Of a DNA stretch of 64,000 bases, positions 1 through 64,000 are shown in pieces (position 1 is the first letter of the stretch; each line of letters begins with the position of its first letter). A model generated the notes under the pieces. It had not been told where the DNA came from and made no database searches. It saw only the letters and a program-made list of their open reading frames with translations. Made by a program: the position numbers and the translations under genes. This DNA is from Bdellovibrio bacteriovorus (GTDB taxonomy: Bacteria; Bdellovibrionota; Bdellovibrionia; Bdellovibrionales; Bdellovibrionaceae): positions 496,001-560,000 of the forward strand of contig NZ_CP020946.1 in NCBI RefSeq assembly GCF_002208115.1, written 5' to 3'.

Positions 1-1
1 G

Positions 2-1261
2 CTTTCTTCCAAGCTGGAAGAATACCGCAATCGCATTGAGGTGCGGGGTCTGGGGGAATTCAATGACTACTTCCTTTATATTCCCAATTATGACCGCGAC
101 GCTGCGTTGCTGGTCAGTGTTTTCAGTCCCAAAGGTGAAATGACCTTCCATCACGAGCCGTTCCCAAGCTTCAAATTGAACATGGAAAAGCTCAAAGAAG
201 AGATGAATCGTCATCGCGGTCAGATCTTTGAATTTGCCATGCGCGAAATGCACGGGGGCGACACGGTCATCATTCTGGGCTCGACCCTGAAAGATGGCAG
301 CCGGCTGGTCGTGGGTAAAAGCACCGAAAGCCTGAGTCTGCAGCTGCGCAACTTGCAAAAGATATTCTGGTGGTTGCTCCTTCCCGTGGCTTTGATCGGC
401 TTCCTGGGGGGCTTGTTCCTGTCCAACAGAACGCTCAGCCCGGTGCGGGAGTTGATCACCTCAATGAAAAAGATCGAAGGCGGTTCCCTGTCCACACGTG
501 TTCCGATCGGGGGCAGTGATGACGAGCTGGAGGAACTTAAGGTTCTGTTCAATAAGATGCTCGATAAAATCGAAAATCTGGTGAATGGCCTGAAAGAGGC
601 TTTTGATCACCTGGCGCACGATATTCGGACTCCGGTGACTCGTTTGCGCGGGCGCGCTGAGCTGGCTTTGACAAGCGAAGGGGATGTTGAGTCCTATCGT
701 GAAGCTTTGCAGAGCTGTTTTGAAAACTCGGACAAGATCCTGAATTTCCTGCAAGTGCTGACGGATATTACTGAGGCTGAAAATCGCAGTAAGAAACTGA
801 AGATCGAAAAGAAATTCATCAGTGACCTGGTGAAAGAGATCATGAGCCTTTATGAAATGGCCTTCGAGGAAAAAGACATTCGTGTGGTGCAAAAGCTCGA
901 CAACCATGACTGGGCCATGGTCGATGCGAAACTTATCAGTCGCGTGATTGCCAATCTTCTGGATAATGCGCACAAGTACACACCACCAGGCGGTGAAGTG
1001 ACGATTGAAACCATCAATCAAACTGAAAACGTCATCATTCGCGTGACGGATTCGGGCCCGGGTATTTCAGCGGATGAGCACGGCATGGTCTGGCAGAAGC
1101 TTTATCGCAGTGACAAGAGCCGCTCTGAATACGGCATGGGTTTGGGATTGACGTTTGTAAAAGCGGTCGTCGAAGCGCATGACGGTAAAGTTTCTGTGCG
1201 CAGTCCGGTGAAAGACGGTCGTGGTACGGAGTTCGAAGTTCTTCTGCAGAAGATGTCGTGA
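2..1261 (+). CDS. Sensor histidine kinase, 5' end outside the window
   Basis: Membrane sensor kinase that would autophosphorylate on His and pass the phosphate to a response regulator, probably encoded upstream of the window. The frame is open to the window edge, so the true start is missing; residues here are counted from the GTG at 41. Visible order: end of an extracytoplasmic sensor region, one membrane helix (about 109-128), HAMP linker (130-180), HisKA with phospho-acceptor His193 in LAHDIRTPVTRLR, then HATPase with N-box LLDNAHKYT, G1 DSGPGIS and G2 GMGLGLTFV. All catalytic boxes are intact. The signal it senses cannot be read from sequence. Confidence 0.93.
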   Translation, partial: LSSKLEEYRNRIEVRGLGEFNDYFLYIPNYDRDAALLVSVFSPKGEMTFHHEPFPSFKLNMEKLKEEMNRHRGQIFEFAMREMHGGDTVIILGSTLKDGSRLVVGKSTESLSLQLRNLQKIFWWLLLPVALIGFLGGLFLSNRTLSPVRELITSMKKIEGGSLSTRVPIGGSDDELEELKVLFNKMLDKIENLVNGLKEAFDHLAHDIRTPVTRLRGRAELALTSEGDVESYREALQSCFENSDKILNFLQVLTDITEAENRSKKLKIEKKFISDLVKEIMSLYEMAFEEKDIRVVQKLDNHDWAMVDAKLISRVIANLLDNAHKYTPPGGEVTIETINQTENVIIRVTDSGPGISADEHGMVWQKLYRSDKSRSEYGMGLGLTFVKAVVEAHDGKVSVRSPVKDGRGTEFEVLLQKMS

Positions 1262-1336
1262 CCTAGGTCGCGGTGTCCAGAAGTTGGAAATGTTCTGGCC
1301 GGTCAAGATTGTGTCGGCCATAATGTATTCAACACC

Positions 1337-3517
1337 ATGAAAAAAATTATTTTCGCAAGTCTTCTTGTCATCTCAGTACTGTTCTTTATTGTGGCGAAGC
1401 AATTTTTTTTCAAAGCCGAGGTGAGCAATGAGAGTCTCGGTGCCACGCTAGCTGAGATTCGTTCGGTTAAAAATGAGGCGCGCTATAAGCATGTGACGGG
1501 TGCCTTTTGGGCTGATGCGGCTCAATCTCAAAAGCTTTTTAATGGATCTGAAGTTTTCACGGGTGCTTCTTCCGAGGCACTGCTGGAGATGCGCAACAAA
1601 GACTTGCTGCATGTCCCGGCTGATACTCTTTTGCGAATATCCGAGGATATTAAAACTGGAGCTTTGGCCTTGAATCTTGACAAGGGAAGCGTTCAGGTTG
1701 AGGGCAAGGGGCAGGGGCAACCGCTGAGTTTGCGTGTCGGAAATTCAGATGTGAAGTTAAAATCTGAATCTCCATTTGGTGTTTATGCAAAGAAAGACCT
1801 GTCGGGAAATGTAACACTTTCGATGTCTTCAGGCACAGTGAGCCTTGAAAGTGGAGATCAGAAGAAGGCGCTTTCCGTTGGTGAGGCATTGCAGATTTCT
1901 GATCCTTCAGCAGCAAACAAAGGTGTTAAATCCGAGCAGCCTGGGGCGGCAACTGGAACCCAAGGCGCGGGTGGGGCCATGCCCGGCACGAGCTATGGAG
2001 GCAGTGGCGAAGTGAATGTTGCGGCTGAGTCTTCGCCGGCAACAGCGTCCGCGTTGCAGATGACAGCTTTGCCAAGGGAAAATCTGATTTTGCTGGAGCC
2101 TGAAAGCAAGAGAGTTTTTTATGGAGACGGTCTTGATTTCTTCAAGTGGAAATCAACGGATGATAAAAAGGTAAAGTTGCAGATCAGTCGTAGTGCAGAC
2201 TTTTTGACGGAAACACGCACTGAAGATGTTTCCGGCAAGGCGGAAGCAGTAATTCCCAAAAGCATGAATGCAGGGGAATACTTCTGGCGTTTGGTTGATG
2301 AATCAACGGATGTACCGAATTTTTCCGAATCAAGAACTTTCACGATCGAGAATCTGGGTGGGGTCGCGCTTGGTCCGCCGGTTCTGAAATTGAAAGAGCG
2401 GGGCAAGTGGACACTGACTGTGCCCGTGCAGGGATCGAAGCCGGGTGAGGACTATCACCTTCAGGTGGGCAAGAGCAAGGGCTTCAATGAAATTTATGAT
2501 GAGTACGAGGGTACGGAGCCACTCAGAAGTTTTATTGATACCTCGGGAGAGTACAATATTCGGGTAAGACGATACTTCGGTAACATGAAGTATTCTGAAT
2601 GGTCCGATGCTGCCAAGGTCATTGTTCGCCCTCCGTTGTCGGCGCCGTTTCTTTCAAAATCAGATGAAAAGATCAACTCTTCAGGTTTATCAGAGATGAC
2701 ATTGACCTGGAATGCCGTGCCCAATGCTGTGGATTATGTGGTGCAAATGGCTGATGGTCCCAAATTCAGTAATGTACTGAAGAACGTCATTGTTGAAAAA
2801 GGACCTTACGTATTCAAGCATAACGAATCGGTCCCGGGGTATTTGCGTTTGTTGGCTCGTTCGGCGGATGGTGAATATTCCCCGTCTTCGGATGTCTATC
2901 GAATTAAAGGTGTTATCAGGGGGCCCGCATTTGACAAGAAGGAAGTGCTGCCGCCAGAAATGGGAAAAGCGGGGGCCACGCCTCAGTTCCATTTGTTATG
3001 GGCGCATCGAAGCTCAGCGAAAGGATATCGGATAGAACTTAGCCGGGATGCCAAACTTGCGGGTGCGCAGGTTTTGGAGACTGATCATATTGAATTCCTG
3101 CATCCGGTAAATGAAGAGGGATGGTACTACTTCCGGGTTTCGCCGATTGTTGATGAAAGCAGATACTTCAGTGTGCCGACTCCGATTCTGGCGGTGTCCT
3201 ATGGCAAACCAGGGCCGTTGATTACGCCAACAATTTCCTCTCCGAAAAAGAGTGAGGTATTCCTGATCCCCCGAGGTGTACCTGTTTCCATTAAATTCAG
3301 ATGGTCAGAGTCCCCGGAAAATGAATGGTACGTTCTGGAAATGTCGCAGAATCCTGATTTTTCCGGCAGTACAGTGCTGAAAGTTACGGGACAGGAATAC
3401 ATCTTAAAGAAGGCAATCAAAAACGGTCAATGGTACTTCCGAGTCAAGGGCCGCAATAAATACCAGGAATCAGCCTGGAGTGACACTGGAGTGTTTTACT
3501 TTGGCGTTTCTCAATAG
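1337..3517 (+). CDS. FecR-domain protein with repeated fibronectin-like domains
   Basis: A 726-residue protein anchored by one N-terminal hydrophobic helix (about 4-24), the rest probably periplasmic. Residues about 45-190 resemble a FecR domain (LFNGSEVFTGASSEALLEM, then a stretch about suppression of default values and GTVSLESG). A Gly/Ala/Ser-rich linker follows (about 195-245), then roughly five beta-sandwich modules of 85-95 residues with recurring motifs such as GEYFWRLVDES, GEYNIRVRRYF, GWYYFRVSP and GQWYFRVKGRN near their ends, typical of fibronectin type III-like folds. There is no catalytic motif. The next gene overlaps or abuts it, so the two are probably co-transcribed and may form one envelope assembly. 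Function unknown. Confidence 0.85.
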   Translation: MKKIIFASLLVISVLFFIVAKQFFFKAEVSNESLGATLAEIRSVKNEARYKHVTGAFWADAAQSQKLFNGSEVFTGASSEALLEMRNKDLLHVPADTLLRISEDIKTGALALNLDKGSVQVEGKGQGQPLSLRVGNSDVKLKSESPFGVYAKKDLSGNVTLSMSSGTVSLESGDQKKALSVGEALQISDPSAANKGVKSEQPGAATGTQGAGGAMPGTSYGGSGEVNVAAESSPATASALQMTALPRENLILLEPESKRVFYGDGLDFFKWKSTDDKKVKLQISRSADFLTETRTEDVSGKAEAVIPKSMNAGEYFWRLVDESTDVPNFSESRTFTIENLGGVALGPPVLKLKERGKWTLTVPVQGSKPGEDYHLQVGKSKGFNEIYDEYEGTEPLRSFIDTSGEYNIRVRRYFGNMKYSEWSDAAKVIVRPPLSAPFLSKSDEKINSSGLSEMTLTWNAVPNAVDYVVQMADGPKFSNVLKNVIVEKGPYVFKHNESVPGYLRLLARSADGEYSPSSDVYRIKGVIRGPAFDKKEVLPPEMGKAGATPQFHLLWAHRSSAKGYRIELSRDAKLAGAQVLETDHIEFLHPVNEEGWYYFRVSPIVDESRYFSVPTPILAVSYGKPGPLITPTISSPKKSEVFLIPRGVPVSIKFRWSESPENEWYVLEMSQNPDFSGSTVLKVTGQEYILKKAIKNGQWYFRVKGRNKYQESAWSDTGVFYFGVSQ

Positions 3518-4718
3518 GGTTCTTCTGATATTTTTCCTTTGTATTTCTGTGGTTGCGCCCGCATTGGCGCAGCAGACGCTGAACAAGTCGCCTGTCAGTG
3601 TGGTTCCTTTTGCATCATTGCAAAAGAATATTCATCCCTATCAGACAGATTGCCGGAATATTCTGCGCGAACCAAAAGTGGAATGGGATCAGTTTGAGAT
3701 TGTGAAGTTTCCAGAGCAGAATACCCTGCAGTTGAAGATATCCGGAGAACTGAAAGAAGATCTGGATATCCGTTTCTGGAGCCGGCAGATTTTACTTTAC
3801 GACAAAGAAAAGAAGCCGCTGAAGTCAGTGGTGTTGCCTCTGGTGAATCTGCCTTTGAAAACAGAGACCGGAAAGTTTTTGATCTCATTGAACATTCCGG
3901 AAAATGCCAATTTTATCACGGTGCCTCTGGAGCTATTTGGTTCAGACAGTTTCAGATACATGTTTTATGTGCGCGGAGTGAACCGGGAGATGACGGTTCT
4001 GGCCAGACCGGTGCTTGATAAAGTGGGCGGTGGTTTTTGTGCACGGGATATTATGTGGGTGGGTGCCGGTTTGATGGGGGCCGCACAAAAGCAGGATACC
4101 AGCCCTATTATTACCACCCTGGATTTGCAGTCATTCACGTTTGACACCCTGTCTTTTGCGCGTCGGTGGAACTGGCGAATAGACCGAACGATCAGAACCA
4201 GTGCTTATACCAGCTCTTTCCAGTTTAATGACTTCCTCGATGTCTCCGGAAGTGAGCGCTTATTTGATATCAAGGGTGAGGTTGCCTTCACCGATCGCAA
4301 CTGGGGATACCGCAATGCCCTGTTTAAGGTGCAGTATGGTTATCTTGCAGGAGCTGATTTTGAAAAGCGTCCTTTTGCCTACATAGCCAGTGCAAGCTCG
4401 GGAGGGATCAGCTCCGGGCAGCACATCAGCGGGACTGTGGGGGGATTTGCAGAATTCTTTTCGCATAATAAACTCTGGTACACGGATGTTTCCCTGAGGC
4501 TGCATCCCTTCTATTTTGGTTTGGACCATACCTACAGCGGAATAGGTCTTTCCGGAGAGCTGGGGGTTGCACATCCCTTGAGTTATGAAAGAAGTATCGG
4601 CGTATACACCTATGGAACCATGTTTCAGGGTAAGCATTCAGGCAAGGATGCAAAAGACAATTCCGATGTCTTTATCTTTGAAACACATCTTGAATTCAGA
4701 TATGGCTGGCTATTTTAG
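3501..4718 (+). CDS. Exported protein with C-terminal beta-barrel-like region
   Basis: Not a family I recognise. I chose the TTG at 3501: GGAG lies 9 bases upstream and the product then begins with a clean signal peptide ending near APALAQQ. An in-frame GTG at 3480 is possible but adds a poorly hydrophobic extension. The mature N-terminal half (about residues 25-165) looks like a beta-rich soluble domain; the second half has alternating aromatic/polar strands and ends in EFRYGWLF, a terminal Phe typical of outer-membrane barrels. It overlaps the end of the FecR-like gene by 17 bases, which suggests translational coupling. Its own last 9 bases overlap the convergent RCC1-repeat gene. Confidence 0.75.
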   Translation: MAFLNRVLLIFFLCISVVAPALAQQTLNKSPVSVVPFASLQKNIHPYQTDCRNILREPKVEWDQFEIVKFPEQNTLQLKISGELKEDLDIRFWSRQILLYDKEKKPLKSVVLPLVNLPLKTETGKFLISLNIPENANFITVPLELFGSDSFRYMFYVRGVNREMTVLARPVLDKVGGGFCARDIMWVGAGLMGAAQKQDTSPIITTLDLQSFTFDTLSFARRWNWRIDRTIRTSAYTSSFQFNDFLDVSGSERLFDIKGEVAFTDRNWGYRNALFKVQYGYLAGADFEKRPFAYIASASSGGISSGQHISGTVGGFAEFFSHNKLWYTDVSLRLHPFYFGLDHTYSGIGLSGELGVAHPLSYERSIGVYTYGTMFQGKHSGKDAKDNSDVFIFETHLEFRYGWLF

Positions 4719-7700
4719 AACGCCCAGCGGGGTGGTTCTGATAAATGCGTCATGCCCTTCCCCAAGGATTCCGGTGCCCCAGCACTTCAAATCACCCAGT
4801 GAAGTGATGGAACACGCGTGAACCGTACCGCTGCCGGTTGGATTCATGCCAAGGCTGACTGTGGAAGCAATTCCATAACCTAGTGCAAAGGCATTGGTGG
4901 GGGAGGTGTGGAACTGGCTGGCGTATGAAATCAATCCGGAATTGTCGATGCCCCAGCACTTCACACCACCGATAGCCATTGTTGCGCATCCCTGGAAAAC
5001 GGCCAGATGGATGCTGGTGGCACCGGCAAGCTCGGGTACTGCCGTTGGCGTTGTGGTTTTGACGTTGTCTGCAACACCCGTCAATGGGATTGATGCATTC
5101 ACTGAACGCAGTCCCCAGCATTTGACTTCCTGATTCAGCAGATAGCAAGCACCTTCATATCCAACAGAAAGCTTGATTGTACCTGTTGTGGATATTGTAT
5201 CAATCAAGGTCGGAGTCCATTGATTTCCAATGGCAGCACCCACCACGCCATTTGTATTCGTGCCCCAGCAATAGATTTCCTTGGTGGATTCATCCTTCTT
5301 TTTAACAGCACATGTGTTTTGAATATAAGTTGCAATGCTTTCCACACCGCTGGTCAATGCCGAAACGGCGATAGGATAGGAGGTTGCTGTTGAAGTGTTT
5401 GAGTGTCCTGCTTCTCCGGTGGTGTTGTTGCCCCAACAAAGGACTCCACCTGCAGAATTGACGGCACATGTGTGGTAGTATCCCGCTGAAATGTCTTTTA
5501 TCCCAGTGGGAAGACCGGCTGTTGCATTAGGATAGGTTTGCGGAATTTTATAGGGCGTAAGCACGCGCTCGGCAGAGGGGGTTCCAGCAGTGGCATTGTT
5601 GCCGATCTGACCTGCCATATTACTGCCCCAGCAATAGACATCTCCTGCAGAGGTCAGAGCACAGAAGTGTTTGTGCATGCCACTGACCTTTGTGACATTT
5701 GAAATTGGCAGGGTGTAAGAGGGGCGAACCAGATTATTGCGGGTGCCAGTACCAAGCTGACCGTCATCATTTGATCCCCAGCAGCTGACAGTTTTGTTGG
5801 TGCGAAGAGCACAGGTTGAAAACAAACCAGTCGCAAGCTGTTGATAGGTGTCGGTGAAGTTTCCGACAGTAAGGGCCACGGATCTGTAGAAGTCAGCAAC
5901 TTGGCCATTTCCCAGTTCGCCATAGCGATTGAACCCCCAGCATTTGACCTGGGTTGAAAGTGTGACCGCGCAGCTGGAGGTTTCCCCCAGATGGAAGTCA
6001 GTAATTGTTTCGCCAAAGGCATTGAATAAAACAGGTGTTGACGACTCTGTGAATTCATATTGATTGGTTGAGGATGGTATTCCGGCGCCCCAGCAATATA
6101 AAAGGCCGTTTTCACCCAGGGCGCAGGAGCTGTCTGTGCCGACTTTCACCTTCAGGGCTTTTACGGGCAGGGTGACTTTATTAGCCGCGTCCCAGGCGAC
6201 ACTGGTGGATGCGGTGCCTCTGCGGGATCTATAGTTGCTGCCCCAGCAATAGACGTCTCCGGATTCAGTGACACCACAGCCATGTCGGACATCCGCCAAC
6301 GGACTGCCGCTGGCCGAGATGGATTGAATGTCATTGGGAATTCCGGTCACAGTTGCAGGAACATGAGTGGAATTTACTCCGTCAAGCAGGCCCCAGCATT
6401 TGACCGTACGGGTTCCGGTGACTTCGTCAATTGCACAGGCAACTTTGTTGCCCGCTGTAACGTCAATGGCCTTTGTGATGCTGCTGAATAGAGTGGGTGA
6501 AGAATAGTTCGTGGTTGTTTTATTCTGCCCGATGGTGGATTCGGAGTTATCGCCCCAGCAGTAAACTTGGTCATTGGAGTCAATCATGCAGGTGAATTCC
6601 ACACCTACGGTGATTTTTTTGATATTGCTATAGCCGGACAGCTTTATTGGTACAGCGCTGCTGGTGGTACTTCCGTCACCCAGTTGGCGAGAGTCATTTC
6701 GTCCGAAGCAGTAAGCATCTCCTGAAGTGTTGATATAGCAGTTGTGGGTGCCATATCCGGTTGCCACATCACGAATATTTTCAGCCCCGGCGACTTCTCG
6801 AGGATAAGACACTCCGGATGTATGTCCGTTGCGGTGGCTGTAGCCACCCCAGCAGTCCATTTTTCCATCCAGCCTTTGAGCACACATATGTCCCGCAGCT
6901 GCACCAAATAAAGATTTATAACCTGTTCCATTTGTAGCTGGTACCGCGGCCTGAGTGTTGGTGAGAGTAACGGTGCTTTCACTGGTTCCCACAGCTGCGT
7001 TGGTGGCACTGGTGATCTGCATGCCAAAGGATTTGTTGGTTGCTGGAGTCATCCTTGTGAAAATTGAATAGTAGGTTTTCTTGCTGACTTCGCCTGCCGT
7101 CAAAGTGACTTCAGTCGGGACGATGTCCGGGAAAAGGTAGTCAATGCCCGCAAGAGCAGATCCGGAACTTGATTTCACCAGCACTGTGGTGGAAACGGGG
7201 CTGGCGCGCGAAAGCAGAATCGACACGTATCCCATGGTTTGTTCCTGATTGAAAAGCGGGGCATTAATGGTAACCACGGGACCGGCGATAAAGCTGGGGG
7301 ACGATTTTTCTGAACTGACATTGCCGACTTTGTCGGTCGCGCGAACAATATAGTAGTATGAATCGGCTTCAGAGTCTGGCAGGTTCAGATTGTCAAAGTA
7401 GAGGGCGTCCTTTGGCTTCTCGGTCCAGTCCTTGATTATCGTGTTTCCGGTGGTTTTTACCAGTTTGATCTCAAGCTTATCAACACCGGACAAGGCGTCT
7501 GTAACAACTGGAACATTCAAGCGCGGAGAGGCTGTCAGCAAAGATCTGTTTGAAACCAACGTTTGAGTGTCAGACACAACGGGGCTTGTTTTATCCAAAA
7601 TGATTTTGGATTTGGTGCATTCACTGAAGAAGCCTTCTTTATTGCGAGCCCTCACGGCAATGGTGTATTCGCCTTCCATGTTGGGAAGGGTGACTGTTTT

Positions 7701-7949
7701 TTCAGTGGTGTCTGATTCCCAGTTTTCTGAGCAATTGCTTCCCACTGCAAAGCTGGTCTCTGCAATTTCACTGGACGATGCAACCTTGACCGCAACGTTA
7801 TTTAGGCCAGTGTACGGATTCTCGTTGTTTACCTTTACGGAAATTTGCGGAGTGTTTTCGCTGGAAAAAACAAGCGACAACGCGTTCTTGGTATTACAAG
7901 AGCACAAAAAAAGAATTATGAATGATAGTCCAAGACATGCTCTGAGCAT
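4710..7949 (-). CDS. Large lipoprotein with 14 RCC1-like repeats
   Basis: A 1079-residue exported lipoprotein: the signal peptide ends in a lipobox (LFLCSC). Residues about 30-220 contain two Ig-like segments with phrases such as NNVAVKV and KVGNVSSEKSSPSF. About 228-335 resembles a Calx-beta-type domain (VSILLSRASPVSTTV). From about 340 to the end, 14 repeats of roughly 50 residues each contain a CWG (once CFG) motif preceded 10-18 residues earlier by another Cys, the RCC1 blade pattern. Fourteen blades fit two seven-bladed propellers. The paired Cys in every blade suggest disulphides, in keeping with export. Likely an extracellular binding protein; the partner is unknown. It stands alone on the minus strand, overlapping the convergent gene by 9 bases. 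Confidence 0.88.
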   Translation of the reverse strand: MLRACLGLSFIILFLCSCNTKNALSLVFSSENTPQISVKVNNENPYTGLNNVAVKVASSSEIAETSFAVGSNCSENWESDTTEKTVTLPNMEGEYTIAVRARNKEGFFSECTKSKIILDKTSPVVSDTQTLVSNRSLLTASPRLNVPVVTDALSGVDKLEIKLVKTTGNTIIKDWTEKPKDALYFDNLNLPDSEADSYYYIVRATDKVGNVSSEKSSPSFIAGPVVTINAPLFNQEQTMGYVSILLSRASPVSTTVLVKSSSGSALAGIDYLFPDIVPTEVTLTAGEVSKKTYYSIFTRMTPATNKSFGMQITSATNAAVGTSESTVTLTNTQAAVPATNGTGYKSLFGAAAGHMCAQRLDGKMDCWGGYSHRNGHTSGVSYPREVAGAENIRDVATGYGTHNCYINTSGDAYCFGRNDSRQLGDGSTTSSAVPIKLSGYSNIKKITVGVEFTCMIDSNDQVYCWGDNSESTIGQNKTTTNYSSPTLFSSITKAIDVTAGNKVACAIDEVTGTRTVKCWGLLDGVNSTHVPATVTGIPNDIQSISASGSPLADVRHGCGVTESGDVYCWGSNYRSRRGTASTSVAWDAANKVTLPVKALKVKVGTDSSCALGENGLLYCWGAGIPSSTNQYEFTESSTPVLFNAFGETITDFHLGETSSCAVTLSTQVKCWGFNRYGELGNGQVADFYRSVALTVGNFTDTYQQLATGLFSTCALRTNKTVSCWGSNDDGQLGTGTRNNLVRPSYTLPISNVTKVSGMHKHFCALTSAGDVYCWGSNMAGQIGNNATAGTPSAERVLTPYKIPQTYPNATAGLPTGIKDISAGYYHTCAVNSAGGVLCWGNNTTGEAGHSNTSTATSYPIAVSALTSGVESIATYIQNTCAVKKKDESTKEIYCWGTNTNGVVGAAIGNQWTPTLIDTISTTGTIKLSVGYEGACYLLNQEVKCWGLRSVNASIPLTGVADNVKTTTPTAVPELAGATSIHLAVFQGCATMAIGGVKCWGIDNSGLISYASQFHTSPTNAFALGYGIASTVSLGMNPTGSGTVHACSITSLGDLKCWGTGILGEGHDAFIRTTPLGVLK

Positions 7950-7998
7950 GGAGTACTATTCGGATATTTTTCAGAGATTATAAAGGTTTAATGGGATC

Positions 7999-8027
7999 CA
8001 CTCTCAAATTGAGACGCATTGAGAGTG
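7999..8027. repeat. 9-bp inverted repeat upstream of the RCC1-repeat gene
   Basis: CACTCTCAA (7999-8007) is mirrored by TTGAGAGTG (8019-8027) across an 11-base loop. It lies between the end of livF and the start of the RCC1-repeat gene. No T-run follows on either strand, so it is a poor terminator; an operator or leader hairpin is possible. Confidence 0.4.
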
Positions 8028-8103
8028 AAAAAATCTCAGGGCGAAATATCAGACTAAGCCTTAGTCCAGAAACAGGAAAGTGCTGGGGCCATTCAGAGGG
8101 CTT

Positions 8104-8817
8104 TTAAACTCCCAGATAGCTTTTACGGACTTCGTCGTTGTTCAGAAGACTCTGGGCAGAGTCCTGCATCACAATGCGACCGCACTCTAGCACATAGGCA
8201 CGATGGGAAATCTTCAGCGCCATGCGCGCATTTTGTTCAACCAGAAGGACGGTCATGCCCTCTTCCTGATTCAGCTTTTTTACGATTTCAAAAATCTGCG
8301 CCACAATCAGCGGAGCCAGCCCCAAAGACGGCTCATCCAAAAGCAGCAAACGGGGTTTTGCCATCAGTGCGCGGCTGATAGCCAGCATCTGCTGCTCACC
8401 ACCGGAAAGAGTTCCGGCCATCTGGGAAATACGCTCTTTCATTCGTGGGAACAGAGTCAGGCACATTTCCAGGTCTTGTTTGATTTTAGCTTTGTCTGAA
8501 CGGGAATAAGCTCCCATCTCCAGGTTTTCACGCACACTCATTTGCGGGAAGACACCACGGCCTTCCGGAGATTGAGCAATGCCCAGGCCCACGCGCTTGA
8601 AGGTGGAAACTTTATTCAAGTCCTCACCGCGAAACCGGATATTGCCCTGGCTGGAAACAATACCTGAAATCGCACGCAGGGTGGTGGTTTTGCCTGCACC
8701 GTTGGCGCCGATCAGGGACACCACTTCACCTTCATTGACGGTGAAGTTGATGCCTTTTAAAGCGTGAATAGAACCGTAATAGACATCCAGATTTTCAACG
8801 GTCAACAGGGGATTCAT
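8104..8817 (-). CDS. livF: Branched-chain amino-acid ABC transporter ATPase LivF
   Basis: Cytoplasmic ATPase, 237 residues, usual LivF length. Walker A is GANGAGKTT (about 37-45), the signature is LSGGEQQ, Walker B is LLLLDEPSLGLAP and the switch His region reads VLLVEQNARMAL, which is typical of LivF rather than LivG. It works with LivG on the LivH/LivM permease pair. It is the last gene of the livK-H-M-G-F unit and its start overlaps the livG stop by 4 bases (ATGA), so translation is coupled. The imported substrate is assigned from family only: leucine, isoleucine, valine or a related amino acid. Confidence 0.95.
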   Translation of the reverse strand: MNPLLTVENLDVYYGSIHALKGINFTVNEGEVVSLIGANGAGKTTTLRAISGIVSSQGNIRFRGEDLNKVSTFKRVGLGIAQSPEGRGVFPQMSVRENLEMGAYSRSDKAKIKQDLEMCLTLFPRMKERISQMAGTLSGGEQQMLAISRALMAKPRLLLLDEPSLGLAPLIVAQIFEIVKKLNQEEGMTVLLVEQNARMALKISHRAYVLECGRIVMQDSAQSLLNNDEVRKSYLGV

Positions 8818-9590
8818 TCAGCCTCCTCAACGCCCAGATAGGCTTCGATCACTCGTTGGGAGCTTTGCACTTTTTGCGGGGCCCCTTCTTCAATCTTCAC
8901 ACCATGATCCAGAACAATGATGTTTTCACAAATACCCATCACCAGTTTCATGTCGTGCTCAATCAAAAGCACGGTCAGTTTGAAATCCTCGCGAATTTTC
9001 GCAATGGTTTCCATCAGATGGTGGGTTTCGGAATGGTTCATGCCGGCAGCGGGCTCATCCAAAAGAATGATCTTTGGATCCGTCGCCAGAGCGCGCACGA
9101 TTTCAAGCTTGCGCTGTTCACCGTACGGCAGGGATGTGGCTGGTTTGTGGGCTTTGTCGTGCAGTTTGAAAATCTTTAGCAGATCGATGGCCTTTTCCTG
9201 CAGACGTTGTTCGTCCACACGGAAAGAATCGGTCTGAAACAGGGTATCGAACAAACCATAGCGAACATGCTGGTGCCCCGCAATCAGAACGTTATCCAGA
9301 ACCGTGAGGTTTTTAAACAGGCGGATGTTCTGGAATGTGCGCGTGACTCCGCGGTGGGAAATTTCATACGGGGCCAGGCCCTTCAGGCTTTGACCTTCCA
9401 TGGTGACTTCGCCGGAAGTGGGCTGATAAACCCCGGTCAGCATATTAAACACCGTGGTTTTGCCAGCACCGTTGGGGCCGATCAGTCCCGCCAACTGGCC
9501 TTTTTTGATTTGGAATTCCAAAGAGTCAACGGCCTTCAATCCGCCAAACTGCATGGTGATCTTGCGGGCCTCAAGCAGAACGTCGGACAT
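8814..9590 (-). CDS. livG: Branched-chain amino-acid ABC transporter ATPase LivG
   Basis: Second ATPase of the transporter. Walker A GPNGAGKTT, Walker B IILLDEPAAGMNHSE and the LivG-type switch region LLIEHDMKLVMGICENIIVLDHG are all present; the AGMN phrase after Walker B is a LivG hallmark. The signature loop reads LPYGEQRKLEI rather than LSGGQ, which is normal for LivG. I start it at the ATG at 9590 because GGAG sits 5 bases upstream; an in-frame ATG at 9605 has no good site. It overlaps the end of livM by 20 bases. Confidence 0.95.
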   Translation of the reverse strand: MSDVLLEARKITMQFGGLKAVDSLEFQIKKGQLAGLIGPNGAGKTTVFNMLTGVYQPTSGEVTMEGQSLKGLAPYEISHRGVTRTFQNIRLFKNLTVLDNVLIAGHQHVRYGLFDTLFQTDSFRVDEQRLQEKAIDLLKIFKLHDKAHKPATSLPYGEQRKLEIVRALATDPKIILLDEPAAGMNHSETHHLMETIAKIREDFKLTVLLIEHDMKLVMGICENIIVLDHGVKIEEGAPQKVQSSQRVIEAYLGVEEAE

Positions 9591-10542
9591 ATTTTCTCCA
9601 AACATCGCTGAATTCCATGTCCCCGAACAAACCCTTTGGTCGAAGGATCATCATAAGAATCAAAGCCAGGGAATAAATCACCATGCGCAGATCCACACCG
9701 GTCAGCTCCTGCAGCGGGCGCAGGGCTTCTGGCAAAACCGTGATGATGATCGCTGCCACGATGGACCCGGTCATGGAGCCCATGCCACCCAGAACAACCA
9801 TGATCACCGCATTCACACTTTGCAGGAAGGTGAAAGAGGACGGATTGATGAAATTAGTAAAGTGTGCAAACAATGCCCCCGCCACACCGGCAAAGAAGCT
9901 GGAAAGCACAAAGGCTTTCACTTTCATGCGGGTGGTGTTGATACCCATGGCTTCGGCAGCGATTTCGTCCTCACGAACGCTCAGGAATCCGCGACCGTGA
10001 CTGGAATGCATGACTCTCCAGATAGTGAAGAAGCAAATCACCAGCCAAACGGAAGCAAACATAAAGGCAAATGGAAACGAGCCGACACTGGGAATTCCTG
10101 AAAGACCGCGCGGTCCCCCCAGGAAGTCCATGTTCAACAGCGCCACGCGAATGATCTCGCCAAAACCCAGGGTCACGATGGCCAGGTAGTCACCCTTTAA
10201 ACGCAAAGAAGGCAGACCCACCAAGAAGCCCGCAGCCGCGGCGGCAAGGCCTGCGCCGATCACAAAAACAAAAGACTGAACAAGTTGCAGGGACTCAGGC
10301 AAAAAGCCCCATTTGGTGGAGGCGTAAGCCGAGAAATACGCGCCAATCGCCATAAAGCCCGCGTGTCCCAAAGAAAACTGGCCGGTGTAACCGTTTACCA
10401 GATTCAAGCTCATGGAAAGCAGACAGTTGACGGTCGCAAAAAGCAGAATCAGTTTGATATAGGCATTGACGCCAAAATCCAATCCGATTCCCAGAACAGC
10501 AAGGCATATCAGGGCCAGTGCCGGGTTTTTTAAGGCTTTCAT
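9571..10542 (-). CDS. livM: Branched-chain amino-acid ABC transporter permease LivM
   Basis: Inner-membrane permease of 323 residues with about eight to nine hydrophobic helices. LivM-type motifs are visible: NLVNGYTGQFSLGHAGFMAIGAY near the N-terminus (family core GxxSLGHAxFxxxGAY) and the cytoplasmic coupling segment VREDEIAAEAMGIN, where the EAA-like loop docks with the ATPases. It pairs with LivH. Its ATG overlaps the livH stop (ATGA at 10542), and its own end overlaps livG, so the whole unit is tightly coupled. Confidence 0.95.
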   Translation of the reverse strand: MKALKNPALALICLAVLGIGLDFGVNAYIKLILLFATVNCLLSMSLNLVNGYTGQFSLGHAGFMAIGAYFSAYASTKWGFLPESLQLVQSFVFVIGAGLAAAAAGFLVGLPSLRLKGDYLAIVTLGFGEIIRVALLNMDFLGGPRGLSGIPSVGSFPFAFMFASVWLVICFFTIWRVMHSSHGRGFLSVREDEIAAEAMGINTTRMKVKAFVLSSFFAGVAGALFAHFTNFINPSSFTFLQSVNAVIMVVLGGMGSMTGSIVAAIIITVLPEALRPLQELTGVDLRMVIYSLALILMMILRPKGLFGDMEFSDVWRKYVRRSA

Positions 10543-11444
10543 CAGACCTTCTCCACAGAGTATTTACCCAGCAGACCTGCCGGCTTAAAGATCAAAATCA
10601 CAATCAGAATTCCGAAAGCCAAAGCATCACGATAGGTGCTGGACAGATAAGCCACGACCATTTCTTCGGAAAGACCCATGATCATCGCGCCCAGAACCGC
10701 ACCGCCGACGTTGCCGATGCCACCCAGAACTGCGGCGACAAAAGCCTTCATTCCGATCATCATGCCCATCAAGGGATCAATTTTAGGATACTTCATGCCG
10801 ACCAGCACGCTGCCGATACCAGCCAAAGAAGAGCCGACGATAAATGTGAAAGCGATGATGCGGTCCGGGTTCACTCCCATCAGGCTGGCCACCATCGGGT
10901 TGGCGCTCACGGCCCGCATCGCGCGGCCGATTTTGGTTTTGAACAGCAGGAACTGAAGTCCCAGCATGGCGACAATCCCCACGCCCAGAACGGTCACATC
11001 AAAAGAGCGGATTTCAACGATACCGATAGAGAGGATCACAAAGTCTTTCATGACTTCAGGAAAAACTTTGGGATCGGCTCCAAAAACCACCTGACCGGAA
11101 TATTGCAAAAACAAACTGACACCGATGGCGGTGATCAGGACATTCAGTTTTGGAGAATTTCTTAAAGGACGATAAGCCAGACGTTCAATCACCAGCCCCA
11201 GAAGGCTGCAGCAGATCATCGTGATTACAATCAAAGTCAGAAGAGTGCTGAAACCGGGGTTGTTTTCAATTCCCAGCCAGCGGGCGAAATAGTAGGCGGC
11301 AAAGGCGCCCACCATATAGACATCCGAGTGGGCGAAGTTGATCATTTTCAGGATTCCGTACACCATCGTGTAGCCCAGGGCGATCAATGCATAGATGGAT
11401 CCAAGGCTCACTCCGTTGATCAAATGCTGTACGAAATCCTGCAT
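10542..11444 (-). CDS. livH: Branched-chain amino-acid ABC transporter permease LivH
   Basis: Inner-membrane permease, 300 residues. The N-terminus has the LivH pattern LINGVSLGSIYALIALGYT followed by VYGILKMINFAHSDVYMVGA (family: GxxYALxAxGxxLxYGxxxxINFAHG). The coupling loop reads KIGRAMRAVSANPMVASLMGVN. It dimerises with LivM to form the channel. It begins only 8 bases after the end of the binding-protein gene, so one transcript is likely for all five genes. Confidence 0.95.
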   Translation of the reverse strand: MQDFVQHLINGVSLGSIYALIALGYTMVYGILKMINFAHSDVYMVGAFAAYYFARWLGIENNPGFSTLLTLIVITMICCSLLGLVIERLAYRPLRNSPKLNVLITAIGVSLFLQYSGQVVFGADPKVFPEVMKDFVILSIGIVEIRSFDVTVLGVGIVAMLGLQFLLFKTKIGRAMRAVSANPMVASLMGVNPDRIIAFTFIVGSSLAGIGSVLVGMKYPKIDPLMGMMIGMKAFVAAVLGGIGNVGGAVLGAMIMGLSEEMVVAYLSSTYRDALAFGILIVILIFKPAGLLGKYSVEKV

Positions 11445-11452
11445 GCACGTCC

Positions 11453-12574
11453 TTATGGGTTGATGGTCGTCACAAACTTGCGGTTGTTGCCGTCCACCTG
11501 GATGACCACCGCGCTTTTCACAGCGTCACGGTTTTCATTCAGGCTGATTTTCCCGGTCACACCAGGGAAATCTTTTGTCTTGGATAGTTCATCACGAATG
11601 GCTTTGCCTGACAAGTCTGGCGCGCGTTCAATCGCTGCCACCAGGATTTTCGCAGCATCGTAACCCAAGGCTGCCAAAGCATCCGGAGTTTCATTGTACT
11701 TGGCTTTGAACTTTTTGATGAACTCAGTCACCGCAGGATCCGTGGATTCAGTGGTGTAGTGGTTGGAATAGTAGTTACCGTTGATGGCTTCTTTGCCGAT
11801 CTCGTACAATTTGTCAGAATCCCATCCGTCGCCACCCATCAAAGGCACTTTCACGCCCAATTGGCGGGCTTGCTGGGCAATCAGACCCACTTCAGTGTAA
11901 TAACCCGGAACATAGATCGCTTCCGGATTTTTAGAGCGGATTTGAGTCAGCTGGGCTTTGAAGTCAATGTCACCGGCCTGATAGCTCAGGTCCGCAACGA
12001 TCTCGCCGCCGCCTTTTTTGAATTCCGCAGCGAACACGTCCGCCAGACCCACGCTGTAGTCGTTTTTCACGTCACGCAGGATTGCGGCTTTTTTGATCTT
12101 CAGGTTTTCTTTCGCGAACTTTGCCATCACCATGCCCTGGAATGGGTCGATGAAGCAGACGCGGAAGACATAATCACCGGCTTTGGTTACATCCGGATTC
12201 GTGGAAGCCGGAGAGACAAAAGGAACTTTGTTGGACTGGGCAATCGGAGCCGCCGCTTTGGATCTGCCGCTGGCAACGCCACCGATGATCGCTACGACAT
12301 TGTTTTGAGTGATCAAGCGGGTCACGGCAGAAGCCGCTTCTTCGTTTTTACCCTGATCGTCCAAAGTCACCAGGCTGATTTTTTTGCCTTTGACTCCGCC
12401 TGCGGCGTTGATTTCATCCAATGCCAGGCGCACACCTTTGTTGGAGCTTAGGCCAAACGTGGCATCGCTTCCAGTCAGGGAATCGTATTCACCGATAACA
12501 ATTTCATTTTCTTTTTTGGTGCAGCCGCTGACTAGTGGCAGAACCAAAATCAGAGCCAAGAGGAGTTTTTTCAT
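11453..12574 (-). CDS. livK: Branched-chain amino-acid binding lipoprotein (LivK/LivJ type)
   Basis: Periplasmic substrate-binding component, 373 residues, first gene of the transporter unit. The signal peptide ends in a lipobox (LPLVSGC), so the protein is probably lipid-anchored, unlike the soluble E. coli LivJ/LivK. The mature part has the type I periplasmic-binding fold: GEYDSLTGSDATFG at the start of lobe 1, LDEINAAGGVKGKKI, IIGGVASGRSKAAAPIAQ in the ligand-contact loop and LAALGYDAAKIL in lobe 2. Family members bind leucine, isoleucine, valine or other amino acids; the precise ligand cannot be told here. Confidence 0.92.
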   Translation of the reverse strand: MKKLLLALILVLPLVSGCTKKENEIVIGEYDSLTGSDATFGLSSNKGVRLALDEINAAGGVKGKKISLVTLDDQGKNEEAASAVTRLITQNNVVAIIGGVASGRSKAAAPIAQSNKVPFVSPASTNPDVTKAGDYVFRVCFIDPFQGMVMAKFAKENLKIKKAAILRDVKNDYSVGLADVFAAEFKKGGGEIVADLSYQAGDIDFKAQLTQIRSKNPEAIYVPGYYTEVGLIAQQARQLGVKVPLMGGDGWDSDKLYEIGKEAINGNYYSNHYTTESTDPAVTEFIKKFKAKYNETPDALAALGYDAAKILVAAIERAPDLSGKAIRDELSKTKDFPGVTGKISLNENRDAVKSAVVIQVDGNNRKFVTTINP

Positions 12575-12599
12575 GTGGACCTCGCTGTGGGTTGCTTAA

Positions 12600-12613
12600 A
12601 TGGAATACTCCAT
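12600..12613. promoter_or_regulatory. Candidate operator palindrome upstream of livK
   Basis: ATGGA-ATAC-TCCAT is a perfect 5+5 inverted repeat 26 bases upstream of the livK start. Its position fits a repressor or activator site controlling the liv unit. No protein can be assigned from sequence alone. Confidence 0.3.
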
Positions 12614-12663
12614 AGAATTCAAGCTCCTACAGTCGAGGTCAAGGTAAAAACGTGAGGACGGGT

Positions 12664-13653
12664 CTAAGTTGCCAGAACACTCGCCAGCGAGATCAGATCC
12701 AACTGGTTTTTCTTTTCGTTCTTGTACACGAGCTCCAAAGGCACCTGAATAAGTCGTTCACCTTCAGTGCCGATCATGACGTCGCAATAACCTTTGAACA
12801 AAGCGTCCACAGCGGCAGCGCCCATGCGGCTGGCAAGAATACGGTCGGCCGCGGTTGGAGATCCGCCACGTTGTTGGTGTCCAAGAATACAGACTTTTGC
12901 GTCCATGCCGGATTTTTTGCGGATGGCATCAGCAAGATCATACGCGCGCCCTGGTTTCTGTCCTTCAGCGGTGATGATGATGCTGCTGGTTTTACCACGG
13001 GATTTGGCTTCGTTGATGCGGTCGATGGCTTTTTCAACTGTGGTGTTGGCATCCGGAGTGAAGATTTCTTCCGCACCACCCGCAAGACCGACGTGAGAGG
13101 CGATGAAGCCTGAGTTTCTGCCCATCACTTCCACGATAAACAAGCGGTCGTGAGACGCAGCGGTGTCACGAATGCGGTCAATTGCTTCAAGGGCGGTGTT
13201 CACAGCCGTATCAAAGCCGATGGTTTTATCACTGCCAAAGATGTCATTGTCGATAGTGCCAGGAACGCCGACCACCGGGATCTGATGCTCTTCCCAAAGG
13301 GCGTGAGCACCGCGGAAGGAACCATCACCACCGATGCAGACCAAGGCATCAAGTCCCAAATTTTTGATATTCTGAGCGGCGCGCGCGCGGCCTTCAGGGC
13401 GCATGAATTCTGTGGAGCGGCCGGTTTTCAGCATAGTGCCGCCGCGTTGGATGATGTTGGCCATGTCACGAAGTTGCAATGGCTCGATCTTGTTGTCGAT
13501 CATGCCGACATAGCCGTTGTGAATTCCGTACACTTCAAGTTTTTGCGAGATCCCCACACGCACAACTGCGCGGATTGCCGCATTCATACCCGGGGCATCG
13601 CCACCGCTTGTGTACACACCGATTTTCTGAATTTTCTTATCAAACTGAGCCAT
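12664..13653 (-). CDS. pfkA: ATP-dependent 6-phosphofructokinase
   Basis: Cytoplasmic glycolytic enzyme that phosphorylates fructose 6-phosphate to fructose 1,6-bisphosphate. Family motifs are complete: GGDAPGMNAAIRAVVR (ATP/substrate loop), CIGGDGSFRGA (GGDGS identifies the ATP-type family), VVGVPGTIDNDIFGSDKTIGFDTA with the catalytic TIDND, VEVMGRNSGFIA and GHQQRGGSPTAADR. Length of 329 is close to bacterial PfkA (about 320). It lies downstream of livK in the opposite direction of no neighbour, as a probable single-gene unit on the minus strand. Confidence 0.96.
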   Translation of the reverse strand: MAQFDKKIQKIGVYTSGGDAPGMNAAIRAVVRVGISQKLEVYGIHNGYVGMIDNKIEPLQLRDMANIIQRGGTMLKTGRSTEFMRPEGRARAAQNIKNLGLDALVCIGGDGSFRGAHALWEEHQIPVVGVPGTIDNDIFGSDKTIGFDTAVNTALEAIDRIRDTAASHDRLFIVEVMGRNSGFIASHVGLAGGAEEIFTPDANTTVEKAIDRINEAKSRGKTSSIIITAEGQKPGRAYDLADAIRKKSGMDAKVCILGHQQRGGSPTAADRILASRMGAAAVDALFKGYCDVMIGTEGERLIQVPLELVYKNEKKNQLDLISLASVLAT

Positions 13654-13694
13654 GGGATAAAGGCTACCCCGGGATTATCATAGAGACAAAATAA

Positions 13695-13721
13695 AAAAGG
13701 CGTCCTTGCGGGACGCCTTTT
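13695..13721 (-). terminator. Rho-independent terminator after the HU gene
   Basis: Perfect 11-bp stem AAAAGGCGTCC / GGACGCCTTTT with loop TTGCG. Read on the minus strand it is followed by a T-rich tract, 24 bases beyond the HU stop codon. Confidence 0.9.
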
Positions 13722-13744
13722 CAGAAATCGAAATCAGGGGTTAA

Positions 13745-14017
13745 TTACTTAACCATAGATTTGAATTCAGCACCTGCGCGGAACTTCGGAGCCCATGCAG
13801 CAGGGATTTTGATCGCTTTGCCAGTTTGTGGGTTGCGACCAGTGCGAGCTTTACGTTTAGCTTTAGTGAAAGTACCGAAGCCAACCAATTTAACATCGTC
13901 ACCTTTTTTAACGGATTTTTTGATGTTTTCTACAGCGCAATCAAGGATTGCTTCTGCTTGAGCTTTGGAAACTTTTGTTTCAGTAGCGATTTTTTCGATA
14001 AGTTGAGCTTTGTTCAT
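13745..14017 (-). CDS. hup: HU-family DNA-binding protein
   Basis: Nucleoid protein of 90 residues, the normal HU length. It begins MNKAQLIEKIATETKVSKAQA (helix pair), has VKLVGFGTFTKAKRKARTGRNP and then KAIKIPA, where the Pro at the tip of the beta-arm (GRNPQTG) intercalates into DNA. HU dimers bend and compact DNA. It is transcribed alone, with a clear -10 box upstream and a strong terminator downstream; the ribosome site AGGAG lies 6 bases before the ATG. Confidence 0.96.
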   Translation of the reverse strand: MNKAQLIEKIATETKVSKAQAEAILDCAVENIKKSVKKGDDVKLVGFGTFTKAKRKARTGRNPQTGKAIKIPAAWAPKFRAGAEFKSMVK

Positions 14018-14058
14018 TTGAACTCCTCTTGTTGGACACGTTTGTGTATCCGATGTTG

Positions 14059-14064
14059 ATTATA
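14059..14064 (-). promoter_or_regulatory. -10 box of the HU promoter
   Basis: A perfect TATAAT on the minus strand, 42 bases upstream of the HU start codon. The -35 region is weak. The match to the housekeeping -10 consensus and its position in the only gap support it. Confidence 0.55.
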
Positions 14065-14178
14065 AAATCGTGATGATAACTCTTCGTCATCCAATGACAG
14101 CCCCATGAAAATCCATAATCAGAATTTCGTCAACTGCAAAATGTGAAAAGGTCTCTGAGTGTGGTTTTGCGGCTGATA

Positions 14179-14400
14179 CTAATGTTTGTCTTCGCCTGGA
14201 TAATCATCATCATCCATGGAAGTTAAAGCATCACTTGAAGAATCTTTGACGGGAATTCGGTAGGACTCAGAGGCCCACTCGCCAAGATCAATAAGTCTGC
14301 ATCTTTCAGAGCAGAAAGGGCGGAAGGGATTTTCGTTTGAGTACAAAGCCAAACGCCCGCATTGCGGGCATTTGACCTGTCGAGATTGAGATTCGGTCAT
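14179..14400 (-). CDS. yacG: YacG-type zinc protein (DNA gyrase inhibitor family)
   Basis: Small protein of 73 residues. The four zinc ligands are in VKCPQCGR (residues 10-16) and [15 protein letters not shown], the exact YacG arrangement C-x2-C-x(n)-C-x3-C followed by RxIDLGxW. In E. coli YacG binds gyrase B and inhibits supercoiling; that role is assumed by family. The acidic C-terminal tail ([13 protein letters not shown]) is also seen in relatives. It lies upstream of the HU gene on the same strand, separated by 161 bases. Confidence 0.9.
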
Positions 14401-14446
14401 AGTCGAAATTTATTCCAAGTCCCGCACCCAGTGCAAGACGCGGAGC

Positions 14447-15154
14447 TTAGTAACGCTTGAAAACACCCGTTGCGAACTTCGTCGCAACACCATTGTGCGG
14501 GAAGTAAAGTTCGTAAGCGAACTGATTCTGCGCCAAAGTGCCTTCTTTCACCATCACCTGGATCAGGCGAAGACCACCACCGTTCAGGTAAGAACCCTGA
14601 GCGCGGATTTCAAAGCCTTTGCTGCTGTTGATCAGGCTGAAAGTGTTGTTGTTGGAAAGAATCAGCGGGTTGAAAGCAACACCACCTGCGTTGATTCCCA
14701 GGCTCAATGTGTACTGATACCAGTTTGGAGCAGGGTATGCTTCAAATCTGATCACCGGTCTCATGGAACCGTCGATAGAGAAAGAAATCATCAGGGAGCC
14801 GGACGCCCAGTTTTCACACTTGGCCAAACCAGCTTCGATACCCCAGATAGTGCGACCACACACTGCCAACGCTTCTTTCAGGAAGGTTGCATAAGCACCA
14901 CTGTTCACAATGCTCAGGCTGCCGCGGTAGTTCGTGTTATTACCATAATAGTTATAGTCATAGAATTGGACAGGGCCGGTTACGACGTTGCCGCCGCCAT
15001 TTACCACAACGCAAGATGATCCATTCCAGACAGTGCCAACAGCACAGTTAGGGATCACACCGGTATTGGTGTTTCCACCACCACCACTTTTTCCGCACGC
15101 CGCTAAAACCAGCGCGCTATAGATCGCGATAAACGATACGATGATCCTTTTCAT
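14447..15154 (-). CDS. Exported lipoprotein, unknown family
   Basis: A 235-residue protein with a lipoprotein signal (YSALVLAACGKSGGGGNTN, Cys in LAAC) and a Gly/Asn-rich flexible linker after the Cys. The mature part is rich in aromatic and Asn residues (FYDYNYYGNNTNYRG) and looks all-beta. Four Cys in the mature region (NCAVG, SSCVV, AVCGR, AKCEN) could form disulphides in the periplasm. I do not recognise the family. It is probably its own unit, ending 46 bases upstream of yacG. Confidence 0.8.
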   Translation of the reverse strand: MKRIIVSFIAIYSALVLAACGKSGGGGNTNTGVIPNCAVGTVWNGSSCVVVNGGGNVVTGPVQFYDYNYYGNNTNYRGSLSIVNSGAYATFLKEALAVCGRTIWGIEAGLAKCENWASGSLMISFSIDGSMRPVIRFEAYPAPNWYQYTLSLGINAGGVAFNPLILSNNNTFSLINSSKGFEIRAQGSYLNGGGLRLIQVMVKEGTLAQNQFAYELYFPHNGVATKFATGVFKRY

Positions 15155-15348
15155 AATAAACCTCTCTCTCGATATTTTTCCTCACTTACACTGCAATACA
15201 TGAGTCATGCCAGAGCACGGGATTGTTGAAAGAGGGTTTAAATGCAGATGGGGCGCGCCGAGGTGTTTACTTATTTATAAGGTCAGCCATTTTGTGTCAC
15301 AGGCTGCGCCGATGGCGAGGGGTGAATACTGCAATGGAACATGAAAAA

Positions 15349-15371
15349 CCCTGTCTCAATCTGAGACAGGG
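15349..15371 (-). terminator. Terminator after the 146-residue exported protein gene
   Basis: CCCTGTCTCA (15349-15358) pairs perfectly with TGAGACAGGG (15362-15371). On the minus strand it is followed by TTTTT, 30 bases past the stop of the gene starting at 15841. Confidence 0.85.
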
Positions 15372-15400
15372 GGGGGAACTTATTGAAAGCACTGCGGGTT

Positions 15401-15841
15401 TTAGTCGCCGCGAGCGATGTCGGCTGTGCTGGAGATGCCCACGGCATTGCCGGCCTCATCCAGGTCAACATGGAAGCGAACGTTGGTTTCGCCCAGCGGG
15501 CGGTAGGTGATCAGCAGATTGCACACGGCGGATTTTCCACTCTGGTCGACGCTGCATTTGGTGTCGGTGTGGGAAACAGCACTTGTCATGTTTTCCAGAT
15601 CCTGGCCTTCGGAAAGGCGGGTCAGGATCTCGTCGTTGTAGGCCTGAACTTTGGCCAGAATCTCTGTCAGCTTTTCTTCGGGGCGAACATCACCAGTCAG
15701 GCGCATTGAAGCGGCATTTTGTTCCAGAAGAGTCAGGGCCTGCTCTTGCAGTTTTTGATCATTCAAAGAATCAAAAGCCGAAGCTGAGGCTTGGGTCGCA
15801 AAAACAAAAGACATCAAAAATACAGTCATCGACACGCGCAT
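15401..15841 (-). CDS. Small exported protein, unknown
   Basis: A 146-residue protein with a Sec signal peptide (cleavage near ATQASASA). The mature part is largely helical for the first half (LNDQKLQEQALTLLEQNAAS), then has a beta-rich end with a Cys pair (DTKCSVDQSGKSAVC) spaced for a disulphide, followed by ITYRPLGETNVRFHVDLDE. Family not recognised. It has its own terminator and a divergent neighbour, so it is probably monocistronic; AGGAT lies just upstream of the start. Confidence 0.75.
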   Translation of the reverse strand: MRVSMTVFLMSFVFATQASASAFDSLNDQKLQEQALTLLEQNAASMRLTGDVRPEEKLTEILAKVQAYNDEILTRLSEGQDLENMTSAVSHTDTKCSVDQSGKSAVCNLLITYRPLGETNVRFHVDLDEAGNAVGISSTADIARGD

Positions 15842-16038
15842 GGAATCCTCCGGATTTTTTTTAAAGTATGTCGAAGATGGTTCTTAGCAGAATTTGTGCC
15901 TGCCGGAGATGAGCTTTGTTTTGATTCCAGTGACTATGCTTGAGTGAGGTGAACATTTTCTGTCACTGCGGGTGGAAACTTTCACGCCACGTTTTGCACA
16001 TGGGACTTTAATCTTAAATATGGTATGGTGCTGTCCCT

Positions 16039-16860
16039 ATGAGCCGCGAAACTAAAAAATATCTTCCCTATATTCTGGCGACACTTCTTCTGGTGGGACT
16101 TATTGTTATGGTTCAGACGCAAAAACCGTTGAAGGCCCGCACTTCAGGAGCGTCTTTCGCGCAGCAGGCCGGATATTTCTTTTTGCCTCCGGGAAGTGCC
16201 AAGGTTTCGGATGTGACTGAGGCTCAATACCGAGCCCTGCTGACTGATTTTCAGGTGAAGTACATCATGCCGGTGTTCAACAGCACCGGAAGACCTCTGC
16301 TGATTCCGGCGGAATGGGAAAACCCTTACTTTGCGGCCTTTGCCCAGAACAAAGACACTTATATGCAGGTGTCTTTGTGGGGTGGAATGGCCAGAGCGCC
16401 AGGGGCTTCGCTGCCGGTTCTGGCGGGAATTCTTTGTCACGAAATTGGTCACGTGATTGCCGGAGAGCCTCGTCAAACTTTCACCGGGGCGGAGTGGTCG
16501 TCTTCGGAAGGTCAGTCGGATTTTTATGCTGCGAAAGACTGCCTGCCGCAGTTTTTGAAAGCGCATCCGGAACTGGTTGCTGATATCAATCCGCAGGTGC
16601 TTGCACTTTGTGGGGGCAATGAACTTTGCGCCCGAGTTGCGCAGACCGGGGTTGAAATGGTGCAGTTCTTTAAACGCTATGATTCACAAAAATCAGATGA
16701 TGTATCTTTGTGGACACCGGCTCCGGCAGCAGAACAGTTGCTAAGAAACGTATATCCATCCCATCAATGCCGTCTGGATACTTATCTTGCAGGGGCTTTG
16801 TGTCAGACGGGCGGCAGTTGCTCAGCTCCGGCGTGCTGGACGGCGAATAATCAGGAATAA
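16039..16860 (+). CDS. Predicted membrane-anchored zinc metallopeptidase
   Basis: A 273-residue protein with one N-terminal membrane helix (about 8-26, YILATLLLVGLIVMV) and a periplasmic domain. CHEIGHVIAGE (about residues 134-144) carries the HExxH zinc motif; SSSEGQSDFYAAKDC about 20 residues later supplies a candidate third ligand (Glu or Asp), the gluzincin-like layout. Six Cys near the C-terminus (CGGNELC, HQCRL, ALCQTGGSCSAPAC) suggest disulphides. I cannot assign a named family. The last 39 bases overlap the convergent Lgt-like gene. Confidence 0.75.
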   Translation: MSRETKKYLPYILATLLLVGLIVMVQTQKPLKARTSGASFAQQAGYFFLPPGSAKVSDVTEAQYRALLTDFQVKYIMPVFNSTGRPLLIPAEWENPYFAAFAQNKDTYMQVSLWGGMARAPGASLPVLAGILCHEIGHVIAGEPRQTFTGAEWSSSEGQSDFYAAKDCLPQFLKAHPELVADINPQVLALCGGNELCARVAQTGVEMVQFFKRYDSQKSDDVSLWTPAPAAEQLLRNVYPSHQCRLDTYLAGALCQTGGSCSAPACWTANNQE

Positions 16861-17646
16861 TCCCAGCGCCATAATCGTCAGACTGATCCAACTTGAAATG
16901 GACAATCCCAAAGAAGGCCCACGGAAATCATCGCGGAAGGCCTCCATCAACAGACGTCCCATTCCATGCAGCACCATCCATAAGAAAAAGATGCTGCCCG
17001 GATTTTTTAAGAGCTTGGGACGAAGTGCCTGAGCCGTGGTTTCAGTTCCCAGCAAAATGAAAAGCACTCCCAGTTCCCAAAGCGAAGCATAGGCCTGGGT
17101 CGGGTGCAGACCATTCACGGCCCAGGGCAGATCGCAGCTTCCGCCATAACAACATCCCGCCAGCAGGCACGCCACGCGACCCAGGACATAAGCAAAAGAC
17201 AAGACCGGCGCAAACAGATCCAGGTAATCCTCAAACTGAACCCTGGCCACAAAGATCATATATAATAGACAGCACAAGCCCGCCAGAATTGCGCCGCCAT
17301 AAAAAACAAACCCGCCATTCCAGAAATAGAAGATGCGGGTGAAGTCTTCCTGATAGTGCTCGAAGTTTTCATAGAATACGTGAAGCAGGCGGCCGCCAAT
17401 AAATCCCGTGACCATGATGATAAGACTTAGGTCCAGAGCGACCTTCCGGGAAAGTTCAAACTTATCCGCGCGGGCACTGATCCAAATCAGACAAAGGCAC
17501 ACCGTCAGACTCAAAACGAGATAGTAAGTGGGAACGTTCAGAGTTGATGACAGGGGGATAAAAGGAAACAAGCGGCCTCCGCTATATACCGACGATAGAC
17601 TTAATTTTCTTTGATTACCAAGAATATTCAAGACGATTCTGGTCAA
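16822..17646 (-). CDS. Lgt-like prolipoprotein diacylglyceryl transferase family protein
   Basis: A 274-residue polytopic membrane protein. Lgt family landmarks are visible: GGRLLHVFYENFEHY, FYFWNGGFVFYGGAILAG, GRVACLLAGCCYG and LHPTQAYASLWE. Canonical Lgt moves diacylglycerol onto the lipobox Cys of prolipoproteins. By eye against E. coli Lgt, the essential His103 in SFHGG is Tyr here (VFYGG) and Asn146 in GRLGNFING is Cys (GRVACLLAG), while the Arg is kept. So this may be a divergent paralogue with another substrate. Its start is only 32 bases from the divergent cNMP-domain gene. The first 40 residues fit poorly, so a later start is possible. Confidence 0.8.
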   Translation of the reverse strand: MTRIVLNILGNQRKLSLSSVYSGGRLFPFIPLSSTLNVPTYYLVLSLTVCLCLIWISARADKFELSRKVALDLSLIIMVTGFIGGRLLHVFYENFEHYQEDFTRIFYFWNGGFVFYGGAILAGLCCLLYMIFVARVQFEDYLDLFAPVLSFAYVLGRVACLLAGCCYGGSCDLPWAVNGLHPTQAYASLWELGVLFILLGTETTAQALRPKLLKNPGSIFFLWMVLHGMGRLLMEAFRDDFRGPSLGLSISSWISLTIMALGLFLIIRRPARRS

Positions 17647-17678
17647 GGGCCCGGAACTACAGACATAATAAGGCCTAT

Positions 17679-19106
17679 ATGAAGTTGCACCCGGCTGAAA
17701 TCGCCAAAGAAATTAGGGCCTTTTCTTTCTTTAAATCATTTGCGGATGACCTGCTTTTGCAGACGTCTGCCATGGTTCATTGCGAGTCATTCGCCGCGGG
17801 TTCCTTCATTCTTCAAGAGGGCAAACAAAACAGCTCTCTGTTCTTTTTGAGATCCGGAAAAGTCGAAATTTCCCTGGCTTCTGAAGTGATTGCCACTTTG
17901 GACACCCCGGGTGAGGTGTTCGGTGAAATGAGCGTGATCACCTCCAATCCGACATCCACCACGGTCAAGGCTCTTTCGGCGGTGGAATGTTTTGTGATCC
18001 GGTCTGAGGACTTCGGTCATGTTCATCCCAAAGACAAAGACCGCTTTCAGGCGTTGTTGTTCCAGATTTACTGCAATGTCCTTACTGAACGTCTTATGAA
18101 AACCAACGAAAAAGCGCGACTCTTTGAAATCCTGAACCGCGAACTTCATGAGGCCCAGCAAAAAATCCAGAAAGTCGGCGGACGCGTTTTGTTGGTTGAA
18201 CCGGATAAAAAGCAGCAGCTTCCGATCCGCATGGCTTTGGGGGGCACCGGGGTTCATCTGGACATTGCCAATGATGCCGAAGGTGCACGGGAATTCCTGC
18301 GCGACAATCAGTACGACGTGGTTTTGTGTGAAGAAGGTTGCGTGGAAGTTCTTAAAGAGGTCCACGAAGGCAAAAAGACACCATTTTCAATTTTGCTGAC
18401 CAGTAAGGATGTCCAGGGGAACCTGCGTATTCTGGAAGGCAATCGTTATGTGGATCATATCATTTCCCGGGATGCAGAAGACCGCAACGCCACCATTCGC
18501 TATGTTCTGACGGCGCTGGGAAAACTTCTGAACAAGGATCTGTTCGGTATCGAAAAGTACCTGACCTGGGGAGTGGAAGTTCAAAGAAAGATGGTTTCCA
18601 ACTCGACCCAGCGTGAATCGCTGCGCGAAGATCTGTATGGCTATTTCAAAAAAATGGGGGTTCGTTCCACCATTTTGGACCGTGTGAACACTGTGGTTGA
18701 AGAAATGCTGATGAATGCGATCTATGATGCGCCGGTGGACTCCAACGGAAAATCCATCTTCAATCATGTGTCCCGTAAAGAGGAAATTCAGCTCGACACC
18801 CATCAACAGTCCCAGCTTCGTTACGCCAGTGACGGGGTTTATCTGGCGGTGGGGGTGAAGGATCCGTTTGGGTCTTTGACCAAGGATATCATCATTGACT
18901 ATCTGCTAAGCTGTTACAATGGCGCGGCGGGAAGCATGAACGCCAACAAAGGCGGCGCCGGGCGCGGCCTTCATCAGATCATCGAAAATGCGGATCTGAC
19001 TGTGTTCAACGTTAAAAAAGGCGTCTGCACAGAAGTCATCTGCATGTTCAATATCGACGGCCAGAAGCGGGAAGCCCAGCCGTCATTCCACTATTTCTTC
19101 GTATAA
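17679..19106 (+). CDS. cNMP-binding / pseudo-receiver / HATPase regulator
   Basis: A 475-residue cytoplasmic protein with three parts. Residues about 12-130 are a cyclic-nucleotide-binding fold (FSFFKSFADDLL, LQEGKQNSSLFFLRSGKVEI, PGEVFGEMSVITSNPTSTTVKA); the Arg that normally holds the phosphate is Thr. About 165-285 resembles a response-regulator receiver (GGRVLLVEPDKKQQLP), but the phospho-Asp strand reads YDVVLCEEGC, so no acceptor. About 335-465 is a GHKL ATPase like anti-sigma kinases: VVEEMLMNAIYDAP (N-box), VKDPFGSL, KGGAGRGLHQI. There is no HisKA domain. It probably acts by binding or Ser/Thr kinase activity; the partner is unknown. Confidence 0.8.
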   Translation: MKLHPAEIAKEIRAFSFFKSFADDLLLQTSAMVHCESFAAGSFILQEGKQNSSLFFLRSGKVEISLASEVIATLDTPGEVFGEMSVITSNPTSTTVKALSAVECFVIRSEDFGHVHPKDKDRFQALLFQIYCNVLTERLMKTNEKARLFEILNRELHEAQQKIQKVGGRVLLVEPDKKQQLPIRMALGGTGVHLDIANDAEGAREFLRDNQYDVVLCEEGCVEVLKEVHEGKKTPFSILLTSKDVQGNLRILEGNRYVDHIISRDAEDRNATIRYVLTALGKLLNKDLFGIEKYLTWGVEVQRKMVSNSTQRESLREDLYGYFKKMGVRSTILDRVNTVVEEMLMNAIYDAPVDSNGKSIFNHVSRKEEIQLDTHQQSQLRYASDGVYLAVGVKDPFGSLTKDIIIDYLLSCYNGAAGSMNANKGGAGRGLHQIIENADLTVFNVKKGVCTEVICMFNIDGQKREAQPSFHYFFV

Positions 19107-19903
19107 GTGATCAGACCCAGCAACATCTGTCCCAGAAGCACGCAAGGCACTGTGGGCAGATTGGTGGATATCAATGAGGTCGCAAAGCCCAAAGCCGTTC
19201 CCCCCAGGGAAATCACCAGCATTCGGATCAGATAACTTTGTAAATTGCGACTGCGGGTGGATGTAAAGCTGGTTGCGATGAACAGGGATCCGATAGTGAA
19301 CAGATAACCCATGCTTTGGATCGCCATCGTCGTCAGCAGCAGCGTTCCCACGTCAAAGACGCGATTTTGCCAGGTGCGATGAATATAGCTGTGGTTGACC
19401 ATTTGGAAAGACGCCAGCGACAAGGATCTCCAGAACTTCAGAACAAAGACGCCAAAAAACACGGCCGCCAGCAAACACAATTGCGCCCCCGTATCACTCA
19501 TCACCGCCAGATCACCGAAGTAAGAGGCGGCAATATGGCTTTCCAGGGCCGGGGTAAGATAGCTGGTCAGATAGGTCAGCGACAGGAAGAACACAAACAG
19601 GGTCAGATAGATGTGGTTGCGATCGGACTTTGTCTGAATCAACTGATCCATCAGTAATAAAGTCACCCAACCCAGGGATAATCCCGCCACCAGGCTGATA
19701 CCATGAAAATCAGTGCCCAGCAGAATATTGATCACCAGGCCCAGAACAATCCCCAGGGAGGCGCCCTGTCCCAGAACAAAAATTTGCGCGCTTTTTTCAC
19801 GCGCACTCCACTGGGACCCGATCAGTGCCAGCACCGCCGCCATCAACACCGACGACGGCAGGGACCACTTATAGATTTGCAGCAGTTCAATAAAGGATGT
19901 CAT
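19091..19903 (-). CDS. znuB: Zinc/manganese-type ABC transporter permease
   Basis: Inner-membrane permease of the ABC-3 family, about 270 residues from the ATG at 19903, which overlaps the ATPase stop (ATGA). Eight hydrophobic segments are visible, with the family's long loop-helix pattern (GQGASLGIVLGLVINILLG, QNRVFDVGTLLLTTMAI, GGTALGFATSLISTNLPT). It forms the channel of the znuA-C-B importer. Zinc is inferred from the His-rich neighbours; manganese cannot be excluded. It is the last gene of the six-gene unit and overlaps the convergent gene by 16 bases. Confidence 0.87.
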   Translation of the reverse strand: MTSFIELLQIYKWSLPSSVLMAAVLALIGSQWSAREKSAQIFVLGQGASLGIVLGLVINILLGTDFHGISLVAGLSLGWVTLLLMDQLIQTKSDRNHIYLTLFVFFLSLTYLTSYLTPALESHIAASYFGDLAVMSDTGAQLCLLAAVFFGVFVLKFWRSLSLASFQMVNHSYIHRTWQNRVFDVGTLLLTTMAIQSMGYLFTIGSLFIATSFTSTRSRNLQSYLIRMLVISLGGTALGFATSLISTNLPTVPCVLLGQMLLGLITYTKK

Positions 19904-20469
19904 CGGATCTCCAGCACACGCACGCGGTTCCATTCAGCGGTCAAAGCGCGATGGGACACCAAAATCAATGAACTTTGCGGATGTTCTTTCAGGTAAGTCC
20001 CCAGAGCTTCTTCCAACTGCAGGGTGGATTCAGAGTCCACATGATTAAACGGTTCATCCAGAATCAACAGACGGGGCCTTTTAGCGAGCACGGCTGAAAG
20101 CAGGATCTTCTGCCGTTCGCCACCGCTGGCGGTGTTCCACTTTTTATCCAGATCCATGTTCTTTAATAGGGGGTGGGATCCTTCGTTATCGCCCAGCAGA
20201 TCACGCAAAGTCAGTGGCAGATGAAAATGAAGTGTTCCCAGTTGCGGCAGATATTGGATGTCTTTTTGCGGAATTGAAAACTGAAAGCGGCCCTCAAAGT
20301 ACTTATGCAGCCCCAGCAGGGTTTTTAGCAGCGTGCTTTTTCCAGCGCCGTTTTCACCACGCAGGAAAAGAACTTCACCATCATTCAGTTCAAGGTTCAC
20401 CACGGGTGAAAGCGCCAGACCATCAGAGCTTAGAACCCGCAAGTCCCGGGCGGAAAGCAAGGAACTCAT
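19900..20469 (-). CDS. znuC: Zinc/manganese-type ABC transporter ATPase (short)
   Basis: ATPase of the importer. Walker A GENGAGKSTLL (about 37-45), Q-loop LPQLG, signature ASGGERQK, Walker B LLILDEPFNHVD and switch LVSHRAL are all present. At 189 residues it is shorter than typical ZnuC (about 250) and lacks a C-terminal extension, but no catalytic piece is missing. Both ends overlap neighbours by 4 bases (ATGA), so it is translated together with the binding protein and the permease. Confidence 0.88.
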   Translation of the reverse strand: MSSLLSARDLRVLSSDGLALSPVVNLELNDGEVLFLRGENGAGKSTLLKTLLGLHKYFEGRFQFSIPQKDIQYLPQLGTLHFHLPLTLRDLLGDNEGSHPLLKNMDLDKKWNTASGGERQKILLSAVLAKRPRLLILDEPFNHVDSESTLQLEEALGTYLKEHPQSSLILVSHRALTAEWNRVRVLEIR

Positions 20470-21341
20470 TTCACTGACCCCACCAGCAGCTCCTGCAGTT
20501 TCGCGATGGAGCTGGCATCACCTTTTGTTTGCACATAAGAAGGCACGATCATCACGGGCACGCCGGAAAGTTCCTGAAAGCGCTCCAGGGTTTTATGCGG
20601 AGCTGATGCCGTTGCAAAGAGCACAGTCACTTTATTGTCCTTGGCAAGTTTGGCAGCCTGAGCGATGCGCGCCGCAGACGGAGGCATTCCCGGTTTTTCT
20701 TCCAAAGAACCTGCGGATTCAAGCCCGTAGGCGCTGAAGAAGTAAGTGAATTCCTTGTGATACTCCATCACTTTGGTTTTCTTAACGGTTTTTGCCAGAC
20801 GCTCCTGCAGGCGGGTCATTTCGGCTTTGAATGCATCATAATTTTTCTCAAACGCCGCACTTTCCTGAGGTAACGCCGCTGACAGCACTCGCACCACTTC
20901 GCGCCCGGCTTCGGCCATTTTCAAAGGGCTTAATGTGAAGTGAGGATTGCCGTGTGCGTGAACATCGCCCAGCGAGCGATTGATCACACCCGTCGGGACG
21001 TCCAAGGGCTTGATGCTGTTGCCAAGAATGCAGGAGCCAGTGCCTCCATCCTGAATTTTCGCATTCCCGGATTTGGAAAGAACTTTCGGAAGCCAGCCGA
21101 CCTCCAGTTCAAGCCCCATGGAACAGACGATGTCGGCGCGGTTTACTTTCAGAATGTAATCAGGGCGGGCTTCGGCAAAGTGTGCATCTTCAGAACCTGA
21201 AAGCAGACTTTGTACCTCCACCTGCTCTTGTCCGATGGCACGCACCACTTCAGCAATGTCCGGCAATGTGGTGACAACTTTGATTTTGGCCTGAGCATAA
21301 GGACTAAAAAGCAACAGCGCAGAAAGCAAAAATTTATTCAT
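20466..21341 (-). CDS. znuA: Zinc-type periplasmic metal-binding protein
   Basis: Periplasmic cluster A-I metal-binding protein, 291 residues with a Sec signal (ending near YAQAKIKV). Metal ligands are readable: SEDAHFAEARPDYIL (first His), GDVHAHGNPHFTLSP (His cluster), MEYHKEFTYFF (third His) and a late acidic region. The His-rich VHAHGNPH loop is short, compared with the long charged loop of many ZnuA proteins. It hands metal to the permease encoded just downstream. Two Cys (IVCSMG and GSCILG) could form a disulphide. Confidence 0.9.
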   Translation of the reverse strand: MNKFLLSALLLFSPYAQAKIKVVTTLPDIAEVVRAIGQEQVEVQSLLSGSEDAHFAEARPDYILKVNRADIVCSMGLELEVGWLPKVLSKSGNAKIQDGGTGSCILGNSIKPLDVPTGVINRSLGDVHAHGNPHFTLSPLKMAEAGREVVRVLSAALPQESAAFEKNYDAFKAEMTRLQERLAKTVKKTKVMEYHKEFTYFFSAYGLESAGSLEEKPGMPPSAARIAQAAKLAKDNKVTVLFATASAPHKTLERFQELSGVPVMIVPSYVQTKGDASSIAKLQELLVGSVK

Positions 21342-21350
21342 GTCAGGCTC

Positions 21351-22409
21351 CTAGAATGAATGGGCCGGGTGGGCGCCAAGGATCGCCACCCACTGCAGTT
21401 CGATTTTCTGGCTGATGGTGTCGGATTCGCCCTGATAAGTTTGATTATCATAGGTGTACGCCACACGCAGCAAAGAGAACTCGCTGTTTTTAAAAGTCAA
21501 AGTCGGGACAAATCCATAATCCAGATTTTCTTGTCGGGAGCCATCGCTGATAAAGCTGCGGGACAGATCCGAGAACAAATCCACACGCAGTCCCAGGAAC
21601 AGTCTTTCTGACAAAGACATCTGAGGATAGAAGTAAGCACCAATGTCTTCCTGAGTGTCCGCCCCCGGCCCACTCAAGTTGCGGTACCAGATTTCAGACT
21701 GGAACAGGAAGCTGAGGGTTTTGCCCTTTGTTTTTTTAAACACAAAATCCAGACCGTAAAGCTGGGTTTTGGTTTCTGCCGCGTCGGTGCGGCCCAGATA
21801 GTTCATGCCCCATTGAAGCGCACCGGCCTCGCCGAAGTCGACAAAGTTCACCGGGTGGATGTAGTGAGTGGGCACCTGCGGCTTTTCGCCCTCATCGTGG
21901 CTGTGCCCATAAGTGTAGCCATTGGTCACACCCAGGGTGATATCCCAGTAGCTGTCCGTGGGAAGCAGAGTTGAAAACTCTGCGCCAGTATCGGCGACAC
22001 CTTCCTCATCAAAGAATTCAGCCTGTACGCGGGGAGCCGACACAAACGCCCAGTCGTGTTGGTGGAACTGATTAAGTCGACCCACACCCAGAAAGAATTT
22101 TCCGACGCGGAAGCGGGAATTTGGAATCACTTTGCTGGAACCCACATAGGCTTCGTGAACTTCGGCCACGAACTCGCCTTCTTCATTGTGAGCGGCAAAG
22201 TTCAGGTAAGCATCAAAGGTCGGATCCAAAGGCCCAAAGAACATCAATTCGGCAGCGCGGATGTCCAGCTTGTTTTCGGCAGAGTCCTCGAAGTTCAGCG
22301 GCGCCACCAGATCCAGTGCGGCTGCAGATTGCATGTTTTGCAGAACCTGGGCGGAAGCTGTCGTTGCGGTGGAAGAAAGCAAGGCGGCGGTCAGAATCAG
22401 TTTTTTCAT
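21351..22409 (-). CDS. Porin-like outer-membrane protein in the zinc unit
   Basis: A 352-residue exported protein (signal peptide ending ATTASAQ). The mature sequence has the alternating strand pattern of a phosphate-porin-like barrel: AELMFFGPLDPTFDAYLNFAAH, EVHEAYVGSSKVIPNSRFRVGKFF (in part) and GRLNQFHQHDWAFV. It is rich in His, notably TYGHSHDEGEKPQVPTHYIH, which lies where an external loop or channel mouth could be. It ends in HPAHSF. Position between the lipoprotein gene and znuA suggests a role in moving metal across the outer membrane. I infer this from context; no metal-specific porin family can be proved by eye. Confidence 0.8.
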   Translation of the reverse strand: MKKLILTAALLSSTATTASAQVLQNMQSAAALDLVAPLNFEDSAENKLDIRAAELMFFGPLDPTFDAYLNFAAHNEEGEFVAEVHEAYVGSSKVIPNSRFRVGKFFLGVGRLNQFHQHDWAFVSAPRVQAEFFDEEGVADTGAEFSTLLPTDSYWDITLGVTNGYTYGHSHDEGEKPQVPTHYIHPVNFVDFGEAGALQWGMNYLGRTDAAETKTQLYGLDFVFKKTKGKTLSFLFQSEIWYRNLSGPGADTQEDIGAYFYPQMSLSERLFLGLRVDLFSDLSRSFISDGSRQENLDYGFVPTLTFKNSEFSLLRVAYTYDNQTYQGESDTISQKIELQWVAILGAHPAHSF

Positions 22410-23014
22410 CAGTGTCCATCCTGTGGGGAAGAAAGGCGTGCATTCAACAGTTGAGCGTTCGTGGCGGTGAAGCCCCAGGCCCGTCCAGAACCATTTCCGG
22501 GAGCGGCATCATAGTTCAGATCCAGGCTGTCTTCAGCACTGTTGTAAACTGTGTTGGTGTGATCCATGCCCGAGGACTTGGCACCATTCCAGATCAGCAC
22601 GTGTGCGGGACGTTCATTGTTGTGAATATCCAGGGTGAAAGTCAAAGTTGTGGAGGCATACACGGCAGCAAACAAAGAACTCCAGTCCTGCACTTCGCCT
22701 TGAGCGTCGGCATGCACCTGCAATACATTTCCAATGCGTGTGAATGTCACCGTGAATCCACTTTGCAGGCTGGAATTTGCGAATGTGTGCAGGCTCAAGG
22801 AACCACCGTCATTCAGGGTGAAGGTGATTTCAAAATTGGCTCCGGCAGAAACAGCCGAAATACCTTCGCTCATCAGGCCTTTGCCTGAACCCAGATCATA
22901 ATAGGAAGAGTCACCCACCTGCAGCGCCTTGCTGAGGTTGTCTTTGTCGGGATTGTGACCACCGCCGCAAGCTGCCAAAGCCAGAGAGAAGAAAACAGTT
23001 AAAAGCTTCTTCAT
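22409..23014 (-). CDS. Lipoprotein of the zinc unit
   Basis: A 201-residue lipoprotein (signal ending LALAACGGGHNPDKD). The mature part is beta-rich (FEITFTLNDGGSLSLHTFAN, GFTVTFTRIGNVLQVHADAQ) and contains scattered His and acidic residues (HIHNNE-like stretch DIHNNERPAH, GMDHTN, SPQDGH at the very end). Its stop overlaps the start of the porin-like gene by one base (TGATG), indicating coupled translation. Family not recognised; a metal-binding or receptor-partner role is inferred from the operon. Confidence 0.78.
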   Translation of the reverse strand: MKKLLTVFFSLALAACGGGHNPDKDNLSKALQVGDSSYYDLGSGKGLMSEGISAVSAGANFEITFTLNDGGSLSLHTFANSSLQSGFTVTFTRIGNVLQVHADAQGEVQDWSSLFAAVYASTTLTFTLDIHNNERPAHVLIWNGAKSSGMDHTNTVYNSAEDSLDLNYDAAPGNGSGRAWGFTATNAQLLNARLSSPQDGH

Positions 23015-23017
23015 CGA

Positions 23018-23584
23018 CTACTCCTGATAGCGGGGTTCGTTCGGACCCGGATTTCTGCTGCGGTGACAGTCAAAGTGATCACCGTGCATGTGACACATGA
23101 AATGGGACTTCACTTCTCCCGCACCCGCGTTGTGAGTCAGCGTTGCCCAGATGCCTCCTCCAGTCTGCCACATTTTCACATTCGTGATCTGGGACAGAGG
23201 CGCAATTTTTCTGGTGAAGATGTCTGCGGAATAAGCCAAAGAAGCGGCGAATTCATCAACGCTAAAGCTGATGTCGTTCGCAGGGGAGTCGATCACTCCC
23301 AAATCTGCAGAGTCATGGCAGTGAGCTTCCTGAGCATCGCCGTGAGCATGGAAATGGCAGTCATAACCCACCACGCGGGCTGTGCCGGAGTTATCCATAT
23401 AGGTCAGTTTCACGGCCGCTTCATCATCCGCTTTGAAAGTTTGAAAGCCCACCAGACCGCCGATGTTGCCGCTTTCAAAAAGTTCCAACGCCGCCACCGA
23501 TGCCAAGGTCACCGGAGATTGGTTCAAAACGGTGTTGCCATGATCATGAGGCAGGGCCAACAATAAAGAGAAGATGAGTTTCAT
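23018..23584 (-). CDS. His/Cys-rich exported protein, first gene of the zinc unit
   Basis: A 188-residue protein with a short hydrophobic start (MKLIFSLLLALP) immediately followed by HDHG. Two dense ligand clusters are visible: YDCHFHAHGDAQEAHCHDS (about residues 74-92) and SHFMCHMHGDHFDCHRS (about 160-176), each with two Cys and four or more His. Such clusters typically bind zinc or another soft transition metal. It begins the unit that runs through lipoprotein, porin, znuA, znuC and znuB; AAGGAG lies 6 bases before the ATG. Family not recognised; it may be a periplasmic metal buffer or sensor. Confidence 0.82.
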   Translation of the reverse strand: MKLIFSLLLALPHDHGNTVLNQSPVTLASVAALELFESGNIGGLVGFQTFKADDEAAVKLTYMDNSGTARVVGYDCHFHAHGDAQEAHCHDSADLGVIDSPANDISFSVDEFAASLAYSADIFTRKIAPLSQITNVKMWQTGGGIWATLTHNAGAGEVKSHFMCHMHGDHFDCHRSRNPGPNEPRYQE

Positions 23585-23632
23585 AGGTTACTCCTTGGAT
23601 TCTTTTGCTTCTAACAAGGTCACTTTCTAATT

Positions 23633-23645
23633 GCAAGATATTTGC
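23633..23645. promoter_or_regulatory. Candidate operator for the zinc unit
   Basis: GCAA-GATAT-TTGC is a perfect 4+4 inverted repeat 49 bases upstream of the first gene of the unit. On the minus strand TTGCAA and a weak TAGAAG 17 bases later could be -35 and -10 boxes overlapping it. A Zur-like repressor would be expected here, but the repeat is too short to name. Confidence 0.25.
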
Positions 23646-23781
23646 GTTTAGATGGTGGAACTGAATTGATTTTGGGTTTAACAATGTCTAAGTGCTTGAA
23701 ATTACGAAGCAAGGGGCAGCGAATCGTTGCATATTTAAGTCTGCGGTTGCACCCCCGGGGGGCTGGGGTTACAAGGGGCCC

Positions 23782-25002
23782 ATGCCAGGACTGATTCGTT
23801 TTCGATGGATAGCTATTGTGTCTTTGTTGCTTGGAACCATCCCGCTTTTGAAGTGGGGTTATCTGGACAAGCGTCATTTTCCGTACATTATTGCAGTGCT
23901 GACGTTGCTGGCGATCTTGAATGTTTTGGCTCACAGTATCTGGCCGAAACAAGAAGACTATGGACAGAAGCAAGTGCTGGTGCATTTGTGGGTGGATCTG
24001 CTGGCGGCTTCCGGATTGTTGTTCGTAAGTGGTTCTGCCGACAATCCGTTTGTCAGCATTCTTTGCATTCACTCATTCCTGGGTGGGATGCTTTTGCGAA
24101 AAAAAGCATCCTATGTTTTCGGAGCTTCCGTTTTGGTGCTGCTGTCGCTATTGCAGTATGAAACCTGGCTGGACTCACAAAAGACGGTGGGGATTGATTT
24201 CTCAGAACTGTCTTTGCGCTTCCTTTCCCAGTGGGTTTTGATCACGGCCAGTTGGTTTGTCAGTCATTATTTTTCCAGTCTGCTGGAGCGTAAAGAAAAG
24301 CGCATCCGTCTTTTGCAGGACCGTCAGCATCAGGCGGATCGCTTGAAGGCTTTGGGTGCCCTGACGGCGGGTTTTTCCCATCAATTGGCAACACCGATGA
24401 ATTCGCTGAAACTTCGCATGGAGCGGGGCTTGCGCAAGCTGCCGGAAGAAAGCTCTGGCGCTCGTGAGGAATTTGAAAAAGCACAAAGTTCACTTGATGA
24501 GTGCGTTCGTGTTTTCCAGCACATGGCTTCAGTCTTTTCACGCTCTTCCCAAAGCGAACTGCAACGGGTGGAACTGCCGGTGCTGGTGAAGGATTTGATT
24601 GGCGTGTGGGAAAAAGAAAATGCCGGGGTTGTGGTTGAATCCCATCTGACCACTGATTCTTTGTGGTGTCGTTTGCAGACGCTGGCTTTTTCCCAGACAT
24701 TGTTTGATCTTTTGGACAATGCTTTGGAGGCGTCCCCGGTGCCAAGCCCGCTTTACGTGCGCCTGTTCAAAGAGGACACCTGGGCGGTGCTGGAAGTGGT
24801 CGACAAAGGTTCGGGCATTTCGGCAGAAATCCTGTCGCGTTTGGGTGAGCCGTTCGTGACTGGCAAAGAAGCGGGCAACGGTCTGGGAATTTATTCTGCG
24901 CAAATGATGGCTCAGGCCAGCGGCGGGGATTTTGTAATCACCAATAACGTCAGCGGCAAGGGCGCCACGGCCCGCATCCGTCTGCCTTTGGAGGAAAAGT
25001 AA
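23782..25002 (+). CDS. regB: RegB/PrrB-like sensor histidine kinase
   Basis: Membrane kinase. I start it at the ATG at 23782 (GLIRFRWIAIVSLLLG opens the first membrane helix), since an upstream in-frame ATG at 23692 adds a non-conserved tail. About six hydrophobic helices fill residues 1-170. The H-box reads ALGALTAGFSHQLATPMNSL (phospho-His in SHQLATP), the form found in RegB/PrrB, then N-box DLLDNALEAS, G1 VDKGSGIS and G2 GNGLGIYSAQ. RegB homologues sense respiratory redox state through a Cys and quinone; I could not identify the redox Cys here with confidence. The stop overlaps the regulator gene (TAATG). Confidence 0.85.
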   Translation: MPGLIRFRWIAIVSLLLGTIPLLKWGYLDKRHFPYIIAVLTLLAILNVLAHSIWPKQEDYGQKQVLVHLWVDLLAASGLLFVSGSADNPFVSILCIHSFLGGMLLRKKASYVFGASVLVLLSLLQYETWLDSQKTVGIDFSELSLRFLSQWVLITASWFVSHYFSSLLERKEKRIRLLQDRQHQADRLKALGALTAGFSHQLATPMNSLKLRMERGLRKLPEESSGAREEFEKAQSSLDECVRVFQHMASVFSRSSQSELQRVELPVLVKDLIGVWEKENAGVVVESHLTTDSLWCRLQTLAFSQTLFDLLDNALEASPVPSPLYVRLFKEDTWAVLEVVDKGSGISAEILSRLGEPFVTGKEAGNGLGIYSAQMMAQASGGDFVITNNVSGKGATARIRLPLEEK

Positions 25003-25526
25003 TGGAACAACATGCAAAACGACTTTTGCTGGTGGAAGACGACCAGGGTTTGCGTGAAGTGTTGACCGAAGAACTGCAAGAGCGTGGTTTTAAGGTGAAG
25101 GCCTATGCTGATATGCCCGCGGTGGCAGAGCTGGGGGAAGTTGACTGGGCGCTTTTGGATTTGCGCGTGGGCAGTGAAAATGGCCTGGAGCTTTTAAAAG
25201 ATCTGAAGACCCGCCATCCGCAAGTCAAAGTTGTGATGATGAGTGGCTTTGGCAGTGTGGCTTCCGCGGTGAAGGCCATGCAACTGGGTGCACATAACTT
25301 TATCGTCAAGCCAGTCACGGTGGAAATGATTTTAAGAGCCTTCAGTGATCAGGCCGAAAACATGGAGCTGCCGGAGGAAGAAATCTCCCTGGCGCGCATG
25401 GAGCGTGAATACATTGATTATGTCCTGCAAAGTTCTGAGGGTAATATCACCCAAGCCGCCAAAAAGCTGGGTCTGCACCGCCAGAGCCTTCAGCGCAAAC
25501 TGCGCAAGAACATCCCCCGCAAATAA
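25002..25526 (+). CDS. regA: RegA/PrrA/ActR-like response regulator
   Basis: A 174-residue DNA-binding regulator, the normal RegA length. The receiver has acidic pair VEDD, phospho-Asp in WALLDLRVGSENGLELL, a switch Ser in VMMSGFGSV and the Lys in FIVKPVT. The C-terminal Fis-type helix-turn-helix is GNITQAAKKLGLHRQSLQRKLRK, close to the conserved RegA recognition helix. No AAA domain is present, so it does not need sigma-54. It is the partner of the kinase directly upstream, overlapping by one base, and it is followed by a terminator. Confidence 0.88.
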   Translation: MEQHAKRLLLVEDDQGLREVLTEELQERGFKVKAYADMPAVAELGEVDWALLDLRVGSENGLELLKDLKTRHPQVKVVMMSGFGSVASAVKAMQLGAHNFIVKPVTVEMILRAFSDQAENMELPEEEISLARMEREYIDYVLQSSEGNITQAAKKLGLHRQSLQRKLRKNIPRK

Positions 25527-25555
25527 GCCAGTTCCCGGATTTATATTTCCTTCAG

Positions 25556-25591
25556 ACCCACTCCCTCAGTTTTAACGTCGGAGTGGGTTTT
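25556..25591 (+). terminator. Terminator of the regB-regA-like unit
   Basis: ACCCACTCC (25556-25564) pairs with GGAGTGGGT (25580-25588) around a 15-base loop and is followed by TTT, 30 bases past the regulator stop. Confidence 0.8.
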
Positions 25592-25654
25592 GCAAAATCA
25601 ACATATTGATGTTGTAATTACGATGTATTTACATTTTTGAAGAAGCACGGTAAT

Positions 25655-25853
25655 ATGGAATTTGAGTGGGACGATGATAAAGCCCAGAGCAACTACAAAA
25701 AACACGGAGTCAGATTCTCTGAAGCAGTGACGACGTTTCGAGACTCTCACGCTCTGGAGATGTTGGATCAGGAAAGCTCTGCTAATGAAGACGGCAAGAA
25801 GGGCAACATCCCGGGAAATGGAATCATATCTACGAGGTTTGCATGAAGAGTGA
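25655..25853 (+). pseudogene. brnT: Decayed BrnT-family toxin gene
   Basis: The frame from the ATG at 25655 encodes a clear BrnT start (FEWDDDKAQSNYKKHGVRFSEAVTTF, first 26 residues in family positions) up to about SANED near 25792. It then drifts into unrelated sequence. In the +1 frame from about 25788 to the TGA at 25853 the BrnT C-terminus reappears (ARRATSREMESYLRGLHEE, cf. family SARKATRRER). The middle strands of the RNase fold, about 25-30 residues, are missing. So a deletion not divisible by three has removed the core and shifted the frame. The remnant end overlaps the next gene by 11 bases, as in intact brnT-brnA pairs. Confidence 0.78.
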
Positions 25854-26085
25854 ATTTGATTTTTCCAAAGCCAAGAAAAAGAAGCCTTTGAAAGACATCA
25901 AGGTGCTTAAGACCATTCGTTTGGATCCTGAGGTGCTGGAGTGGCTTGAAATTGAAGCTGAAAAGCAGGGGATGGGTTATCAGACATATTTGAACTGGTA
26001 TTTGAGAAATGCCATGTCCAATAGAAGTTCGATTGAAGAGCGCATTGCGAAACTGGAAAAGGCTGTTTTTCCCAAGAAGGCTTAA
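25843..26085 (+). CDS. brnA: BrnA-like antitoxin
   Basis: An 80-residue protein. It starts KSEFDFSKAKKKKPL, the typical BrnA opening, and continues KTIRLDPEVLEWLEIEAEKQG-type ribbon-helix-helix and GYQTYLNWYLRNAM, the BrnA dimer/DNA-binding signature. The C-terminal coil (SIEERIAKLEKAVF) is longer than in many relatives. BrnA normally neutralises BrnT and represses the pair's promoter. Here the reading frame is intact while the toxin is broken, so it is an orphan antitoxin, possibly kept as a regulator or as protection against related toxins. A terminator follows. Confidence 0.82.
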   Translation: MKSEFDFSKAKKKKPLKDIKVLKTIRLDPEVLEWLEIEAEKQGMGYQTYLNWYLRNAMSNRSSIEERIAKLEKAVFPKKA

Positions 26086-26094
26086 CAAATAAAA

Positions 26095-26125
26095 AAGGCG
26101 CCTATGTGGCGCCTTCTTCTTTTTC
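26095..26125 (+). terminator. Terminator after the brnA-like gene
   Basis: AAGGCGCC (26095-26102) pairs with GGCGCCTT (26108-26115) across TATGT, then TCTTCTTTTTC. It covers the last bases of the convergent lspA gene and probably also stops its transcript through the A-rich side. Confidence 0.8.
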
Positions 26126-26611
26126 TTTATTCTTTTTATTTTCCAGGAACATCAACAGCAGCAGCAGTGCGACACCGCCCACGATCGCCATGTCGGCGAT
26201 GTTGAAGGCTGGCCAGCTCCAACGGTTGTACAGATGGAAATCCAGGAAGTCGATCACGTAGCGGAAGCGCACGCGGTCGATGTAGTTCCCGATAGCACCA
26301 CCAAAGATGCTGGATAGAGCGATGATTTGTTTTGTGTCGTCATCTTTCACTCCACGCAGGATACCCAGAATGATCAGCAACGCGATCGGCGGCATGGACA
26401 GGAAGAAGATCTCACGGAAAGAGGGATGGCTTTCAGCCAGGAATCCAAACGCCGCACCGAAGTTTCTAACATAAGTCAGATTGAAGAAGTTCGGAATCAC
26501 GATAACGGATTCGCCCAGATGGAAGTGCGTGTGAACGTACACTTTCACCAATTGGTCCAAGGCCACCAGAAGGCCGGAAATAAGCACTAACCAGATATAT
26601 TTTTTCTTCAT
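26102..26611 (-). CDS. lspA: Lipoprotein signal peptidase (signal peptidase II)
   Basis: Inner-membrane aspartyl protease of 169 residues that cuts the signal peptide from diacylglyceryl-modified prolipoproteins. Four membrane helices are visible. Conserved boxes: DQLVKVYV, RNFGAAFGFL, GGAIGNYIDRVRFRYVIDF (first catalytic Asp) and PAFNIADMAIVGG (second catalytic Asp). The Lys/Glu-rich tail after the last helix is cytoplasmic. The many lipoproteins in this window are its expected substrates. Confidence 0.96.
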   Translation of the reverse strand: MKKKYIWLVLISGLLVALDQLVKVYVHTHFHLGESVIVIPNFFNLTYVRNFGAAFGFLAESHPSFREIFFLSMPPIALLIILGILRGVKDDDTKQIIALSSIFGGAIGNYIDRVRFRYVIDFLDFHLYNRWSWPAFNIADMAIVGGVALLLLLMFLENKKNKEKEEGAT

Positions 26612-26668
26612 GCGGGGGAGTATAGCCTAGTTTAAATAAGATATTAAATGATTTCGTTGGGATATGGC

Positions 26669-27274
26669 TTACTTCAGAAGGCCCTTGGAGCGGCTGTAGC
26701 CGATCTTGATCAGCATTCTGAGGGCTTCCAGATCCGAGCTCAGGTTGAACTCGTCTTTGACTTCCTGAATCATGGCTTTGGAGCCACAATCAAGCATATC
26801 CAGGGTTTCCGGGGCGCGGGAGGTCGTCGTCAAAGTCTTTTCTGTGTAGGAAACCTGAGTCTGCGTTGCCGGTGCCGGAGGCATCGTCATCACCGGCTGA
26901 ACCGGTGGCAGCACCTGCTGCTGCATCTGAGGGACGTGCTGAACTTGATGAACCGGCTGTTGCGGAGCCATCATTGGTTGTGCCTGAACTGCGGCGGCGG
27001 CAGCGGCTTGTACGACAACAGAACTAGCCTGAGGTGCGCGATCCAATTCGCCCATCATTCCGGCCAGGCTTTTCAGCTCGTTTTTGAAGTTCTGAATGCT
27101 GGGTCTTTCCAGAGAATGTTCACCATCACGGGTGGCCTTCAGATACAGGCTGACCAGAATGTCCGGAGTTGTTGCCATTTCCTTGATAGAGCTGTTCTGC
27201 ACCATAAGCCATTGATAGGCTTTGAGCATCGTCTCTTTCGTGTAAGCCTGTGGCGGCAACGGATTCATGGTCAT
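26669..27274 (-). CDS. Gln/Pro-rich protein with conserved-looking ends, unknown
   Basis: A 201-residue cytoplasmic-looking protein without signal peptide. Residues 1-78 are helical (TKETMLKAYQWLMVQNSSI); 80-150 form a low-complexity Ala/Gln/Pro/Met stretch (VQAQPMMAPQQPVHQVQHV); 155-201 are again helical (MIQEVKDEFNLSSDLEALRM followed by LIKIGYSRSKGLL), resembling a ribbon-helix-helix-like or docking module. I do not recognise it. A regulatory scaffold is possible. GGAGA upstream supports the start at 27274; it lies downstream of nothing obvious and is probably monocistronic. Confidence 0.7.
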   Translation of the reverse strand: MTMNPLPPQAYTKETMLKAYQWLMVQNSSIKEMATTPDILVSLYLKATRDGEHSLERPSIQNFKNELKSLAGMMGELDRAPQASSVVVQAAAAAAVQAQPMMAPQQPVHQVQHVPQMQQQVLPPVQPVMTMPPAPATQTQVSYTEKTLTTTSRAPETLDMLDCGSKAMIQEVKDEFNLSSDLEALRMLIKIGYSRSKGLLK

Positions 27275-27404
27275 TAACTAAAAATCTCCGGGAGTGAGGG
27301 ACTGAAACTACAGAGTTCGTAAGATCGAGTCAATGCAGAGACCTCACTATTTAAAACAATTCAATGCCTAAAAAATATGCATCTCTAGATAGGGGGGATT
27401 TAAG

Positions 27405-27530
27405 GTGATTACAAAACTAGAGGCGACGCAGAAAGGGCTGTTTTATGAAAAACTTTTTCTTGATTTGGCGGAAGAGCTTTTGTTGGTGACTCCCGAAAAC
27501 CCTGTCGTTCCGGGAGTTCCAGGCCACTAA
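27405..27530 (+). CDS. Possible 41-residue small protein
   Basis: An open frame from GTG at 27405 to TAA at 27530 in an otherwise empty gap. AGGGGGG sits 7 bases before the start, a strong ribosome site. The product would begin MITKLEATQKGLFYEKLFLD, form an amphipathic helix and end in a Pro-rich tail (PENPVVPGVPGH). No signal peptide and no recognised family. The ribosome site is the main support; it could be a chance frame. Confidence 0.4.
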   Translation: MITKLEATQKGLFYEKLFLDLAEELLLVTPENPVVPGVPGH

Positions 27531-27535
27531 GGCCA

Positions 27536-28327
27536 TTAAGTATTTTCGTTTTTCTTCCAGTATCCGGTGGCTTTCACCCATTCCGGATTTGCACCACGAA
27601 CGGTTTCAACAAGCTCTTTGAGCTCTTTGGATGTTTGCAGCTCGGTGGCGATCCAGCAGAAATAATCACCATGTGGAAGCTTCGCTTTCAGCACAGTTTC
27701 TTTCAGTTTTACCGCTGTTCCCGGTGGGTTGTTTTCACGCAAAACCCAGTGAGTTGCCACATGGGCCTTGGATTCAAATTCGCGTTTTTCGGATTCATTT
27801 CCGATCTCAACAACCACCACGGCTTCAGCGCCAGCGGGCAGTTCGCTTAAACGGCGGGCAAATGACGGAATCGCGCACTCATCACCGATCAGCAGATACC
27901 AGTCAAAGTCATAAGGCACGACCGTGGAACCGCGCGGTCCGCCGACGCCCAGATAGCTTCCCACCTGGGCTGCGCGAGCCCAGTTCGCCGCAGGCCCTTC
28001 TTCGTGCAGGAAAAATTCCAGATCAAGTTCTTTGGCGGCATTGTCAAAACGGCGTGGAGTGTAATCCCGCATGATCGGTTTTTCACCTTCCGGGAAGACC
28101 GGTCCTTGCGGGCCAAGCTCTGGAATCACCGGCATTATTTCGCCGGGCTTCGGGAAGAAGACTTTGACGTGATCATCCGGGGATGCGCTGTAAAAATCAG
28201 CGAGGTCTTCGCCGGTCAAAGTGATGCGTTTCATGCGTGGGGAAATATCAGTGATGGATTTGACCTGCAGCAGTCGGAACTTAAGATTGTGGCGAACTGA
28301 CTGAGGTTGTCTGTATGTGTTTTCCAT
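27536..28327 (-). CDS. Siderophore-interacting protein (flavin ferric reductase family)
   Basis: Cytoplasmic FAD enzyme of 263 residues that reduces ferric iron held by siderophores. Family marks: SPRMKRITLTGEDLADF, FAD-binding MRDYTPRRFD (RxYTxR), GGPRGSTVVPYDFDWYLLIGDE-type loop before the NAD(P)H domain, PSFARRLSEL and a C-terminal VKATGYWKKN, where SIP proteins end GYW+. I start at the ATG at 28327; the GGAGG 8 bases upstream overlaps a TTG that could extend the frame by five residues. A Fur-like palindrome overlaps its -10 box. Confidence 0.9.
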   Translation of the reverse strand: MENTYRQPQSVRHNLKFRLLQVKSITDISPRMKRITLTGEDLADFYSASPDDHVKVFFPKPGEIMPVIPELGPQGPVFPEGEKPIMRDYTPRRFDNAAKELDLEFFLHEEGPAANWARAAQVGSYLGVGGPRGSTVVPYDFDWYLLIGDECAIPSFARRLSELPAGAEAVVVVEIGNESEKREFESKAHVATHWVLRENNPPGTAVKLKETVLKAKLPHGDYFCWIATELQTSKELKELVETVRGANPEWVKATGYWKKNENT

Positions 28328-28397
28328 TCGAGGAACCTCCAATATCTTTAGATCTAGGAGGCGGGTTGATTTGGTGCAACCGCTTTTCGTTCAGCTC

Positions 28398-28419
28398 GAT
28401 TATATGAATTCACATTATC
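28398..28419 (-). promoter_or_regulatory. Fur-like palindrome over the -10 box of the SIP gene
   Basis: A 22-base AT-rich palindrome, symmetric at 18 of 22 positions around GAATTC, with GATAAT/ATAATC at its two ends (minus strand). TATAAT, a perfect -10 box, lies inside it (28399-28404), about 70 bases from the start codon. The gene is an iron reductase, so repression by Fur is a natural reading, but the match to the Fur consensus is partial. Confidence 0.4.
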
Positions 28420-28458
28420 ATCGCGTTTGCGATTTGAAAGTTCGGAGTGCTAACGAAG

Positions 28459-28480
28459 AAGGCCGGGATGTCCCGGCCTT
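28459..28480 (-). terminator. Terminator after the sigma-54 regulator gene
   Basis: AAGGCCGGGA (28459-28468) pairs with TCCCGGCCTT (28471-28480), 4 bases past the stop at 28484. The T-run on the minus strand is short (TTCTTC), so termination may be partial. Confidence 0.7.
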
Positions 28481-28483
28481 TTC

Positions 28484-30007
28484 TTAGTTCGAATAGTCTT
28501 TGGCGATGATGCCGTACTTTTCGATTTTTCTGAGAAGAGTCTTCTTTGGAATGTTCGCATGCAATGCTGTCTGATTGATGCGGCCGCGGAAGGTTTTCAG
28601 AGCCTTGATGATAAATTCTTTTTCGAAGGCTTCTTTCTGGGCGTTGAAATCCAGATTTTCGCCAGAGTAAGCGATCATCTCGCCGTCGTCTTCGTCCAGG
28701 TCCATGCCGCCGACATCGCCGTCTTCGTCATCACCCAAAGAAGCGTGAGCCTGAATTGCAGAGCTGATGCCCGCAGAAGCCACGTTCTGAGCGGTTTCCT
28801 GAACCGGAGGAACGTCGATCAGGTTTGTGCCTGTCGCGATCAACAAAGCTTCCGGCAAAGAGGCGATCGTGATCACATTGGACATTTCCAGAACGAAAGC
28901 GTGTTCGATCACGTTTTCGAGCTCACGGATGTTTCCTGGCCAGCTGTGTTTTTTCAAAACAGCCATGGCATCCGGCGCGATGCCAGTGATGCGTTTGCCA
29001 TGGGCCTGGTTGAACTTGCGGATAAAGATGTTCACCATGTGTTCCATGTCGTCTTTGCGTTCAGCCAAAGCCGGCAGGAATATAGGTACAACGTTCAGGC
29101 GATAGAACAGGTCCTCACGGAAAGTGCCGGCTTTGATCATGTCCTCCAAAGGACGGTTGGTCGCAGCGATAATACGCACGTTCGTTGGGAATTCACGGTT
29201 GGAACCCACTGGAGTGAACAGTTTTTCCTGAAGCACACGCAGGATCTTCACCTGCATCAGCTGAGGCATGTCGCCCACTTCATCCAGGAACAGAGTGCCG
29301 CCTTCAGCAAACTGGAATTTACCAATCTTGCGCTGATCAGCACCGGTGAAAGAGCCTTTTTCGTGACCGAACAATTCGGATTCAAACAGATTTTCCGGGA
29401 TAGCAGAACAGTTGATTGCCACGAATTTTTCGTCTTTGCGGGCCGAGTTGAAGTGGATGGCTTTCGCCACCAGTTCTTTACCCGTACCGGAAGCACCACG
29501 GATCAGAACCGGGGTTTCCACTTTCGCCAGACGATGGATGATGTTGAACACCTTCTGCATCTGGGAGGTATGACCGATGATTTTGCGGCCTTCTTCCACC
29601 ATCACGGGGGCAGAGGCGGCGATATTGGAAATCAGATTATGGGCGTTAACGGCTTTGTCGATCAAAGCCAGCAGGTCATCACCCGCCACTGGTTTTTGCA
29701 GATAGTTGTAAGCGCCGTCTTTGACTGCCTGAATGGCAGATTCAAAGGTCGCGTGGGCGGTCATGATGATAACGATGATGCCTGGATCGAATTCTTTGAT
29801 CTGGCGAAGGGCTTCAAGGCCGTTCATGCGAGGCATGTCGACATCAAGCAGAACAAGGTCGTATTTCTTGTCGCCGTTTTTCACTTTCTCCATGGCATTC
29901 ACGCCGTCGAAAGCTTCATCAACTTCGAAGCGCTGAGTAACCGCAAGTGCGGACTTTACCGAAAGTCTTAAGCCCTGATCATCGTCTACAACCAAAACCT
30001 TAAGCAT
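28484..30007 (-). CDS. NtrC-family sigma-54-dependent response regulator
   Basis: A 507-residue regulator. Receiver at 1-120 (VVDDDQGLR, phospho-Asp in LVLLDVDMPRMNG, Lys in LQKPVAGD); AAA+ domain about 145-390 with Walker A GASGTGKELVAKAIH, sigma-54 contact loop ESELFGHEKGSFTGADQ (GSFTGA in place of GAFTGA), Walker B GGTLFLDEVGDMP and the arginine-finger region; a strongly acidic linker (about 425-455, DLDEDDGE); and a Fis-type helix-turn-helix (INQTALHANIPKKTLLRKI) at the end. It should activate sigma-54 promoters when phosphorylated by the CHASE2 kinase, whose gene overlaps its start by 8 bases. Confidence 0.93.
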   Translation of the reverse strand: MLKVLVVDDDQGLRLSVKSALAVTQRFEVDEAFDGVNAMEKVKNGDKKYDLVLLDVDMPRMNGLEALRQIKEFDPGIIVIIMTAHATFESAIQAVKDGAYNYLQKPVAGDDLLALIDKAVNAHNLISNIAASAPVMVEEGRKIIGHTSQMQKVFNIIHRLAKVETPVLIRGASGTGKELVAKAIHFNSARKDEKFVAINCSAIPENLFESELFGHEKGSFTGADQRKIGKFQFAEGGTLFLDEVGDMPQLMQVKILRVLQEKLFTPVGSNREFPTNVRIIAATNRPLEDMIKAGTFREDLFYRLNVVPIFLPALAERKDDMEHMVNIFIRKFNQAHGKRITGIAPDAMAVLKKHSWPGNIRELENVIEHAFVLEMSNVITIASLPEALLIATGTNLIDVPPVQETAQNVASAGISSAIQAHASLGDDEDGDVGGMDLDEDDGEMIAYSGENLDFNAQKEAFEKEFIIKALKTFRGRINQTALHANIPKKTLLRKIEKYGIIAKDYSN

Positions 30008-31880
30008 GAGTGCCCCCTTGTTCGATGGGTAGTTCTACCGTAAATGTGGAACCATTACCATGGGAAGATTCTACAAAAATGTTTCCCTGATGTAATTCCG
30101 TGAAGTATTTCGCCAGATACAGGCCCAACCCTGAACCCTTGATAGGGGAGGATTTGACGTTTTTCGATCTGAAGAACTTCATAAAGATATTCTGCAATTC
30201 ATCCTGCGGGATGCCCGGGCCCTGATCGGCCACCTGAACGATCACCTTAGAGGGTGTTTCCTCGCTGCTGACCATGATTTTCGTGTCTTCCGGGCTGTAT
30301 TTGATGGCGTTTTCCACCAGGTTCGAGAACACCTGTTTCATCAGCTCCGGGTCGACTTGAACCGGGAACATGGGTTCCAGTTCCGACACGATTTGAATGC
30401 GTTTCACCTTGGCCAGGAACTCGTGCTTGCGGATAACCTCTTGTAAAAGGTTATTGATGTCCTTGCTTTGCATGTTCAACTGCACGCCCTGACTTTCAAT
30501 TTTACCGTAGCTTAAGATGGCATTGATGAATTTCAATAGATCATCAGAGGAATGTTTGATCGTGTCCACGGCCTCGCGCTGCTGGTTGCTCAGTGCGACC
30601 GAGTCGGTCAGGATCACATCGGTCATGCCCTGAATGCGCGCAATTGGCGTTTTCAAGTCATGGGACATCATGGAAATGAAGTTGGTTTTAAGCTCTTCCA
30701 CCTGGCTGAGCAGTTTATTCTTCTGATAGTACTCCCAGCTACGGCGGTTTTCCACGATCAGGCGGTAAGGGATAAAGAAGTAATAACACAGGAAGATTGT
30801 CAGCAACGGTGCCGCCATTGGCAGCCACAATCCGAAGCCCCAGTAAGCGCCCGCACATAGAATCACAAACCCCAAGAGTGTCGCGCCCAGAACAATCAGG
30901 CCGCGGGTGGGTTTCATCGTCAGCACCACTTGTGTGGTCAAAACCGACGCAATCAGAATAAACAGCCAGCTTAGGTAGCCGGAAACTTTCACCGGGCCCG
31001 AGTTTTTGATCAATGTGTCGATGACATTGGCCTGCATCTCGATGCGGGTCATGGCGGTCACTTCTCGGCTGAACGGAGTCATGATGTATTCAGCTTCATT
31101 CAAGCCCAGATCCGTTCCGATCAGGACGATTTTATCTTTAAAACGGGAAGGGTTCACTTCGCCTTTAAGAATAGCTTCAAAGGAAGTTGCCGGGTAAGAG
31201 CGCGCCGGATGGAAATCGATGTACGCCTGGTCAGTGCCATAGAAATCAAACTGACCCCGGATGCTGTCCACTTGCATGGCCTGAGGATTCACCAGACTTG
31301 CCAATCGCACCGGCAGCATAGGGCGGTCCTGATAAGTCAGAATCATACGACGGGTGACACCGTCTTTGGCAAAGTTCACCAGATCGGTTGTCTTGGGTGC
31401 AGGAGAAATCGAGACCTGTTCCAGAGGCTCTTGCAGGAACATCTGGTTTTCTTCACCCTTCATGGGCGTCGTGCGACCGGCGACAAAAACATGCGGAGAA
31501 GCAACAATGGCTGATTCCCAGGCATTCTTTTCGTCAATTGTTCCTGGAACCTCATCAAAGGCAAAATCATAGGCAATGGCTTTGGCGCCGCTGTCATTCA
31601 GGGCCTTCAACAGAGCAATCTGTTCCGGGGCGGAAGGATAACCTTTATAGAACTGAACAGTCTGTGGAGTGATATAGATCAGCTCGACGTTGCCGGAAGT
31701 GGAATTGAGGATTTTTGTGCGAACCCGCAGATCGTAAAGATAGGACTCAAGATAATCCAGGTTGGTTTGGCCGATGAAAAAAGAAATCCCCACTGCGAAC
31801 AACATTCGCAGCGCAAGTGCTTGGTAGGAGCGTCTTTTGGAGGCTCCGGATTTCTCTTCAAGGGAGGGAGGAAGAGTCAT
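30000..31880 (-). CDS. CHASE2-domain sensor histidine kinase
   Basis: A 626-residue membrane kinase. One helix (about 22-40), a periplasmic CHASE2 domain about 41-290 (YDLRVRTKI, IAYDFAFDEVPGTIDE, FKDKIVLIGTDLGLNE), three helices about 300-375, then HisKA with phospho-His in MMSHDLKTPIARIQG, and HATPase with N-box LVENAIKYSPED, G1 ADQGPGIP and G2 GSGLGLYLAKYF. All boxes look active. CHASE2 senses unknown extracytoplasmic signals. It starts 32 bases after a 38-residue peptide gene and overlaps the regulator gene, so it probably belongs to the radical-SAM/peptide transcript. Confidence 0.93.
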   Translation of the reverse strand: MTLPPSLEEKSGASKRRSYQALALRMLFAVGISFFIGQTNLDYLESYLYDLRVRTKILNSTSGNVELIYITPQTVQFYKGYPSAPEQIALLKALNDSGAKAIAYDFAFDEVPGTIDEKNAWESAIVASPHVFVAGRTTPMKGEENQMFLQEPLEQVSISPAPKTTDLVNFAKDGVTRRMILTYQDRPMLPVRLASLVNPQAMQVDSIRGQFDFYGTDQAYIDFHPARSYPATSFEAILKGEVNPSRFKDKIVLIGTDLGLNEAEYIMTPFSREVTAMTRIEMQANVIDTLIKNSGPVKVSGYLSWLFILIASVLTTQVVLTMKPTRGLIVLGATLLGFVILCAGAYWGFGLWLPMAAPLLTIFLCYYFFIPYRLIVENRRSWEYYQKNKLLSQVEELKTNFISMMSHDLKTPIARIQGMTDVILTDSVALSNQQREAVDTIKHSSDDLLKFINAILSYGKIESQGVQLNMQSKDINNLLQEVIRKHEFLAKVKRIQIVSELEPMFPVQVDPELMKQVFSNLVENAIKYSPEDTKIMVSSEETPSKVIVQVADQGPGIPQDELQNIFMKFFRSKNVKSSPIKGSGLGLYLAKYFTELHQGNIFVESSHGNGSTFTVELPIEQGGTHA

Positions 31881-31912
31881 ACAACCTGTCTTTAAAGTTT
31901 AATCAATTCTGA

Positions 31913-32029
31913 TTAGCGAACCGGGATGCAGCCTTCGCCAGTACCGCCGCCAGGACCGGCCAGCTTGGTAGTGGATGAAGGTTTGGGCTTCAGAGGTTTG
32001 ATTTTTTTGATATGTGTTTGCTGTGTCAT
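31913..32029 (-). CDS. 38-residue Gly-rich peptide, candidate RiPP precursor
   Basis: A short gene starting 8 bases after the radical SAM stop, with AGAGGA 4 bases ahead of its ATG. The product has a Lys/Pro-rich leader-like half (residues 1-22, including KKIKPLKPKP) and a Gly-rich end (LAGPGGGTGEGCIPVR, residues 23-38) with a single Cys at 34. It has no signal peptide, no hydrophobic helix and no aromatic residue. Short basic leader plus Gly/Cys core next to a SPASM enzyme is the usual form of a RiPP precursor, in which the Cys thiol could be joined to a backbone or side-chain carbon. Family not recognised; modification is inferred. Confidence 0.7.
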   Translation of the reverse strand: MTQQTHIKKIKPLKPKPSSTTKLAGPGGGTGEGCIPVR

Positions 32030-32037
32030 AGTTTCCT

Positions 32038-33354
32038 CTAGCAGGTGGCCCTGCTTAATTTATAGTACATAAAAGTGGTTCCAATCAAGCTGCGCGTGCG
32101 GAAGCAGAACTGACCGTCCTTTTGGTGCTTGCTGCCCGTGCCTTTCTTGTGGATGAACATGCAGCCGCCACCGCATAGGAACCGCGCCCAGCAGCTTTGG
32201 CAGTTGTTTTTTTCAATCAATGGCGCCTGTTCGGCCTCCATGCGGGCAAAGTCAACGTCTGTGCCTTGTCCGACTTTTTCTTCCTGATTTCCCACTTCCC
32301 AAGGGCAAGTGAACAGGTTGTTTTTGGCATCCATCATCAGGAAGGATTTACCAGAGCCGCAGAAGTTTTCCGTCTGCTGCTGATTGTCCAGTGCGTTGAA
32401 GTACTGGTCGAAGATGCCCACTTTACGAAGCTCTTCCTCGCCGCCGGCTTTGAAGGCCATTTCAGCGATCTGATTCATCTGATCGACGAACAGCTTGTTG
32501 CTGGCATCGTCATTTTCTTCCACTGAGTAAGTGAACTCATAGCGGTCCGCATTCAGGGTTTTGTAAAACTCGTAAGCTTTTACCAGCTCCAGGTTTTCAC
32601 GGTTGAAAACGCCGTGCAAAGTCAAACGACCCAGGGATTCGCGAACGGCAGCAAGCTGTTTCAGACCTTCAACAACCAACGAAGTGCTGCCGCGACCGTC
32701 TTTGGAAGGGCGGGCCTTGTCGTTGGTTTCTGCCGGGCCGTCCAGGCTGACGGTGACATTGGTTTTCAATGAAGTCAGAACTTTCAAAGTTCTTTCGTTG
32801 ATCAAAGTGCCGTTGGTCACAATCGAAAAAGACGCATGAATGTTCTGGCCTGCAGTCATCAGGCGAACATAGTTGCCGATTTCCTGAATGCCGTCCGGGT
32901 AAAGCAACGGTTCGCCGCCCAGGAACGTGATGTTGAATCTGCCACCTGCAGGAACACGCTCCAGGAAGAACTTCAACTGCGGCAAAGTTTTTTCAACGTT
33001 GATTTTGGTTTGAGCGGAACCATAAGTTCCGTCACCACCGGCTGCACAGTAAGTGCATTTCAAGTTGCAGATCTGGGTCACGTTGATAGTCAGGCTGCGA
33101 ATGCCCACAGAAAGGCGGCCGGATTTAACGTCAGGGCTGTTTTCCAGCTCCCAGTTTTTCAGCGCCACGGCGGCGTCGTCAGCCCCCAAGGATTCCTGAC
33201 TCATCTGGTTCCAGGTGTCTTCAGAAATCTCGGCGATTTCAAGATTGCGGGCATGGAAAGCCAGGGGAGCTCCTTGGTTCCATTTGAATGCCACAATGTC
33301 TTTAAATCGTCTTTGTTCCATAGTCAGTCCAAGGTATTGCAATAAGCGTTCCAT
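32038..33354 (-). CDS. Radical SAM/SPASM peptide-maturase-like protein
   Basis: From the ATG at 33354 the product has 438 residues; an ATG at 33321 is a reasonable alternative with a GGA 6 bases upstream. Residues about 10-80 could be the peptide-recognition region (VAFKWNQGAPLAFHARN). The radical SAM 4Fe-4S site is CNLKCTYC (Cys96, 100, 103), followed by FLGGEPLLYPD and VTVSLDGPAE. The C-terminal third carries SPASM cysteines: FCGSGKS, FTCPWE, NNCQSCWARFLCGGGCMF and FCFRTR, enough for two auxiliary clusters. SPASM enzymes commonly modify short peptides; the peptide gene directly follows. Sulfatase-maturase activity is an alternative, but no sulfatase is nearby. Confidence 0.9.
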   Translation of the reverse strand: MERLLQYLGLTMEQRRFKDIVAFKWNQGAPLAFHARNLEIAEISEDTWNQMSQESLGADDAAVALKNWELENSPDVKSGRLSVGIRSLTINVTQICNLKCTYCAAGGDGTYGSAQTKINVEKTLPQLKFFLERVPAGGRFNITFLGGEPLLYPDGIQEIGNYVRLMTAGQNIHASFSIVTNGTLINERTLKVLTSLKTNVTVSLDGPAETNDKARPSKDGRGSTSLVVEGLKQLAAVRESLGRLTLHGVFNRENLELVKAYEFYKTLNADRYEFTYSVEENDDASNKLFVDQMNQIAEMAFKAGGEEELRKVGIFDQYFNALDNQQQTENFCGSGKSFLMMDAKNNLFTCPWEVGNQEEKVGQGTDVDFARMEAEQAPLIEKNNCQSCWARFLCGGGCMFIHKKGTGSKHQKDGQFCFRTRSLIGTTFMYYKLSRATC

Positions 33355-33577
33355 AATGAGACACGGCAAGCCTCTGACATAATTAAGTAAAATCAATTAC
33401 TTAGGAATACATGCGGTGGTGTTTTTTTGGCCTCTTTGAGGGGGGCTGGGAGCAAAAGGAAACTATTTCAGGGGGTGTCTAAAAGGTCCCTAGGTTCCGG
33501 GGCGGTGGCAAAGATGAGGAAACTCGTAAAGCAGGAAGTCTTTGTCGATTCATTCTAAAAAAAAGTCCCGGATTGGT

Positions 33578-34414
33578 TTAACCCGCCTTTGCTATTTTTT
33601 CCAACTGTGCTGTTTTCTCGTTCAGATTATCGATCAGATTTTTTTTCTGTTTTAAATTCATGGATCCCAGAACCTCGATGACCAATTTTTGCAACTGGAG
33701 TTTGTATTCGCGGAAGGCCGTTTGGTATTCGGCCAGATCCATGGCGGCGGGATTGTTGTAGTAGGTTTTCAGAAACTCTCGTTTTGCTTCGGGAGTGGTC
33801 ATCTGTTCCTGATAGCGGCTGAGGATATGGGCTTTGTTGCGCGCCTTCAGTTCGCCGGGGAACGGGGATGAATCCAGGTGGGTGTTGATCATTTTCTCCT
33901 GTTCTGGGGTCAGGGAACCCAGGAACATTTCAAAGTACTCGGTGTATTTGTTGCGCATTTCTTTGCGGTATTTGGATGTCTGATGAAACTTGTCCAGATC
34001 CGCCTGGGTTTTCTTTTCAAATTCCCGGGCGAAGGTGGCGAGTTGCTTGGGCTGGGTCGAGGCAATGAATTTTCCGGCTGTATCGGAAAAGCGGGCGTTG
34101 ATCTGCTCAACGTCCTTGAGGAAAAGATCAAAATAGAAACCGGTGCGGGAGGAATCCAGAGTGCCTTTTTGCACTTCCTGTTGCAGTCCTTTGAGGCGGG
34201 CAATCCACTGGGGCAGAACTTCGGCTTTAAGTTCGCCCAGATCCTTTTGCACACCATCTTTCAGATCCCGGCTTTGCGAGCTTGAGATGTCGAAATAGTC
34301 ATCGACCTTTGAGGCGATGTAAGTGTCAGCCCACTTGAATGCGATACCAAAATGATTGCAACCTGTTAGGGTCAAAGCTCCGGCACACAGAACGACAAAA
34401 AGAAATCTATTCAT
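33578..34414 (-). CDS. DUF6279-like lipoprotein
   Basis: A 278-residue lipoprotein (signal ending LTLTGCNHFGIAFKW). The mature part is all-helical with the pattern WADTYIASKVDDYFDISSSQ directly after the Cys, as in the DUF6279 lipoproteins, then long amphipathic helices (KDLGELKAEVLPQWIARLKG) and LGSLTPEQEKMINTHL. Function of the family is unknown. It follows the penicillin-binding protein gene on the same strand with a 54-base gap, so a cell-envelope role is plausible. Confidence 0.8.
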   Translation of the reverse strand: MNRFLFVVLCAGALTLTGCNHFGIAFKWADTYIASKVDDYFDISSSQSRDLKDGVQKDLGELKAEVLPQWIARLKGLQQEVQKGTLDSSRTGFYFDLFLKDVEQINARFSDTAGKFIASTQPKQLATFAREFEKKTQADLDKFHQTSKYRKEMRNKYTEYFEMFLGSLTPEQEKMINTHLDSSPFPGELKARNKAHILSRYQEQMTTPEAKREFLKTYYNNPAAMDLAEYQTAFREYKLQLQKLVIEVLGSMNLKQKKNLIDNLNEKTAQLEKIAKAG

Positions 34415-34468
34415 TCGTCAATTCTATCAGACGAAGCTTTGAAAACCGCGCTGGTGGCGGTTTTCAGA

Positions 34469-36841
34469 TCAAAGGTCGGGTGATTTGGCCTTGTCAAATA
34501 CGAGTTCCACTTGAGTTGGATCACCTTCTTTATAGGCGTTCAAAGCCTCCAGCGTCTTTTGATCCAGCATCACTTTTTCGGTGTTTTCCGGCCATGGGAA
34601 ATCATCCGCCGGGAAACGGGTTCCGATTTTTTTCATAAATTGAGTCCATACCGGCACGGCGCCATTGGAGCCTGTCAGCTTGTGCGTAAGATTGTTGTCG
34701 TAACCGACCCACACCACAGTTGTGATGTAAGGGGTGAAGCCTGCAAACCAAGCATCTTTATTGTCGCTGGTAGTTCCGGTTTTGCCGGCTGCCGGGTTGA
34801 AGAACCCGTTCAGGGTGATGGATCGTGCTGTCCCGGACAAAATGGTTTGTTTCATCATGCTCACCAGGCTTGCCACCGCGGCAGGGTCCACAGTCCCTGT
34901 TGGGCGAGGATCGTGTACGAAGACCTCAACATTGTCTGAATTCAAAGCGCGTCTGATAAAAGACAGCGCGGGTTTTTGTCCCATTGCTGCCAGAGTCATG
35001 TAGCTTTGCAGAACTTCTTTTGGATACATTTCAAATGCACCCAAAGTCATTGCCGGGAAGGATTTAAGCTGCGAAGTCACGCCCATTTCGTGGGTCACGT
35101 CAATCACATTCCCCAGTCCTACCGCAAGCCCCAGAGAGGCCGTCGCCGCATTCAGGGAATTTTTCAGCGCATAGAACATCGGCACTGTGCCGAAGAATTT
35201 CTTACCATAGTTTTCCGGGGACCAGGCCTGACCTTCATATTTATAAGTGAACTTTTCATCGTTCAGCAAAGTCACCGGAGTGTACGGTTCGCCCGTTTCG
35301 GTTTTGTTCAGCAGGGCTGTCAAGTAAACGAAGGGCTTCATGATCGAGCCGATCTGGCGGTGTCCGTCGATGGCTCGATTGAATTGAGTCATACGGAAGT
35401 TTCGGCCGCCCACAACCACGCTGACCAAGCCCGTTTGATTGTTGCCAACCAGAACGGTTCCTTCCAAAGAGTGACCTTTGGCCTTCAGGCCCGAGATGTG
35501 TTTGTTGTTTTTTTCCAGATTTTCAAGGTGGCCACGCAAGGCATCCTGCGCTGTTTCCTGCGCTTCCAGGTCAAGCCCGGTGTAGATTTTCAGGCCATCG
35601 GGACTCAGTCCCTGAGACGTCAGTTGTTTGCGAACCGCATCCAGATAGTAGGGGGCTGTCTCGGAAGCGATCGTGCGGGGTGCGCTCGGAAGTGGCTGGC
35701 GATCGGCTTCATCAAACTGGGCTTGCGAAATGTAGTCTAGGCCCTTCATTTTTGTCAGAACCAGATTGCGGCGGCGCTCGGCGTTTTCTGGTTTCTTGAA
35801 CGGATTGTAAAGTCCCGGGCTGTTCACGATCGCAGCCATCAGCGCACATTCGCTGATATTCAGGTCGGTCAGTTCTTTGCCAAAATAGTAGCGGGCGGCC
35901 GCGCCATAACCACGCACCTGGAAAGCGCCGTTTTGTCCCAGATAGATCACGTTCAGATAAGTTTCCAGAATCTGGTCTTTGCTGAAGCGCGACTCCAGCA
36001 GCACGGACATGATGAACTCCTGATACTTTCGTTTCAGGGTTCTTTCGCTGGTCAGGAAATAGTTTTTCACCAGTTGCTGAGTGATCGTGCTGCCCCCTTG
36101 AGCACGGCGGCCCGAGGTGACGTTTTTAACCAGGGCGCGGAAGATGCCTTTGAAGCTGACCCCGCCATGTTCCAGGAACTGGGCGTCTTCAATGGACATC
36201 ACGGCGTTGGAACACATCGGGGGAACCTCTCCCAATGTCACGGTTTTTTGCATCAGGGGTTCGTTGCCGATATATTGGGCAAGCAAGGGGGCTTCACTGA
36301 CGGCCTCTTGCACTTCTTCAAAGGGTGCACCTTTGAAAATGCGGGAAATCAAACGGTCCTTTTGCACGACCAGAATCTGAATGGAGCTGTCAACATCCTG
36401 AGTGCGGGTGTCTTGTGTGACCCAGCCGATGCAGGCATCCTGGTTTTCGTCCAATCCCACCTGCAGGCGCGCGGCGCACTGCTCACGTGTGGCAATAAAG
36501 TAATCTCCAGCGAGCAGTCGTTGATCGAATTCTCGACGGCGATAGTTCTGACGCAGAAGCTGTTTTTCGATGTCGGAAATCTGAATCTGACTGTGCGACT
36601 GGAAAGTAGGTGGAGCTGCATAAAACTCCGTCGGAACGATGAACTTTTTTGACTCCAGCTTGGAGGTCAGTTCCTTTTCCAGTGCAAAGTAGGAATAGAC
36701 GCCAATCCCAAGCCCGCAGATGATTACAAGCGTCAGAAGGATTGTAAAAGCCAATAAAATAGTCTTTAATCGTGGTCGCATCATAGATGACAGAGTAGTA
36801 CGAAACTCACTCGGTGAACAACCTTTGAAAATGTTTTTCAT
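34469..36841 (-). CDS. mrcB: Bifunctional penicillin-binding protein, class A (PBP1b type)
   Basis: A 790-residue peptidoglycan synthase with one membrane helix (about 28-50). Its PBP1b-like UvrB-domain-2-style linker region follows (EFYAAPPTF). The GT51 glycosyltransferase has EDAQFLEHGG (catalytic Glu), GGSTITQQLVKNYFL and KYQEFIMSVLLE; the transpeptidase has catalytic Ser in GSIMKPFVYL, SLN in ALKNSLNAA and KTGTTSDNKDAWFAGFTP. Both activities look intact. AAAGG 6 bases before the ATG at 36841 supports this start, though 36784 (MMRPRLKTIL) is closer to the membrane helix. Divergent from the GroES-fusion gene. Confidence 0.93.
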   Translation of the reverse strand: MKNIFKGCSPSEFRTTLSSMMRPRLKTILLAFTILLTLVIICGLGIGVYSYFALEKELTSKLESKKFIVPTEFYAAPPTFQSHSQIQISDIEKQLLRQNYRRREFDQRLLAGDYFIATREQCAARLQVGLDENQDACIGWVTQDTRTQDVDSSIQILVVQKDRLISRIFKGAPFEEVQEAVSEAPLLAQYIGNEPLMQKTVTLGEVPPMCSNAVMSIEDAQFLEHGGVSFKGIFRALVKNVTSGRRAQGGSTITQQLVKNYFLTSERTLKRKYQEFIMSVLLESRFSKDQILETYLNVIYLGQNGAFQVRGYGAAARYYFGKELTDLNISECALMAAIVNSPGLYNPFKKPENAERRRNLVLTKMKGLDYISQAQFDEADRQPLPSAPRTIASETAPYYLDAVRKQLTSQGLSPDGLKIYTGLDLEAQETAQDALRGHLENLEKNNKHISGLKAKGHSLEGTVLVGNNQTGLVSVVVGGRNFRMTQFNRAIDGHRQIGSIMKPFVYLTALLNKTETGEPYTPVTLLNDEKFTYKYEGQAWSPENYGKKFFGTVPMFYALKNSLNAATASLGLAVGLGNVIDVTHEMGVTSQLKSFPAMTLGAFEMYPKEVLQSYMTLAAMGQKPALSFIRRALNSDNVEVFVHDPRPTGTVDPAAVASLVSMMKQTILSGTARSITLNGFFNPAAGKTGTTSDNKDAWFAGFTPYITTVVWVGYDNNLTHKLTGSNGAVPVWTQFMKKIGTRFPADDFPWPENTEKVMLDQKTLEALNAYKEGDPTQVELVFDKAKSPDL

Positions 36842-36867
36842 AAGTTGCCTTTGTGAAAGGATTGTTT

Positions 36868-37497
36868 GTGGCTAAGAAGAAATCTTCTGCTAAAAAAGCC
36901 AGTGTAAAAAAGGTCGTTAAAAAGACCGTCAAAAAAAGCGGCGTAAAAAAATCTCCAGCAAAAGCCGCTAAAAAACCAGCTCCCGCAAAAAAGAAAGCTC
37001 CTGCCAAGAAAACCGCTGCTAAAGCACCAGCTAAAAAAGCTGCTGCCAAAAAGCCTGCAGTGAAAAAGGCTGTGGCTAAGAAGCCGGTCGCAAAAAAGGC
37101 AGTGAAAGCTGCCAAGCCTGCGCCAAAGAAAGCGGCGGCGAAGCCTGCGACTTCTCACTTGGTGCGTGAATCTGCCCCTGTTAAAAAACTGGATTTGAGT
37201 GGCTTTGTCACTCCCTTGGACGACCGTCTGATGGTTCAGGTTTCTGGTGCCGAGAAAATGACCCCGGGTGGTTTGTATATTCCTGATTCCGTGGCCGACA
37301 CTTCCGGGAACCTGCAAGGTTTCGTGGTGGCTGTTGGACGCGGGCACATGAACAAAAAAGGTCATGTGCGTCCGATGGACGTGCAAGTCGGGGACAAAGT
37401 GGTGTTCTCTGAATATGCAGGCTCTAAAATCAAAATTCAAAATGAAGACCTCATTATTCTGCGTGAAGCGGACGTGATGGGCGTGGTTTCCAAGTAA
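36868..37497 (+). CDS. GroES-like domain with histone-H1-like Lys/Ala/Pro tail
   Basis: I start at the GTG at 36868 (AAAGGA 6 bases upstream; product MAKKKSSAKK...). Residues 1-98 consist almost wholly of Lys, Ala, Pro and Val in H1-like repeats (AKKPAPAKKKAPAKKTAAK, AAAKKPAVKKAVAKKP). Residues about 113-209 form a GroES/Cpn10 domain: VTPLDDRLMVQV, mobile-loop motif MTPGGLYIP (family GGIxLP), GFVVAVGRGHMNKKG, VQVGDKVVFSEYAGSKIKI and ILREADVMGVV. Normal GroES is about 96 residues with no tail. The tail should bind DNA, RNA or polyphosphate. Whether the domain still caps GroEL is unknown. No groEL is adjacent. Confidence 0.88.
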   Translation: MAKKKSSAKKASVKKVVKKTVKKSGVKKSPAKAAKKPAPAKKKAPAKKTAAKAPAKKAAAKKPAVKKAVAKKPVAKKAVKAAKPAPKKAAAKPATSHLVRESAPVKKLDLSGFVTPLDDRLMVQVSGAEKMTPGGLYIPDSVADTSGNLQGFVVAVGRGHMNKKGHVRPMDVQVGDKVVFSEYAGSKIKIQNEDLIILREADVMGVVSK

Positions 37498-37507
37498 AGG
37501 AATGAAG

Positions 37508-38935
37508 ATGTTGAAAAAGAACTTTTTGAAAGCACTGGGTCTTTCTGTCGCTTTGGCGACTCCGGCGGCTCACGCCCTGTCTTTGGATTGGAGCGGTGGT
37601 TACCGCTTTGAATGGACTGAGATTGACCGTCCATCTTTGGGTTCCCCGACGGAAAGAAAAGCTTACGGTACCAACTATCTTTATCTAAGCCCGACCGTGA
37701 TCGCGGCAGACGGTGTGAACGTTGTTTCCCGTTTCGATATTCTGAATAGCTCCGCTTATCCGAACTCCCAACTGGGGGAAATCTGGGGCCTGAATACCAA
37801 CACAGCTGGTGCTTCCAACTCTTCCCCAGCAACTTCGACAAACCAGGGCTCTACCAACGTTCGTGTCAGCCAGCTTTATCTGACTGTGAATCAGGAATAC
37901 GGCGCTTTGGTTGTAGGCCGTGCCCCGTTTGAGTTCGGTTTGGGTATGACTTACAACGCCGGCAAGGGTCTTTTCGACCACTGGTACGACACTCGCGATA
38001 TCGTGGGTTATAAAATCGTGGTGGGCGACTGGTTCTTCATGCCTTCTTTGGGCCGCAAACAGTCCACTGGCTACGGTCAGGGTGGTTCTATCTCTACAAT
38101 GGGTTTGCACCTTCAGTATGAAAATGCAGAAAACAAAACCATTTTGGGCGTTTATCAGGAAACTTCCAAAGGCGTGAAAGAGGCTTTGGGTTACCAAACT
38201 CCGGATCAGGTTGAGGCTATCGGCGGCGCGGGTGCAACTGTTGGCGAAAGCATGAATGTTCAGCGCACGAATGTGGTGTTTGGACGCGGCTTTGATTCCT
38301 TCGGTTTCAAATTGGAAGCCGGTTTCCAAAGTGGTGAAACAGGTGTTTTGACCGCAGGTGGTGATTCTGTGTCCTTGAATGGTTTCGGTGTGGCTTTGGA
38401 ATTCGAAGTTCCGGCCAAAGAATCCAAATGGGATTACAGAGTTCGTGCGGGTATGGCGACGGGTGAAGACGGTGGTTCTTCCGGTTTCGGTGGTTATGCC
38501 TTCAATCAGAACTATGATGTGGCGATGTTGTTGTTCAATCATCGTTTGGGCATGAAAGACTTCCTGAATACCAACGCTTATCGTTCCAATCCGAACCTGA
38601 CTGTTGGAAATTCTGCGGATGATGAATACGTAAGCAACGCCATTTATCTTGCTCCATCCGTGAACTATGCTTGGTCCGAAAGAGTCGACCTACGCAACAC
38701 TCTGGTTTATGCACAATTGATGCAGACCCAGAATTCTTCTGTTGATTCTACAAAAGATCTGGGCCTAGAATGGGATATCGACGTGGTTTACAAACACAGT
38801 GATAAAATTCAGTGGGTGAATCAGGTCGGTCTTCTGTTCCCAGGTGAAGCTTGGAAAAACGGGTCTGGAGCAGACGGAAACCTGGATAACGGGTTTACAT
38901 TTGGATTTGCATCTAAAGCCGCCATCAGCTTTTGA
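37508..38935 (+). CDS. Outer-membrane beta-barrel protein, unknown family
   Basis: A 475-residue exported protein; the start at 37508 is chosen because AAAGGA lies 6 bases upstream (an ATG at 37502 would abut it). Signal peptide ends near AAHALSLDW. The mature protein has many alternating strands with Tyr/Gly pairs (GGYRFEWTEID, LYLTVNQEYGALVVGRAPFEFGLG, FGFKLEAGFQSGE in pieces) and ends in AAISF, a barrel-type C-terminal Phe. It starts 10 bases after the GroES-fusion stop, so the two are probably co-transcribed, and it is followed by a strong terminator. Confidence 0.83.
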   Translation: MLKKNFLKALGLSVALATPAAHALSLDWSGGYRFEWTEIDRPSLGSPTERKAYGTNYLYLSPTVIAADGVNVVSRFDILNSSAYPNSQLGEIWGLNTNTAGASNSSPATSTNQGSTNVRVSQLYLTVNQEYGALVVGRAPFEFGLGMTYNAGKGLFDHWYDTRDIVGYKIVVGDWFFMPSLGRKQSTGYGQGGSISTMGLHLQYENAENKTILGVYQETSKGVKEALGYQTPDQVEAIGGAGATVGESMNVQRTNVVFGRGFDSFGFKLEAGFQSGETGVLTAGGDSVSLNGFGVALEFEVPAKESKWDYRVRAGMATGEDGGSSGFGGYAFNQNYDVAMLLFNHRLGMKDFLNTNAYRSNPNLTVGNSADDEYVSNAIYLAPSVNYAWSERVDLRNTLVYAQLMQTQNSSVDSTKDLGLEWDIDVVYKHSDKIQWVNQVGLLFPGEAWKNGSGADGNLDNGFTFGFASKAAISF

Positions 38936-39006
38936 TTACAGCACGATTGCAACTTGTACGACAGCTTGATGACTACTTGAAACATCTTGTTTGGTGGTGA
39001 GCAGGG

Positions 39007-39040
39007 CCCGGGGGGCGAAAGTCCCCCGGGATTTTTTTTT
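39007..39040 (+). terminator. Strong terminator after the barrel-protein gene
   Basis: CCCGGGGG (39007-39014) pairs with CCCCCGGG (39023-39030) and is followed by A and nine T, 72 bases past the stop at 38935. Confidence 0.92.
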
Positions 39041-39110
39041 GCCTTAAAACATCATGGACAACTTCCCGAGGATTTGTAATATCAGGTCAGCAACTCAAAT
39101 CGGAGGTTCT

Positions 39111-39485
39111 ATGAAAGCGCTTTTGGGGTCTTTGTTGGCTCTGGTGATGTTATCTGCTCCGGCAGCTCAGGCTTGGACTGAAGTGGCCAACGAAATGATC
39201 TTTGCTGATCAACCGACTTTCCAGCAGGTGTTTTTGCGTAAAAGCAAAGCCGAATATCAGGAAGTCATGGTTCAAATCATGAACCCCAACGGGGCCCGCA
39301 TCCAAAGAGCTGAAATCATCACGGAACAGGGCTGGTCCAAACCGGTCTGGAGACTTGAAGGCGACTACCGTTTCGGCATGCAAAGAACGGATGTCTTCCA
39401 GAAAGCCAAAGTGAATATCTTCCGTACTTATTTGACGACTCTTCGTCCGGGTGAACCGGTTCGTTTGCGCGTGATGATGCGTTAG
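39111..39485 (+). CDS. Small exported protein, unknown
   Basis: A 124-residue protein. The ATG at 39111 has GGAGG 4 bases upstream and opens a clear signal peptide ending APAAQAW. The mature part is a compact alpha/beta-looking domain with many basic residues (AEYQEVMVQIMNPNGARIQRA, RTDVFQKAKVNIFRTYLTTL) and no Cys. Family not recognised. Its stop overlaps the convergent ankyrin lipoprotein by 4 bases. Confidence 0.75.
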   Translation: MKALLGSLLALVMLSAPAAQAWTEVANEMIFADQPTFQQVFLRKSKAEYQEVMVQIMNPNGARIQRAEIITEQGWSKPVWRLEGDYRFGMQRTDVFQKAKVNIFRTYLTTLRPGEPVRLRVMMR

Positions 39486-40498
39486 TTTTCATCCATTAGG
39501 TACGGAGTGATGTGGCAGCCCATAAGGCACAGGGGCATATTCTTAACGCCCATCATTCCTGTTGCCATGACATATTTGCTCTTTAGATCTTCAGCTTCCT
39601 GTTCGGTCATGTGATCCAAATCAAAAAAGGTTCTGGAAATAAGGGGAATGTCCTCGCTTGCCTTAAAAGTAATATAGCTCCTCGTCTGCGGAAGGAGTTC
39701 GGCGGCCGTTGTTAGTTGGGCATGTTGCGGAGCAAGGTCTTTAGACGACAAAGCCAGTTTAATAAAGGCAAACGGAGTTCCAACCAGTTTGCCTCCGGCA
39801 ACTGGAAGTTCTATTTCCATGGTGTCGATTTTCTTACGGCTTAAAAGATACTTAAGATAATTTAGATTTCCATCGGGATGACGGGACAGGGAGATGATTT
39901 CCCCTAACAGCCAAATTTTTAAATTCTGATTGTCCAAATTATCCTGGCAATAGGTCTCTGCCAGCCCAAGAACGGTATTGCTGAAAGTGTTTGAAAAGAC
40001 ACTCATGAACGAGTGAATATTTAATAGATCTGAACAGCCCAGATTGATTTTTTGAAAGTGAGCCCAAGCTTTCTCCAAAGTGCCATAGGTCGACAAGTTT
40101 TGATATTGGAGCATCGCCCATGCTCCAATGGCCCCTCCGGAATCCGGGCTGTAGTCCCGAACTAGCAGGTATGGTTTTTTGTGAAAGCTGGATCCTTTGA
40201 TAAAGGCAGAAGCTCCCTTCGCAATCAAAAGACTGACGATAGTATGATTTCCCCTCTGGAGAGCAACTTCTAAAAGGGTTTGTCCGTTTTCTTCAATTGT
40301 TGCCAAATCCGGCATGGGACGGGATTCGATAAGTGACTGAACTTCTTCGAAGGAAGCATACTTCACGGCCTGAAAGATTGATTGAGCCGGAGATTCTACC
40401 GACCTTGTAGGGACGTATTTTTCATCAGCCTGGTCTTTCTGAAATGCGCAACCCACTACTAAGCAGGCAAGGAGGCTCGAAATAAGCAGATTTCTCAT
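39482..40498 (-). CDS. Ankyrin-repeat lipoprotein B
   Basis: A 338-residue lipoprotein (signal ending LACLVVGCAFQKD). Residues about 45-95 hold an ankyrin-like pair: ASFEEVQSLIESRPMPDLAT then ENGQTLLEVALQRGNHTIVSLLIAKGAS. The remaining C-terminal 230 residues are helical and unassigned. The start overlaps the stop of its upstream paralogue by 4 bases (ATGA), showing that both are translated together. Periplasmic ankyrin lipoproteins often bind or inhibit a partner protein; none is identified. Confidence 0.78.
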   Translation of the reverse strand: MRNLLISSLLACLVVGCAFQKDQADEKYVPTRSVESPAQSIFQAVKYASFEEVQSLIESRPMPDLATIEENGQTLLEVALQRGNHTIVSLLIAKGASAFIKGSSFHKKPYLLVRDYSPDSGGAIGAWAMLQYQNLSTYGTLEKAWAHFQKINLGCSDLLNIHSFMSVFSNTFSNTVLGLAETYCQDNLDNQNLKIWLLGEIISLSRHPDGNLNYLKYLLSRKKIDTMEIELPVAGGKLVGTPFAFIKLALSSKDLAPQHAQLTTAAELLPQTRSYITFKASEDIPLISRTFFDLDHMTEQEAEDLKSKYVMATGMMGVKNMPLCLMGCHITPYLMDEN

Positions 40499-41556
40499 TC
40501 CTCTTCCTCCGGGTTCCAGAAGTCCCCGCTGGCTTCTGCCAATGAATCATTTAGGATGGTGTTACCCCAAAAGTTTTCATCGTTGCGGAGTTCATCGATA
40601 GTGATCGAGAATTTTGCTTCGTCGATAGTTTTACACTTTCCCGGGCAATAGATTGTTGCCAGTGCCTCAGGAAAACGTGTGATTTTTTGCAGATAAGTGC
40701 TGAAGTTTTCGTGTCTAGCCGGATATTTGATATTTCGCCACCATAGCAAAAGCGATGGATTTACAAAGTAGGTGCGGTCTTCTTTATCGCTATAGTGCCA
40801 ATATCCATGGAATTTATTCGGCATTTTTCCAGATATAAACTCTGCCAAAGCGAAATGCGGAAGAACCTTGTTTAGCTGGGTATCAAGCTCGTCAAGCAGA
40901 ATATAGGAAGCATCTTTTACCAGCCTTTCAAATAGCTCGTCATTTTGCATCGAGGGAACTTTAATAAGCTTTTCTATTATGGCCAAAGGAATTTCATGGT
41001 CGCGATATCCACGCGTAATTGCGGGGATAACCTCGGAGGCCGGAGTCTGATTGGTGATGACAAAAGTCAGCAGCTCTTCAAAAGACTTGCTCTTAAGAAG
41101 ACTTCGAATTTGCGACTTGGATCGTGATATGCCCGCCCTGAGAGCGTGGTACTTAAACAGCTCTAAGGAGCTTGGTTTCTTTTGTTCTAATTTTAGAGTG
41201 CCGACTTCCTGATACAAAGACTTCTTAGTTGTGGTATTGGCCACGAATGGTGAGGCGCCCAACTGAGCCAGGTGCCGGATGACTTCAACGTCACCACGCA
41301 AGGCTGCATTCTCCAGTGGTGTGCTGCCATCTGGAAAATTCTGATTTAGATCGGCTTGGGACTTGGTTTGAATGGCGTCCTTCAGGTCATGAAGTTCAGC
41401 TTCAAGAATAAGTTTTTGGAAGGCGTTCTCAGGGGTTTTGGCTGACTGGGCCAACGGCGTTTCAGACGGCACGGCTGGTTTGTTCTGATCTTTCGAGAAA
41501 GAACAACCCATCAAAACAGTCATTATGATTGTTTGCGCAAGAATGACTTTTTTCAT
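40495..41556 (-). CDS. Ankyrin-repeat lipoprotein A
   Basis: From the ATG at 41556 (AAGGAG 8 bases upstream) the product is 353 residues; an upstream frame extension to 41619 lacks a signal. The signal peptide ends in a lipobox (VLMGCSFSKDQ). Ankyrin-like repeats follow: LEAELHDLKDAIQTKSQADL and DGSTPLENAALRGDVEVIRHLAQLGAS. The helical C-terminal region ends in an acidic tail (NPEEEE). It resembles ankyrin lipoprotein B in signal, repeat and layout, so the pair arose by tandem duplication and then diverged. Confidence 0.78.
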   Translation of the reverse strand: MKKVILAQTIIMTVLMGCSFSKDQNKPAVPSETPLAQSAKTPENAFQKLILEAELHDLKDAIQTKSQADLNQNFPDGSTPLENAALRGDVEVIRHLAQLGASPFVANTTTKKSLYQEVGTLKLEQKKPSSLELFKYHALRAGISRSKSQIRSLLKSKSFEELLTFVITNQTPASEVIPAITRGYRDHEIPLAIIEKLIKVPSMQNDELFERLVKDASYILLDELDTQLNKVLPHFALAEFISGKMPNKFHGYWHYSDKEDRTYFVNPSLLLWWRNIKYPARHENFSTYLQKITRFPEALATIYCPGKCKTIDEAKFSITIDELRNDENFWGNTILNDSLAEASGDFWNPEEEE

Positions 41557-41582
41557 GTTTTGTTCTCCTTTCTCAATAGGAC

Positions 41583-41603
41583 AAGGGTCCTTCATGGACC
41601 CTT
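41583..41603. other. Hairpin in the leader of the ankyrin pair
   Basis: AAGGGTCC (41583-41590) pairs with GGACCCTT (41596-41603) across TTCAT, between the end of the upstream gene and the ribosome site of ankyrin lipoprotein A. There is no T-run, so it may be a processing or attenuation structure rather than a terminator. Confidence 0.45.
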
Positions 41604-41626
41604 GGGAGGATTGAATCAATTAGCTG

Positions 41627-43024
41627 TTATTGGCGGCCGCGGATCAGTGCTCTTTGTTGCAAGGCTTCGGCCGTCGCATCGCGTGGGGTTCCGAAAGTCA
41701 CACCACTGCTGTTTGGGTGAACATTCAGTTGCGTTTGTGGCTGAGTGCTCAGTGCCGTACCGCCGGTTCTGGAAGAAACTCCGGACGGGATCGTACCTGG
41801 TGTTGTCGGCGTTGTTGGCAAAGTCCCGATAGACGTCGTTGGTACCTGGCTCTGGATAGTGCCGATGGTGCCGCGACCTGGATTCTGCAGGCGGCCGGAC
41901 AAGTCGATACCTGGATCTTTAACTGTGCCGCTTGTTTTTCCACTAAGGGCATTCAAAAAGGCAAGGTAAGATTCAGTCAGGAAGGTCCCGTATGCAATCT
42001 TCTGCTGTTCAGTGAGGTTGCCAATAGAAGCTGCCGACTGCAGTCCATGCAGGCTGTTGGTTTTCAGAAGTGTCTCCAAAACACTGGTTTCACTACGGCG
42101 AATTTCTGCTTCGCTGCTCAAGTATGCGAATTCTTGCGGGTTGGTTGTTTTTAGAGACAACGCAGTCAGTGCTGCCGCTTGCTCAGCTTCGTACTTTAAT
42201 AGATTTGCCTGTGCTGACAAAAGCTTAGAACGAACCATTTCATGCTTTTTCGGGATGTCTGCAATAAGCTTTCTCGTGAGTTCTAAGGTGTCCTTTCTTA
42301 GCTTTTCCGCATCTTCTTTGGCCCATTGGTATGAAATATTATCATCAAAAGAAATCATGCCTCTTTTGACACGTTCATCAATTTGAAGGGAGGATCTGAT
42401 AGTAGTAAGCTGTTCAACCAGAAGAGGCTGAATTGCGCTTGTGAAGAACTTGGAGGCTTCAGAAGATTCTACATCTTTCTTTTTGTCATTCAAAATTTCG
42501 GTGAAACCTGAAGCCAGGCAAGAAAGTGCATCTGCAGATTCTTTGTGTTCTTTACACTCTTTACGCAGTTTTTCAAAGTGGTCCACCTTCTTCTCAACAA
42601 CTTCTTCACCCGTAGCCTCAGCATCCGCTTCCGCCACGTCTTCTTTTTTAGCCACTTTCTTTTTAGGCGCGGCTGTTTGTTCAGCCAATTTTTTCATCAG
42701 CTCAACATTCAGTGCATCGATATCAGATTTGTTTTTAGCGCTCAGGACGATGGTGTCGTAACCACACTTGCCTTCGCAGACTTTTCCTTCAGTTGTTCTT
42801 TTTGGAACCAAAGCCAGGACTTCTTCATCACCGTTATCAATGTATTTAACGGGCATCACACCTTCAGCGGTGTAAACCTTGCTTTCAGTCAGATCGCCGC
42901 TTGTGGAAGCGAAGTCTGCGGAAGCAATTCCGTCATTATGAGTGTTGAACGATACATTGAATCCCAAGACAGCCAGCAGAGCCGACGTCAGAACCCATTT
43001 CTTTTGCGGGTAAGTGAATTTCAT
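41627..43024 (-). CDS. Exported coiled-coil protein with Pro/Thr-rich tail, unknown
   Basis: A 465-residue protein with an N-terminal signal or anchor (WVLTSALLAVLGFNVSF). Residues about 80-155 contain Cys (KVCEGKCGYD) and a charged stretch (KKKVAKKEDVAEADAEATGE); 160-350 are long helices probably forming coiled coils (EKLRKDTLELTRKLIADIP); 370-465 are low-complexity Thr/Pro/Gly (TTSIGTLPTTPTTPGTIPSG). No catalytic motif. AGGAGG before the ATG is a strong ribosome site. It lies 70 bases upstream of the ankyrin pair on the same strand and may share its transcript. Confidence 0.75.
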   Translation of the reverse strand: MKFTYPQKKWVLTSALLAVLGFNVSFNTHNDGIASADFASTSGDLTESKVYTAEGVMPVKYIDNGDEEVLALVPKRTTEGKVCEGKCGYDTIVLSAKNKSDIDALNVELMKKLAEQTAAPKKKVAKKEDVAEADAEATGEEVVEKKVDHFEKLRKECKEHKESADALSCLASGFTEILNDKKKDVESSEASKFFTSAIQPLLVEQLTTIRSSLQIDERVKRGMISFDDNISYQWAKEDAEKLRKDTLELTRKLIADIPKKHEMVRSKLLSAQANLLKYEAEQAAALTALSLKTTNPQEFAYLSSEAEIRRSETSVLETLLKTNSLHGLQSAASIGNLTEQQKIAYGTFLTESYLAFLNALSGKTSGTVKDPGIDLSGRLQNPGRGTIGTIQSQVPTTSIGTLPTTPTTPGTIPSGVSSRTGGTALSTQPQTQLNVHPNSSGVTFGTPRDATAEALQQRALIRGRQ

Positions 43025-43269
43025 AAGTCCTCCTATATGAAGGGAACATCCAGTCCCTTTTATCTACACTTATGTAAAGCGAAGGCCGGGCCAAAACCCG
43101 AGGTTTGTGCCAGCCGCTCTAAACACAGGAAATAGCTAAGAGTTCTCATGTTGAGATTCATTGCACGGGCGAGGGTGCCTGTTGAACTTCTGGTGTCCCA
43201 TCGTGAGAAGTATCAAAAGTGTTTTAATTTCATATACTTAGGCCTGACTTTCGGGCAGAAGGCAAAATA

Positions 43270-44505
43270 TTGAAAAAGCGCCCCTTTCGGTCACTTTTAG
43301 AGTATAAAACAGCCATGAAGTTTCATTTCCCGCGAAGCAAAAGGCCTGAACATATCGCCGAATCCGATTGGAATAATTGGACCTGGCAGCTTCGCCATTC
43401 CCTGAAAACCCAGGACGATTTCGCCCAGCATTTTGAATTAAGTGCGGATGAAAAGGCTGCGTTTGTGGGTGGGAAAGAACTCTTCAACGTGCGCACCACG
43501 CCGTACTATGCAAGCCTTGCTCAAGGTTCTGCCGGTCAATCCATTCGCCAGATCCTGATGCCTCATCGATTTGAAATCGAAGACGGAGAACAGCAGATGC
43601 TCGATCCTTTGGGCGAACGTCAGAACAAGGCAGCCCCTCGTTTAATCCATCGTTATTCAGACCGTGTGTTGTTCCTGATCACAGATATCTGCAGCGTTTA
43701 CTGCCGCTTTTGCACCCGCAAGCATTTCACGGGGCAAGAGCAGGCTTTCATTCGCAACGAAGAATACGAACAGGCTTTGGCCTATATCAAATCTCACACC
43801 GGGATTCGTGAAGTCATTCTTTCCGGCGGCGATCCGCTGACGGTCAGTGACAAGCAACTGGATCGCGTGCTGGGTGATTTGCGTGCGATCGAACACGTTG
43901 AGATCATCCGCATCGGATCCCGCATGCCCGTGGTGTGCCCGATGCGTGTGACCGAAGACCTTGTGCAGATTCTAAAAAAGCACAAGCCGGTGTTTTTGAT
44001 GTCGCACTTTAATCATCCGGACGAGCTGACTGCCGAGGCGGTGGAAGCTCTGGAAAGACTAGTGGATAACGGTGTTCCGGTGATGAACCAGATGGTGCTG
44101 CTGAACGGTATCAACAACCATCCAGCGCTGGTGCAGGCATTGAATCGAAGACTGCTGTTCCTGCGTGTGAAGCCTTACTACATGTTCCAGTGTGACCCGT
44201 CACTGGGGACGGACCACTTGCGCACCTCTGTGGAAGATTCACTGGAAATTCAGAAAGAGCTGTGGGGGCACTTGTCCGGCCTTGCGATGCCGAATCTGTC
44301 TTTGGATATCCCTAATGGTGGAGGCAAAACTTATCTGGTACCGAATTTTGAAGTCGGCCAGGAAGGCCGCACCCGTCACTATGTTGGTTGGGATGGGGTG
44401 AAGGCTGAATACGTCAGCCCCGCGCCCGAAAAGATCCGCAAGCCCGATGCCTCAATGTACGAGGCCGAGTGGGCTCACCTTAAAAACAGCAAGAACTTAC
44501 TTTAG
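43270..44505 (+). CDS. kamA: Lysine 2,3-aminomutase family radical SAM enzyme
   Basis: A 411-residue radical SAM, PLP enzyme. The 4Fe-4S site is ICSVYCRFCTRKHF (CxxxCxxC); ILSGGDPLTVSDKQL and RIGSRMPVVCPMRVT follow in the barrel; LDIPNGGGKTYLVPN near the C-terminus contains the PLP Lys region of KamA (GGGK). Family members convert lysine to beta-lysine; related EpmB and glutamate aminomutases are similar, and this 411-residue length favours the KamA branch. The TTG at 43270 has AAGG 8 bases upstream; the ATG at 43315 has no site. The last 9 bases overlap the convergent hydrolase gene. Confidence 0.88.
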   Translation: MKKRPFRSLLEYKTAMKFHFPRSKRPEHIAESDWNNWTWQLRHSLKTQDDFAQHFELSADEKAAFVGGKELFNVRTTPYYASLAQGSAGQSIRQILMPHRFEIEDGEQQMLDPLGERQNKAAPRLIHRYSDRVLFLITDICSVYCRFCTRKHFTGQEQAFIRNEEYEQALAYIKSHTGIREVILSGGDPLTVSDKQLDRVLGDLRAIEHVEIIRIGSRMPVVCPMRVTEDLVQILKKHKPVFLMSHFNHPDELTAEAVEALERLVDNGVPVMNQMVLLNGINNHPALVQALNRRLLFLRVKPYYMFQCDPSLGTDHLRTSVEDSLEIQKELWGHLSGLAMPNLSLDIPNGGGKTYLVPNFEVGQEGRTRHYVGWDGVKAEYVSPAPEKIRKPDASMYEAEWAHLKNSKNLL

Positions 44506-45690
44506 TTCTCCGTTTACACCATCCAAAAGCTCTTTACCCAAAAGGCCGATTTCTTCCAGCTTTTGTACCGGCAGGCGGTTGAACACAACGGCCCAGGCGT
44601 AGCCATCACCATGACGAGTGAAGTAAGAAAGTGTGCCGGTTTCCAAGGCGCCGGCGTGTCCGATGTTTTTCCCACCATCCATGCACACCCAGCCCAGGCA
44701 CGCGTTCGGATTTCCGATGGTGGTCACGGGGGCCGTCATCACCGCCACCGTTTCAGGTTTCAAAATCTGCACACCTTTGTTCCAAGGGGTTACGGCATTG
44801 GCAATTTTCACCAGATCTGACGGAGTCGCCAGCCAGCCACCGTGTCCATCCATGGTGTGGAAGACATAGCCGTTGTAGGATTGAGGCCCCATGGTTTTGT
44901 TGTCGAAAACAGACTTATTCGGTGCAGAGCGGGGATCATCATAATAGCGGGCTTCGTTTGGCAGGCGGTCCTGCAAAGTGTTGCCGGCAATTTTCATGTC
45001 GGTGATGCCCAGAGGTTGCAGGACCTTTTGCTGCACATATTGCTCATAAGGCATTTTAGAAAGGGACTCGATGATACGCGCCAGAATATTGAAACCCAGA
45101 TTGGAATAGTGGAACTCTTTCCCCGGAGCCACATCCAGCTTTTGATACTTCAATACATAAGAAATCACAGTTTCTGCGCTGGCAGGAACCGGAGTCTTCA
45201 TTTTTTTGGCGATCGTGTAGACTTCATACTGCGGATCACCACTGACGCTCAGATCCCAACCCGCAGAATGCTGAAGCAGATCACGCAAGGTGATCTTGTA
45301 GACACGCTGATCGCGGATCTGGCGGTACTTTGGCAGATAGCCGCGGGGGCCGAAAACAGGTTTGTTCAAAGCTTTTTCCAGATCGACACCGGAATCTTCC
45401 AGCACTTTGAACACGGCAATAGCCGTGATGGGTTTGCTGGCACTGGCGATGCGCCACAAGGTGGTGTCTTGCGGCGTCGTTTTGTTTTCTATATCTGCAA
45501 AACCAAAGTTGTCCGTGTGGATGATCTCGCCATCTTTCAGAATGGCGACAGAAGCGCCTGGGATGTTGTGTTTTTGAATGAACGTATTTACGAAATCACC
45601 GGCTTTTTTTGCCGACGCATTTTTCTTTGGGGTGCTGGTGCAGCCGATCATCAGCAGGGAAACCAGCAGGGTCATCAGGGGTGCTTTCAT
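44497..45690 (-). CDS. Serine hydrolase lipoprotein, beta-lactamase class C family
   Basis: A 397-residue lipoprotein (signal ending SLLMIGCTSTPKK). The penicillin-binding/class C fold is marked by catalytic Ser and Lys in IASASKPITAIAVF, the Tyr motif HYSNLGFN and the third motif GHAGALETG. The family holds beta-lactamases, D,D-carboxypeptidases and esterases; the HxG third motif is commoner in esterase or peptidase members than the KTG of true AmpC. Substrate cannot be assigned. It is divergent from the flagellin gene. Confidence 0.88.
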   Translation of the reverse strand: MKAPLMTLLVSLLMIGCTSTPKKNASAKKAGDFVNTFIQKHNIPGASVAILKDGEIIHTDNFGFADIENKTTPQDTTLWRIASASKPITAIAVFKVLEDSGVDLEKALNKPVFGPRGYLPKYRQIRDQRVYKITLRDLLQHSAGWDLSVSGDPQYEVYTIAKKMKTPVPASAETVISYVLKYQKLDVAPGKEFHYSNLGFNILARIIESLSKMPYEQYVQQKVLQPLGITDMKIAGNTLQDRLPNEARYYDDPRSAPNKSVFDNKTMGPQSYNGYVFHTMDGHGGWLATPSDLVKIANAVTPWNKGVQILKPETVAVMTAPVTTIGNPNACLGWVCMDGGKNIGHAGALETGTLSYFTRHGDGYAWAVVFNRLPVQKLEEIGLLGKELLDGVNGELK

Positions 45691-45831
45691 CTATAGCTCC
45701 TTCTCGCTATGAGACAGCGTGATCGATTTTTTGCATAAAGAAAACAAGTTTTCGTGGATTTTCTGGGCCATCGGTCCCGTCGCGGTTTGGCCAGTTGTTA
45801 ATGTTCGGTGAAAAATCAATCCATAGTCTCG

Positions 45832-45858
45832 TGAAGTACATTCAGGATCACCCGAATA
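45832..45858 (+). promoter_or_regulatory. Candidate sigma-28 promoter of flagellin
   Basis: TGAAGTAC, exactly 11 bases, then CCCGAATA. Against the flagellar sigma-28 consensus (TAAAGTTT-N11-GCCGATAA) 5 of 8 bases match in each half. Elements of the same geometry precede both chemoreceptor genes nearby. It would give a leader of roughly 85 bases. Confidence 0.4.
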
Positions 45859-45920
45859 GTTCAGCAGAACACAACCGCAAACTCGGATGTAGGCGGTCAA
45901 CTATTCAAGGAGGCTAAGCC

Positions 45921-45938
45921 ATGGTTATGACGAAGTAG
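45921..45938 (+). CDS. Possible five-codon leader frame before flagellin
   Basis: ATG GTT ATG ACG AAG TAG, with AAGGAGG 7 bases upstream: a stronger ribosome site than that of flagellin itself (GAGG). It ends 11 bases before the flagellin ATG. It could couple or tune flagellin translation, or the upstream site may simply load ribosomes. Confidence 0.35.
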   Translation: MVMTK

Positions 45939-45949
45939 CGAGGAAATAA

Positions 45950-46783
45950 ATGGGAATGAGAGTAACAACCAATGTTGCAGCCCTGAACGCCCAAAGAAAT
46001 CTGGCGGGTTCGCAAAGAATCGTAAATGATTCTATGGCCAAACTCGCTTCGGGCAGTCGAATCAACAAAGCGGCAGATGATGCTGCGGGCTTGGCGATTT
46101 CAGAAGGGTTGAAGGCACAGATCCGTTCTGCAGCTCAGGCTCAAAGAAATGCCAATGATGGTATTTCCATGATCCAGACGGCAGAGGGCGGTCTGAATGA
46201 AGTCGGCAACATTATTGTGCGTCTGCGCGAACTGGCGATCCAGTCGGCCTCTGACACTGTCGGGGAAACCGAGCGCGGGATGCTTAATAAAGAGGTGACA
46301 CAGTTGACCAGTGAAATGCAGCGTATTGCCAAGTCCACGACGTGGGGTACGACGAAACTGCTGGACGGCTCTGCGCCGAAGTTTGATTTCCAGGTGGGCA
46401 TCGGCAACGACGATTTCGCGGATCGCATCAGCTTTAATGCGGGCGAACACGCGGCGACGCTGGATGCTCTGGGCTTGGAAGGACTGGATTTCTCTTCGAA
46501 AGAAGGGGCACAAACGGCACTGAAACGACTGGACGATGCGCAGACGAATGTCAGCGGCACCAGAGCTTATCTGGGGGCATTGCAGAATCGACTGACATCG
46601 ACAGTGGATAATCTGGGTGTGACTCAGGAAAACCTGTCCGCTGCCAACAGCCGTATCCGTGATACTGATGTTGCAACAGCATCCAGTGAGATGGTCAGAA
46701 ATAATATTTTACTGCAGGCAGGAACTTCGATTCTGTCTCAGGCAAATCAAGCAAACCAGTTGGCACTTAAGCTGATCGGTTAG
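45950..46783 (+). CDS. fliC: Flagellin
   Basis: Filament subunit of 277 residues. The N-terminal D0/D1 region is canonical (RVTTNVAALNAQRNL, SMAKLASGSRINKAADDAAG, LAISEGLKAQIRSAAQAQRNA) and the C-terminal D1/D0 region too (LGVTQENLSAANSRIRDTDVA, SILSQANQANQLALKL). The central domain is short, as in small flagellins. It is exported by the flagellar type III system, so no signal peptide is expected. It stands alone between a candidate sigma-28 promoter and a strong terminator. Relatives of this organism carry several flagellin copies; only one is in this window. Confidence 0.97.
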   Translation: MGMRVTTNVAALNAQRNLAGSQRIVNDSMAKLASGSRINKAADDAAGLAISEGLKAQIRSAAQAQRNANDGISMIQTAEGGLNEVGNIIVRLRELAIQSASDTVGETERGMLNKEVTQLTSEMQRIAKSTTWGTTKLLDGSAPKFDFQVGIGNDDFADRISFNAGEHAATLDALGLEGLDFSSKEGAQTALKRLDDAQTNVSGTRAYLGALQNRLTSTVDNLGVTQENLSAANSRIRDTDVATASSEMVRNNILLQAGTSILSQANQANQLALKLIG

Positions 46784-46798
46784 CAAGTACTCCGTTAG

Positions 46799-46828
46799 GG
46801 GGCCCTTTCCCAGGGGCCCCTTTTTTTT
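46799..46828 (+). terminator. Terminator of flagellin
   Basis: GGGGCCC (46799-46805) pairs with GGGCCCC (46814-46820), followed by eight T, 16 bases past the flagellin stop. The convergent chemoreceptor gene ends just beyond it. Confidence 0.92.
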
Positions 46829-46831
46829 GTC

Positions 46832-48295
46832 TTAAGCGGCCTTGCGGCCTTCGATCAATCCACGCAGATCCGAAATCAGCGAATCCACAGCTTCGGTTTT
46901 TTCATTGAGCTCTTTGGCAATGGAAGAAACCTGCTCTGAAGCTTTGGTATTGCTTTGTGATGTGGTGTCCAGGCTGACCAGGGCGCCGGAGACCTGCTGA
47001 ATACCCAGACGCTGTTCTTCGCTGGAAGAAGCGATGTCCTGGTTATAAGAAGACACTTTTTCAATGTCCTTATGGATGCGGGTGAGAACATCCTGGCTTT
47101 GGCCGGCCTTGGAGACGCCCTCTTCAATATAGCTGGCACTTTTTGAAATCAGCTCAGAGATTTCTTTGGCAGAGACAGAACTTCTTTGTGCCAAAGAGCG
47201 CACGGCTTCGGCGACCACGGCAAATCCGCGACCAGCTTCTCCGGCGCGCGCCGCTTCAACGGCGGCATTCAGTGCCAGCAAGTTGGTTTGGAAGGAGATG
47301 TCCTCGATGATATTGATGATATCCTGCATTTTTCTGGAACTGTCGCTGATTTTTTCCATCGAGCTCATCAGTTGTTTGATAGCGCCCGAACCGTCTTCAG
47401 CGGAAGTTTTGGATTCTTCAGAAGCAACCTTGGCCAGCAGGGCGCGTTCGCTGCTGATTTTCACAATGGACTCTATCTGACTGATGGAGGCCGTGCTGGC
47501 TTCCAGCATCGAAGAGGCTTTGCTTGCGCCGTTTTGCACGGTCAGGCTGGTTTCAGAAAGATAACTGGCGGCCTTATGCACCTCTTGTGAGTTGTCTGCC
47601 AGGGCGTCACAAATCTGCTTCACAGTTCTTGCGATGGATGAAGAAGCAAAGAATGAAACCAGGCCCGCCAGAACGATTGAAACGGCGGCAAAGACCGTCA
47701 CCCAAAAGCGCGCCTGCTCTTCAGCGCTGGTGGCCATGTGGGCTGACTGATCGGCATACTGAATTTGGTAGGTGGTTTCACGCAAAAGAGGCTCATAGAT
47801 TTTTTGGGCTTTTCCGGGGCACACGTCGCGAATCAGGGAAACGACCTTACTTTCGTTTTCCTTGAACTGCGCACTCATCGCAAGGACTTCGCCTCCAAAG
47901 GACTTGAATTCATTCCATCCGGCGATGAACTCTTTATAGCTGGTGCGGTCTTTGGCGGCAGGATCAATCTTCTCGTAAGCTTCAATGTGCTTTTCAAGAT
48001 TGGTGATCTGTTCTTTGGACTTTTCGATATAAACGTTCACTTCATCCTGCGTGTTGCCGGCAAGTCCAATGCTGCGAACATGGATGCGAAGCTCGCGAAT
48101 GGTCGCACGAAGATCGGCAAGCTCTTTCAGTGACGGCAGATTTTCATGCGCAACGATGCCGTACTCGGCACTGACTTTATTAAGAAAGAAAAAACCCAAA
48201 GCACCGCTGGTGGCTGCAAGCAGAGCAACGGACAGTCCCATCACGGTCAGTTTTGCTTTTAAACTCCAAGTCTTCATAACGGTCCTTAAAAACAA
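46832..48295 (-). CDS. Methyl-accepting chemotaxis protein 1
   Basis: A 487-residue chemoreceptor. First helix about 12-34; periplasmic four-helix-bundle-type domain about 35-190 ([20 protein letters not shown]); second helix about 192-212 ([18 protein letters not shown]). No canonical HAMP is apparent: [13 protein letters not shown] leads straight into the signalling coil. The hairpin tip is standard ([39 protein letters not shown]). There is no CheR/CheB docking pentapeptide at the end (IEGRKAA). It is a close paralogue of the next gene. A sigma-28-like element lies 28 bases upstream. Confidence 0.94.
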
Positions 48296-48322
48296 TTGTT
48301 AAAAAATATTAACCTTGTTTTT

Positions 48323-48349
48323 ACATCGGAGCGATTCAACCAAACATGA
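48323..48349 (-). promoter_or_regulatory. Candidate sigma-28 promoter of chemoreceptor 1
   Basis: On the minus strand TCATGTTT, 11 bases, TCCGATGT: 6 and 5 of 8 matches to the sigma-28 halves, with exact spacing and ending 28 bases before the start codon. Confidence 0.45.
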
Positions 48350-48460
48350 GATAAAAGAATTAAAGAGAGGAAGTTTCAACGTTCTGAATAAGAAGAACGG
48401 GTGATAGGGAATACGATCCCCGAGAGGGTTTCGGGTTAATATTTGGAGGCCGAACAAAAA

Positions 48461-48484
48461 AGGCCCGGGTAAAACCCGAGCCTT
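48461..48484 (-). terminator. Terminator after chemoreceptor 2
   Basis: AGGCCCGGGT (48461-48470) and ACCCGAGCCT (48474-48483) pair with one mismatch; on the minus strand TTTTTT follows, 23 bases past the stop at 48507. Confidence 0.85.
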
Positions 48485-48506
48485 CCTTGTTGGTCATTGA
48501 GTTAAT

Positions 48507-49964
48507 TCAGGCTGCCTTTCGGCCTTCAATCAGTCCGCGCAAGTTGGAAATTAGGGTATCTACGGCCTCGGTTTTTTCGCTGAGTTCCCGAGCAATGGAT
48601 GAAACCTCTTCCGAGGCACGGCTGTTGGATTGCGAAGCTGAATCCAGACTTACCAGAGCACCGCTGACCTGTTGAATACCCAGTCGCTGTTCTTCGCTCG
48701 AAGAGGCGATGTCCTGATTGTAGGAAGATACTTTTTCGATGTCTTTGTGGATGCGTTTTAAGACGTCCTGGCTTTGGCCTGCTTTGGAAACCCCGTCCTC
48801 GATATAGCTTGCACTTTGTGAAATCAGTTCAGAAATCTCTTTGGCGGATACGGAACTTCTTTGAGCCAATGATCGAACGGCCTCTGCCACGACCGCAAAT
48901 CCACGACCGGCTTCCCCAGCGCGTGCGGCTTCAACGGCTGCATTCAGCGCCAACAGATTGGTCTGGAAGGAAATGTCTTCAATGATATTGATGATATCCT
49001 GCATTTTTCTGGAGCTGTCGCTGATTTTACCCATGGAGCTCATAAGCTGCTCAATGGCGCCGGCCCCGTCTTCGGCAGAATTTTTAGAGTCTTCAGAGGC
49101 GACTTTGGCCTGCAGGGCGCGCTCGTTACTGATTTTGACGATAGCTTCGATCTCGCTCATCGAGGCGGTGCTGGCTTCTAGCATGGAAGAGGTTTTGCTG
49201 GCACCGGTTTGAACTGAACTGCTGGTTTCGGCCAGATGGCTTGCAGCTTTATGAACCTCGTTGGAGTTGTCGGCCAGGGCATCGCAGATTTCTTTGACTG
49301 TTTTCGCGATAGAAGATGATGCCATGAACGAGACGAGCCCTGCCAAAATAATTGAGATGGCGGCAAAGATGGTCACCCAAAAGCGTGCCTGGTTTTCGGC
49401 TTCGGTGGCGTCGTGCGCGGACTCATCTGCGTACTGTACCTGATAGGTTGTTTCACTAAGCAGAGGGTCATAGACTTTTTGTGCCTTTGTTGAACAGACT
49501 TCGCGAATCAAAGATACGATCTTGTCTTCGTTCTGTTTGTAATGAGCGCTCAAAGCAATCACTTCACTGCCAAATTCCTTAAACTCATTCCAGCCAGCGA
49601 TGAACTGCTTGTAGCTGTCGCGGTCTTTTGCAGCCTTATCAAGGCTTTCGTAGGCCTGTATGTACTTTTCAAATAAAGCCACCTGCTCTTTGGATTTCTC
49701 CACGTAGCGGTCAACGTCTTCCTGGGTGTTGCCTGCCAATCCAATGCTACGAACATGAATGCGCAATTCCCGGATGGTCGCACGAAGTCCCGCCAGCTCT
49801 TTCAACGAGGGCAGATTCTCCTGGGCGACCGTGCTGTATTCCGCGCTGACTTTATTCAGGAAGTAAAAGCCCAGGGCTCCACTTGTTGCAGAAAGCAACG
49901 CCACCGACAGACCCATCACCGTTAACTTTGCCTTCAAACTCCAGGATTTCATAAACGACCTCAA
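48507..49964 (-). CDS. Methyl-accepting chemotaxis protein 2
   Basis: A 485-residue chemoreceptor, co-linear with chemoreceptor 1 over its whole length. The signalling region is almost identical ([39 protein letters not shown]), while the periplasmic domain differs more ([20 protein letters not shown] against [20 protein letters not shown]). This fits a tandem duplication followed by change in ligand specificity. Like its twin it lacks an obvious HAMP and a C-terminal docking pentapeptide. It has its own promoter-like element and terminator, so it is transcribed separately. Confidence 0.94.
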
Positions 49965-49996
49965 TCATGGTTTAGTAAAAATATCTTACCAATTAT

Positions 49997-50023
49997 TGAT
50001 CGGGTGAAATCGCGCAGGCATGA
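49997..50023 (-). promoter_or_regulatory. Candidate sigma-28 promoter of chemoreceptor 2
   Basis: On the minus strand TCATGCCT, 11 bases, CCCGATCA: 4 and 6 of 8 matches to the sigma-28 halves, 33 bases before the start codon and aligned with the element of chemoreceptor 1. Confidence 0.42.
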
Positions 50024-50143
50024 GCGGAAAGTTTGTAATTATTTAAAATTATTGGATTTTTCTAACACGTTTGGGGGAGAAAACACGATCTTCGGGTTGC
50101 TTTCGCAATCCGGGACTTCTGAATTTCTGATTTTACAGTTCAA

Positions 50144-52117
50144 TTACATCAATGGAGCTGGCTTCGTGTGAGTGCGGTACTCGCCGGCATCATCCGTGAA
50201 CAGACGCAGGTCAAAGCTGCGGTTGTGGATGATGTTCTGGATGTACATCAATGAACGGTACAGGCTTTCTTCGGCGAAAGTGCCGAAGCTGTACTGGATC
50301 GGAGTGTTGCCTTTTGCTGACAACACCATTTCATAGCGCATCAACTGGTGCTGCGATGTTTCTGGAACCAAAGACATCAGGAAGCCCACGCCGCGTTCGC
50401 GCCAAATGCCGATTTCCTGCAGGTCTTCAAACGCTTCGAAGCGTTTTTCAACTGTGGTTGCCGGATTGATGATGATCTGCAGACGGTCTGCGATGCGCTT
50501 GATATCGCCCGTGAAGGCCGCCATCCAGTTGCCGATCGCACCTTTAGGCGGGATCAGACCACCGATGATCGGTGTGGAGCGAGGACGGCTTTTGGTTGCG
50601 ATGTAAGCTTTGAACTTCGCCACAAAAGCCTCTTTCGTCATGTATGGCAGATAAGCCAGCGCATCCGGATTAAAGAAGACTTCCTGTTTGAAGTAACCAT
50701 TCACGATCTTGCCGTTTTCAAAGGACCACAGATGCCAAGGGATCTTGTTGTATTCCTTCTGACCGATGGTTTCCTGAACGATTTTCTGGATCTCGCGGAA
50801 GTCGCGGGCAGAAACATCACGCATTTTCATTTCGTTGCTGGAAGTCAGGGTCACAAAACGCTGAGGTGCCCATTTGTTGTTGGAAGTGAACAACAAGTTG
50901 GAAGTCGCCAGAGTTTCTTCACCGAACAGACCAAACAGGATCTTGGACTTTTTGTATTTGGAGAAAGTATCCAGCAGGAAGTGTCTTTCCTGGTCTTTTT
51001 TGTCGAAGGAAAGAACTTTGTTTTCACCGTAAGCACGACCGGCTTCGAATTTCAGCAGGCTCAAAGAGAACTTGGTTCTGGCATCACGGAATACACCTTC
51101 AGAGGAGCCTTTGAACACGCGGTCGATACGGCGCTGTTGAGCCGGGGCTTGAGCGTCTTCCATGGTGATCGCTTCAACATCCGTCAGGTCAGCAAGAAGC
51201 TGGTTCTGAAGGTCTTTGCGGGACGCCAGCGGATTCAGGATCTTCACATCCTTGAACATAACTTTATTCTGCATCAGACCGTCATAGGCCTGAGCTGCTT
51301 GCGCGTTGTTCAGGTCAAACACGTAATCAAGCATGATCACGTCGTTTTTGCCCAAACCGGCGCTGGCTTTCAAAGGAACGAAGTTCAGCCATTTTTCGAT
51401 GCGGTTGTCGATCAGGTTTACACCCAGAACTTCAAGGTCTTCCATTTCAACACCGGCGTTGGCGCCGACACCTTCACCACGAATGGCGATCAGTTTCACG
51501 CGCATTTTATTGTCGGCCATACGGAACAGGTGAACCATGAAGTTGCCGGACAGGTAAGCGTGAGTGGATGCCCCGGCTTCAAAAGAGCCTTTCAGGGTGT
51601 CGTAGCCCAGGGAAAGGATCAGGCTGATTTTGCCTTCAAATGCCACGAAGTCGCCTGGAACCAGACGGGTGATGGCTTTTTCTGCCGTCAACGGCAGGTT
51701 TCTCATTGTGTATGGCAAAGTCAGCAAAGAGTCCTTTTGGGATTTGAACTGACGGGCAAAGATGATTTCTGTGCCTTTGTTAATGCCAAAGCTGACCGGG
51801 CTGTCCATATCGTTGATCAAGTCACCGATATCCACGCCGAAGTCCATGATGTATTTGTCGATACGAGTGTAGTAGCCGTCGACGTAAGAAGGCTCGGACT
51901 CGATTTTATAGCGAAGGGAAGTGGAGATACCGTCGATGATATCTGCATTCACCAGGGTCAGGCTGCCGCCGATTTCCTGTTTTGCCACTTCTTTTTTGAT
52001 TTTTTCCCAGGCATTGGCAGGTTTAAGAACTTCCCATCCAGCCTGTGCCGGGGAAGTGATCATCAGTGAAAGGGCTGCGGCCAAGGCGGCAGTCACAACA
52101 CGTTTTTTGAGCATCAT
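50144..52117 (-). CDS. Large exported protein, unknown family
   Basis: A 657-residue protein with a Sec signal peptide ending SPAQAGWEV. The mature protein mixes beta-rich segments at the N-terminal half (IDGISTSLRYKIESEPSYVD, GDFVAFEGKISLILSLGYD) with helices later (AREFREIQKIVQETIG-like stretch around 440). There are no Cys, no lipobox and no catalytic motif I recognise. A basic patch (TKSRPRSTPIIGGLIPPKG) precedes the last 120 residues. It is probably monocistronic; GGAG lies before the ATG. A soluble periplasmic or surface protein is likely. Confidence 0.78.
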   Translation of the reverse strand: MMLKKRVVTAALAAALSLMITSPAQAGWEVLKPANAWEKIKKEVAKQEIGGSLTLVNADIIDGISTSLRYKIESEPSYVDGYYTRIDKYIMDFGVDIGDLINDMDSPVSFGINKGTEIIFARQFKSQKDSLLTLPYTMRNLPLTAEKAITRLVPGDFVAFEGKISLILSLGYDTLKGSFEAGASTHAYLSGNFMVHLFRMADNKMRVKLIAIRGEGVGANAGVEMEDLEVLGVNLIDNRIEKWLNFVPLKASAGLGKNDVIMLDYVFDLNNAQAAQAYDGLMQNKVMFKDVKILNPLASRKDLQNQLLADLTDVEAITMEDAQAPAQQRRIDRVFKGSSEGVFRDARTKFSLSLLKFEAGRAYGENKVLSFDKKDQERHFLLDTFSKYKKSKILFGLFGEETLATSNLLFTSNNKWAPQRFVTLTSSNEMKMRDVSARDFREIQKIVQETIGQKEYNKIPWHLWSFENGKIVNGYFKQEVFFNPDALAYLPYMTKEAFVAKFKAYIATKSRPRSTPIIGGLIPPKGAIGNWMAAFTGDIKRIADRLQIIINPATTVEKRFEAFEDLQEIGIWRERGVGFLMSLVPETSQHQLMRYEMVLSAKGNTPIQYSFGTFAEESLYRSLMYIQNIIHNRSFDLRLFTDDAGEYRTHTKPAPLM

Positions 52118-52334
52118 AAGCTCTCCTCTACATACGTCCTTGAATTAAACAGCGGTCATCTATGCCGCTCTGCGAGTTCCGTAACTTTGGGGCACGTTAC
52201 AACTCCGCAAGAGTGGTAGTAAATATTCTTTCAAAACACAAAGTAAAAACTCTAATGGGCCGAATTACCGGTAAATATCGCTTAGCAGTAGAAAGTATTT
52301 GGCGGTAAGACCCCGGCGATGATGTGATGACAGA

Positions 52335-52595
52335 ATGAAGGTCAAATACATCCTCAATGGTCGCGAATATGAAGTCGAAGCAGAATCTGGCCGCACGTTG
52401 CTGGATGTGGCTTTGATCGCCCGATTGAATCCTCCCTACTCATGTATGGAAGGGAATTGTGGCACCTGTGAAGCCCTGATTGAGCAGGGATTCACTTCTG
52501 AAAATAAAGAGGTAAGTCGAGTTGTTCGCACCTGTCAGGCTGTACCATCGTCTGAATTTGTGATCGTGAATTATGACAAAAGCCCGACCCAATAA
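52335..52595 (+). CDS. 2Fe-2S ferredoxin
   Basis: An 86-residue electron carrier of plant/adrenodoxin-like fold. Cluster ligands: CMEGNCGTC (Cys-x5-Cys-x2-Cys) and the fourth Cys in VRTCQAVPSS about 30 residues later. The N-terminus KVKYILNGREYEVEAESG is the usual beta-grasp opening. Partner enzymes are unknown; the next gene, 46 bases downstream on the same strand, is a metallo-beta-lactamase-fold hydrolase, but no direct redox link is known. Confidence 0.9.
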   Translation: MKVKYILNGREYEVEAESGRTLLDVALIARLNPPYSCMEGNCGTCEALIEQGFTSENKEVSRVVRTCQAVPSSEFVIVNYDKSPTQ

Positions 52596-52641
52596 TATGT
52601 AGATTGATTCGTGTTTCTAAACAGTTCATTCTGTTCCATAT

Positions 52642-53622
52642 ATGTCGCTTACGATAAAATTTTGGGGGGTTAGGGGCTCTCTGCCATCTGCGCCTCCACC
52701 TACGGATTGGACTTATCATGTGGAAGGAGTTCTTAGAAACTTCTTCTCGGCCGGTTATCGCGACCCATCCCAGATTTCCCGCTATATTCAAAGTTTGGAT
52801 GTGCCCCAGGTCGGCGGCTATGGTGCTGCTACAACCTGCGTGGAAATTCAAAGCCCCAAAGGACAGTTGATCCTGGATGGTGGCAGTGGCATCCGCAATT
52901 TGAGCGAACGTATCATGACCGGCACCACCGGTCGCGGCAAAGGCCCTTTCCATATCTTCATGACTCACTTCCATTGGGATCATGTGATCGGTCTGCCGTT
53001 CTTTACCCCGCATTTTATTCCAGGCTGCGAAGTCCACTACTATGCTGTGCAGCCGGAACTGGAAAAACTGATCCGCGGGATCTTTCAGCGGCCGTATTTT
53101 CCGGTGCCTTTTGAGGCATTGAAAGCAAAGATTCATTTCCACGTCATGGAACCGCGCAAACCCTATCAGTTGGATGACATGACCATCACTCCGTACAAGC
53201 TGGATCACCCGGATCCTTGCTGGGGTTTGAAGGTGGAATGTGGTGGCAAGTCCTATGCCCACTGCGTGGATACTGAAGGCACCCGTATCACCCGCGATGA
53301 GCTCGGGGAAGATCTGCCGCTTTATCAGAATGTGAACCTGATGTACTTCGACGCCCAATACACCCTGCCGGAGCTGGCAGAAAAAGCCAACTGGGGCCAC
53401 AGTGCTGCACAGGTCGGCTTGGATATCGCCATTCGGGAAGGCATTCAGAAGGTTCTTTTTGCCCACCACGATCCGGGAGCTCGTATTGAGCATGTGCAGG
53501 AATTGAAACGGCAGACGAAGGAATACTACGAATCCCGTCAGCGTTTTGCTTCGGCAAATCAGAACTCTCTTCCGCCGGTCGAGTGGGACTTCGCCCACGA
53601 AGGCCTGGAAATCAAACTTTAA
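52642..53622 (+). CDS. Metallo-beta-lactamase-fold hydrolase
   Basis: A 326-residue cytoplasmic protein. It opens LTIKFWGVRGSLPSAPP, as in phosphodiesterase/PhnP-like members. The metal site reads MTHFHWDHVIGLPFF (HxHxDH), with GGYGAATTCVEIQSPKGQLI and LDGGSGIRN before it, YAHCVDTEG as the bridging Asp region, and the late His in LFAHHDPGA. Likely a phosphodiesterase or similar hydrolase on a small phosphorylated or cyclic substrate. The substrate cannot be named. Confidence 0.87.
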   Translation: MSLTIKFWGVRGSLPSAPPPTDWTYHVEGVLRNFFSAGYRDPSQISRYIQSLDVPQVGGYGAATTCVEIQSPKGQLILDGGSGIRNLSERIMTGTTGRGKGPFHIFMTHFHWDHVIGLPFFTPHFIPGCEVHYYAVQPELEKLIRGIFQRPYFPVPFEALKAKIHFHVMEPRKPYQLDDMTITPYKLDHPDPCWGLKVECGGKSYAHCVDTEGTRITRDELGEDLPLYQNVNLMYFDAQYTLPELAEKANWGHSAAQVGLDIAIREGIQKVLFAHHDPGARIEHVQELKRQTKEYYESRQRFASANQNSLPPVEWDFAHEGLEIKL

Positions 53623-53630
53623 AAGAAAAA

Positions 53631-53651
53631 GGCGGGTTTAACCCGCCCTTT
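53631..53651 (+). terminator. Terminator after the hydrolase gene
   Basis: GGCGGG (53631-53636) and CCCGCC (53642-53647) with AT pairs closing the loop, followed by CTTTT, 9 bases past the stop. Confidence 0.75.
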
Positions 53652-53671
53652 TGGGGGAGTTTGAAAAAAGA

Positions 53672-53695
53672 AGCCCGGGCAGGCCGGGCTTTTTT
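53672..53695 (-). terminator. Terminator after the 165-residue exported protein gene
   Basis: AGCCCGG (53672-53678) pairs with CCGGGCT (53684-53690). T-runs flank both sides, so it may work in both directions; on the minus strand it lies 28 bases past the stop at 53718. Confidence 0.8.
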
Positions 53696-53717
53696 AAGTC
53701 TGTTTCAGCTCTTCAAA

Positions 53718-54215
53718 CTAGAAGTTGAAAGAGTAAACTGCGGAAGTGAAATCCACAGAAGATGCAGTGTCTTCGTCGAACCAGTTCCATACTTCGAAAC
53801 GCTCAATGCCGATAGCGCCAGCGCCGTTGGCAAGTTTGTATTGAGCACCGTAACGGAAGCTTGGGCCAACAACAGTTTTATCGTCAGCGCCATCCATTTT
53901 GATCATGGAGATGCCCACGCCTGGAGCCAGGAAAGCAGTCACGTTGGAAGCTTCAACAAGTCTTACGAAAGAGTGTGCACCAAAGCTCAATACTTGAGGG
54001 ATGCCAGCGTCTTTCTTTTCAGTTTGCATGAATACGTATGCACCCAGTGCACCTTGAGCATCGTCGAATTCCATACGGCCACCGATGTTCAATGCAGAAC
54101 TGGTCATACCCAGATTGATGCTGGCAGTTTTGTTGCCGCCATAGGAAGCAACGTTTCTAGCTGCGAAGGCAGCAGAAGAGGACAAAAGACAAAGGACAAC
54201 GATCAACTTTTTCAT
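53718..54215 (-). CDS. Small outer-membrane-like exported protein
   Basis: A 165-residue protein with a Sec signal peptide (ending SAAFAARN). The mature part has repeated beta strands (GGRMEFDDAQGALGAYVFM, VTAFLAPGVGISMIK, FRYGAQYKLANGAG) and ends in VYSFNF, a barrel-type terminal Phe. It is likely an eight-strand outer-membrane barrel. Function unknown. AGGAG lies 7 bases upstream of the ATG; it is flanked by its own terminator and looks monocistronic. Confidence 0.8.
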   Translation of the reverse strand: MKKLIVVLCLLSSSAAFAARNVASYGGNKTASINLGMTSSALNIGGRMEFDDAQGALGAYVFMQTEKKDAGIPQVLSFGAHSFVRLVEASNVTAFLAPGVGISMIKMDGADDKTVVGPSFRYGAQYKLANGAGAIGIERFEVWNWFDEDTASSVDFTSAVYSFNF

Positions 54216-54285
54216 TAATTACTCCTTGTTAGTAACCCGAAGAAGTTTGTCAGTTATCCTCATTTTGGCAACAAAAAAAATATGA

Positions 54286-56574
54286 CTACACGCGCTCCAA
54301 GCGGGCGTACTTTACAACGAATTTCTTCACAGTGTTATCCGTGAACATCACGCTGACTTTGAAGTTTTCGCCCGTGCCCTCGGTCGCATACACCGTGCCG
54401 ACGCCAAATGTCGGGTGTCTTACGCGCATGCCCTTTGAGAACTGCGCCGATCCGCCCCCTTCATTTTCGTAATCCGGGAAGTCCTGTGCATCATCATAGC
54501 TCTGCGTGCGCGCGCGATTGCGATCGCTGCTTGTGGCGCCCCATTTCGGCGTGCCGCCAAAGTCAGAGTCATAAGAGCTGGAACCATAGCGGGCCATAAA
54601 GCGCGGCGCTTCAGCCGACGTTTTAAAGTCGATCAGGTTCTGCGGGATCTCCTTAATGAATCGCGAAGGAGGATTGAACTGTTCCTGGCCCCACACCCGT
54701 CTCATCTTTGCGTAGGTCAGCCAAAGTTTCTGACGAGCGCGGGTCATGCCCACGTAAGCCAGGCGGCGTTCCTCCTCGACATCTTGTTCGTTGTCGCTTT
54801 CTGCACTGCGAGCGCTTGGGAACAGATTTTCCTCAAGTCCCACAACAAACACGTACGGATACTCAAGACCCTTGGAGATGTGCAGGGTCATCATGGTGAC
54901 CGAGTTCTGCTCCTGATCCAGAGAGTCCACGTCATTTACCAAAGCCATTTCTTCCAGGAAGCTGATCAATGTCGATTCTTCGCCACGCTCTTGCACGAAC
55001 TGGGCAATGGCGTTGTCCAGTTCTTCCAAGTTCTCGATGCGGGCCTGGGATTCCGGGGATTCGTCTTTTTTCAAAGCCGCCAGATATTCAGTGCGATCCA
55101 GAACCACGGCAAAGAATTCCAGCAGTTTCAGATGCTGGGCATTTTGCTGAAGGTCTTTCATCAGATCGATAAAGCGACGGATCTTGCCCGTGGTGCCGGC
55201 ATTGAACAGGCGCTCTTCACAGGCTTTTTCGGCCGCTTCGAACATGCTCAGGTTTTTGTGAGCCGCGTATTCTTCAATTTTTTCGATGGTGGTTTTGCCA
55301 ATACCGCGCGCCGGAACATTGATGATGCGTTTTAAGGCGATATCATCCGCCGGATTGATGGACAGCTTCATGTAGGAAATCATGTCCTTGATCTCCATAC
55401 GCTCATAGAAGCGCACGCCGCCCACCAAGCGGTACGGAATTCCCATGGTGCGCAGTTGTTCTTCCAGAACACGAGACTGGGCATTGGTGCGATAGAAAAT
55501 CGCATAATCATTGTACGAGCCTTCGCCCTCATTCATCATCGACTGAATGGTTTTCGCAACAAAGCGGCCTTCCTCGTATTCGTTCTTTTCCTCGCGCACG
55601 TGAATCAGGTCACCCGCGTCGTTGGAGGTGAAAAGAGTTTTGTCTTTGCGCTGGGAATTGTTTTTGATCACGGCCGTGGCGCCATTGACGATGTTGGCGC
55701 TGGATCGGTAATTTTCCTCAAGCTTGATCACCTTCGCATCACGGAAGTCTTTTTCAAAATCCAGGATGTTTTTGATGTCGGCCCCACGCCAACTGTAGAT
55801 GGACTGATCCTCGTCACCCACTACGCACAAGTTGCGGTGAGCGGAAGCCAGCATCTGAACCAGCAGATACTGAATGTGATTGGTGTCCTGATACTCGTCC
55901 ACCATGATGTAGCGGAACTTTTTCTGATACATCTGCAGAACATCAGGGTACATGCGGAACAGATCATAGGTTTTCAAAAGCAGATCATCGAAATCAAGGC
56001 TGTTGGCCTTTTTCATTTCGCGCTCATAGGCTTTGTAAACTTCCACGGTCTTTTGATCCATCAGACGCTTCGAGGACTTTTCCAAACCTTCCGGGGAAAG
56101 ACCCATCATCTTGGCGCTGCTGATGCGGCTCTGGAAGTTTTTCGCGGGATACATCTTGTCGTTGATATCCAGGGCGGTCATGACTTTTTTGATCTGGCTG
56201 AGCTGATCCGAAGAATCGTAAATTCCGAAGAAAGGCTTGTAATCAAGAAGCGTGATGTGCTGGCGCAGAACACGAACGCAGAAACTGTGGAAGGTGCTGA
56301 TCCAAAGCTGGGTTTGAACCACGGCCCCCATGTCAGACAGGATCTTGTAAATACGGTGTTCCATCTCTTTGGCGGCCTTGTTGGTAAAGGTCACGCACAG
56401 AATTTCATCGGAAGCCGCGACCCCCTGGCCGATCATGTTGGCCATGCGGTGGGTAAGGACGCGGGTTTTGCCAGATCCGGCGCCAGCAAGGATAAGCAAA
56501 GGCCCTTCCAGGGTTTCGACGGCATCCTTCTGCGCGGGGTTCAGATTTTTCGTAACAAAATCAAGTACATCCAT
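54286..56574 (-). CDS. pcrA: UvrD/PcrA-type DNA helicase
   Basis: Superfamily 1A 3'-5' helicase, 762 residues from the ATG at 56574 (AAGGA 7 bases upstream; a longer frame to 56646 lacks support). Motifs: Walker A AGAGSGKTRVLTHRM, FTNKAAKEM, DEYQDTNHIQ (II), GDEDQSIYSWRGA (III), LEENYRSS (IV), MTLHISKGLEYPYVF (V) and EERRLAYVGMTRA (VI). The C-terminal HPTFGVGTVYATEGTGENF is the Tudor-like RNA-polymerase-contact domain of PcrA/UvrD. It acts in repair and in removing blocks to replication. Confidence 0.95.
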   Translation of the reverse strand: MDVLDFVTKNLNPAQKDAVETLEGPLLILAGAGSGKTRVLTHRMANMIGQGVAASDEILCVTFTNKAAKEMEHRIYKILSDMGAVVQTQLWISTFHSFCVRVLRQHITLLDYKPFFGIYDSSDQLSQIKKVMTALDINDKMYPAKNFQSRISSAKMMGLSPEGLEKSSKRLMDQKTVEVYKAYEREMKKANSLDFDDLLLKTYDLFRMYPDVLQMYQKKFRYIMVDEYQDTNHIQYLLVQMLASAHRNLCVVGDEDQSIYSWRGADIKNILDFEKDFRDAKVIKLEENYRSSANIVNGATAVIKNNSQRKDKTLFTSNDAGDLIHVREEKNEYEEGRFVAKTIQSMMNEGEGSYNDYAIFYRTNAQSRVLEEQLRTMGIPYRLVGGVRFYERMEIKDMISYMKLSINPADDIALKRIINVPARGIGKTTIEKIEEYAAHKNLSMFEAAEKACEERLFNAGTTGKIRRFIDLMKDLQQNAQHLKLLEFFAVVLDRTEYLAALKKDESPESQARIENLEELDNAIAQFVQERGEESTLISFLEEMALVNDVDSLDQEQNSVTMMTLHISKGLEYPYVFVVGLEENLFPSARSAESDNEQDVEEERRLAYVGMTRARQKLWLTYAKMRRVWGQEQFNPPSRFIKEIPQNLIDFKTSAEAPRFMARYGSSSYDSDFGGTPKWGATSSDRNRARTQSYDDAQDFPDYENEGGGSAQFSKGMRVRHPTFGVGTVYATEGTGENFKVSVMFTDNTVKKFVVKYARLERV

Positions 56575-56655
56575 GGCGGCTTCCTTAATGTGCGTTTGCA
56601 GGGGCTGTCGAACTTCTGGTGAGACTGACAAAGTTTGTCTATCCATAAGTTTTCA

Positions 56656-56684
56656 TTGAGGTTTTCGCCATTTTCCACTATAAC
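56656..56684 (+). promoter_or_regulatory. Housekeeping-type promoter of the metallopeptidase-barrel unit
   Basis: TTGAGG (56656-56661), 17 bases, TATAAC (56679-56684): 4 and 5 of 6 matches with ideal spacing, 63 bases upstream of the GTG at 56748. Confidence 0.6.
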
Positions 56685-56747
56685 TATAACGCAATAAGTC
56701 AAGTGAGCGAGGAAACCCCTCCGTTTATAGAACTTAGAGAGGACTTT

Positions 56748-58085
56748 GTGAAGCGCGTTTTTAGCCGGATCACAGCAGCAATTGTAATGGCAAGCACCTT
56801 GGGTGCTTGTGCCCCGCAGTCTGACAGCGCTGATCAGTCCGGCAATGTCCGTGTACTGGCGCCACAAAGCAACTCCAAGGCCGGTTATTCGCTCCAGACT
56901 GTGGAACTGCTGGGGATTGAGGACCTGCAAACCGTCACCGGGAAATTCGTTCGCTTTTTCCTCAGCCCCCGTATCACCAACAACACTTTGCACGGCCGTC
57001 CTGCCGTGGCTCGTTTTATCAAAAACAAATCCGGCGATTTTATCCCGGCCAACGAAATGACCCAGCAACTGGTCACCATTTATGCTCACACTCAGAAACT
57101 GGCGCTGCTGGATGAAGAATTGGGCGCCGGTGGTGTGAACCAGTGGCCGCGTGATGTGGGTGTCGGCGTTCGAGTGAAAGGTTCTTCCGGCGCCAACAAC
57201 GCATTCTATGACGGTGCCACCGATTCCATGCTGGTCGTGCCTTATACGCAAGACGGTCTGGCAATTGCCATCAATGGTGGGATTCTGGCTCATGAACATT
57301 TCCATTCATTGTTCTTCAAACTGGTTTTGAAAGATGTTGTCGATGAAGACACGGGTGTTCACAGTCGTGAATCTTTCATGGATGACGCGGCTATTGTGCA
57401 AGAGGATCTGTCCGGCCGTGGTCGCCGTGAAAAACCGGTTCTGATCGGGGATGAACTGGATGAAGCCACGCTATTGAAGTTCCACCGCCTGGCGATGATG
57501 CGCGGCCTGAATGAAGGCCTGGCTGACTTCTGGGGCTGGATGTACACCGGGAACCCTGATTTCATCGCCCAGTCCCTGCCAAGCCAGAAGCGTGTTCGCT
57601 CTTTGGAAGTCAGTGATTTGTTTGGCATCTATGAGCTTCCGAACAAAACCGTTGTGCGCAACAACCTGGAATTGTTCCATGCTTCCGGTGAACGTGCGAA
57701 GTTCCGCGATTACGTGACAGGTTATGCCTACACCGTGGGAACGCAGTTTTCCCGTGTGTTGAAAAAGTTCACCGACATTTACTCTAAAGAGCGCGGTCTT
57801 GAGGATCTGGCCGCCCGCAAAGAAGTGGCGAAACTGGTTGTCAAGATGCTGCCCTCTTTGAAAGCCGAACTGGCTGAAAAGAAAGACACTTATTACACTC
57901 ACGATCAGTTCATGCAAAGCTTTGTGAAAGAGCTGGGCGAAATGAAAAAGAAAGAATGCGAGTTCCTGGCCGAGGTTCTGGAAACTTCTGCTGAGACTCC
58001 GATGGTTTATTCCTGCGTTGAAGAAACCGGCTGGGTGATCAAGTCGGCGACAGCCCCAAATCCTGAAGTCGGGGAAGTGAAGTAA
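56748..58085 (+). CDS. Predicted zinc metallopeptidase lipoprotein
   Basis: A 445-residue lipoprotein; the GTG at 56748 has AGAGAGGA a few bases upstream and opens a signal ending STLGACAPQSDS. The zinc motif is LAHEHFHSLFFKL (HEHFH, about residue 184) and the third ligand is in LNEGLADFWGWMYTGN some 75 residues on, the thermolysin-like (gluzincin) order. Between them lies a helical insert. The C-terminal 150 residues are helical with two Cys (KKECEFL, YSCVEE). Anchored in the periplasm or on the surface. Its stop directly abuts the start of the barrel gene. Confidence 0.8.
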   Translation: MKRVFSRITAAIVMASTLGACAPQSDSADQSGNVRVLAPQSNSKAGYSLQTVELLGIEDLQTVTGKFVRFFLSPRITNNTLHGRPAVARFIKNKSGDFIPANEMTQQLVTIYAHTQKLALLDEELGAGGVNQWPRDVGVGVRVKGSSGANNAFYDGATDSMLVVPYTQDGLAIAINGGILAHEHFHSLFFKLVLKDVVDEDTGVHSRESFMDDAAIVQEDLSGRGRREKPVLIGDELDEATLLKFHRLAMMRGLNEGLADFWGWMYTGNPDFIAQSLPSQKRVRSLEVSDLFGIYELPNKTVVRNNLELFHASGERAKFRDYVTGYAYTVGTQFSRVLKKFTDIYSKERGLEDLAARKEVAKLVVKMLPSLKAELAEKKDTYYTHDQFMQSFVKELGEMKKKECEFLAEVLETSAETPMVYSCVEETGWVIKSATAPNPEVGEVK

Positions 58086-58685
58086 ATGAAAGTCATCGCA
58101 GGTCTGCTGTTATTCCTAATGTCCGTGAGTGCTTTCGCTCAAGAGTCGCGCATGAAGCTGCCGGCTGAAAAGCCGGTTTCTCTGCTGGCTGCCTATCCTC
58201 TGAATTATGAATTGCGCTATGAGCGTGGCAACTCCGGCGATCTGGAAGCCCGGCAGCCGCAGAATTTTTCCCTGGGATATCACCGCAACAGCTACAGCCT
58301 TCTGGTGGAGTACGCGAGCTTCACTGATACCACGGGCAACAGCACCTCCAGCATCGAACGCCGTCATCAGGACATGACTGTGTGGGGCCGTTACAATGCC
58401 TTAAGCGGGCAGGACGGTGGTATGCGCGGGGTGATCTATTTCGGCGCCGGCCTCGGCGGCTATGAAGAAGAGGTCATCACACGATTCATGACGGACAGTC
58501 GTTCTGACAAAACCGGAATGAAAGTGATGGGTGGTCTTTCTGCAGGCCTGGAGCTGTTTATTTTAAGCGCCAGCCAGTTTGGTGTGACGGTCGGCATGGA
58601 AGGCCGTGCCTTGGTGGGATCTGATTTTGATCCGAATCCAACTTTGGGTGCTGTTCTGCGCGCGGGCCTGGTGGTTCCGCTATAA
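58086..58685 (+). CDS. Outer-membrane barrel partner of the metallopeptidase
   Basis: A 199-residue exported protein (signal ending VSAFAQE). The mature region has eight or so beta strands (SLGYHRNSYSLLVEYASF, GVIYFGAGLGGYEEE, FGVTVGMEGRALVGSDF, LGAVLRAGLVVPL) as in small outer-membrane barrels. Start is the ATG directly after the TAA of the metallopeptidase gene, so the two are translated together. Role unknown; it may display or tether the peptidase. Confidence 0.8.
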   Translation: MKVIAGLLLFLMSVSAFAQESRMKLPAEKPVSLLAAYPLNYELRYERGNSGDLEARQPQNFSLGYHRNSYSLLVEYASFTDTTGNSTSSIERRHQDMTVWGRYNALSGQDGGMRGVIYFGAGLGGYEEEVITRFMTDSRSDKTGMKVMGGLSAGLELFILSASQFGVTVGMEGRALVGSDFDPNPTLGAVLRAGLVVPL

Positions 58686-58689
58686 AAAA

Positions 58690-58715
58690 AAGCCCCGTTC
58701 TTTCGAACGAGGCTT
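58690..58715. terminator. Bidirectional terminator
   Basis: AAGCCCCGTTC and GAACGAGGCTT pair with one mismatch around TTTC. It lies 5 bases past the barrel gene stop; on the minus strand eight T follow, so it also ends the SPOR-protein transcript. Confidence 0.85.
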
Positions 58716-58747
58716 CCTTAGGAATTTAACTATAAGCGGGTTAACAA

Positions 58748-59557
58748 TTACTCAGTGATCTTTTGCACGATCGCAGAGCCGACTTTCGCTTTGCTCACAA
58801 GCTCTGTGCGATAAGCTTGAGCTTCTTTCTGAGTCGCAAACTGGCCAACACTTACGCGGAACCAAGTTTTGCCTTTGATGTTTGCCGGGATATAGAACGC
58901 GCTGTAGCCTTTGTTTTTCAGATCAGAAGCCATTTTCTGAGCTTCGGCTTCGTCAGCATAAGAAGCCACTTGCACAGTGAATTTACCCACTGCGAATTGC
59001 GCTACGTCTTTAGGAAGGGAGGAAGGCAGACGGTCTTCTTTCGTCGCTGCTTTCTTTTCTGCTGCTTCCAAAGTTGTTGGAGCTTTGCCTGCCGCTACGT
59101 TTTTCGCAGCTTCAGATGGTTCGTTGTGCTGGGTTACAGGAGTTTTGTCACCTTTGGTTGGATTCGGTTTGTGAGTCTCAACTTTTGGTTCTTTGGATTC
59201 AACTTTTGTTTCAGCGATTTCGCCGTGGTGACCGGCAGGAGCCGCGTGTTCACCGTGAGCTGGTGTTGCTTCGTGTTCAGTTGTTGCCGGAGTCGTTTCG
59301 TCAGCCACGAATTCTTCAGCCAGTTTCGCGATTTCTTCATCCGTCATCGCGCCCACTTTGCCTTCAGAAGTCCCGTGTTCAGAAACAGAAGCCACTTCAC
59401 GCTCTTGGGTGTGAGAGGATTTCTGAGGTTCCAAAGCAGCCAGTTGATGTTGGTTGTCACTGTACTTCTTGCCTACAAATGTACCGATAGAGAAAGACAG
59501 CAAAGAAATAAAGAAAACTAAAGCTAGTTTCACCATCACATCCGTTTTAGAACTCAT
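58748..59557 (-). CDS. SPOR-domain membrane protein
   Basis: A 269-residue protein from the ATG at 59557 (AGGA 7 bases upstream). Short cytoplasmic start, one membrane helix (LALVFFISLLSFSIGTFVG), a long low-complexity Thr/Glu/His/Pro linker (about 35-185, with GEHAAPAGHHGEIAE), then a C-terminal SPOR domain (KFTVQVASYADEAEAQKMAS, SAFYIPANIKGKTWFRVSVG). SPOR domains bind denuded glycan strands at division sites, so septal localisation is likely. The FtsN-like layout fits, but no essential FtsN motif is readable. Confidence 0.9.
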   Translation of the reverse strand: MSSKTDVMVKLALVFFISLLSFSIGTFVGKKYSDNQHQLAALEPQKSSHTQEREVASVSEHGTSEGKVGAMTDEEIAKLAEEFVADETTPATTEHEATPAHGEHAAPAGHHGEIAETKVESKEPKVETHKPNPTKGDKTPVTQHNEPSEAAKNVAAGKAPTTLEAAEKKAATKEDRLPSSLPKDVAQFAVGKFTVQVASYADEAEAQKMASDLKNKGYSAFYIPANIKGKTWFRVSVGQFATQKEAQAYRTELVSKAKVGSAIVQKITE

Positions 59558-59690
59558 TTTTTCAATCCTCATAATTTTTAAACCCGCTTGAATGCTTAAG
59601 TTTCGGGCCCTTCCTTTGGCCCTGCAAACATGTTAGCGTTAATCCTCTGAACTGGTCAATCATCCAAGGGTCCTGCCCGAAGGGGAAAGC

Positions 59691-60542
59691 GTGGAAAACA
59701 GCGTAAAATCAAGGGATTGGAAGCAGGTCTTAGGTCAAGCTATTGAAGCTGTCAACCTGGGCCGCCAAGTGCTTCTCAATTATTTCGGTAACTTAGAGCA
59801 CGTCGAGGAAAAGTTCCAAGCCGGCCTTGTCAGCGAAGCCGACAAAGAATCAGAAAGAGTCATTGCAGAGCATCTTAGGAAAAATTTTCCGGAAATCGAG
59901 TTCCTGGGCGAGGAAACCTTCGCGGCTTCTCACGGAACCGGGACAAAGGTCGCGTGGAGCAAGGCCGGCGCAAACGGGCGCTGGATCTTGGATCCACTGG
60001 ATGGGACTACAAACTATGTTCATCGTTTTCCGATTTTCTGCATCAGCCTGGGTTTGGAAATTGACGGTCAGATTCAGCTCGCGGTGATTGATGTGCCGAT
60101 GTTGAATGAAACCTACACCGCGATCCGCGGTCAGGGTGCATTCGTTAATGGCAAGCCTTTGCGAGTCAGCAAGAACACCGAACTGAAGAAAGGCCTGCTG
60201 GCGACGGGTTTTGTGTCCGAGCATGAACATGTGATTTCTGAACAGCTAAGAATCTTTGATGACATGGTTCGCAAGTGCCGTGGTGTGCGTCGCCCTGGGG
60301 CGGCTGCTTATGATCTGGCACAAGTGGCGCGCGGTGTGTTTGACGGCTATTGGGAGCGCAACATTCAGCCGTGGGATGCGGCTGCAGGAATTTTGCTGGT
60401 TGAGGAAGCGGGCGGTGTCGTGCAGACCTACCGTGGTGAGGCCTACACGCCTTATAAGAACTCGATCGTGGCTGGAAATCCCACGATGGTCACAGAGATT
60501 CAGAAGGTCCTTGTGCCCCGCCTGAGCGAAGGCACTGATTAA
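59691..60542 (+). CDS. suhB: Inositol-monophosphatase family phosphatase (SuhB type)
   Basis: A 283-residue magnesium-dependent phosphatase. Metal-binding motifs: FLGEETF (Glu), WILDPLDGTTNYVHRFP (the DPxDGT core) and IQPWDAAAGILLVEEAGG near the C-terminus. Substrates in the family include myo-inositol 1-phosphate and related sugar phosphates; E. coli SuhB also acts in ribosomal RNA transcription. The GTG at 59691 is preceded by AGGGG. Its last 4 bases overlap the convergent L,D-transpeptidase-like gene. Confidence 0.92.
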   Translation: MENSVKSRDWKQVLGQAIEAVNLGRQVLLNYFGNLEHVEEKFQAGLVSEADKESERVIAEHLRKNFPEIEFLGEETFAASHGTGTKVAWSKAGANGRWILDPLDGTTNYVHRFPIFCISLGLEIDGQIQLAVIDVPMLNETYTAIRGQGAFVNGKPLRVSKNTELKKGLLATGFVSEHEHVISEQLRIFDDMVRKCRGVRRPGAAAYDLAQVARGVFDGYWERNIQPWDAAAGILLVEEAGGVVQTYRGEAYTPYKNSIVAGNPTMVTEIQKVLVPRLSEGTD

Positions 60543-61324
60543 TTCTTTTTCTTGGTTGAAACCAGACGGCCTGACTGAGCTTCATCAACCAGAGCCGGGT
60601 GGTAGTGATAAATCACACTGCCACCTTTCAACAGCGGAATCAGTTTTTCCGCCATCGACAAAGACAACGCCGGGCAACCCCAGCTTAAACCCAAACGGCC
60701 ATAAGGCTGTCCGGTCTTTTTATTGACCATATTGATAAAGTCTTCGCCGACATACCACGCGCCATGAACAACGATATCGCGATTGTAGGCCTGATCGTTC
60801 GATCTTTGCAGGCCGTACATGCGCAGGGTTTTTCCATAAGAGCCGGTGTACACTTCACCTGTCAGATAAATTCCCAAGGAGGTCTGGCGGGAATCCTTGG
60901 TGTTACTGAAGCGATAGGCATAGTTGCCTTCACCACTGCCGATACCGTGAGAGGTATAGTATTTTTCCACGGCTCCATTGCGCAAGTTGATGAAGTAAAA
61001 ACGTCGCTGGGTGGACGGGGCAGAGTAATCAATGATGACAACGTACTGCGGGCTGTTCAGGGTGACGTACTTGCTGCTGCGGTTGCGTTTTACCTCTTCA
61101 CAAGGGCGCACACTGGCCGGATCTTTGCCTTCACAGGTGTAAGTGTCCTGTTGAAAGCTGCGGCCCCGGTTTTCATACATGAATTTATTTAAACGATTGA
61201 CGGCGTCGGCGGGCACGCCCTGGGAGATGATTTTACGATTGATGTCGTCCTGCTGGGCTGCCGAGGCAGAAAAAGCGGTGCAGAAAAGCACTGTTCCCAG
61301 AATGTATGGCAAGGTATTTTTCAT
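60539..61324 (-). CDS. Exported L,D-transpeptidase-like protein (YkuD_2 type)
   Basis: A 261-residue exported protein (signal ending FSASAAQQ). Catalytic landmarks of the murein L,D-transpeptidase catalytic family: IVVHGAWYVGEDF (His) and LGLSWGCPALSLSMAEKLI (nucleophile Cys in SWGCPAL). Also VVIIDYSAPSTQRRFYFINL at the substrate groove. Family members act on peptidoglycan or related polymers; L,D-bond exchange is inferred. The ATG at 61324 has AAGGGG 6 bases upstream. Confidence 0.88.
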   Translation of the reverse strand: MKNTLPYILGTVLFCTAFSASAAQQDDINRKIISQGVPADAVNRLNKFMYENRGRSFQQDTYTCEGKDPASVRPCEEVKRNRSSKYVTLNSPQYVVIIDYSAPSTQRRFYFINLRNGAVEKYYTSHGIGSGEGNYAYRFSNTKDSRQTSLGIYLTGEVYTGSYGKTLRMYGLQRSNDQAYNRDIVVHGAWYVGEDFINMVNKKTGQPYGRLGLSWGCPALSLSMAEKLIPLLKGGSVIYHYHPALVDEAQSGRLVSTKKKN

Positions 61325-61430
61325 CAAGGTCCCCTTGTAAATAAGAGACCTTATATTACGCCCTTTTCGGGAAAGAAACTGTCAGAATTTTTGACAGGTA
61401 TAAAACACAAAAAGGGCGCTCTAGATACGT

Positions 61431-61970
61431 TTAATTCAAGCGGATACGGAAAGAACCGAAGGTCACCGTTTCGGAGTACTCAATACCGTTGTCAGCTTTC
61501 ACGTGCTTGCGGGTGCGGATAATAACATCCACGTCCTGTGGGACTTCTCTGGTTTTAAAGAAGGACACAGACTGCTCTTGTACCGCGCCCTGATTCAGGT
61601 GCTCAAGGCTGGTTTGCAGCAGAACTTCAGAGTATTTGTTCACCAAAAGCATTTCATAGTTGCTGTAGGTGACTTCTACGTTGGCGCCGTTGGGTGCAAC
61701 ATAGGATTCGCGCGTCGGTGCGGAATCAAGAACCCACTGGGCATTTTGACATTTCACCATGGCTACGCGCAGGGTGGTTTGTTGTTCTTCATCGCTGGAA
61801 GAGGCGTTGATCAAAGACAACTGAACAACTTTGGCTTTTGCTTCCGGTGTGCCACGGGAAGAGTCGCAATAAGCAACAGAGCCATCGATAACCTTGTTCA
61901 AAGTGATGTCAGCGTGTGCCGCACCAGCAGCCAAAAGCATGGATAGGACAGAAAAAACCAGACGAGCCAT
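61431..61970 (-). CDS. Exported protein, unknown
   Basis: A 179-residue protein with a Sec signal peptide (ending AAGAAHADI). The mature domain is beta-rich (KAKVVQLSLINASSSDEEQ, NVEVTYSNYEMLLVNK, VDVIIRTRKHVKADNG) with two Cys (AYCDSS and VKCQNA) that may form a disulphide. Family not recognised. It stands alone, ending 103 bases from the L,D-transpeptidase-like gene on the same strand; the two could share a transcript. Confidence 0.75.
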   Translation of the reverse strand: MARLVFSVLSMLLAAGAAHADITLNKVIDGSVAYCDSSRGTPEAKAKVVQLSLINASSSDEEQQTTLRVAMVKCQNAQWVLDSAPTRESYVAPNGANVEVTYSNYEMLLVNKYSEVLLQTSLEHLNQGAVQEQSVSFFKTREVPQDVDVIIRTRKHVKADNGIEYSETVTFGSFRIRLN

Positions 61971-62114
61971 GGATACCCCCTTAAAAGTGATCCACTAAAT
62001 ACCACCAAGTGTATGTGCTTTTCAACAAAGGGATAAGTTCCAGAAAAGATTTTTTATTAGGGAGCACAAAGGGAGCGGTTTTTTGCCCGCCAAGGGTGGA
62101 TATAGGAAAGACAG

Positions 62115-62136
62115 GGGAGGAGTTGTGGCTCCTCCC
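62115..62136 (-). terminator. Hairpin after the CsbD-like pair
   Basis: GGGAGGAG (62115-62122) pairs with CTCCTCCC (62129-62136) across TTGTGG, 7 bases past the stop at 62144. The T-run is broken (TGTCTTTCC), so termination may be weak. Confidence 0.65.
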
Positions 62137-62143
62137 TGAAGCC

Positions 62144-62440
62144 TCAATGGCTGAATTTGTTTTTGATTTCAGCTATTTTATCACCGACTTTGTCGCCCCA
62201 CTTTTCCATGAAGCCTTTGACTTGGGTGTCATCAATGCCCACGGTGCTCATAGCTTGATGCACGCGTTTGTCGGCTTCTTCTCTGGAGATTCCTGTTTTT
62301 GCAGAAACCAGGGTGATCAGTTCGTCGGGATTTTTCATCGCTTTTTTTATTTCTTCGTCAGTCAGATTCAGACCGGCGAATTTCTGTTTCAGGGCGTTTG
62401 AAAAGTCCCCGAATTTGTTCTCAAATAACTGCTTGTCCAT
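62144..62440 (-). CDS. CsbD-like paralogue B
   Basis: A 98-residue all-helical, highly charged protein. It shares with its upstream neighbour the plan DKQLFENKFGDFSNALKQKF at the start, LTDEEIKKAMKNPDELITLV in the middle and a closing VGDKIAEIKNKFSH, but its CsbD motif is weaker. CsbD-family proteins are general stress proteins of unknown mechanism. Two genes in tandem, 32 bases apart, point to duplication and one transcript. Confidence 0.75.
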   Translation of the reverse strand: MDKQLFENKFGDFSNALKQKFAGLNLTDEEIKKAMKNPDELITLVSAKTGISREEADKRVHQAMSTVGIDDTQVKGFMEKWGDKVGDKIAEIKNKFSH

Positions 62441-62472
62441 AACAACTCCTTCCCTCGACCAGAGTCGGGGGC

Positions 62473-62754
62473 TCAGTGAGACAGCTTGTTTTTGATATCA
62501 TCGATTTTCGAGTTCACTTTGTCTGCGGCGGATTCCGCTTTTCCCTCGAACTTTCTGTCCATGTTGGTCATGAATTCAGAAACTTGTTTTGACGCTTCCT
62601 CTTTGGAAAGTCCGATTTTCTGCTGAACCAAACCGCTTAAGGCTTCCATATTGCCTTTGGTTTTTTGGATGTCGTCGTCGGTCAGGGCACCCCATTTTTT
62701 GCGAAGCTCGCCTGATATTTCCTTGATTTTGCCTTGGAAGATATCCTTGTTCAT
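62473..62754 (-). CDS. CsbD-like stress protein A
   Basis: From the ATG at 62754 (AGGAGG-type site just upstream) the product has 93 residues and begins NKDIFQGKIKEISGELRKKWG, the CsbD signature (GxWKQxKGxxKExWGxL group), followed by LTDDDIQKTKGNMEALSGLV. The C-terminal helix (SAADKVNSKIDDIKNKLSH) matches that of paralogue B. It is cytoplasmic and probably stress-induced by family; nothing in the sequence shows its regulation. Confidence 0.82.
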   Translation of the reverse strand: MNKDIFQGKIKEISGELRKKWGALTDDDIQKTKGNMEALSGLVQQKIGLSKEEASKQVSEFMTNMDRKFEGKAESAADKVNSKIDDIKNKLSH

Positions 62755-62941
62755 AAGAACCTCCTTAGTCATTGTTGCTACCTTAATGGGGCGCCTGTTT
62801 GGCGAAATAGTCAAATTTTCGCGCCAAAACTTTGGCGCCTGTCATAGAATTACTACCCGGCAAACATTCACCACAGGGGCAAAAATTGCCCCAGTTCAAA
62901 TATGTTGGACCGCAGTCACTGGCCCTCGGCGAAGGTCCTGT

Positions 62942-62956
62942 TGGCATCCGTGTTGC
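62942..62956 (+). promoter_or_regulatory. Sigma-54-type promoter element of fliL
   Basis: TGGCAT, 5 bases, TTGC: the GG and GC doublets have the exact sigma-54 spacing and the element ends 22 bases before the fliL ATG. Flagellar genes are often under sigma-54. The very short leader still contains the ribosome site AGGA. Confidence 0.5.
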
Positions 62957-62978
62957 TTTCAATCTTGATAGGACCACT

Positions 62979-63542
62979 ATGTGGTCATTCATCATGGAGG
63001 ATGAAGTGGCTGAAGAAAAAGCGGCAGCATCGGATGTATCGTCAGCTCCGAGCGGGGGATCTGGACAAAAGCCTATTCTACTTATTGCCTTGGCGGTCGT
63101 TAATATGCTCGTCGTTGCGGGTGTTGGATTCATGCTCTATTCCAACCGCAAGAAAGAAGCGGCAGAACCTAAAATTGAACAAGTGATCAAGGGCGAAGCA
63201 GAAGCCCAGCACAAAGAAGCCACTGAAGAAAAAGAGGTCATCGGTAAGGTCGTGCCTCTGGAAACCTTTATTGTGAATCTGGCTGGCTCCAAGGGCCGTA
63301 AAGTCGCAAAAGTGAACATGGAGCTGGAAGTGACCGGCAGCCACGTCATGGAGGAACTGGAAAAACGCAAAGCCCAGATCCGCGACATCATTATCATTAT
63401 TCTATCCAGCAAGACCTACGAGGATGTTTCCTCCAGGGAAGGCAAAGACAGTCTTCGCAGTGAAATCAAGGACACCATCAATTCTTTCCTGGTGCAGGGG
63501 AAGATTTCCAACGTGTTCTTCACCGAGTTTATCTATAACTAA
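62979..63542 (+). CDS. fliL: Flagellar basal-body protein FliL
   Basis: A 187-residue protein from the ATG at 62979 (AGGA 5 bases upstream). One membrane helix (PILLIALAVVNMLVVAGVGFM, in parts), a charged linker, then the periplasmic FliL domain: VVPLETFIVNLAG, KVAKVNMELEV, IRDIIIIILSSKTYEDVSS and LRSEIKDTINSFL. FliL surrounds the stator-motor interface and helps torque. It is followed 9 bases later by fliM, the usual order in flagellar operons. Confidence 0.92.
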   Translation: MWSFIMEDEVAEEKAAASDVSSAPSGGSGQKPILLIALAVVNMLVVAGVGFMLYSNRKKEAAEPKIEQVIKGEAEAQHKEATEEKEVIGKVVPLETFIVNLAGSKGRKVAKVNMELEVTGSHVMEELEKRKAQIRDIIIIILSSKTYEDVSSREGKDSLRSEIKDTINSFLVQGKISNVFFTEFIYN

Positions 63543-63551
63543 GGCAGGACT

Positions 63552-64000
63552 ATGAATCAGGTTCTTTCACAAAGTGAAGTGGATGCTCTGTTAGCCGCGG
63601 TCTCTGACGGGGACGTGGGCTCGCCGGAAGCAGCCAAGCCCGAAGCGCAGAACGTCGGCAAGGTCGACGAGCGCAAGATCGTATCCTATGATCTGACCAG
63701 CCAGGACCGCATTATTCGTGGCCGACTTCCGCAACTGGAAGTTATCTACGAAAAATTCATGCGTGCCTTCCGCGTGTCTTTGTCATCAGCATTGCGTAAA
63801 ATCGCCTCCATCACGCTGACTTCCACGGAATTCCTGAAATTCGGGGAGTTCATCAATACACTGCCAATGCCAACGTGCATGTCGGTGCTTCGTTTCGGAA
63901 ACCTGCGTGGTTCCGCGCTGTTCGTGATCGAAAGCAAGCTGGCTTACGCCCTGGTGGACAGCTTCTTTGGCGGTGCCGACCGTCCTTACACGAAAATCGA
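63552..64000 (+). CDS. fliM: Flagellar motor switch protein FliM, 3' end outside the window
   Basis: The first 149 residues are present and the frame runs off the window. The start is canonical: NQVLSQSEVDALLAAVSDG is the CheY-P-binding EIDALL-type peptide. Then RKIVSYDLTSQDRIIRGRLP and LEVIYEKFMRAFRVSLSSAL open the middle CheC-like domain. FliM forms the C-ring and couples chemotaxis signals to rotation direction. AGGA lies 5 bases before the ATG; it is co-transcribed with fliL. Confidence 0.95.
   Translation, partial: MNQVLSQSEVDALLAAVSDGDVGSPEAAKPEAQNVGKVDERKIVSYDLTSQDRIIRGRLPQLEVIYEKFMRAFRVSLSSALRKIASITLTSTEFLKFGEFINTLPMPTCMSVLRFGNLRGSALFVIESKLAYALVDSFFGGADRPYTKI

Follow-up and report, generated by a model that had tools for sequence, protein, structure and literature searches.

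Sulfatases are recognized through the target motif CxPxR, and the catalytic base of the sulfatase maturase anSME is an Asp located after the third auxiliary-I Cys. This enzyme contains eight SPASM Cys residues (PMC5682303). In the SCIFF system, the precursor CteA binds to the recognition domain of CteB as a strand (PMC8326336). Within the literature that we searched, little has been published on the RiPPs of Bdellovibrio-type bacteria: one survey refers to Bdellovibrionota RiPP clusters in no more than general terms (PMC8067016), and no description of Bdellovibrio RiPPs with radical SAM enzymes was found in the open-access literature. Here, we characterized a locus in a 64,000-nucleotide stretch (the window) of a Bdellovibrio bacteriovorus genome (a 3.77-Mb single contig of the Bdellovibrio type). 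The minus strand carries, in this order, genes for a radical SAM/SPASM enzyme, a 38-codon peptide, a CHASE2 histidine kinase, and an NtrC-type regulator (Table 1). On balance, we consider it reasonably probable that the locus represents a new radical SAM RiPP family, probably with one Cys-centered thioether, made as the output of a two-component system that controls its own expression.

Table 1. Features of the maturase-peptide operon (positions in the window)
Feature	Position	Strand	Basis
Radical SAM/SPASM peptide maturase, 427 aa	32038..33321	-	Pfam Radical_SAM, 64.7 bits; closest solved structure CteB
Maturase N-terminal leader-binding (RRE-like) domain, residues 1-60 (inferred)	33142..33321	-	Models and CteB alignments
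Radical SAM cluster motif CxxxCxxC, C85-C89-C92	33046..33069	-	Invariant in 49 homologues
SPASM region, 7 invariant Cys: C321, C339, C374, C377, C383, C387, C406	32104..32361	-	49 homologues
Precursor peptide gene, 38 aa	31913..32029	-	Counterpart in 71/72 loci
Leader motif HIKKIKP, peptide residues 6-12	31994..32014	-	H[IV][KQ]K in 48/70, HIK-like in 66/70
Conserved core C34-I-P-V-R	31916..31930	-	C-x-P in 63/70 peptides
CHASE2 sensor histidine kinase	30000..31880	-	Pfam CHASE2, HisKA, HATPase_c
NtrC-type response regulator with sigma54-activator domain	28484..30007	-	Response_reg, Sigma54_activat, HTH_8
Sigma54 (-24/-12) promoter TGGAACGCTTATTGCA	33338..33353	-	Sole match in 64 kb; conserved 5' of maturase

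The peptide gene encodes MTQQTHIKKIKPLKPKPSSTTKLAGPGGGTGEGCIPVR, and AGAGGAAACT stands 5' of its ATG, which was confirmed to lie 8 nt past the maturase stop. For comparison, we used 72 homologous enzyme loci (i.e., the window, L033 to L092, L007, L008, L009, L018, and L142 to L148) from three families of the order Bdellovibrionales, with enzyme identities of 33 to 100%. A conserved peptide frame beside homologous enzymes had been set beforehand as a test of the original prediction, and such a frame was found: a short ORF adjoins the enzyme in 71 of the 72 loci, and in the sole locus without one (L076), the contig ends 31 nt past the enzyme stop. An ORF fitting the family motif occurred at the expected place in 51/59 loci versus 8/2174 random windows from the same loci. 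The peptide was absent from all 11 loci that contain the kinase and regulator but no enzyme. All loci compared are related by descent, and the counts are thus not independent. A codon pattern without protein-level selection would also have spoken against the peptide, and it was not observed; in nine close relatives, the pooled pN/pS of the peptide was 0.28, and the substitutions at the three codon positions (274/188/609) were most numerous at the third. No NCBIfam model matched the peptide family (seven peptides tested), and a comparison with Rfam gave no match. The locus therefore has a short precursor gene that adjoins a maturase gene and is conserved together with it, as expected of a RiPP system, and the proposal of a candidate new precursor/maturase pair is supported by the conserved frame, the protein-level selection, and the lack of a match to a curated peptide family. 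The modification itself is inferred, but the maturase very probably modifies the adjacent single-Cys peptide.

Most Bdellovibrio-type bacteria hold the peptide, radical enzyme, sensor, and regulator in one fixed four-gene operon. In the window, a gap of 32 nt separates the peptide stop from the kinase start, and the regulator gene overlaps the kinase gene by 8 nt. The kinase is located directly 3' of the peptide, and the regulator 3' of the kinase, in nearly all loci with contigs of sufficient length; the exception is L059, in which no regulator was detected and an 843-aa ORF occupies its place 3' of the kinase. The original prediction had recognized the enzyme-peptide pair but overlooked this conserved operon, with its CHASE2 kinase, sigma54 regulator, and sigma54 promoter. 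The operon does not include a protease or exporter gene. Downstream, a protein of about 200 aa with unknown function (26669-27274 in the window) is encoded 3' of the regulator on the same strand in 47/60 loci; it is also present in enzyme-less genomes, just before lspA or ileS.

Exactly one Cys is present in 62/63 curated peptides, and it is followed by x-Pro in most peptides of the family, with C-x-P-x-[RK] in 24/70. Around this Cys, position -1 is Gly in 43 of the 70 peptides, position +1 is mostly Ile, Val, Leu, or Pro, position +2 is Pro, and position +4 is mainly Gly, Arg, or Lys but also Ser or Asn. The N-terminal motif H[IV]KK[VI]KP is nearly as constant as Cys-x-Pro, and the stretch between the leader motif and the Cys varies freely in both length and sequence; leaders are poor in L090 and L091, the two loci that diverge most. 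The Gly richness that had been taken as a family trait is confined mainly to close Bdellovibrio relatives, which rules out a Gly-rich core as the defining trait; the conserved parts are H[IV]KK[VI]KP and Cys-x-Pro. Because the invariant part consists of one Cys followed by x-Pro, Gly is unlikely to be a universal modification target. Around the Cys, the 70 peptides share no acceptor residue, whether by identity or by spacing. A PapB-type CX3D thioether was also considered and rejected, as the motif is absent from the same peptides. Some loci depart from the usual arrangement. Peptides of family f4 often end in C-P-E rather than C-x-P, and one precursor of this group (L145:5897-6031) contains two Cys residues, GCIGKNHCPEID, while others end in CPE. 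At L047:7744-7975, two tandem, non-identical precursors (MNTKTQHIKK...SCIPIG and MKTTTTKHVKK...ACIPSGLPNSSSN) are located 3' of one maturase. Both lack Asp and Glu altogether, an argument against a Cys-Asp/Glu thioether.

The maturase most likely starts at the Met at 33321 rather than at the upstream TTG at 33396, judging from the starts of the homologues and the position of the sigma54 promoter. Its CxxxCxxC motif and seven SPASM Cys residues are all invariant among 49 homologues, which places it among the SPASM enzymes. The CxxxCxxC motif had been correctly predicted, whereas the "full set" of SPASM cysteines holds only in the sense of the seven-Cys kind. The Cys pair 255/261 of anSME corresponds to a single Cys in the window maturase, as in CteB, and this suggests that auxiliary cluster I of the maturase may have an open site. 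Such an open site would favor a mechanism involving the substrate thiolate (i.e., a thioether) over formylglycine formation. The best NCBIfam models were those for PapB, the nif11-like peptide maturase, and the SCIFF maturase, all of which scored well under their cutoffs: the PapB ranthipeptide maturase model (NF047865) gave 188 bits against a cutoff of 340 and the SCIFF maturase model (TIGR03974) 138 against 425. The scores for the anaerobic sulfatase maturase model (TIGR03942; 94 bits; cutoff, 349) and the QhpD model (114 bits; cutoff, 453) were likewise under the cutoffs. CteB was the closest solved structure both by sequence profile (E value, 8e-49) and by fold (Foldseek), although the maturase has no close solved relative. 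The Foldseek alignments of the maturase with CteB, which has an N-terminal RRE, covered 437 to 478 columns.

Some relatives have the peptide in the same reading frame as the enzyme, and reading the enzyme stop as Ser yielded a single enzyme-peptide chain for AlphaFold2. The read-through models of L036 (pLDDT, 85.8; pTM, 0.87) and L065 (pLDDT, 87.6; pTM, 0.90) both showed four strands followed by two helices in maturase residues 1 to 60. The IKKI/IKL portion of the HIK motif formed a strand, with local pLDDT values (10-residue means) of approximately 77 and 83, respectively. From these models we infer, without binding data, that the HIK strand pairs with the N-terminal sheet of the maturase. 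The linker before this strand was less confident in both models and differed between them. The C-terminal core was disordered (pLDDT mostly <50), and the Cys was not placed at the SAM site in either model.

The promoter motif 5' of the maturase is the only sigma54 -24/-12 match in the window, in which 0.21 matches were expected. Across loci, a motif with at least 8 of 10 consensus bases was found 5' of the enzyme in 38/59 loci versus about 1.4 expected by shuffling, and 5 of the 11 enzyme-less loci have a sigma54 site 5' of the kinase. The genome also contains an RpoN gene. All elements of a sigma54 two-component system (i.e., kinase, NtrC-type regulator, -24/-12 promoter, and RpoN) are thus present, and the regulation itself is inferred; from the promoter, RpoN, and the regulator, we predict that the operon is autoregulated by its NtrC-type regulator with sigma54. 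The transcript may start at about 33327, i.e., 6 nt before the Met codon, in which case the enzyme mRNA would be nearly leaderless and the TTG start unlikely. A link to Bd3393 of strain HD100, which is annotated as the RagB kinase and is changed in a host-independent strain (PMC3818213), was dropped; the tag could not be mapped to the operon, and the nearby Bd3395 is a flagellar gene.

Among the 144 class-level and 291 phylum-level genomes searched, strong matches to the enzyme model were found only in three families of Bdellovibrionales. A contig search with the window sequence alone returned only two close Bdellovibrio MAGs, and occurrence outside Bdellovibrionota is not excluded. Plasmid homologues that are at most 32% identical were not accompanied by such a peptide in the four examined. 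Those on Bradyrhizobium (L151) and Mycetohabitans (L154) plasmids, with maturase relatives about 29 to 32% identical, belong to a different gene cluster together with a ferritin-like protein, hypothetical proteins, and a tryptophan halogenase. In the 11 enzyme-less loci, the kinase and regulator occupy the same site 5' of ileS or lspA, mostly 3' of the same penicillin-binding protein gene. Five of them, namely L129, L132 (G029), L134, L137, and L140, are nested among the enzyme-positive loci in a midpoint-rooted tree of kinase and regulator; here the maturase and peptide have seemingly been lost, and the CHASE2 kinase, regulator, and neighbors have been kept in place. With the caveat of midpoint rooting, the simplest reading of the tree is that the enzyme-peptide unit was lost several times and the kinase retained.

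Two other functions of the gene pair have to be weighed against a thioether-forming maturase. The core CIPVR fits the sulfatase motif CxPxR, the conserved determinants sit C-terminal of the Cys, and among solved structures anSME ranks second by sequence profile, so that an anSME-like enzyme could oxidize this Cys to C-alpha-formylglycine, which would leave the peptide with an aldehyde (-18 Da). We regard this as improbable, given that the maturase has seven SPASM Cys rather than eight, carries a Pro (C339-P-W) where anSME has its Asp, and scores 94 bits with the sulfatase maturase model versus 188 with PapB; moreover, position +4 is Gly as often as Arg/Lys. It is also conceivable that the enzyme matures another protein, with the small ORF serving as a leader or a regulatory element rather than as a precursor. 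The highly variable sequence between the two motifs and the lack of a known product would be compatible with this, but protein-level selection, the invariant Cys, the modeled leader strand, and strict co-occurrence with the enzyme make it very improbable, and an offset from the enzyme stop that varies from about -60 to +217 nt across loci argues for a translated substrate.

A further question is whether the modified peptide acts back on the adjacent CHASE2 kinase as a ligand or feedback signal (i.e., a RiPP pheromone or an internal checkpoint). The peptide gene sits between the maturase and the kinase in related loci, its broad vertical conservation is unlike that of an antibiotic, and a reference listed in PMC8326336 reports SCIFF ranthipeptides in clostridial quorum sensing. 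However, orthologous kinase-regulator pairs occupy the same site in the 11 genomes without enzyme and peptide, some of them nested among positives, and no exporter or signal peptide was seen. The divergence of the kinase sensor domain did not differ measurably between loci with and without the peptide (mean residual, -0.016; SD, 0.04), so this comparison of sensor and kinase divergence lends no support to a specific ligand. A ligand role remains possible but unlikely. Since such pairs persist without the peptide and the sensor divergence shows no measurable difference, we read the peptide as an output first and as a ligand only as a rival interpretation. The most far-reaching version, a lineage-wide RiPP signal with a radical-made single-Cys modification of an undescribed C-x-P kind, made under the control of a sigma54 two-component circuit and with feedback on the CHASE2 kinase, is in our view quite unlikely.

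In the output interpretation that we favor, the kinase would sense an unknown envelope or extracellular cue through its CHASE2 sensor and phosphorylate the NtrC-type regulator, which together with sigma54 would fire the -24/-12 promoter, leading to production of the maturase, precursor, kinase, and regulator. The HIKKVKP segment of the precursor would then form a beta strand and dock on the RRE-like domain of the maturase, a step supported by computation only, and bring the C-terminal Cys-x-Pro to the radical site. The auxiliary cluster without a fourth Cys may bind the substrate thiolate, and the modification of the single Cys would most likely be one thioether to a carbon of the backbone or of a side chain nearby. 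A thioether (-2 Da) is plausible because of the kinship of the enzyme, and this chemistry is inferred.

Since the peptide family is unmatched by curated models, it points to an overlooked modified peptide of predatory bacteria and their relatives. It has been retained vertically in almost all of the complete genomes examined at the Bdellovibrionaceae level, and this suggests that its role is physiological and not that of an antibiotic. With only one Cys in the core, the chemistry is easy to assign, and the operon links the peptide with a kinase whose CHASE2 sensor is an orphan, in a predator amenable to genetics.

Of the described systems, CteA/CteB (SCIFF; a thioether ranthipeptide; PDB 5WGG/5WHY) shares with this locus a SPASM radical SAM enzyme, an adjacent short precursor, and broad conservation in one bacterial group; its N-terminal RRE and strand-bound leader have counterparts here that are inferred from the models only. 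It differs in that SCIFF precursors contain six Cys, whereas the peptide described here has one, located in C-x-P; the maturase is only about 20% identical to CteB, and the operon includes a kinase and a sigma54 regulator. PapA/PapB (freyrasin; Cys-Asp/Glu thioethers) provides the best-scoring NCBIfam maturase model, but the CX3D/E motif is missing here, and some precursors (L047) have no acidic residue. The SPASM fold of anSME is shared, and its C-x-P-x-R target resembles CIPVR, but anSME differs in its SPASM Cys number and in a catalytic Asp without an equivalent here, and it acts on a sulfatase, not on a peptide of 38 aa. QhpD, the quinohemoprotein amine dehydrogenase maturase, is likewise a thioether-forming SPASM enzyme, but no quinohemoprotein gene was present among the neighbors examined. 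The thioether enzyme AlbA resembles the maturase in having a seven-Cys SPASM domain.
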